From positions 1 through 23,639 of IMG/VR virus record IMGVR_UViG_3300046524_000366: a stretch of DNA of 23,639 nt, one strand, 5' to 3'. Numbering within the stretch: position 1 is the stretch's first letter; each line of letters begins with the position of its first letter. Below are positions 1 through 23,639 of this stretch, in pieces. Source of the DNA: a virus. Under the pieces are notes generated by a model. It was not told the DNA's origin. It saw nothing but the letters and a program-made list of their open reading frames with translations, and ran no database searches. A program made the translations under genes and the position numbers.

Positions 1-51
1 CGATTCGTGCTGAGCCTCAGTCCATACCTGCCTTGCGTTGATCAGTTTCAT
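1..51 (-). CDS. Start of an early/late regulatory or nin-region gene, cut by the window edge
   Basis: An ATG at 51-49 on the minus strand overlaps the stop codon of the NinG-like gene by four bases (ATGA, 48-51). The frame stays open to the window edge and shows 17 residues, beginning MKLINARQVW. The coupling to ninG makes it a real downstream member of the leftward operon. In lambdoid phages the gene after the nin region is often an antitermination protein of the Q type, which would fit, but 17 residues are not enough to assign a family. Confidence 0.55.
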   Translation of the reverse strand, partial: MKLINARQVWTEAQHES

Positions 52-629
52 GCTGCTTCCTTTTTCAGTTCTCTGGTCTTTGCCCGATATTCGGCCTTGA
101 TGGTTTTGATTTCTTCGACGGTGTACTTGCGAAGCTCATGAGGCCCTTCGAGCCATTCGACTTTTTCGGCGCCGATTTCCTGTAGGAGTGAGATTCGGAA
201 ATTCACCAAATTGCCTGACAGGTGCGTGTTGCATGGGGCGCACTGCTTCCAGACATTGAGCGGCTCGAATCGCAACTCAGGGTTCGCTCCTACGGATCGG
301 TAGTGCCCTGCGTGGTATTGGCCTTCGTGGTGCCGACCGCAACTGATACAAGGGCGATCGGCGTCACGCAGGCGAACCCACTCGTTGAATGTCGCCTGGG
401 CTTCGCGCAGGTGATCCGCCCTGTTCTTCAGCTTCTCCTTGCGTACCTTGATCTCTCGGCGCTCGATGCTCGCCAGCGACTTGCGCTTCTTCTCCCGCTT
501 GTCCCGCGCGATGACAACGGCGCAGTCCGGCGAGCACCAAGACTGAAAGCTCACCTTCGGGACGAATGAGGCCCTGCAGGTTTTGACTGAGCACTTTTTC
601 GGGCGCGGCTGCTTCCTTTCAATCGTCAT
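48..629 (-). CDS. ninG: NinG/Rap-like recombination protein
   Basis: This 193-residue protein resembles lambda NinG (Rap), a structure-specific endonuclease that acts on recombination intermediates in Red-type phage recombination. An N-terminal zinc-finger-like cluster (C13, C18, C32, C36) is followed by a highly basic helical stretch at about 43-75. A C-terminal HNH-like metal site has CISC at 94-97, HAGH at about 106-109 and CAPC at 130-133. Length is close to lambda NinG. Its start overlaps the stop of the NinB-like gene (ATGA, 626-629), and its own stop overlaps the next start. Its presence fits the RecT/exonuclease pair elsewhere in the window. The family call rests on the cysteine pattern and operon position. 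Confidence 0.85.
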   Translation of the reverse strand: MTIERKQPRPKKCSVKTCRASFVPKVSFQSWCSPDCAVVIARDKREKKRKSLASIERREIKVRKEKLKNRADHLREAQATFNEWVRLRDADRPCISCGRHHEGQYHAGHYRSVGANPELRFEPLNVWKQCAPCNTHLSGNLVNFRISLLQEIGAEKVEWLEGPHELRKYTVEEIKTIKAEYRAKTRELKKEAA

Positions 630-1096
630 GCAGCCTCCTGGCTCAGCAGATCATCGAAGTACACGCCCTGCTGTGCGAACCGCGCGACGATGCGGTCGGT
701 GTACGCCACGCCCTGAGCGCGATTGAACAGGCTGGTCACCGGGAACCCGTCCGGGCCGAAGAGTTTGCAGCCGCTCATCATGGCCAGCTTCGTCTCGTAC
801 GGGAGGTGGCGCATGACGCGGTACCACTCAGCCTGAAAACCGGCGTCCTCGTTCAGCAGGATCTGCACGCCGACGTGCAACTTGCAGTACCGGCGAGCGT
901 CGGCCTCGTCGCCGATCTGGGTCATCTCTGCGATGCGCTTGTACATCGCGAACCACAGCCGGTTTTGGTCGAGCGTGCGGTCCTTTCCCGGGCGTAGCGA
1001 TACGACGACGAACTTCTTGTCGCGGTACATGGCGCTAAGCTTCGTGATGGCCTCGGAGAGTTTCGCCTGACAGTTCACGGAGATTTTGTCAGCCAT
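626..1096 (-). CDS. ninB: NinB/Orf-like recombination mediator protein
   Basis: This 156-residue protein lies directly upstream of the NinG-like gene, with a four-base overlap. Lambda NinB (Orf) is a single-stranded-DNA and SSB-interacting recombination mediator of similar size. The N-terminal half carries the motif RTLDQNRLWFAMYKRIAE, matching the LDQN-type segment of NinB-like proteins. It is followed by a conserved-looking segment with CKLHVGVQIL and PYETKLAMM. It overlaps the small upstream gene by eight bases, so all these genes are translated from one leftward message. The family assignment comes from the LDQN motif plus position; a generic phage protein of unknown function remains possible. 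Confidence 0.6.
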   Translation of the reverse strand: MADKISVNCQAKLSEAITKLSAMYRDKKFVVVSLRPGKDRTLDQNRLWFAMYKRIAEMTQIGDEADARRYCKLHVGVQILLNEDAGFQAEWYRVMRHLPYETKLAMMSGCKLFGPDGFPVTSLFNRAQGVAYTDRIVARFAQQGVYFDDLLSQEAA

Positions 1097-1316
1097 GGGT
1101 GGCCACCTTGTTCGGCAATCCGTTGATCAGCTCGCCGAGTTGCTGTGTCAGTCGCTCGTTCTCGGCCAGCAACTCAAGCGCCACCTCTTCCACGGTTTTC
1201 TCCCCGAGGAATTCCTGCAGCGCCTCAGTGTTGCGCTTCCAGTCTGCGCAGTCGGCACGGAAAGATGCCGCTTCGGCCCACAGCAGCTTCTGGAGTTTTT
1301 GTTTGTCGATGGTCAT
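1089..1316 (-). CDS. Small coiled-coil phage protein, unknown function
   Basis: A 75-residue acidic protein whose ATG overlaps the stop of the upstream replication-module gene (ATGA, 1313-1316) and whose end overlaps the NinB-like gene. It is predicted mostly helical. The segment EEVALELLAENERLTQQLGELI has leucine-rich heptad spacing typical of a short coiled coil, so it may dimerise or bind a partner. No catalytic or metal-binding residues are visible. Tight coupling on both sides is the main evidence that it is real. Confidence 0.7.
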   Translation of the reverse strand: MTIDKQKLQKLLWAEAASFRADCADWKRNTEALQEFLGEKTVEEVALELLAENERLTQQLGELINGLPNKVATHG

Positions 1317-2110
1317 TGAGCCGCACTCCTTGCTTCCAATTGTTCGGCCTGCTGAATCAGCAGCGCCCGGCGATCCGCCAGCTCATTGGCTGCCAGAATT
1401 CGCAGTTCTGTTTTTTCCTCTGCCGATGCTTGGCGCATGGCGAGCATCGAATCCTTCACCGCGGCGAGCTTCTCGCGCAGTTTTGGCGAAGGCCGCGCAA
1501 CCTCACCGGTGAGCAGAGCGACGACAGCCCGACCGTCTTCTGTGACCGGCACGACACTCAAGTCGGCCAGGTACTGCTGAGCGCGCTCTTGAGGGATTCG
1601 CTGCATCTGTACGGCCTTGGTGATCGCCTGTGTGCGCCGGTTGGCGTCGAAGCCGACCGACACATGCCAGTTCACTTCCTTGCTGTCCTCCCGGGCCTGC
1701 CCCACCAACCGCTCGTAAGCACTGTTGAACGCCATGCGCGCGCCGACCTTGTCGCCGGCGTCGAGGACAGGTTTCGCCGCTGCGAGTGCGAGCTGGATCT
1801 CGTCGGTCAGCACCACGGTTTCGAATTCATCGTTGGTGGTCATGGCGATCGCCCATGCTTCGTCCTTGCCGGGGCGGCCATCGGCGACCTGAACGCGCTG
1901 AAGAATGTCAGCCATTGCGAGCTTGCCCTTCACCTCAAAGCGGCAGGCCTTCAGTGCGGCTTTCACGACCGCCACCGGGTAAGCACAGAGGTCTTCGGCC
2001 ATGATCGCCGCGGTGCCTGGGTTCATTTCCTGACCCATGGCCTCGGCGGTGGCGCATATCGCAGCAGCGAGCCCGGCAACCTGTTGGTCGTTCATTTCAA
2101 AGGTATTCAT
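1313..2110 (-). CDS. Replication-module protein, possible helicase loader (P-like position)
   Basis: This 265-residue protein overlaps the end of the O-like initiator gene by 14 bases, the position of gene P (DnaB helicase loader) in lambda. It is alanine-rich and predicted mainly helical. The N-terminal part (about 1-85) includes a segment with PVAVVKAALKACRFEVKGK, and the C-terminal third (about 205-265) looks coiled-coil-like. No Walker A or B motif is visible, so it is not a DnaB or DnaC ATPase. Helicase loading is inferred from neighbourhood only. The close packing (one gene 14 bases upstream, the next overlapping by four) shows it belongs to the replication operon. Confidence 0.6.
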   Translation of the reverse strand: MNTFEMNDQQVAGLAAAICATAEAMGQEMNPGTAAIMAEDLCAYPVAVVKAALKACRFEVKGKLAMADILQRVQVADGRPGKDEAWAIAMTTNDEFETVVLTDEIQLALAAAKPVLDAGDKVGARMAFNSAYERLVGQAREDSKEVNWHVSVGFDANRRTQAITKAVQMQRIPQERAQQYLADLSVVPVTEDGRAVVALLTGEVARPSPKLREKLAAVKDSMLAMRQASAEEKTELRILAANELADRRALLIQQAEQLEARSAAQ

Positions 2111-3068
2111 TGCGCTCTCCCGCTTGGCGCTTGGCCAAGACCATTTGCGCGGCCTGCTCGGCGGCGGAAACGTTCGCTTCGGTGCGTTCCATCTGGCGCG
2201 CGGTTGTTCCGTTGATGCGCTGCCCGGTCACCCACTGGGTGTGGTAGCTCTCGGCATTTGCCAGCAGCTCGTTGAGGCTGTGGCACTTGCGGAGCACAGC
2301 GGCATCGCTGGTTTTCAGGAAGTGAGCCGCGACGTGATGAGCGACATCGGCGCCGAGGCGGTCGACAAGTTGACCGAGCTGGCCACCTACCTTGGCGTTC
2401 CACACAGGCCAAGTGCTGTAGCGCTTGCGGTAGGCCATGGCGTAGTTCGCCCACACCTTGTAGGTTTTGCAGGACTGGTCTTTTGGGCCAGGCATGTCAG
2501 CGGGAATCTCAACCCGCGGGGCATCGGTGCGATCGACCACGAGAACCAGATTGCGGGCCGGCTTGTCCGGGCTGCCTTGCAAGTCCTGACTGGTATCCTG
2601 ATTGGTACCCTGATGATTGGTATCCTGATTTGTCGGAGATTTTTCCGACCCTGGCTCGGATTTTTCTCCGACCTTGCTCGGATTTTTTTCCGAGGTAGAT
2701 CGGATTTTTTTCCGACCTTCGTTCTTTGGTGGGGTCGGATATTTTTCCGACCCGTCCAGCTTCTGGTTCCACTCAATCGCCTTCCCGGTCAGGCGGAACA
2801 GCGTGATGTTCGAAGTGCTGGAAAGCTCAATCAGACCGGCCTCTTCTAGGGCCTTCAGCATGCGATAAGCAGTGTCTGGCTTGTCCGTGAGCAACGGCAG
2901 CTCCTCGATGATCTTGGCCTTGCTCAGTGCGAAGAAGATCCCGTCGTCAGTCTTGATTGGCTTAGTCCAGCTCGGGCAGCCGTAGACGAAGGCGAACAGC
3001 AGGGCCTGCTGAGAATTCAGCCCCCACTCCAACGCCTTGACCTGATTGATCGTGACGGTGAATTGCAT
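2097..3068 (-). CDS. O-like replication initiator with winged-helix N-terminus
   Basis: This 323-residue protein has the modular build of lambdoid O-type initiators. An N-terminal helix-turn-helix/winged-helix domain (about 1-105) contains FALSKAKIIEELPLLTDKPD and TAYRMLKALEEAGLIELSS. A low-complexity hydrophilic linker (about 106-165) is rich in S, E, K, N, Q and D. The C-terminal domain (about 170-323) presumably contacts the helicase loader. The linker DNA holds five 18-bp palindromic iterons, the usual place for a lambda-type origin. The start codon follows the rha stop by one base, with an AAGG ribosome site inside the rha end. Its product should bind the iterons and recruit host DnaB. 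Confidence 0.8.
   Translation of the reverse strand: MQFTVTINQVKALEWGLNSQQALLFAFVYGCPSWTKPIKTDDGIFFALSKAKIIEELPLLTDKPDTAYRMLKALEEAGLIELSSTSNITLFRLTGKAIEWNQKLDGSEKYPTPPKNEGRKKIRSTSEKNPSKVGEKSEPGSEKSPTNQDTNHQGTNQDTSQDLQGSPDKPARNLVLVVDRTDAPRVEIPADMPGPKDQSCKTYKVWANYAMAYRKRYSTWPVWNAKVGGQLGQLVDRLGADVAHHVAAHFLKTSDAAVLRKCHSLNELLANAESYHTQWVTGQRINGTTARQMERTEANVSAAEQAAQMVLAKRQAGERNEYL
2591..2629. repeat. Three direct 12-bp repeats beside the iterons
   Basis: TGGTATCCTGAT (2591-2602), TGGTACCCTGAT (2603-2614) and TGGTATCCTGAT (2618-2629) lie head to tail just outside the iteron array, still within the linker of the O-like gene. On the coding strand they encode a repeating NQDTNHQGTNQDT stretch. They could be part of the origin (a secondary binding or unwinding element) or a coding microduplication. 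Confidence 0.6.
2632..2751. other. Putative phage replication origin: five palindromic iterons
   Basis: Five 18-bp imperfect palindromes of the form (G/C/A)TCGGA-AT-rich centre-TCCGA(C/G) lie at 2632-2649, 2655-2672, 2677-2694, 2699-2716 and 2734-2751. The first four are spaced 22-23 bp start to start, about two helical turns, which puts the initiator binding sites on one face. The A/T tracts in each centre are thus phased and may bend the DNA. Lambda and P22-like phages carry comparable iterons inside the O gene. The copies are read in three different frames of the host gene, so the conservation is at DNA level. Confidence 0.8.
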
Positions 3069-3069
3069 A

Positions 3070-3882
3070 TCAGGCCTTCCCGACCAGTTTGGCCAATTCA
3101 GGGAAACGATCCACGTACCAGTGAGGCTGTGTCTCGCGGGGGCATTGAGGACTGGTGAGGTTCTTGCCGTAGGCCAGACCCTTCTCAGTCACCGACCAGA
3201 AGTCGACCATTTCCTGCTTTGAGTTCTTGCGCTGGAGCTGCGTGAGGAAACCATGGGCTTCCAGTAGTTTGTTAAAGGCTGGTGCGGACGTGCGCAGGTC
3301 GAAGTCTTTGATGAGAGCAGTAACGGCCTTGGTCGGCATGGAGGTGCCGCCAGTTGCATCGGGCGCAGCGTCGACGGCGTAGCCAGGCAGGAACTTGGCA
3401 TCTAGTCCATTGTTGGCGGCGATCTTTGCCAGCATCATCATCTTGCTTGACGGTGCCGGTTTCAGGAGGCGATCGAAGCACTCCAGAATGGCGAGCTCGC
3501 CGACAATCTTTGAGTTGTTGGCGGGAAGAGCGGCTTGTGCTGCGACAACACGCTCGAGCTCTTGCCAGCGATCCACAAGCTTCGATGTGAACTCCGGCGA
3601 GAGCTGAGCGACGATTACGTAGCTGTCACGCTCGCAGATGTTGTAGATACGGGTGGCGCGCGCGCGACCAAGTTTGTCCCTGGACCATTCATCCTCAGAT
3701 TGAGGATGGACCAACCCGCTAGCGGCCAAGTCCTCAATGGTGCGCTTTACGTTGTCGTGGCGCTTGCCGGTGACATTCGCGATTTCGCGGGAAGACATCG
3801 TGCTGCGCGACACGTTTTCAGAATTCGAAAAACGCGTCGCGACATTGTTGGGGGGATTGACGAGATTTGATTGTGTATTCAT
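3070..3882 (-). CDS. Rha-family phage regulatory protein
   Basis: This 270-residue protein has an N-terminal Rha-type domain (about 25-115) with TMSSREIANVTGKRHDNVKRTIEDL, a SYVIVAQLSPEFTSKLVDRWQELE helix, and basic residues between them. Rha-type proteins are phage regulators or antirepressors with a winged-helix-like fold. The C-terminal 130 residues contain a second possible DNA- or ligand-binding segment (PTKAVTALIKDFDLRTSAPAFNKLLEAHGFL). I chose the ATG at 3882 because GAGG lies five bases upstream; a 29-residue upstream extension is open but overlaps the YmfL-like gene and lacks a ribosome site. It is the third gene of the leftward operon, just before the replication gene. Confidence 0.8.
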   Translation of the reverse strand: MNTQSNLVNPPNNVATRFSNSENVSRSTMSSREIANVTGKRHDNVKRTIEDLAASGLVHPQSEDEWSRDKLGRARATRIYNICERDSYVIVAQLSPEFTSKLVDRWQELERVVAAQAALPANNSKIVGELAILECFDRLLKPAPSSKMMMLAKIAANNGLDAKFLPGYAVDAAPDATGGTSMPTKAVTALIKDFDLRTSAPAFNKLLEAHGFLTQLQRKNSKQEMVDFWSVTEKGLAYGKNLTSPQCPRETQPHWYVDRFPELAKLVGKA

Positions 3883-3906
3883 TATTGCCTCGCTGATGTA
3901 GCAATG

Positions 3907-3932
3907 AGCCAGGCCACGAACCTGGCTTTTTT
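3907..3932 (+). terminator. Rightward intrinsic terminator, antisense to the leftward operon
   Basis: AGCCAGG (3907-3913) and CCTGGCT (3921-3927) form a 7-bp stem with a 7-base loop, followed by six T (3927-3932) on the plus strand. All genes here are on the minus strand, where the hairpin has no U-tract after it. It should therefore stop plus-strand (antisense) transcripts moving toward cro and cI, while leftward transcription passes. Confidence 0.65.
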
Positions 3933-3943
3933 GTGCCTGCGAT

Positions 3944-4411
3944 TTATGCGCGGGCTTTATGCAACTCAATCACCGCCCCGATAGCCTCAAGGCTCGCCGA
4001 CATGTACTTGGCGTGCAGGGCGCGGATCTTCTTTGCTTCGTTCGAGTCGATCTCGCCGTCTTCCAAAGCGGAAGCCACCATCTGGTCAAGAGCGCCACGC
4101 TGAGCGGATGCAGCCAGCGAGCGCTGGTACAGATCAACGTTGTCCAACTCCCCCGCTTCCGGGATCTTTACGAACACACCGCCGTACATCGCGCAGATGT
4201 AGTCCGGCAGATGCTCGGTCTTGGTCTCACATTCCAGTACGTGGATCTCGACATCGCTGAGCGGCTTGCACCCGGCGGTTTCATAGATCTGGTTCTCCAG
4301 GCGCTTGTCCTTGATGCCAAGGCGAGCAGCTGCGCAATCCATCCCGCCAGGGAAAGCGTTGGACACGGCCGCCATTACTTGGCGGCGGGTCTCTAGTACG
4401 GGCGTTTTCAT
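3944..4411 (-). CDS. CII/YmfL-like phage regulator
   Basis: This 155-residue protein sits second in the leftward operon, after Cro and before Rha, the usual place of a CII-type regulator. The N-terminal half has a helical DNA-binding-like layout (RRQVMAAVSNAFPGGMDCAAARLGIKDKRLENQIYE) typical of YmfL/CP76-CII-like phage regulators. The segment KPLSDVEIHVLECETKTEHLPDYICAMYGG fits the same family. The C-terminal half is helical with an acidic stretch (ALEDGEIDSNEAKKIRALHAKY). Such proteins are expected to activate repressor or integrase promoters during the lysogeny decision; that role is inferred. No promoter with a TTGC-N6-TTGC lambda CII box could be shown nearby. Confidence 0.65.
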   Translation of the reverse strand: MKTPVLETRRQVMAAVSNAFPGGMDCAAARLGIKDKRLENQIYETAGCKPLSDVEIHVLECETKTEHLPDYICAMYGGVFVKIPEAGELDNVDLYQRSLAASAQRGALDQMVASALEDGEIDSNEAKKIRALHAKYMSASLEAIGAVIELHKARA

Positions 4412-4475
4412 GTCCTAGTTTTTCCTTTGGTCGGTGGCGATCAGAATTGCTTCACTGGAACGGCGGACAGCTATG

Positions 4476-4718
4476 TCAGGCGGCTTCTACTGCCTGCTGC
4501 TTAGTGCCACGCACATACGCCCAATCAATGTCTGGGCGCAGTTGTTCGCAGGTGACCTGGCCCTGGCTTTCCCGCTCAATGTTGATTGCGAGGGACGCGC
4601 TTGGCCGGCGATTGCCGTATGCAACCTGCTTCAGCTGACCTGGGGTGGTATTGCACGCCGTTGCGAATGCCAGCAAAACCTCGGTTTCGAGCGGCTTCAG
4701 AAATTCGTGCAGGTTCAT
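4476..4718 (-). CDS. Cro-like/YdaS-type HTH regulator
   Basis: This 80-residue protein is divergent from the CI-like repressor and first in the leftward operon, the Cro position. It has a helix-turn-helix of the type ALLAFATACNTTPGQLKQVAYGNRRPSASLAINIERES, close to Cro and YdaS antitoxin-like regulators. Start ATG at 4718-4716 has AGGAGG five bases upstream; an in-frame GTG two codons earlier lies on top of that ribosome site and is unlikely. It probably binds the TTAGC-N4-GCTAA operators at 4745-4798 and opposes the repressor. A 64-base stretch separates its stop from the next gene. Confidence 0.8.
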   Translation of the reverse strand: MNLHEFLKPLETEVLLAFATACNTTPGQLKQVAYGNRRPSASLAINIERESQGQVTCEQLRPDIDWAYVRGTKQQAVEAA

Positions 4719-4741
4719 ATGCACCTCCTTTAATAGCCGCC

Positions 4742-4770
4742 AGATTAGCGTTTGCTAATGTGCGAAGCAA
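4742..4770 (-). promoter_or_regulatory. PR-like promoter for the cro operon
   Basis: On the minus strand, TTGCTT (plus coordinates 4765-4770) and TAATCT (4742-4747) are 17 bp apart. The operator at 4745-4758 fills the spacer and overlaps the -10, so repressor binding would block RNA polymerase. The same arrangement occurs at the rightward promoter near 7095-7122, which supports the call although the hexamers are only partial matches. Confidence 0.55.
4745..4758. promoter_or_regulatory. Repressor operator OR1-like
   Basis: TTAGCGTTTGCTAA is a 14-bp palindrome (TTAGC-N4-GCTAA). Closely related copies occur at 4785-4798, 7081-7094 and 7106-7119 and nowhere else that I noticed. This is the pattern expected for CI/Cro operators. 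Confidence 0.75.
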
Positions 4771-4784
4771 TAGCAATCCGTAAT

Positions 4785-4798
4785 TTACTGATTGCTAA
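4785..4798. promoter_or_regulatory. Repressor operator OR2-like
   Basis: TTACTGATTGCTAA keeps a perfect right half (TTGCTAA) and a degenerate left half of the operator. It lies 40 bp from the first operator and 20 bp before the repressor ATG. It is therefore well placed for autoregulation of the repressor promoter, for which no convincing -35 was found; TAATTT at 4781-4786 is a possible -10. Confidence 0.6.
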
Positions 4799-4818
4799 CT
4801 GGAAGCGATGATTCAGAA

Positions 4819-5376
4819 ATGGATATCAACGAAATGCGCATACGGGCGCTCCGCCAATTAATAGGCGACAGCCAGCTGAAGGACTTCGCGAACCAGCACG
4901 ACTTGGACGCGTCCTACATCTCTCAAATTCTTAATGGCCATAGGTCTTTCGGAGAGAGAGCTGCTGCAAATATGGAAAGAAAAATTGGCCTGCCAAAAGA
5001 CTATCTGGCGAGGCCCGCCGTTGAGTCTGAATCAGATACCCCTACATCTCGAGTCAGCGCCGCGGTAGGAACTTCCTTCGTGGCTCCTGCTCTAGCCAAA
5101 ACGATTGCAATCGCGATTTCCGAGGGGCGGCTGAGCGCGACTGATGTTGAGATGCTTAGAAAGCTTGTCGCGCATCTGATTAAGAAAAACGAAGCACAAA
5201 CAATTGCCTCCGTTCCGGAAAAATTAGGCAGCCTTACGGATGCTGTGCTTGCCGGATCACAAGACGGAGAAAATGTTGATGACATGCTCAGGATGCTTCA
5301 GCACGGCCTGAAGAAATCGCAGTCTACGGATAGCGCTAAGAAAGATGAACCAACCAAAAAGAAACGCACTAACTGA
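4819..5376 (+). CDS. CI-like repressor without self-cleavage domain
   Basis: This 185-residue protein has a lambda-CI-type helix-turn-helix near residues 19-42 (QLKDFANQHDLDASYISQIL), followed by NGHRSFGERAAANMERKIGLP, a common phage-repressor signature. Residues 85-165 are helical, probably for oligomerisation. The tail (166-185) is rich in Ser, Thr and Lys. There is no Ala-Gly cleavage site or Ser/Lys S24 peptidase core, so RecA-stimulated autocleavage is not expected. ATG 4819 is the first methionine in frame; an upstream TTG lies inside an operator. A GGAAG at 4801 is distant, so translation may be weak or leaderless. It is divergent from cro and overlaps the kinase gene by 32 bases, so both are made from one message. 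Confidence 0.85.
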   Translation: MDINEMRIRALRQLIGDSQLKDFANQHDLDASYISQILNGHRSFGERAAANMERKIGLPKDYLARPAVESESDTPTSRVSAAVGTSFVAPALAKTIAIAISEGRLSATDVEMLRKLVAHLIKKNEAQTIASVPEKLGSLTDAVLAGSQDGENVDDMLRMLQHGLKKSQSTDSAKKDEPTKKKRTN

Positions 5377-6139
5377 TCCGGTTCTGGGTGTCTATGTAAA
5401 TGGCGATGCCATTGAAGACAAAGAGCTTAGGGGGCAGCACCCCCTTTTTTATGGACTTGTCCGCTTTCCTGGTGGGCACCAGTACCATGCATATGTGAAG
5501 CTGCTACCGCCAAAGCAAATGTATGCCGAGGTGCTAAGCTCGCTCCTCGGGCGATACCTAGGGCTCCCTATTCCATACACTTCTGTAGTTGTAGCTCGAG
5601 GCTCTCAAGTCGGAGTTACTACCCCGAGAGTCATATGCCTCGCCAGTGTCGATACGGGCGCTAAGCCGATTGCTAGGATTGTCAGGCCGGATGAAGTCAG
5701 TCACGTATTGAATACCTGGTCTAGCAAACGAGTTTCCGTTGTCTTCGATGAGCTGATAGCCAACGCTGATCGAAACCTCAGAAATGTTCTGCTAGGGGCA
5801 GATGGAAAGCTTTGGCTTATTGATCATGAGGAAGCTTTAGGTGATTCGCTGACAGCACCTCATCGCGCCATCTGCAATCACTTGCTGAATCGACTAATCC
5901 AAGATGTTAGCGAATTTGAAAAGCGCAGAAGCGCGCAAATGATCAACGACGAAGCACTGCCACTGAACGAATGTGACTTCGGAGCTCATGCAGAGATTGC
6001 GTTACCAGGACCCTGCCAGGTTTCTGTCGAGCATGTCCGGGATGTGGTGGCGTTTTTGCAAGCGCGAGTACATCATATCCCGAACCTGATCGGTGGAGGA
6101 ATGCACCTAAGGCAAGGCGCACTTGGACTAGCCCAATGA
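5345..6139 (+). CDS. HipA-like kinase (HipA_2 type) encoded in the immunity operon
   Basis: This 264-residue protein matches the short HipA-like kinase family. YVKLLP (K52) is the likely ATP-binding lysine, and E62 on the next helix is its probable partner. FDELIANADRNLRNVLL (134-150) gives catalytic D142 and metal-binding N147. LWLIDHEEAL supplies D160 for Mg. It lacks the N-terminal domain and the large C-terminal half of full HipA (about 440 residues). HipA-type enzymes are Ser/Thr kinases, best known from toxin-antitoxin modules paired with an HTH antitoxin. Here the HTH partner is the phage repressor, whose gene overlaps by 32 bases; the next gene overlaps by four. The substrate is unknown; the repressor itself is an obvious candidate. 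No PI3/4-kinase or other family fits better. Confidence 0.8.
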   Translation: MNQPKRNALTDPVLGVYVNGDAIEDKELRGQHPLFYGLVRFPGGHQYHAYVKLLPPKQMYAEVLSSLLGRYLGLPIPYTSVVVARGSQVGVTTPRVICLASVDTGAKPIARIVRPDEVSHVLNTWSSKRVSVVFDELIANADRNLRNVLLGADGKLWLIDHEEALGDSLTAPHRAICNHLLNRLIQDVSEFEKRRSAQMINDEALPLNECDFGAHAEIALPGPCQVSVEHVRDVVAFLQARVHHIPNLIGGGMHLRQGALGLAQ

Positions 6140-7017
6140 TAGAGCAAGAGACAGATTTCACCGGATTCCCTGACCTGCCCTCTTACCATGCTAATTGGGC
6201 AGCTGTGTATATGGAGCCCATTGTCCAGTCAGGCGAGAGGCTCACTATCGGGGTTGTTGCCACTGACGGGAACGATCTAGCTGGTCAGTTAGCGATTTCT
6301 GACAAGGCCATGGAGTGTCTCTACGGTGAGGCCGCTCCAGGCATGAGGGCAATGATGGAACTCGCCCTCCAAAGAGCTCTTGAATTTGCCGGGTCAGGAT
6401 TTAGCGGGGTTTTTTCAAGTGGCATCCACGGCGTCTCCATTAGTAAGCGGCGAGAGGCAATCGGAGAGGATTTAGACGACGTCATCCTGCAGGGTATTAG
6501 TCTTACTTCTAGTCTGTGCGATCTCCATGCCGATGGCGTAGTCGAAAATGGTTACGATCGGACAAGCTACTGGCAGCGAATGAGAGTCGCAATGGCGAGG
6601 GTCAATCCCGCCCTGGCTAGAAATTTTGGACAGCATGTCCCTGTCACTATTAAAGGCTCTGAAATCTCCCTACCTTGCGATTACTTTTCTTCGGCGCTGG
6701 CCGTGAATATATGCGGGATGCTACCTGGCGCCAGGCAAAGTAATTTGTTTGATATCGCCAGTTCGCGTATTACCCGCCTTGAGCAGCTGAAGAGACATGA
6801 TTCTTTGATCGGTCACGATCAGAAGGCATCCCTGCTCCTTGTTACGCCCTCAGAATTACAGATCGCTAATCTTAAGGCGTCCAGTCGCAAGTCCTTCAAC
6901 GAAAAGATCTTGTTGCTCCAAGATATGGTCGAAGATCTCAATTTCAGCCTAATTCAGGTGCGAAGCCCTACGGAGGGGGCCAAATCTCTAGATAATTTAG
7001 AGAAATCAGCCGCTTAG
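6136..7017 (+). CDS. Third immunity-operon protein, unknown (possible DUF3037-like N-terminus)
   Basis: This 293-residue protein starts at an ATG overlapping the kinase stop (ATGA, 6136-6139) and ends 20 bases before a strong terminator, so it belongs to the repressor-kinase operon. The N-terminal ~95 residues contain YHANWAAVYMEPIV and GERLTIGVVA (33-42). This resembles, from memory, DUF3037 proteins, which I recall next to HipA-like kinases. The central part has many Ser and Gly residues (SGFSGVFSSGIHGVSISKRRE). The C-terminal 90 residues are helical and charged. No signal peptide, membrane span or catalytic motif is visible. It could be a kinase substrate, a kinase regulator or a repressor partner; the sequence does not decide. 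Confidence 0.75.
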   Translation: MIEQETDFTGFPDLPSYHANWAAVYMEPIVQSGERLTIGVVATDGNDLAGQLAISDKAMECLYGEAAPGMRAMMELALQRALEFAGSGFSGVFSSGIHGVSISKRREAIGEDLDDVILQGISLTSSLCDLHADGVVENGYDRTSYWQRMRVAMARVNPALARNFGQHVPVTIKGSEISLPCDYFSSALAVNICGMLPGARQSNLFDIASSRITRLEQLKRHDSLIGHDQKASLLLVTPSELQIANLKASSRKSFNEKILLLQDMVEDLNFSLIQVRSPTEGAKSLDNLEKSAA

Positions 7018-7036
7018 GCAATATTCAACAAAACGT

Positions 7037-7062
7037 AGCCCGCCAATGAGCGGGCTTTTTTT
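7037..7062 (+). terminator. Terminator of the repressor-kinase operon
   Basis: AGCCCGC (7037-7043) pairs with GCGGGCT (7050-7056) around a six-base loop, followed by seven T (7056-7062). It is a strong rho-independent terminator that separates the immunity operon from the rightward early promoter just beyond it. Confidence 0.9.
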
Positions 7063-7080
7063 CGTCCTTAATAAATTATT

Positions 7081-7094
7081 TTAGCAAATGCTAT
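7081..7094. promoter_or_regulatory. Repressor operator OL2-like
   Basis: TTAGCAAATGCTAT matches the TTAGC-N4-GCTAA operator at 13 of 14 positions. It lies 25 bp from the next copy and just upstream of the PL-like -35 hexamer. Confidence 0.7.
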
Positions 7095-7122
7095 TGCCAT
7101 TCAATTTAGCAGTTGCTAATTT
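7095..7122 (+). promoter_or_regulatory. PL-like promoter of the rightward early operon
   Basis: TTGCCA (7095-7100) and TAATTT (7117-7122) are 16 bp apart. Operator 7106-7119 sits in the spacer and overlaps the -10, the same design as the PR-like promoter at 4742-4770. It should drive the genes up to the integrase and be shut by the repressor in the lysogen. Confidence 0.65.
7106..7119. promoter_or_regulatory. Repressor operator OL1-like
   Basis: TTAGCAGTTGCTAA is a palindromic TTAGC-N4-GCTAA site inside the PL-like promoter. With the three other copies it defines the immunity specificity. Confidence 0.75.
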
Positions 7123-7279
7123 ACACCCATCGCAGCGACACACAGCCACTGCGAAGGGGCTCAACAGACCCACCGCTCTTTAACAAACCAAACCATTCGC
7201 GGATCGATCCCCGGAAACGGGCAGCCCTTGAGGCATCGCTGGAAACGGCGAACAACGCGAACCATAAATTTCGATCACC
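7120..7279 (+). promoter_or_regulatory. Early-operon leader with nut-like boxA and two boxB-like hairpins
   Basis: CGCTCTTTAACA at 7174-7185 matches the NusB/S10-binding boxA consensus of rRNA and lambda nut sites. Downstream, CCCG-GAAA-CGGG (7210-7221) and CGCTG-GAAA-CGGCG (7237-7250) form small hairpins with GNRA tetraloops, the boxB shape recognised by lambda N-type proteins. This suggests processive antitermination of the long rightward transcript. No N-like gene could be recognised, so factor-independent or host-factor-based antitermination is possible. Confidence 0.6.
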
Positions 7280-7402
7280 ATGTCAGCTCTGGAACTGAAC
7301 CACGCCCGGCTCTGGTTCCCGGACCAGTTCGACCTGCTGATGCATCTGGATCCAGCAGCCACCGTCCTGCGCTGTGAGCACTCCCTGCCGGAGCCAAGAT
7401 GA
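7280..7402 (+). CDS. Possible 40-residue leader-region peptide
   Basis: An ATG at 7280 opens a 40-codon frame beginning MSALELNHARLWFPDQFDLL, ending in an ATGA overlap with another short frame. Its composition looks protein-like (amphipathic N-terminal part), and the overlap is like those of genuine genes here. No clear ribosome site precedes it. It could be a small regulator such as an N-like factor, though it lacks an arginine-rich N-terminus. Confidence 0.35.
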   Translation: MSALELNHARLWFPDQFDLLMHLDPAATVLRCEHSLPEPR

Positions 7403-7485
7403 GGCGTTTCATCGGCACAGTGCAAAGCAGTGACTTAAAAGCGCCTCCCGGGATGGCGAGTAATCCCGTACCGACAGCCAGATGA
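7399..7485 (+). CDS. Possible 28-residue coupled peptide
   Basis: This frame starts at the ATGA overlap (7399-7402) with the preceding frame and ends at 7485, in another ATGA. The product (beginning MRRFIGTVQSSDLK) is basic at its N-terminus. It has no recognisable domain; support is the overlap only. Confidence 0.22.
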   Translation: MRRFIGTVQSSDLKAPPGMASNPVPTAR

Positions 7486-7532
7486 TTCAAGCCGATGACG
7501 GCCGCCAGCAGCGGGTCACGGAGAACAGATTT

Positions 7533-7576
7533 ACTGATGCCGCTTCGAAGAGGCGGCATTGGAAATCAACTGGAGA
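7533..7576 (+). promoter_or_regulatory. Hairpin leader module A before the zinc-ribbon gene
   Basis: ATGCCGC (7537-7543) pairs with GCGGCAT (7553-7559), and the stem is followed by TTGGAAATCAACTGGAGA, which contains the ribosome site of the gene at 7583. The flanks are nearly identical to module B at 7949-7993, but the inner stem pairs differ in a compensated way. This indicates a conserved RNA structure rather than chance. Confidence 0.6.
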
Positions 7577-7582
7577 AGCGCC

Positions 7583-7930
7583 ATGGCTAAAGCAGTGGTG
7601 ATCAAATACGAGTGCGATGCATGCAACCAACTGCACGATGATGAGGATGGGGCTCGGGAGTGCTGCATGCCTGGCGTCATTGAAAGGTTTTTCTGCCCCA
7701 TTTGTGACGAGTCGCACGACGAGGAGGCAGGCGCCCAGAAATGCATTCTGAGCCACGCAGATATTGAGTCTGCAGACGATGAGCATTGCCCAAACTGCCT
7801 GCGCCCTGCAGATACGGCTCAATTCAGAATTGAGATAGCTGTTGCTGGGCATTGCAGCACATGCAACCCGATCTACTCGCCAGATCAAAACCTGCAAATC
7901 AAATACGCACTTGAGCCGAAAGGTTTTTGA
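7583..7930 (+). CDS. Multi-zinc-ribbon small protein, unknown function
   Basis: This 115-residue acidic protein carries repeated zinc-knuckle pairs: CDAC (11-14), CC (27-28), CPIC (38-41), a single C54, CPNC (69-72) and CSTC (91-94). It also has His and Asp/Glu-rich linkers with two similar units (HDDEDGARECC and HDEEAGAQKC), which suggests an internal duplication. Start ATG 7583 has GGAGA eight bases upstream, at the end of leader module A; longer upstream frames begin at TTG without a site. Proteins like this in phage early regions often bind host enzymes, but no specific family is recognised. Confidence 0.75.
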   Translation: MAKAVVIKYECDACNQLHDDEDGARECCMPGVIERFFCPICDESHDEEAGAQKCILSHADIESADDEHCPNCLRPADTAQFRIEIAVAGHCSTCNPIYSPDQNLQIKYALEPKGF

Positions 7931-7948
7931 GCTGCGCGGGCCTTTTCA

Positions 7949-7993
7949 CTGATGCACCTGGTGACGGGTGCATTGGGAAAACAACCGGAGAGA
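7949..7993 (+). promoter_or_regulatory. Hairpin leader module B
   Basis: ATGCACC (7952-7958) pairs with GGTGCAT (7967-7973), followed by TGGGAAAACAACCGGAGA and then the ATG at 7998. It shares the outer CTGATGC and GCATTGG blocks and the CAAC-GGAGA ribosome-site block with module A. The arrangement fits an RNA element controlling translation or processing of each downstream gene. Confidence 0.6.
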
Positions 7994-7997
7994 GAAA

Positions 7998-8162
7998 ATG
8001 AACGAATCCCAGGTAAAAGAAATTGAAGAGATTGTTCAGCAAGTCGCGGTAGACAGCGGCGTCAGTTTCGACGCCGCCTTCAAAATAGCGGTTGGCGTGC
8101 TGAGGTTGCACGCCATTGAGAGATTACCTAAAGGAGACGGCTGTGCCGGAGGGCCGATTTAA
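7998..8162 (+). CDS. Small helical phage protein, unknown
   Basis: This 54-residue protein begins MNESQVKEIEEIVQQVAVDS and is helical and acidic at the N-terminus, with a short hydrophobic helix (FDAAFKIAVGVLRLHAI). Start ATG 7998 follows GGAGAG closely, downstream of leader module B. Its stop overlaps, on the opposite strand, the stop of the DUF2622-like gene. Function unknown. Confidence 0.6.
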   Translation: MNESQVKEIEEIVQQVAVDSGVSFDAAFKIAVGVLRLHAIERLPKGDGCAGGPI

Positions 8163-8449
8163 GCTTTGTAAAGGAATGCGGCCCATTGATGGGGCTGGAC
8201 ACTGCATGCAAAAACAGCGGCAGCCTTACTCGGTGAAAACGGCTTTGAAATGATATTTATTCGATCTCGTAAAGATGTAACGTCAAGGCTGCTCTCACCA
8301 AAATAAGTGCCCGTCGGCATTGATCGCACATCACCATCTGAGTAAGTGACTGTTCTTTTCAGGCCAATCGCTCCCATTACCTCGTGTAAATCTTCATAGC
8401 CGCTTGCACTAGCCCCAAACAGTTCAACACGCACCAAGTACTGCGCCAT
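8159..8449 (-). CDS. GhoS/DUF2622-like small protein
   Basis: This 96-residue protein has the pattern of the DUF2622 family now grouped with the GhoS antitoxin. A start like MAQYLVRVELFGAS is followed by YEDLHEVMGAIGLKRTVTYSDG, and a central MPTGTYFGE segment precedes the end. E. coli GhoS has a Cas2-like ferredoxin fold and cuts ghoT mRNA. No GhoT-like membrane toxin is visible beside it, so the function here is open. It is antisense to the early operon, convergent with the gene at 7998-8162 (stop codons overlap at 8160-8161), and could be lysogen-expressed. It may alternatively be a general DUF2622 phage protein. Confidence 0.7.
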   Translation of the reverse strand: MAQYLVRVELFGASASGYEDLHEVMGAIGLKRTVTYSDGDVRSMPTGTYFGESSLDVTSLRDRINIISKPFSPSKAAAVFACSVQPHQWAAFLYKA

Positions 8450-8920
8450 AACGAATTTCCTTATCTCGACTGTGGAGATTGCAGGATATGGGTTTCCCTC
8501 GACTGTGGAAAGCGAGGAAACAGGGAGCCTGCCCCTGTAAAAACAGGCGCCACGAAAGCCTGTCGTTAACTGCCCGATCCTCTCTATGAGAGCGCATCGG
8601 TTTGCGATCTTCCAGACAGGGCGCCCGCTCGCGAGGGAGGTGCTGATTGAAGTTCAGCGAGATCGCAATCCGATGCGGACGAAACTGCGGCCTATAACCG
8701 CCCACCTGCATCGAAACCAACTACCGAGGAATGCTCGGCAGTTGCCTTCAATCAGAGGAATGGCAGCCATGTAGCAGAGAGCGATTCACCTGCGCGGCGC
8801 GGCAAGCCTGAAGGCCGGCGCCCACCACTCATACAGGCAGCGGACAGTAGGCCGTCGATGTCACCGCGCATCGGCCGAATGAGGTAGGCCACCCCCACGC
8901 ACGTCGACAATTTAATGCTA
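8450..8920. other. Gene-free, hairpin-rich stretch
   Basis: No convincing gene is seen in these 471 bases. They hold a 17-bp inverted repeat with one mismatch (8593-8609 and 8661-8677) around a 51-base loop. A second hairpin has 11-bp arms with one mismatch and a five-base loop (8718-8728 and 8734-8744). The 11-base direct repeat TCGACTGTGGA occurs at 8466-8476 and 8499-8509. The density of structure suggests a non-coding RNA or transcript-processing region. A 62-codon frame over the first inverted repeat has no ribosome site and is not called. Confidence 0.5.
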
Positions 8921-8953
8921 GAAACCCAGGCCGTCGCCAGTAGCGGGCCTGGG
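8921..8953 (-). terminator. Likely terminator after the secreted-protein gene
   Basis: On the minus strand CCCAGGCC (8953-8946) pairs with GGCCTGGG (8932-8925) and is followed by TTTC. It lies five bases beyond the stop of the signal-peptide gene. The U-tract is short, so termination efficiency is uncertain. Confidence 0.55.
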
Positions 8954-8958
8954 ACAGA

Positions 8959-9297
8959 TTACTTGCTAGCTTTCGGCGCATAGCTCGGGCAGAAATGTTT
9001 TGCTGCCGACGGATCCCCTGCGGCCTGCAATTGAACTGCCTTGATTTCATCCTGAAATGCCGGATTGGTATCTACTGCAAGAATCTCCTTCTTTAGATCT
9101 GCGTTTGCCGCTATGTCTGGAAGGGAAAAGATGTTCTGCAGCGAGTAATTCTTTCCAGGTTCTTGTTCTGCACACATGCGCCCCATAGCCACGATGGTTA
9201 TAGCGATGTCGTGATCCTCGGTAGCCGCTTGGGTCTGCCCCAAATTACTGAGCGCGACCAAAGCAACTAGACATACGGCCTTCGAAATAACACGCAT
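8959..9297 (-). CDS. Exported small protein, possible lysogenic-conversion gene
   Basis: This 112-residue protein has a clear Sec signal peptide: basic MRVISK, hydrophobic AVCLVALVALSNLG and a TQA-A cleavage site near residue 24. The predicted mature form is ~88 residues with two cysteines (in MCAEQ and HFCPSY) that could form a disulfide in the periplasm. AAGGA lies eight bases before the ATG. It faces against the early operon and has its own terminator, so it is probably transcribed independently in the lysogen. No family is recognised; a periplasmic or surface-modifying role is plausible but unproven. Confidence 0.75.
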   Translation of the reverse strand: MRVISKAVCLVALVALSNLGQTQAATEDHDIAITIVAMGRMCAEQEPGKNYSLQNIFSLPDIAANADLKKEILAVDTNPAFQDEIKAVQLQAAGDPSAAKHFCPSYAPKASK

Positions 9298-9387
9298 GGG
9301 AATTCATCCTTAGAAGTTCTGTGCTTTATCGGCAGTGAAATCAAAAAATTCAACTCGCCACTTTGCAAATCGTTCGACACCACCCGA

Positions 9388-9437
9388 ATGCACTCCCCTC
9401 CGCGCCCAACGGCAACCAGCGGAGCGAATGAGTGCAT
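9388..9437 (+). promoter_or_regulatory. Two-tier hairpin before the small-gene chain
   Basis: ATGCACTC (9388-9395) pairs with GAGTGCAT (9430-9437), and inside it CTCCGC (9398-9403) pairs with GCGGAG (9419-9424). No U-tract follows. It precedes the gene at 9480 and echoes the ATGCAC/GTGCAT stem of module B. Confidence 0.5.
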
Positions 9438-9479
9438 CCGAGTTTTGTTGGATCAACACCCGCCACCACGGAGGCGACC

Positions 9480-9716
9480 ATGGCAACCAGCTATGCAGAC
9501 AGTGCTCAGGCCCGAGAGTGGGACAGGCGCTACGACGAATGGGGGCGCGCGAAGGCGCCGAAGGTTGAAGACTTCCATGACTACGAAGCTGCCGCGCTTA
9601 TACGCACTCAGCATCAGGAGCTGATGGCAGCTCAGGAGTTGGTCGACCGAAGGGCGCGGGCCACGCGAGTCGCCGCAGCAGTGGTCGCTTACGGTGAGTT
9701 CTGGAGGTTGAGATGA
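9480..9716 (+). CDS. Small helical phage protein, unknown
   Basis: This 78-residue, charged and mostly helical protein begins MATSYADSAQAREWDRRYDE. I chose ATG 9480 because GGAGG lies six bases upstream; a longer frame from 9432 lacks a site. It is the first of five genes linked by four-base overlaps. It is probably a host-interaction or accessory factor; no family recognised. Confidence 0.65.
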   Translation: MATSYADSAQAREWDRRYDEWGRAKAPKVEDFHDYEAAALIRTQHQELMAAQELVDRRARATRVAAAVVAYGEFWRLR

Positions 9717-9946
9717 ACACCCAACAACGCGATCACGACATGGCTATTTCTTGGATTGATGGCGAGATAGAGAACATGGTTCGCGGCCTCGGCAAGCCAA
9801 ACGCCAGCGCTGCTGCGACGTCATGCATCACCCTCGCTTTCCTTCTCCGCGCCATCGACAACGATGAGCATCGCCTCTACCGAGCGCGCATCGACGAGAT
9901 CTATGCCGCCTACAACGAATCGATCAAGCAAGGAGCTGCCGCATGA
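9713..9946 (+). CDS. Small phage protein, unknown
   Basis: A 77-residue protein starting at ATGA (9713-9716) on the previous stop. Sequence begins MNTQQRDHDMAISWIDGEIE and contains a hydrophobic helix (ATSCITLAFLLRAID), followed by a charged helix. Translational coupling to both neighbours is the main evidence. No domain recognised. Confidence 0.65.
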   Translation: MNTQQRDHDMAISWIDGEIENMVRGLGKPNASAAATSCITLAFLLRAIDNDEHRLYRARIDEIYAAYNESIKQGAAA

Positions 9947-10137
9947 CAACGCCACCGGTAAAAACTCTGGTCGATGAACAACTCGACGACATTGAGCGCC
10001 GCATCGCCATCCTCGGCTTCGGTCTCCCCTTCAACGAGGTGATCGGCCGCAAACGCGAGGACCTGGTCGACAACCTCCCGCAGCGCCTGTCGGTGACCAT
10101 GAAAGGCGGTCGCATCGCGGTGAGGGCTCGGCCATGA
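9943..10137 (+). CDS. Small phage protein, unknown
   Basis: A 64-residue protein beginning MTTPPVKTLVDEQLDDIERR, starting in the ATGA overlap with its predecessor and ending in ATGA with its successor. The middle is helical, the C-terminus basic (LSVTMKGGRIAVRARP). Function unknown; reality is supported by the overlaps and protein-like composition. Confidence 0.6.
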   Translation: MTTPPVKTLVDEQLDDIERRIAILGFGLPFNEVIGRKREDLVDNLPQRLSVTMKGGRIAVRARP

Positions 10138-10259
10138 AGCTAGCCTACTGGATCCTCGCTACCGTCCTCGTTGCAGGCCTGGCCGCTTACACCACGGCGC
10201 GCGATTCGTCTGGCATCTGTGAAGTGCCGCACTCGACCACCTACCGGGTTTTCCGGTGA
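10134..10259 (+). CDS. Tiny membrane protein (41 residues)
   Basis: This 41-residue frame starts in the ATGA overlap at 10134-10137. It consists of MK followed by a hydrophobic segment (LAYWILATVLVAGLAAYTTA), then a short polar tail with one cysteine. It looks like a single-pass inner-membrane or cleaved exported peptide. Small membrane proteins are common in phage early operons; the role is unknown. Confidence 0.55.
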   Translation: MKLAYWILATVLVAGLAAYTTARDSSGICEVPHSTTYRVFR

Positions 10260-10372
10260 CCAGTCTTCAGCGAGCGCGCCGGCTGTTGATACGGCGCGGT
10301 TCATTCTCCGCCATCGGCGTTTTCACCTTCCTTATGCTGCTCAGCGCTCTCGCTGATCGCGTCACTCAATAA
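10256..10372 (+). CDS. Tiny membrane protein (38 residues)
   Basis: This 38-residue frame begins at a GTG in the GTGA overlap with the preceding stop (10256-10259). A strongly basic N-terminus (MTSLQRARRLLIRRGS) is followed by one transmembrane helix (FSAIGVFTFLMLLSALA). The positive-inside pattern suggests a cytoplasmic N-terminus. It is the last gene of the overlapping chain. The non-ATG start lowers confidence. Confidence 0.45.
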   Translation: MTSLQRARRLLIRRGSFSAIGVFTFLMLLSALADRVTQ

Positions 10373-10415
10373 ACATCACCACCACAAGCTGCGCTCGGCG
10401 CGGCAAGGAATCGTC

Positions 10416-11543
10416 ATGTCCGCAAACGCCAAACAAGCCCCCGTATCGGCCGACCTCGAGCTGAGTGAAGCCGGCAGTACAAAGAACGCTGTTGCTCCTG
10501 CAGTTGCCGTCACCGACATCGCGGAGTATCGGCCGCATGAGGAGCAGATTGTCCGGCTAGAAACCAGTTACGCGAAGCTCGTCGTTGACTGCTCGACCAG
10601 TGAGGGGCTGGCAAGCGCCAAGGAAGTGCGCGTCGACATCCGCGACGTGCGCTACGCCCTGGCAAACACCACCAAAACTGCACTCGTTCCTTACCAGCAG
10701 AAGGTCAAAGAAGCCCAGGCCCGCGTCAACCAAGTAAAGGAGTTTGGCGAGGCGCTGAAGGATCGAGTTCTAGCGATTGAAGCGCCTGTCGACGAAGCCA
10801 TCAAGGCCGAAGAAAAGCGCATTGCAGACGCTAAAGCCGAACGCGAGCGCATCGAAGCTGAGCGCGTCGAGGCCATCCGAGCAAAAATCACCCGATTCAG
10901 CTCAGTCGCTGCTGCATACGCAAGCCGTAGCGCCGCAGACGTTGCGAACGTGCTGCTGAACGTCAAGGAGTCGGTAATCCTGCCAGAGGAATACGCCGAG
11001 TTTGAAGCTGAAGGCACCATCGCCCGGGACAACGCTATTGAGCAGCTCGAAACACTGCACAGATCTGCCGTCGAGCGCGAAGAGGCTGCCGCAAAACTGG
11101 CGGCCCAGCAGAAAGAGCTCGACGAGTTGCGCGAGAAGCAACGAATTGCCGATGAAAACGCAGAGAAAGAACGCCAACGGATCGCAGCGGAAGACCGCCA
11201 GCGCATTGCTGATCAGCAGGCAGAACTCAACCGGCAGCGCGAGCAACTGCAACGCGATCAAGACGCCCAGCGTTTGAAGGACGAGCAGAACCAGCGTGAC
11301 CAAGAAGAGCTTGCCCGCTTGCGCGCCCAAGCTGCCGCACCGGCCCCAATCATTGCAGCGGTAGCGCCGCTGATCGAAGAGAAAGTCGAGGTCGCACCTA
11401 TCAACACTCCGGCGATCGCTGCTGAATTGGACGACGTGACCACCACCGCGCCACCGGTCGAAGACATCGTCGAGGTCGTCGCACTGGGCTTCGACGTAAG
11501 CGTCGACACGGCTCGCGCCTGGCTTCGTGCAATTCGCTTCTAA
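10416..11543 (+). CDS. Coiled-coil protein of the recombination cluster
   Basis: This 375-residue protein has an N-terminal domain (about 35-120) that includes LVVDCSTSEGLASAKEVRVDIRDVR. Two long charged coiled-coil stretches follow, at about 125-155 and 220-305, rich in E, R, Q, A and K. The alanine/proline-rich segment APAPIIAAVAPLIEEK leads to a short C-terminal tail. It starts at ATG 10416 with AAGGA at suitable distance and sits 55 bases before the RecT gene. Proteins of this type often precede RecT/exonuclease pairs in phages, but their role is not established. It could organise recombination complexes on DNA. Confidence 0.7.
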   Translation: MSANAKQAPVSADLELSEAGSTKNAVAPAVAVTDIAEYRPHEEQIVRLETSYAKLVVDCSTSEGLASAKEVRVDIRDVRYALANTTKTALVPYQQKVKEAQARVNQVKEFGEALKDRVLAIEAPVDEAIKAEEKRIADAKAERERIEAERVEAIRAKITRFSSVAAAYASRSAADVANVLLNVKESVILPEEYAEFEAEGTIARDNAIEQLETLHRSAVEREEAAAKLAAQQKELDELREKQRIADENAEKERQRIAAEDRQRIADQQAELNRQREQLQRDQDAQRLKDEQNQRDQEELARLRAQAAAPAPIIAAVAPLIEEKVEVAPINTPAIAAELDDVTTTAPPVEDIVEVVALGFDVSVDTARAWLRAIRF

Positions 11544-11598
11544 CCCTTCCCTTCCCCTCTAAAGGTCGATGAACAAATCGTCAGCCAAGGAGAGCGCA

Positions 11599-12588
11599 AT
11601 GAACGACTCAGACACTCAAGCAGCGACCGGCCTTGCCACTTACCAAGATCCGTCCCACAACGCGGCTGCACTCATTCTCGACCCGGGCACCATGAAGTCG
11701 ATGAGCGACCTCGCACTGATGATGTCGAAGGGCGTGACAACTGTGCCCAAGCATTTGAAGGGCAATCAAGCTGACTGCATGGCGGTCGTCCTGCAGGCCA
11801 TGCAGTGGCAGATGAACCCGTTTGCGGTTGCTCAGAAGACATTCATCGTGAACGGCGGTGCACTCAGTTATGAGGCGCAGCTCGTAAACGCAGTGATCAC
11901 CTCCAAAGCACCTGTCAAAGGACGCCTCAACTTCGAATGGTTCGGCAACTGGGAAAACGTCATCGGAAAGATGCGCGAAGTGACCAGCCGAACCAAGAAG
12001 GACGAGGACACTGGCGAGTTCAAAAAATACCGCGTTCCGGGGTGGAGCTTCGACGACGAGAAAGGACTCGGTATCAAGGTCTGGGCAACATTCAAAGGCG
12101 AAGAAGAGCCGCGTACCTTGGAGCTTCTGCTAACCCAAGTTCGCACTCGCAACTCGACACTTTGGGCGGAAGATCCGAAGCAGCAAATCGCCTACCTGGT
12201 AACGAAAAAATGGGCGCGGCTCTTTTGCCCGGACGTCATCCTTGGGGTCTACACGCCCGACGAGTTCGAAGACTCTTACGGTGGCGAAATCGATATCACA
12301 CCTACGAAGCAAGCCTCAAACACCGCTGCCGCAGCCGAAGTGTCTTTTGGCCCAAAATCCCCATCACCGGAAATCGACGGAGTATTCGCTGACCTGCTGG
12401 TCGTTGCGAAGCGACAGGACATCGATGCATATGCAGCGGCTTGGGCAGGTCTCAAGCCTAAGCAGCGTGCAGCGATCGGCTTGGAGTGCCACGAAGCACT
12501 CAAGAGCATGGCGGCAACCGTTGATGCTGACTTCACCGACATGACTGGCCCCGGCGAAGACCTGTCGCAGGTCGAGGAAGCGGCGTAG
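11599..12588 (+). CDS. recT: RecT-family single-strand annealing protein
   Basis: This 329-residue protein resembles the RecT/Bet annealing family, which pairs with a 5'-3' exonuclease for homologous recombination. Typical features are LALMMSKGVTTVPKHLKGN near the N-terminus, the CMAVVLQAMQWQMNPFAVAQKTFIVNGGALSYEAQLV segment and the central RNSTLWAEDPKQQIAYLVTKKWAR block. The C-terminus is variable. I prefer ATG 11599 (AAGGAG upstream) over the ATG ten codons earlier at 11569, which also has a weaker AAAGG. The exonuclease gene begins on the last base of its stop codon, so the two are coupled. Confidence 0.9.
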   Translation: MNDSDTQAATGLATYQDPSHNAAALILDPGTMKSMSDLALMMSKGVTTVPKHLKGNQADCMAVVLQAMQWQMNPFAVAQKTFIVNGGALSYEAQLVNAVITSKAPVKGRLNFEWFGNWENVIGKMREVTSRTKKDEDTGEFKKYRVPGWSFDDEKGLGIKVWATFKGEEEPRTLELLLTQVRTRNSTLWAEDPKQQIAYLVTKKWARLFCPDVILGVYTPDEFEDSYGGEIDITPTKQASNTAAAAEVSFGPKSPSPEIDGVFADLLVVAKRQDIDAYAAAWAGLKPKQRAAIGLECHEALKSMAATVDADFTDMTGPGEDLSQVEEAA

Positions 12589-13250
12589 TGAGAACGGAAC
12601 TGCAAGGTACTGAAAAGTGGCATTCAGACCGATCCGGTCGAGTGACAGCCAGCCGCTTCAAAGACGTAATGGCTTGGGGAAAACCTGACAAGCATGGGAA
12701 GCGCGAGCCGATGGGCGCGCGGACCTCCTACATGCGCGAGCTGTGCTTCGAACGACTGGCAAAGAAGTCCAAGCACAACGTCAGCAGCGCTTCCATGAAG
12801 TGGGGTCACACAGAAGAGCAAAAGGCTCAGGACGCCTACGAGATGCTGACCGGCAACATTGTCGTGCCGTCGGAATTCATCGTTCACCCGAAGTATGACT
12901 GGCTCGGCTGCTCGCCAGACGGCCTGATCAACGATGACGGTGGCACCGAGTCAAAGTGTCCTTTCAACGAGGCGATCCACGTCAGGACTTGGCTAGAGGG
13001 CATGCCCGAGGAACATATGCCGCAGATCCAGGGCTGCATGTTCGTGACGGGCAGGCAATGGTGGGACTTTCTGTCCTTCGATTCCCGCCAAGACGAGGAG
13101 TGTCAGCTCTATATCGAAACGATTTACCGCGACGAAGACTACATCGCCAACCTGCACAGAGAGCTCGTCCAATTCAACCTGGAGCTGAATCGCATGGTTG
13201 ATGAGGTCGCGGACAAAGCACGGGCACAAGCCCATAGATTAGGAGCTTGA
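12588..13250 (+). CDS. YqaJ/lambda-type exonuclease
   Basis: This 220-residue protein matches the YqaJ viral recombinase family, including lambda Exo, which processively degrades 5' ends to give 3' overhangs for RecT. The active site is GCSPDG (D111) and TESKCP (E121, K123), matching D109, E129 and K131 of lambda Exo in arrangement. MPQIQGCMFVTG and the N-terminal GRVTASRF are also family features. The start is a GTG (12588) overlapping the RecT stop by one base, with GAGGAAG upstream. It works in the cytoplasm with RecT. Confidence 0.9.
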   Translation: MRTELQGTEKWHSDRSGRVTASRFKDVMAWGKPDKHGKREPMGARTSYMRELCFERLAKKSKHNVSSASMKWGHTEEQKAQDAYEMLTGNIVVPSEFIVHPKYDWLGCSPDGLINDDGGTESKCPFNEAIHVRTWLEGMPEEHMPQIQGCMFVTGRQWWDFLSFDSRQDEECQLYIETIYRDEDYIANLHRELVQFNLELNRMVDEVADKARAQAHRLGA

Positions 13251-13252
13251 GC

Positions 13253-13495
13253 ATGATCAGCCTGAATCTCAACGCAGTTCGAACGAAACAAGGTGAGTCT
13301 GACCGGATCGCGGCGGCGACAGCTGACTTCTGGAGTCGGCCCGGCAGCAGCTTTAAGGAGCTGCCGCCAGCTCGAATGAAGCCGAAGCCTGAGCGGCGCG
13401 ATTGGGTAGACCCTGAAACGGTACTCAAGCGGCGCCCGAAACCGATATCGGCGGCTGACCGCAAAGCTCTGCGAAAAATGGCGGACTCGCTATGA
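13253..13495 (+). CDS. Small basic phage protein, unknown
   Basis: An 80-residue protein beginning MISLNLNAVRTKQGE, rich in Arg, Lys and Pro, with little predicted structure. AGGAG lies seven bases before ATG 13253. It ends in an ATGA overlap with the next gene (13492-13495). The basic character could suit nucleic-acid binding. No family recognised. Confidence 0.6.
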   Translation: MISLNLNAVRTKQGESDRIAAATADFWSRPGSSFKELPPARMKPKPERRDWVDPETVLKRRPKPISAADRKALRKMADSL

Positions 13496-13956
13496 AGTCG
13501 AAACGCAAACCCAACAACGGTTTCGCCCGAGCTGAACGCAGTTGCAGGGCGCTGCTGCGCACCAACCACGTCGCAGTGGTGAACATTGACCCCAGCGGCA
13601 GCCAGATCATGGCGAACTGGAAGAGCTGCAAGCAGATCCGAAGTGTGGCGATCGCCAACGCGATCTTCGACTTCTCCTACCGCTGGACGATTTACATCGG
13701 CGCCATGTGTCGCGACGAACGCGGCGCCGAATACATCAAGTCGGTGGAGATATCGCCAGAGGGCATCTACAAGGTCGAGCGCCTGACCGATGCCATCGAG
13801 CATTACTACCTGGAACTGCGGAACAGCGCGAACCCGACCCATCTGGTCGCATCAGGCTGGATTGCCATTCCCGATGAGATATTGATGGACGAAGCCCAAG
13901 CCGCGAAGCTGTTCTACGCCGCCGGTGCCTGGCATCAGGTGAAGGTAGCTGCGTGA
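13492..13956 (+). CDS. Conserved-looking phage protein, unknown
   Basis: A 154-residue protein that starts in the ATGA overlap with the previous gene. It has a mixed alpha/beta pattern (HVAVVNIDPSGSQIMANWKSC, RWTIYIGAMC, GIYKVERLTDAIEHYYLELR). A basic N-terminus (MKSKRKPNNGFARAERSCRALLR) precedes it. No catalytic motif is visible and I do not recognise the family. Confidence 0.65.
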   Translation: MKSKRKPNNGFARAERSCRALLRTNHVAVVNIDPSGSQIMANWKSCKQIRSVAIANAIFDFSYRWTIYIGAMCRDERGAEYIKSVEISPEGIYKVERLTDAIEHYYLELRNSANPTHLVASGWIAIPDEILMDEAQAAKLFYAAGAWHQVKVAA

Positions 13957-14031
13957 GACGTTCCAGACCCCAACATCGCAAACGACAGACTTGGCTGGAC
14001 TTGCCGGCCAGCGGAATTGAAGAGGTAGGCC

Positions 14032-14343
14032 ATGGCCAAGAGCAACGCAGATCGCTCAGCGAAAGCCGCGGCGAAGAGGAAGGAGCGCGGCGAAGAGGAA
14101 ATCAGACTGCACTGCCTGTCCGGTACGCGCCAAGCACTTGCTGAGCTGATGGCCTGGAGCGGCATCGAGGAAGCAGGCGAGGCAATCACGCTGATGATTC
14201 ACCACCTGCAAGGCCTTGGCCCGGGCGGCGCCCTACCCTTGCTCAGTCCACCGCGACACGAATACGTGATACCCGAAAACGTATCGCGGAGGTTGAAGCT
14301 CGCCTATGAGCGTGAAGCCCAGCGCATCGGGCACGACGAATAA
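14032..14343 (+). CDS. Possible ribbon-helix-helix-like small protein
   Basis: A 103-residue protein with a Lys/Arg/Glu-rich start (MAKSNADRSAKAAAKRKERG). It is followed by a short beta-like segment and two helices (EIRLHCLSGTRQALAELMAWSGIEEAGEAITLMIHHL). This is compatible with a ribbon-helix-helix DNA-binding fold. The C-terminal tail is less ordered. GAGGTAGG precedes ATG 14032. It may be a transcriptional regulator, but that is inference from pattern. Confidence 0.6.
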   Translation: MAKSNADRSAKAAAKRKERGEEEIRLHCLSGTRQALAELMAWSGIEEAGEAITLMIHHLQGLGPGGALPLLSPPRHEYVIPENVSRRLKLAYEREAQRIGHDE

Positions 14344-14387
14344 GAAGCTTGTAAACCAAGTCCTTTCAGTATGCCCCGGTAGTAGGC

Positions 14388-15230
14388 TCAAGAATTAGTC
14401 GAGCGCTTTTCGAGTTCGATGTGTGACCAAATACGGCTACAGGCAATCATTTTTTCACGCCATGGCTTGATTCGGTCATCGAGAGATCCTTCGTGGTCGT
14501 CCATAAAGCCTGCATGCAGTAGCGGCTCAAGATAAATAACATACTCAGCTGTGAACATTGCTACATACCACAGCATAAGCCGCTCACTTTCAGAAAGCTG
14601 AACACGCAAAACTCCTAGTGAAAACCGTTTAAAATCTTCACTTGATTGCTCTTTTAGAATGAACGCTAGTGCTAAAAACACAGAATCCAAAAAGAGCCCC
14701 ATTGAAGGCCACTTGTCTTTTCTCCACTTTCTAAATGCGTCCTCAGCTGATTCGAAAATATCCATGTCGCTGTTATTTATTTGATCGCTAATGCGAACCC
14801 GCCGAGAAAGCGAATCCCTTAGGTTCATAGCTGCATGATGCTGAGCCTGATGCCCATAGACGTACTCATCAGGTTTTGCTCCAACGTATGCAGTAGTGAG
14901 CATCTTTGTACTTTGGGCATTTTCATTCATCAGGCCAATCAACTGAAACAGGCGCTGTTCCCGTAGCTGCTCTATGTGCCTCCTCTCGCCTTCTTCATTA
15001 GCTTCAATTTGAGTCCTGAGAGTATAAAGAATCGCAACGAAAGCAAAAAAAGAAAATATAGGATTTAGAACTCCGCCGAAATAGTCGCCAAACTGACCCC
15101 ACTTATCTTGTTCTGAAAGAACATTAAGAGAAAACTCCCATATATACCTACCCGCAACAATCACTATTACCGATAGCGCAGTAACTGTCACTAAAAACAA
15201 AACCTTATCAAGCTCCTTAAGCTTAGACAT
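14388..15230 (-). CDS. Putative AbiC-type abortive-infection membrane protein (cassette 1)
   Basis: This 280-residue protein is antisense to the early operon and has two N-terminal transmembrane helices (about 11-30 and 53-71). Between them lies WGQFGDYFGGVLNPIFSF (44-61), the hallmark of the putative AbiC-like phage abortive-infection family. A charged coiled segment (about 76-95) leads to a helical cytoplasmic domain (100-280). Base composition is clearly AT-richer than the flanking genes, a sign of separate acquisition. It is probably expressed from its own promoter in the lysogen to block other phages; target unknown. A shorter relative lies at 19785-20432. Confidence 0.8.
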   Translation of the reverse strand: MSKLKELDKVLFLVTVTALSVIVIVAGRYIWEFSLNVLSEQDKWGQFGDYFGGVLNPIFSFFAFVAILYTLRTQIEANEEGERRHIEQLREQRLFQLIGLMNENAQSTKMLTTAYVGAKPDEYVYGHQAQHHAAMNLRDSLSRRVRISDQINNSDMDIFESAEDAFRKWRKDKWPSMGLFLDSVFLALAFILKEQSSEDFKRFSLGVLRVQLSESERLMLWYVAMFTAEYVIYLEPLLHAGFMDDHEGSLDDRIKPWREKMIACSRIWSHIELEKRSTNS

Positions 15231-15302
15231 TCCTTTTTACCTTTCAAAATTTAACGACCCTACCTGACCCATTAAAAGAACGCCAGCCTGCGAGGATTCC
15301 CT

Positions 15303-15905
15303 ATGTCCGCACAACAGAAGAAACACCCCTTCGATTTCAAAACTCAATACGGACTCGGCTTCAGCACTCAGGACGATGAGATCGTTGTCGACTTCTTCTG
15401 CGGTGGTGGCGGCGCCGGTACCGGGCTGGAGATGGGCTTGGGCCGAGCGGTGAACGTCGCGAAGAACCACAGCCCGCAGGCGATCAGCATGCACACCGTG
15501 AATCACCCAGGCGCAGTGCACTACACCACCGACGTGTTCGAGGGTGATCCGGACACCGAATGCAGCGGTAAGGCCGTGGGCTGGTTCCATATGTCGCCCG
15601 ACTGCACGCACCACAGCCAAGCCGCCGGCGGACAGCCGCGCAAGCGAGAGATCCGGAACCTGTCGTGGATCGGGCTGAAGTGGGCCGGCAAGAAGAAGCC
15701 TCGGGTCATCAGCCAAGAGAACGTGAAACAGATCCTCCAGTGGAGACCGCTGATCGCCAAGCGCTGCAAGTCGACCGGCCGTGTGATGAAGCTGGGCGGT
15801 GCCATTGCCGAGCCTGGCGAGGTCGTGCCGGTTCACCAGCAGTTCTTGGTTCCTGACCCGAAGCGCCTCTGCAACCAGGTGAGCCAGCGCCGACGACAGG
15901 ATTGA
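15303..15905 (+). CDS. DNA cytosine-5 methyltransferase, truncated N-terminal part
   Basis: A 200-residue N-terminal part of a C5-type methyltransferase. Motif I is VVDFFCGGGGAGTGLE (28-43), the catalytic Cys lies in SPDCTHHS (C101), and motif VI is SQENVKQ (E139, N140, V141). Full members of this phage subgroup usually run past 400 residues; motifs VIII-X and the target-recognition domain are absent. The frame ends just after VPDPKR, in a non-conserved tail. Immediately beyond begins the antisense membrane gene at 15917, which seems to have replaced the missing part. GAGGA precedes ATG 15303. Enzyme activity is unlikely, so it may be a pseudogene. Confidence 0.8.
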   Translation: MSAQQKKHPFDFKTQYGLGFSTQDDEIVVDFFCGGGGAGTGLEMGLGRAVNVAKNHSPQAISMHTVNHPGAVHYTTDVFEGDPDTECSGKAVGWFHMSPDCTHHSQAAGGQPRKREIRNLSWIGLKWAGKKKPRVISQENVKQILQWRPLIAKRCKSTGRVMKLGGAIAEPGEVVPVHQQFLVPDPKRLCNQVSQRRRQD

Positions 15906-15916
15906 TACTTACAAAT

Positions 15917-16576
15917 TCACTTTGCTGATTTGGATAACAATGAGGCAAGACGCGCGAATATTTCGCTCTTCACGGCTTTTCTCTTTTTTGCGGACAAATC
16001 AACTTGAACATCAATCCAAGCGTCTTCCAACTCTATTCGAAACAAATCCCTTAGCTTGTACAAGTCTTGGATAAATTCCGCCCATAACGGTGACTTGTAA
16101 TCGAGCGAATATAGCTTATCGCATAATGTCCTATCAAGTTCGAAAACAGCCTTCGTCGAATCATCATCACGACTTAACAACAGTTCTATATTGAACGTCA
16201 ATAATGCGATTTTGTCCTGGGCCGACAAATATTCGGCAGACTGAGCAAAACCTTCTTTCTCAGTCAGATTCCAAGCGGTCGAATATATAAACTGCAGATA
16301 TTCTGAAGCACATTTTCTAAGTTCTACCATCCAGTGATGTCGAAAGCCAGTAATGTTTGCTCGTATCTGCCGCCGTTGAAACACGACTGTAACTACACCA
16401 ACTACCAAAGTGACAAAAACGCCCGCCGCGCTAGGAACTAGGACGCCGAGATCTGTATCGGTCGAAATATGGAAATAGTAGGGCAGCTCTTTGGACTCTC
16501 CGGTAGATATTAATCCGAGCGGTCTCTCATATCTAATCTCTGGTAAAGCAATCTCAAACTTATCAAAAATTTCCAT
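15917..16576 (-). CDS. AT-rich single-span membrane protein, accessory cassette 2
   Basis: This 219-residue protein is antisense to the early operon, lying between the two methyltransferases. One transmembrane helix (about 44-67, VLVPSAAGVFVTLVVGVVTVVFQ) is preceded by a short probably extracytoplasmic segment and followed by a basic stretch (QRRQIRANITGFRHHW) and a helical cytoplasmic domain. ATG 16576 has GGGAG five bases upstream; a longer frame would run into the methyltransferase 2 start and is unlikely. The layout (membrane anchor plus helical domain, AT-rich, inverted) resembles the Abi-like neighbours, but the AbiC motif is missing. A defence role is inferred from position only. Confidence 0.7.
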   Translation of the reverse strand: MEIFDKFEIALPEIRYERPLGLISTGESKELPYYFHISTDTDLGVLVPSAAGVFVTLVVGVVTVVFQRRQIRANITGFRHHWMVELRKCASEYLQFIYSTAWNLTEKEGFAQSAEYLSAQDKIALLTFNIELLLSRDDDSTKAVFELDRTLCDKLYSLDYKSPLWAEFIQDLYKLRDLFRIELEDAWIDVQVDLSAKKRKAVKSEIFARLASLLSKSAK

Positions 16577-16610
16577 ATCCGCTCCCGTAACAATTGCCAA
16601 GGATAACCAA

Positions 16611-18296
16611 ATGGCCATCACATATGGAAGCGTTTGCTCTGGCATCGAGGCGGCAACGCTTGCATGGAAGCCACTCGGCATGCGCGCCACATGGTTCGCC
16701 GAGATCGAACCTTTTCCCAGCGCGGTGCTTGCCCACCACTACCCGAACACGCCGAACCTCGGCGACATGACCAAACTCGGCGCCCAGGTGCTGGCCGGCA
16801 AGATCGCCGCACCGGACGTCCTCGTCGGCGGAACACCTTGCCAAGCCTTCAGCGTGGCCGGGATGCGCGAAGGCCTCACCGACCCGCGCGGCGCCCTCAC
16901 CATCAAATACGTGGAGCTTGCAGATGCAGTTGACTATGTTCGAGCAGGCCAGCGAAAGCCCGCCTGCGTTATCGTCTGGGAAAACGTCCCCGGCGTCCTC
17001 AGCGACAAAGGGAACGCCTTCGGATGCTTTCTTGGCGCGCTTGCTGGGGAAGACTGCGAACTGCAGCCTTCAGGGAAGAAATGGCCGGACGCTGGTTGTG
17101 TGTATGGACCCAAAAGAACAATCGCGTGGCGGATCCTGGACGCCCAATATTTCGGCCTGGCCCAACGACGCCGCCGTGTGTTCGTTGTCGCAAGTGCTCG
17201 AGACGGATTCGATCCCACCGAGGTACTTTTTGAGCGAGAAGGCATGCGCCGGGATACTGCGCCGCGCCGAGGCGAGGGGCAAGACGTTACCGGATCAGCT
17301 CCTTTCGGCCCTGCGCTCCAGTGCGGATGTGCATACACCTTCGACGAGTCATTAGGGCAGTACGGCTGCCCGAACTGCGAGGGCGACGAAGGGCCGGCGG
17401 TTGGTGTGTTCTGCGGTGTGCCTGCGTTCGGCGGCCACAGCCTTGGCGGATCTGTCGAACGGTCAGCAACGCTCACCGCGAAGGACACCCGGCTCGACAT
17501 GGAAAGCGAGACGTTCTTCGTGGCGCCAACCCTCGCCGACGGCGCACGTAAGTCTGGGGGCTACTCGCTCGACGATATCCCGATCACCGCGCCAGCACTG
17601 CGCGCTCAAGCACAGAGCAGTCACCGAGCTGACTCCGAAGCGTTCATCGTCGCCGGCACACTAAATGCCAACGGCAAGGCGGCCGGCAGCGCCACACAGC
17701 AAGATGCCGAGTCTGGTTTGCTAGTAGTGCATGGCACGCAGGATCCAGGCGTGAGCGACTCAACAGCGTTCGCCCTCGGTCGGAACAACGGACAGGAAAA
17801 CGCAGTTCTTGCTTTCTCCTGCAAGGATCACGGTGCGGACGCTGGCTCAATTGCCCCGACGCTGCGCGCGATGAACCACTCTGGAAGTCACGCGAATGCT
17901 GGTGGCCAGGTCGCTGTGTGCATCACAGGCGACATCACCCACACGCTGAAAGCCAATGGCTTCGACGGCAGCGAGGACGGGACCGGGCGAGGGCAACCAA
18001 GCGTTGCGACAGTGTCCGGCACCCTTGGTGCCAATCACGGCAACGTGAAAGCCGAACATGCATGGACGGGCCAATTGGTCGGCGGATCGAGCGTTCGCCG
18101 ATTGATCCCGCGCGAGTGCGAACGGCTCCAGGGTATGCCCGACGATTACACACTGATCCCATGGCGCGGCAAGCCAGCCGAGGATTGTCCGGACGGCCCG
18201 CGATACAAGGCGATCGGGAACAGCAAGGCGGTCACCGTCGTTCGCTGGATCGGCCGGCGCATTCTCAAGCAGATCACACCCAACCCGTACGAATGA
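16611..18296 (+). CDS. dcm: DNA cytosine-5 methyltransferase, complete
   Basis: This 561-residue enzyme methylates cytosine C5 in DNA using S-adenosylmethionine. Motif I is YGSVCSGIEAA (5-15), the catalytic loop GGTPCQAFS (C77), motif VI ENVPG (124-128) and motif VIII AQRRRRVF (184-191). Motifs IX and X appear as RRLIPRECERLQ and YKAIGNSKAV near the C-terminus. Between VIII and IX lies an unusually long (~300-residue) target-recognition region with recurring (A/S/T)xTLxA units. ATG 16611 has AAGGAT upstream. No restriction partner is seen, so it is probably an orphan methylase protecting phage DNA from host restriction. Confidence 0.92.
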   Translation: MAITYGSVCSGIEAATLAWKPLGMRATWFAEIEPFPSAVLAHHYPNTPNLGDMTKLGAQVLAGKIAAPDVLVGGTPCQAFSVAGMREGLTDPRGALTIKYVELADAVDYVRAGQRKPACVIVWENVPGVLSDKGNAFGCFLGALAGEDCELQPSGKKWPDAGCVYGPKRTIAWRILDAQYFGLAQRRRRVFVVASARDGFDPTEVLFEREGMRRDTAPRRGEGQDVTGSAPFGPALQCGCAYTFDESLGQYGCPNCEGDEGPAVGVFCGVPAFGGHSLGGSVERSATLTAKDTRLDMESETFFVAPTLADGARKSGGYSLDDIPITAPALRAQAQSSHRADSEAFIVAGTLNANGKAAGSATQQDAESGLLVVHGTQDPGVSDSTAFALGRNNGQENAVLAFSCKDHGADAGSIAPTLRAMNHSGSHANAGGQVAVCITGDITHTLKANGFDGSEDGTGRGQPSVATVSGTLGANHGNVKAEHAWTGQLVGGSSVRRLIPRECERLQGMPDDYTLIPWRGKPAEDCPDGPRYKAIGNSKAVTVVRWIGRRILKQITPNPYE

Positions 18297-18486
18297 TCGC
18301 GTCGATTATGCAAACGAGATTGGCGATTAGGCGCGCCAACGCTGCAGCTAGTTGAAGCCAATGGACAAACCATTTCATTGAGGGAAGTCTCCAGATCACG
18401 GGAGAGACGATGCCTCTCTACCAGTGTATGTGACTTTAAAAGCCCTCCCCTCCACCGCCCGGGCATGCCCCGGCATAGGACGCCCC
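18297..18486 (+). other. Spacer after the methyltransferase
   Basis: These 190 bases hold no clear gene. A 20-codon frame starts in an ATGA overlap with the methyltransferase stop (18293), and an eight-codon frame (MPLYQCM, 18410-18433) follows GGGAGAG. Either could be a leader peptide but neither is supported beyond that. A GC-rich palindrome (around 18468-18482) precedes the next start. Confidence 0.4.
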
Positions 18487-19131
18487 ATGCCCACAGAAAA
18501 CAAACCGGCCGAGCCGCTGAAGGTTGAGCGCTCGACTGTGACCAAGCTGGTGATCACCGGCGCCCCGCGGCTTGACCCGATTACCGTATTCCTCGAGGAC
18601 CTCGGCCGACGCGACTGCCCTACTGAATCCGACCCGAGCTATCAGACCGCCCAGGGCAAGATCACGGTCAATTGCTGGGACAATAGTTGGAACGCCTACT
18701 GGGGTGGCATGGTCCCGCTCACGGTGACCGAGTTCGTGGCCGACTGTGATTGGCACTACGTCCTGAACTGCCTCGATCGCGGTATCAGCAGCACGCGGTT
18801 CAGCGGGAATGCCCTTCACGCCTTCGCGAAAAAGTGCATCGTCCAGCGCCGCCGGCAACAGACCGGCCGACACGACTGGGAACTGAATGAGCTGAGCAAG
18901 GATGAGGCGCGCGAGCTCTGGCATGACATCGACGTTCTGCGAGGCGTGGAGTCGCCAAACGAGTGCTGGCATCACGACAGGCTGCTGACTGAACTGTTTG
19001 GTGATGAGTGGCACTACCCGATTGGCGACAAGGCGGTCGAGGAGAATCACGAATTCAACTATCTGCGCCGGGTGGTGGAAGCGGTACAGGGAGCGTTGCG
19101 CCAAGAGCAACCGCAGCAGGTGGCAACATGA
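18487..19131 (+). CDS. Phage protein of unknown function
   Basis: This 214-residue protein begins MPTENKPAEPLKVERSTVTK. The first ~95 residues look beta-rich (TKLVITGAPRLDPITVFLEDLG, KITVNCWDNSWNAYWGGM). The rest is helical with many Trp and His residues (DCDWHYVLNCLD, ECWHHDRL, DEWHYPIG). ATG 18487 has only a weak AGGA upstream, and a longer frame is open but starts in the GC-rich palindrome. It overlaps the DUF4406 gene by four bases. Function not recognised. Confidence 0.7.
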   Translation: MPTENKPAEPLKVERSTVTKLVITGAPRLDPITVFLEDLGRRDCPTESDPSYQTAQGKITVNCWDNSWNAYWGGMVPLTVTEFVADCDWHYVLNCLDRGISSTRFSGNALHAFAKKCIVQRRRQQTGRHDWELNELSKDEARELWHDIDVLRGVESPNECWHHDRLLTELFGDEWHYPIGDKAVEENHEFNYLRRVVEAVQGALRQEQPQQVAT

Positions 19132-19466
19132 AGCGCATCTACCTCAGCGGTCCCATGACCAACATGCTGGACCTGAACTTCCCGCTGTTCCATTCCACGG
19201 CCGCCAGCCTGCGCGCCGCCGGGCACAGCGTCATCAACCCTGCTGAACTCAACCCAGACCCAGGCACCTGGAGCGAATGCATGCGCCGCGACATTGCGGC
19301 GCTGATGGAATGCGACACCGTGGCCACCCTGCCCGGCTGGCAGGATTCCCGCGGCGCCAGCCTTGAGGTTCATATCGGAAAGGAGCTCGGCATGAAGGTT
19401 GTGAATGCCCATGATCTGGTAGCGAGGGAGAATGCCGCAGTACCAACATTTTTCAAGCTGATGTAA
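19128..19466 (+). CDS. DUF4406 nucleoside deoxyribosyltransferase-like protein
   Basis: This 112-residue protein matches the small DUF4406 family, related to nucleoside 2-deoxyribosyltransferases. It has MKRIYLSGPMTNM at the N-terminus, a HSVINPAEL segment, WSECMRRDIAALMECDTVATLPGWQDS and a conserved GASLEVHIGKELGMKVV end. Such proteins may modify or recycle nucleotides, but the phage role is unproven. ATG 19128 overlaps the previous stop (ATGA); a longer frame upstream runs inside the neighbouring gene and is not used. Confidence 0.85.
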   Translation: MKRIYLSGPMTNMLDLNFPLFHSTAASLRAAGHSVINPAELNPDPGTWSECMRRDIAALMECDTVATLPGWQDSRGASLEVHIGKELGMKVVNAHDLVARENAAVPTFFKLM

Positions 19467-19512
19467 AAAGTACAGCTGCCATTTCATACATTCATTGGAT
19501 TCCGACCAACAC

Positions 19513-19713
19513 ATGCAGATCATTCGTACTGGAACAGTTTTGACTGGCGAATACGCCGGTTGGACGATAGAAATTCAGGATGACCGCGCAGGTGAAACCG
19601 GAGGTTATTACCTGTTTCTGGTCCAGAACGAATCAAATGGTTTCGATTCTTGGTTTGAACTCATAGAACAGCTGCAGCAACAAATTTCAGAACTCGACGT
19701 TCGCTGGAATTAG
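19513..19713 (+). CDS. Small acidic phage protein, unknown
   Basis: A 66-residue protein beginning MQIIRTGTVLTGEYAGWTIE with a beta-rich first half and an acidic helical C-terminus (FELIEQLQQQISELDVRW). No clear ribosome site precedes ATG 19513, and a TTG six codons earlier is possible. It lies between the DUF4406 gene and Abi-like cassette 3. Function unknown. Confidence 0.55.
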   Translation: MQIIRTGTVLTGEYAGWTIEIQDDRAGETGGYYLFLVQNESNGFDSWFELIEQLQQQISELDVRWN

Positions 19714-19784
19714 CGCCTCACTCTTTCGTTCCACCCCTCCCCCCTTCAAAGTCAGCCGCTATAGCGACAAAGGAAAGTTAACCA

Positions 19785-20432
19785 TCACGACTCAGCTTCA
19801 GTATCGCCTCGACCGTTTTTTGCATATATCCTATGCATCTCTTCTCTAAACGAAATCAACATATCCTCAGCAGAGTTATAGCTATCTTGAGACACTCTTA
19901 CTGAATATCCAACAAGATCGTTAAGTAAGTTAGTGTACATAATTATTTGATTCTTTAGCGTGTTCCGTATATCTGCTTCCTGCTCTCCGCTTTCGGTTTT
20001 CAACTGAAAGGTCTGTTCAAAGGTCTTCCCAGCCCGCGCCATCTTATTTTCAGTGTGAAGAATTTGTCGATCAATCATCTGGAGGCAAGCTTCGCGAGTG
20101 CGCTCAATGTGATCGCGATCAGCGATAGAGATAGCATTATTTACTTGGCGTACCTGTGCATCGAAAGTATCTCTCTGGAGCTTCATTAAATCTTTAAATT
20201 CTGCCTGCTGAGTATCGAGCAATTGCTTTTGAAGATAAACAGTCTGCAGAACAGCAAGCAAAGTGACAAATGAAATTAGCGGACCTATCAAACCACCAAT
20301 GTACCCTCCAAAATCTGACCATTTTCCTGAATCATCAGAAAGCCCGGCATTAAACATATAAAAATAAACACCAGAAACGCCAATGATTGCGACCAGAACT
20401 ATAAAAATAGAAGCCCGCCTAAAATCTTTCAA
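19785..20432 (-). CDS. Second AbiC-like membrane protein (cassette 3)
   Basis: This 215-residue protein is antisense to the early operon. Two transmembrane helices (about 7-27 and 46-67) flank WSDFGGYIGGLIGPLISF (38-55), which parallels WGQFGDYFGGVLNPIFSF in the 280-residue protein at 14388-15230. A coiled-coil-like cytoplasmic part (about 68-120) and a helical C-terminus follow. The start is TTG 20432, the only start codon between an upstream in-frame stop and the first helix; the ribosome site is weak. It is AT-richer than its neighbours. A phage-defence role is inferred from the shared motif. Confidence 0.7.
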   Translation of the reverse strand: MKDFRRASIFIVLVAIIGVSGVYFYMFNAGLSDDSGKWSDFGGYIGGLIGPLISFVTLLAVLQTVYLQKQLLDTQQAEFKDLMKLQRDTFDAQVRQVNNAISIADRDHIERTREACLQMIDRQILHTENKMARAGKTFEQTFQLKTESGEQEADIRNTLKNQIIMYTNLLNDLVGYSVRVSQDSYNSAEDMLISFREEMHRIYAKNGRGDTEAES

Positions 20433-20489
20433 TTCTTTACTCGCACACTAGTTGTCATTAACCTCAATAGTCTCACGGAGAGTTTGTAA

Positions 20490-20768
20490 ATGGCTACTCC
20501 TCATCCTAGTCAAGACAAATCCAAAAACACCTACCGCCACACTTTCACCGCCGCCTGCCCATCTGACGGTGAAACCATCGTTTACCAGTTCGAGTTGCGT
20601 ACCACCGCAATGATTCATGTCGAGCACATCAAGGCAGCGACTGCCCTGATCAAAAAAGGCTGGCACGAACAAATCGCCGATCGGCTGTCCGAAGCCCTCG
20701 GCGGGGACCAAACGATCATCGCCACGCACCAGGGCGTGGAAATCGAAACGGTGAGACTGAGCGGATGA
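20490..20768 (+). CDS. Small phage protein, unknown
   Basis: A 92-residue protein beginning MATPHPSQDKSKNTYRHTF, with a beta-strand-rich first half (ETIVYQFELRTTAMIHVEHIK) and a helical segment. GGAGAG precedes ATG 20490. It overlaps the TGT-like gene by four bases and resumes the rightward operon after cassette 3. Function unknown. Confidence 0.6.
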   Translation: MATPHPSQDKSKNTYRHTFTAACPSDGETIVYQFELRTTAMIHVEHIKAATALIKKGWHEQIADRLSEALGGDQTIIATHQGVEIETVRLSG

Positions 20769-21490
20769 TTCATTACCACGGAACGCCAGTCGGCGGCACT
20801 CGCCAGGACGGTGCCCGGTTCCTCGCAGGCCGACACGCACTGGTGCCCTTCCCGCGCCAGGATGACATGGGAATCGTCGCCGAAGTCTGTCAGTCGTTCG
20901 TGTTCGACAACGGCGCATTCAGCGTATGGAACAAGGGCGGCACGCTCGACGTGGACGGCTATACCCGGTGGGTCGAAGAGTGGCACCGGCACCCGGGCTT
21001 CGACTGGGCTCTCATCCCAGACGTGATTGATGGCGACGAAGTGGCGAACGATGCGCTGTTGGCAGCGTGGCCACGGGCTTTGCGCGGCGTACCGGTATGG
21101 CACCTGCACGAATCGCTCGAGCGCTTGCAGAAGTTGGCCACTGAATGGCCGATGGTTGCGTTCGGCAGTTCCGGGCAATGGCGCTCACCTGGAACTGCAG
21201 CCTGGTGGAAGCGGATGGCAGCCGCCATGGATGCCATCTGCGATGAACAGGGCAGACCGGCGTGCCGGCTGCACGGGCTCCGCATGCTCGACCCGGCCGT
21301 CTTCGAACACCTGCCATTTGCCTCGGCCGACTCTACAAACGCCGCGGTAAACGGTGGCAGCATCAGCCGCTTCGGTATGTACGCCCCGCCCACCGCCGGC
21401 CAGCGCGCCTGCGTGATCGCCGACCGCATCGAATCGCACAACAGTTCGCCGATCTGGCAGCGCGAAGCCCAAGTCGAACTCGCTCTATAA
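20765..21490 (+). CDS. TGT/DpdA-like TIM-barrel protein, tentative
   Basis: This 241-residue protein starts in the ATGA overlap 20765-20768. Its pattern suggests a TIM barrel. It has FVFDNGAFSVW near residue 45, similar to the DSGAF-type segment of tRNA-guanine transglycosylase and DpdA-like enzymes, then FDWALIPDVIDGDE, GVPVWHLHESLERLQ, WPMVAFGSSG and LHGLRMLDPAVFEHLPFASADS. Related phage proteins exchange guanine for deazaguanine bases in DNA. No deazaguanine biosynthesis genes are visible in the window, so the substrate is unclear; it might equally be an unrelated barrel. Catalytic residues cannot be assigned with certainty. Confidence 0.5.
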   Translation: MIHYHGTPVGGTRQDGARFLAGRHALVPFPRQDDMGIVAEVCQSFVFDNGAFSVWNKGGTLDVDGYTRWVEEWHRHPGFDWALIPDVIDGDEVANDALLAAWPRALRGVPVWHLHESLERLQKLATEWPMVAFGSSGQWRSPGTAAWWKRMAAAMDAICDEQGRPACRLHGLRMLDPAVFEHLPFASADSTNAAVNGGSISRFGMYAPPTAGQRACVIADRIESHNSSPIWQREAQVELAL

Positions 21491-21508
21491 CCCCTCCCCC
21501 ACACAAGA

Positions 21509-21529
21509 GCCTGCCGGTGAACGGCGGGC
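21509..21529 (+). promoter_or_regulatory. Hairpin before the gene at 21541
   Basis: GCCTGCCG (21509-21516) pairs with CGGCGGGC (21522-21529) with one G-U pair and a five-base loop. The ribosome site GAGGA lies just after it. Similar stem-before-ribosome-site layouts occur at modules A and B and at 22032-22048. Confidence 0.45.
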
Positions 21530-21540
21530 GAGGAATTCGT

Positions 21541-22017
21541 ATGCGCGATTTACAGGAACTGTCCGATGAGATCATCAACACCGCAATGGTCACCATCTAC
21601 AACCACCTTGAACCAGGGTCGAAGCTCTGCTTGGTCGCCTACAAGCCTGGCAATCCAAAGGCCGACTTCCTGCGTGTCGATAGCCAGTTCGACATGAACG
21701 AAGCGGTGAGCGCCATGCGCAGGAAAGGCCTCAGCATCGACGGCGACAACGCCTACAAGCGCGACCTGTGCGATTCGATCGTCGGCACCCTGGCCTTCGG
21801 CGCGCGAGACCGATGCCCACCGCCAGAAGGACATTGGGCGCAGCGATTCTGGGACATGGGGCGAGAGTCATCAGCCAACACCGAAGGCCTCATATCTGCG
21901 CTTGAACTCGTCACCGACTGCCTGAGCAAAGCGCTCACCGGCGGCGAGGTATCAGCTGCGAGAGCAGGAAGCGCCCTGACCACAGCCGCCGAACTGCTCG
22001 CCAAACAATCGCGATAA
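21541..22017 (+). CDS. Phage protein of unknown function
   Basis: A 158-residue protein beginning MRDLQELSDEIINTAMVTIYN, largely helical with two cysteines in LCDSIVG and DRCPPPEG. Start ATG 21541 has GAGGA eight bases upstream; a much longer frame upstream is the shadow of the TGT-like gene. It ends 42 bases before the xis-like gene. No family recognised. Confidence 0.7.
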   Translation: MRDLQELSDEIINTAMVTIYNHLEPGSKLCLVAYKPGNPKADFLRVDSQFDMNEAVSAMRRKGLSIDGDNAYKRDLCDSIVGTLAFGARDRCPPPEGHWAQRFWDMGRESSANTEGLISALELVTDCLSKALTGGEVSAARAGSALTTAAELLAKQSR

Positions 22018-22059
22018 CCATCACCACCTTCTGCCGCCGCGCGCGGCATGGAGCATCAC

Positions 22060-22266
22060 ATGACCATCCAGTTTCTATCTCACGAGGAGGTTTGCGAGCT
22101 CACCGGCGCGCGGACCAAGGCAGGACAGATCCTCAACCTAAAAAAGAATGGCGTTCGCCATACGATTAAAGTGAACGGGTGGCCGAGTGTCACCGCGATG
22201 GCGGTCACCGCTGTCGGCGCATTTGAATCAGAAAAGCCCGTATGGAAATCACGTAAGGCCAGCTGA
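22060..22266 (+). CDS. DUF4224 xis-like protein
   Basis: This 68-residue protein matches the DUF4224 family found directly before phage integrases. It has the motif MTIQFLSHEEVCELTGARTK, a helix-turn-helix-like AGQILNLKKNGV and a basic C-terminus. GGAG lies six bases before ATG 22060, within the end of a small GC hairpin (22032-22048). The integrase starts two bases after its stop, suggesting co-translation. It probably binds DNA at the att site as an excision factor; this is inferred from size and place. Confidence 0.8.
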   Translation: MTIQFLSHEEVCELTGARTKAGQILNLKKNGVRHTIKVNGWPSVTAMAVTAVGAFESEKPVWKSRKAS

Positions 22267-22267
22267 C

Positions 22268-23299
22268 ATGGGAAGACGACCAAGCAAACCCGGCTCGATC
22301 GCCAGGCTGCGGGAACGCAAGAAAGCCAGCGGCCGGGTGTTCTACTACTACGACACGGGCGGCAAGGACCGCAAGGAAATTCCGCTGGGCAGCGACTACG
22401 GCCTGGCGATCATGGAATACGCGAAGCTTGAGCGTGATCGCACCGCAACCGACCTGGTCGCCAAGGTCATCACGTTCCGTTACGTCGCAGAAAAATATAT
22501 GGTCGATATCGTCCCAACCAAAGGCACAGCCACACAGGCCGACAACAAGCGCGAGCTGAAAAACCTGATCGCGTTCTTTGACGATCCACCCGCACCGCTG
22601 GAAACGATCGAACCATTGCACGTTCGCCAGTACCTCACTTGGCGCAAAGCCGCGCCAGTGCGGGCAAATCGCGAGAAGGCGCTGCTCAGTGCAATTTGGA
22701 ATTACGCGAGGGACAAGGGTTACACCTCTCTTGCCAACCCGTGCGCGGGCATCAAGGGCAACAAGGAAACTGGCCGTGACACGTATGTTGAGGATGCGCT
22801 GTTCAAGTGCGTGCACGACAAAGCAGATGTTGGCCTGCAAGACGCGATGGACCTCGCCTATCTGACTGGGCAAAGGGTGACCGACACCAGGCTGATGGAC
22901 GAGCGCGATGTGCGTGACGGGCAGATTTGGGTGCTGCAGGGAAAGACTAAGGCCAAGCGTCGGATCGAGATAACGGGCGAGTTGAAGGTTTTGATTGATC
23001 GAATCATGTCCCGAAAGTCAGAACACAAGGTCCGCTCGACGCGGCTGATCGTTACAGAGGACGGCACACCAATGACGGTGGCGATGTTGCGCAGGAGGTT
23101 TGACTTGGCCAGGGAGGCGGCCGGGGTGGAGAAATCTGAATTTCAGATGCGGGATTTACGCGCCAAAGCAGGCACGGACAAAGCCGAATCCAGCGGTGAC
23201 ATCATGCAGGCGAGAGATCAACTTGGGCATACGACCGTTGTGATGACAGAGCAATACATACGCAATCGCATGGGCAAGAAAGTTACTCCCACCAAGTGA
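22268..23299 (+). CDS. int: Tyrosine recombinase integrase
   Basis: This 343-residue phage integrase cuts and rejoins DNA at the att sites. It has an N-terminal arm-binding region (MGRRPSKPGSIARLRERKK) and a core-binding domain (about 68-155). The catalytic domain carries R203 in TGQRVTD, a lysine-rich beta hairpin (GKTKAKRR), R298 in QMRDLRAK, H321 in LGH, and nucleophile Y330 in TEQYIR. The position that is usually His in HxxR is Arg (R295), a substitution seen in some phage integrases. Start ATG 22268 follows the xis-like stop by one base. It lies ~80 bases from tRNA-Leu, the presumed integration site. Confidence 0.93.
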   Translation: MGRRPSKPGSIARLRERKKASGRVFYYYDTGGKDRKEIPLGSDYGLAIMEYAKLERDRTATDLVAKVITFRYVAEKYMVDIVPTKGTATQADNKRELKNLIAFFDDPPAPLETIEPLHVRQYLTWRKAAPVRANREKALLSAIWNYARDKGYTSLANPCAGIKGNKETGRDTYVEDALFKCVHDKADVGLQDAMDLAYLTGQRVTDTRLMDERDVRDGQIWVLQGKTKAKRRIEITGELKVLIDRIMSRKSEHKVRSTRLIVTEDGTPMTVAMLRRRFDLAREAAGVEKSEFQMRDLRAKAGTDKAESSGDIMQARDQLGHTTVVMTEQYIRNRMGKKVTPTK

Positions 23300-23302
23300 A
23301 TT

Positions 23303-23329
23303 GCGGACCAACATCAAAATAGCGGACCA
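23303..23329. repeat. Two GCGGACCA repeats near the att site
   Basis: GCGGACCA occurs at 23303-23310 and 23322-23329, 19 bp apart, between the integrase stop and the tRNA. Repeats here are candidates for integrase arm-type binding sites. Confidence 0.4.
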
Positions 23330-23337
23330 GAAACAAA

Positions 23338-23373
23338 CAAGGGCTTGCATCAGCTTTCGCTCGCAAACCCTTG
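23338..23373 (-). terminator. Terminator after tRNA-Leu
   Basis: On the minus strand CAAGGGTTTGC (23373-23363) pairs with GCAAGCCCTTG (23348-23338), one mismatch, followed by TTTGTTT. It lies just beyond the tRNA 3' end and fits a rho-independent terminator. Since it is next to the presumed att core, part of it may be phage-supplied. Confidence 0.6.
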
Positions 23374-23381
23374 ATTTAAGA

Positions 23382-23468
23382 TGGTGCCCGAAGCCGGAAT
23401 CGAACCGGCACGCCCTTACGAGCGGGGGATTTTAAGTCCCATGCGTCTACCAGTTTCGCCATTCGGGC
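23382..23468 (-). tRNA. tRNA-Leu (anticodon UAA), prophage integration site
   Basis: An 87-base tRNA on the minus strand. GCCCGAA at the 5' end pairs with TTCGGGC before ACCA, the anticodon loop is CTTAAAA (anticodon TAA) on a GGGA/TCCC stem, and a long variable arm fits leucine tRNA. The CCA is encoded. Its 3' end points to the integrase. Phages of this type integrate into the tRNA 3' half and restore it, so the att core is expected between about 23374 and 23425. Confidence 0.95.
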
Positions 23469-23543
23469 GGTAGCGCGGTGTTGCTCTTTCCAGCTGCTGA
23501 GTCGCGATCCTGGCAGGATGCAGGCTTAAACAGCCGAGCGGGA

Positions 23544-23572
23544 AATATATACATCACGTCCCGGTGAAGCAA
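23544..23572 (-). promoter_or_regulatory. Likely promoter of tRNA-Leu
   Basis: On the minus strand TTGCTT (23567-23572) and TATATT (23544-23549) are 17 bp apart, a good sigma-70 match, about 70 bases before the tRNA. This stretch lies beyond the att site and is probably host chromosome. Nothing else is called in 23469-23639. Confidence 0.6.
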
Positions 23573-23639
23573 GTTCGCAGTGGCTGATTTCAAGACTAAA
23601 TCTTGCTGCGCACTGAAAATAAAAAAGCTCCGTAAATCA

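Follow-up and report, generated by a model that had tools for sequence, protein, structure and literature searches.

A HipA_2-family kinase and a distant DUF3037 relative behind the repressor of a probable lambda-like prophage

Here, we report three overlapping plus-strand genes which encode an immunity repressor, a kinase of the HipA_2 family and a distant relative of DUF3037. They lie at positions 4819–7017 of the window, which is one complete virus record of 23,639 bases. Since the second protein is a HipA_2 kinase and the third is related, though distantly, to DUF3037, we assign the pair to the HipA-kinase/DUF3037 module (PDC-M66, HipAD/DS-6), of which it represents a divergent branch in phages. 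We consider it likely that the three genes form the lysogeny-maintenance operon of a lambda-like prophage, in which this pair occupies the rexAB slot and serves an abortive-infection-like defence. With this, a recently reported kinase/DUF3037 defence module also turns up in the prophage immunity regions of phages of Pseudomonas, Acinetobacter and Alteromonas, unnoticed by current annotation tools. No description of a repressor–kinase–DUF3037 operon was found in the literature searched; the work of Brenes & Laub (2025), which reportedly concerns HipAD in E. coli prophages, lies outside that coverage.

Operon layout and immunity region

The operon is flanked by a divergent Cro-like gene and a terminator. 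The repressor gene (4819–5376; 186 codons including the stop) starts at ATG 4819, TTG 4792 also being possible, and its product consists of an N-terminal HTH, no S24 domain and a helical C-terminal part with a tail. The kinase gene (5345–6139; 264 aa) overlaps the repressor frame by 32 bases including the stop (5345–5376), and the third gene (6136–7017; 293 aa), a putative antitoxin or sensor partner, overlaps the kinase gene by four bases, ATGA (6136–6139). An intrinsic terminator-like hairpin with a T-run follows 3' of the operon on the same strand (7037–7056). The ORF coordinates and the hairpin agree with the initial annotation on the three frames, their strands, both overlaps and the single terminator; its title spoke of a fusion, which is wrong, as these are three separate overlapping genes. 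A GC hairpin with a T-run early in the kinase gene (5429–5446) was considered as an attenuator and rejected, as it is absent from relatives.

To the left of the operon, on the minus strand, are the Cro-like gene, of the YdaS family (4476–4724; Pfam YdaS_toxin, E 1.5e-11; phrog_35 transcriptional repressor, E 1e-14), a CII-like activator gene (3944–4411; Pfam Phage_CP76, E 1.8e-8; phrog_101, E 1e-38) and a Rha/anti-repressor-like gene (3070–3969; Pfam Phage_pRha, E 6e-11; phrog_63 anti-repressor Ant, E 5e-23), a possible SOS-independent inducer. These three neighbours (Cro of YdaS type, CII of CP76 type, Rha/Ant-like) identify an immunity region. On the other side, to the right of the operon, are RecT, YqaJ and an integrase. 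Between the Cro-like gene and the repressor, in the position of a right operator, is an exact copy of the operator-like palindrome TTAGCGTTTGCTAA (4745–4758), accompanied by a degenerate second site with two mismatches (4785–4798). In the left-operator position beyond the operon, a copy with one mismatch (7081–7094) accompanies an exact one, TTAGCAGTTGCTAA (7106–7119). Within the window, TTAGCNNNTGCTAA is matched exactly at 4745–4758 and 7106–7119 and nowhere else, a weaker copy lying beside each of the two, and 14 matches with at most two mismatches were found in the window, against 4 expected. These palindromes bracket the operon as OR and OL do in lambda. The features of a lambda-type immunity operon, namely a divergent Cro-like gene, a CII-like gene and operator-like sites on both sides, were all found. 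Paired palindromes of their own type stand at the same two places in L005, L006, L009, L010 and L011, some of which have other HTH types, in a scan with crude controls whose stricter symmetry rule missed the window's own pair.

Elsewhere in the record, two minus-strand genes (14388–15230 and 19785–20432) share similar N-terminal membrane-spanning stretches and are inserted in opposite orientation to the early operon; one of them gives a weak AbiP match (E 5e-4), and both look like further accessory, possibly defence, genes. Two plus-strand genes for C5-cytosine methyltransferases (15303–15905 and 16491–18296) were also noted, the former encoding only the N-terminal part of the domain and being probably truncated or split.

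The kinase and its DUF3037-like partner

The kinase matches Pfam HipA_2 (PF20613) with an E-value of 3.6e-8 and 33.4 bits, above the cut-off of 27, which confirms the HipA-like family first proposed for it. The residues K52, D142, N147 and D160, already singled out in that proposal, do not vary, nor do E62 and R143, in an alignment of 35 kinases that reaches down to about 20% identity, and the kinase is apparently active, as judged from these residues. Its match to PDC-M66A is distant (PADLOC, E 3e-4); a profile–profile comparison of the phage kinases with a set that includes a PDC-M66A kinase gives E 1.4e-13. An AlphaFold (AF2) model (pLDDT 87, pTM 0.87) has PI3/PI4 kinases as its best solved neighbours (E about 1e-5), and HipA itself is not among its top 50 structural matches. 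Pfam gave no match to HipA_N or HipA_C up to E 1 and none to the Pkinase domain, and a sequence search against the PDB returned nothing.

The third protein matches phrog_21150 (E 8e-30) and has no Pfam match, which puts it below Pfam detection of DUF3037. The guess of DUF3037 in the initial annotation is right as a distant homology, seen by profile comparison only. In hhalign, a 36-member phage profile scored 30.9 against genomic DUF3037 proteins, versus 17.2 at most in 20 column shuffles; with broader alignments the probability was 95%, with E 3.9e-8 and a score of 64.7 versus at most 17.6 in 30 shuffles. Direct HMM cross-hits between the two families, also with broad alignments, gave E-values of 1.5e-13, 6.5e-5 and 5e-8, and the third protein of phage D14P is an intermediate (DUF3037, E 0.12; PDC-M66B, E 0.006). 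The DUF1829 domain present in DS-6B gave no Pfam match in the third protein. It was not counted as defining for PDC-M66, since the DUF3037 partner in the PDC-M66 pair of locus L103 likewise has no DUF1829 match. The C-terminal half of the third protein weakly resembles the XPF/ERCC4 nuclease fold (Foldseek E 2.9e-3); when the protein was considered as a possible active nuclease, by-eye inspection found no conserved residues of PD-(D/E)XK type.

The three-gene order, for which a survey of other prophages had been proposed, proved conserved far beyond chance: it recurs in more than 30 related loci among the viral contigs and genomes searched, and is the same in every Pseudomonas-type relative examined except L025. 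There (4974–5767), the kinase is split into two frames, the third gene is intact and no recognisable repressor lies upstream, so that this single broken locus is a decayed copy. More distant loci are found in Alteromonas phage P24, Acinetobacter phage qsb1 and P. aeruginosa phage D14P. The kinase gene nearly always precedes the DUF3037-like gene. On the bacterial side, Pseudomonas sp. BGI-2 has a genuine PDC-M66 pair on its chromosome, with 307/371 bits for PDC-M66A/B. Its kinase is picked up by the phage kinase profile together with many similar kinases, most of which adjoin DUF3037. A functional divergence between the chromosomal and phage branches is possible.

Several individual loci show further arrangements of the pair. 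In L086 (3089–4843), the kinase and the DUF3037-like protein are naturally fused in one 584-aa frame, which would give independent support for a physical complex of the two. In the Acinetobacter phage qsb1 (L026, 2885–4807), the pair follows an Arc-type repressor in a cluster located between tail genes; this cluster also includes a divergent Arc-like protein and a BRO anti-repressor-like gene. A protein of about 100 aa (MIATLNKxKxxLxINxQEFK...) is encoded near the pair in Acinetobacter-like prophages (L049, 3610–3912; L059, 6411–6731; L062), and a small protein, possibly CsrA-like by eye, lies between an S24 repressor and the pair in L063 (3572–3811).

The repressor and its kinase-associated tail

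The repressor matches HTH_3 weakly (E 2e-4, just below the Pfam cut-off) and phrog_5736 (E 8e-10). It gave no S24 match in Pfam and ends about 120 residues past the HTH; these Pfam and PHROG searches uphold the description of it as an HTH repressor without S24. Its HTH is 56–65% identical to those of S24-containing repressors in phages PG1 and LPPA56, in which the window's HTH type is fused to S24 and there is no kinase; the HTH types of L059 and L063 are likewise fused to S24. The regulator ahead of the kinase/DUF3037-like pair is one of three kinds: an HTH protein without S24, an HTH protein with S24 or an Arc-type protein. A strict bond between the module and non-cleavable repressors was rejected owing to the S24 and Arc contexts.

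Overlaps of 8–80 bases between repressor and kinase genes recur among relatives. Grouping the kinases at 60% identity gives 23 clusters, 12 with an overlapping repressor without S24 and five with a spaced repressor that has S24; one S24 repressor seemingly overlaps its kinase, the start of which is uncertain there. The classes for S24 and spacing come from profile hits and from the first start codon possible. On this basis, the association between overlap and absence of S24 has a Fisher P of 0.05 at 60%, 0.0009 at 80% and 0.30 at 40% identity, and is suggestive only. It had been proposed that SOS induction through RecA-driven cleavage is unlikely here because the repressor lacks S24. The lack of S24 is supported, but the idea of the module as a replacement of SOS induction is weakened, since the pair is also found behind Arc-type and presumably cleavable S24 repressors.

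The tail of the repressor (5257–5346, plus strand) was delineated from an alignment of tails and carries the motif DDMLxMLxHGxxK, a pattern found only on kinase-bearing contigs. This motif lies upstream of the overlap, in which the last ~10 repressor codons are dual-coding with the kinase, and persists while the kinases drop to 45% identity. In the overlapped class, the tail tracks the kinase and not the HTH. Between the window and L005, identity is 26% in the HTH, 51% in the tail and 87% in the kinase; between L005 and L011, it is 86%, 31% and 50%, respectively. Tail and kinase identities correlate with a Spearman coefficient of 0.53 (Mantel P 0.0002); HTH and kinase identities also correlate, to a lesser degree (0.43, P 0.0008). 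For the first tail type, a pattern-based scan that covered 2.9 million viral contigs and can miss divergent tails gave 11 loci, all on known kinase-bearing contigs. The second tail type, searched with the whole repressor and not with a tail alignment, gave four, including L170, where only the tail matches and a different HTH is followed by an overlapped kinase and the third gene. All 15 of the 15 matches to the tail searches in viral contigs carry the kinase.

The tail had been put forward as a phosphorylation substrate on account of its Ser/Thr/Lys-rich composition. This is unsupported: the residues invariant among 16 aligned tails are D, M, G and K, no Ser or Thr is conserved among them, and a conserved phosphorylation site was accordingly rejected. 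That tail and kinase stay together when the DNA-binding domain is exchanged is as expected from a functional tie between the two, and some phage repressors would then directly partner a defence kinase; hitchhiking of adjacent DNA is another possible cause of the linkage. A plausible role for the repressor is that of a third, HipB-like partner of the kinase. The earlier claim that it is the HTH partner of the kinase gains indirect support from this co-travel. In published tests on relatives, DUF3037 rather than the HTH protein is assigned the part of antitoxin (PMC12548924).

Proposed function and known systems

The functional side of our reading comes from relatives. In Retron-Sda1, defence is lost without the HipA-like kinase, deletion of the DUF3037 gene is toxic and the HTH gene is not required (PMC12548924). 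In DS-6, renamed HipAD and attributed to work on E. coli prophages, mutating a predicted catalytic residue in the kinase abolishes defence (PMC13092281). RexAB and the tyrosine kinase of phage 933W are products co-transcribed with cI that abort superinfection (PMC3564112). A defence system was among the options of the initial annotation, and the tested relatives support that choice (PMC12548924, PMC13092281). Gene anatomy, protein families, conservation, position and tail–kinase linkage are observed for the window and its relatives, whereas toxicity, inhibition by DUF3037 and defence are carried over from these relatives. In a lysogen, all three proteins would be made together through translational coupling, and the kinase would be a dormant toxin restrained by the DUF3037-like protein. 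In the overlapped class, the repressor tail would probably add restraint by contacting the kinase. As to the trigger, we suggest that a superinfecting phage might disturb the complex, upon which the kinase would phosphorylate a cell target, the infection would abort and the host of the prophage would be protected.

Alternatively, the kinase could control a lysogeny switch by phosphorylating or binding the repressor via its tail, giving RecA-free control of induction, with the third protein regulating the kinase. S24 is absent from all repressors that clearly overlap the kinase (the 12 clusters at 60% identity) and is usually kept by spaced ones, the same HTH types are fused to S24 in PG1, LPPA56, L059 and L063, and the tail tracks the kinase and not the HTH, every tail-positive viral contig bearing a kinase; all of this would suit such a switch. 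Nevertheless, we regard it as unlikely. The pair also follows S24 and Arc-type repressors, which is why the defence reading is preferred; furthermore, no tail Ser or Thr is conserved, the nearby Rha/Ant-like gene offers a simpler SOS-independent route to induction and the association of overlap with absence of S24 is not significant for kinase clusters at 40% identity (P 0.30). Addiction of the HipBA kind, in which the repressor is a HipB-type antitoxin and the kinase a toxin, so that prophage loss kills or stalls the cell and defence is secondary, would account for the tail–kinase linkage and for the hipBA-like layout, in which the HTH-tail gene immediately precedes the HipA_2 kinase gene and overlaps it. 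However, the HTH gene of the tested relative is dispensable and it is DUF3037 loss that is toxic (PMC12548924), and S24- and Arc-type repressors accompany the same pair without the tail; we therefore hold addiction to be improbable. Recombination at joints of this kind is common in mosaic phage genomes, the tail adjoins the kinase and its last ~10 codons are dual-coding, so the pair might instead be unrelated cargo (a moron) with a metabolic or signalling role, its linkage to the tail arising by hitchhiking after recombination. We give this very little credence, given that DDMLxMLxHGxxK lies upstream of the overlap and survives to 45% kinase identity and that relatives have tested defence activity.

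The defence reading in its pure passenger form leaves the near-absence of S24 in the overlapped class unexplained. As a tentative extension, which we think possible rather than probable, the operon might encode a tripartite system in which the repressor, through a dedicated tail in the place of S24, is a structural partner or sensor of a HipAD-type kinase, and superinfection, repressor loss and kinase activation form a single lysogeny/defence/induction switch. If true, this partnership would tie the sensing of superinfection to the choice of lysogeny and account for the way in which some prophages manage without self-cleaving repressors.

Several known systems resemble the operon in part. As in hipBA and hipBST, an HTH gene lies upstream of and overlaps a kinase gene, and contact between the two products is possible; unlike in those systems, the kinase matches neither HipA_N nor HipA_C and has PI3/PI4 kinases as its top structural matches, a DUF3037-like gene is added and the HTH protein is a phage repressor. 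In the cI-hex operon of phage 434, a second lysogen protein is likewise encoded on the PRM message by a gene that overlaps the repressor gene, and acts on lysogen stability, but Hex blocks RecA-stimulated cleavage and 434 has no kinase. The 933W kinase is also co-transcribed with a repressor, and aborts superinfection; however, Stk is a eukaryotic-like tyrosine kinase with no DUF3037 partner, whereas the window kinase, with no Pkinase match, belongs to another family. The lysogeny operon of lambda, cI-rexA-rexB, likewise carries a pair of accessory genes after the repressor gene and is flanked by operators, but RexA and RexB are unrelated proteins, lambda CI keeps S24 and it is the window that has a kinase. 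HipAD/DS-6/PDC-M66 likewise joins a HipA_2 kinase gene to a DUF3037-type gene that follows it with a short overlap, is homologous in both halves and, according to the cited work, is found in prophages. In comparison, the pair in the window has diverged strongly (the kinase matches PDC-M66A at E 3e-4, and the third protein escapes Pfam detection of DUF3037) and has no DUF1829 match, and it is coupled, in a lysogeny operon, to an immunity repressor whose tail is a possible third component.
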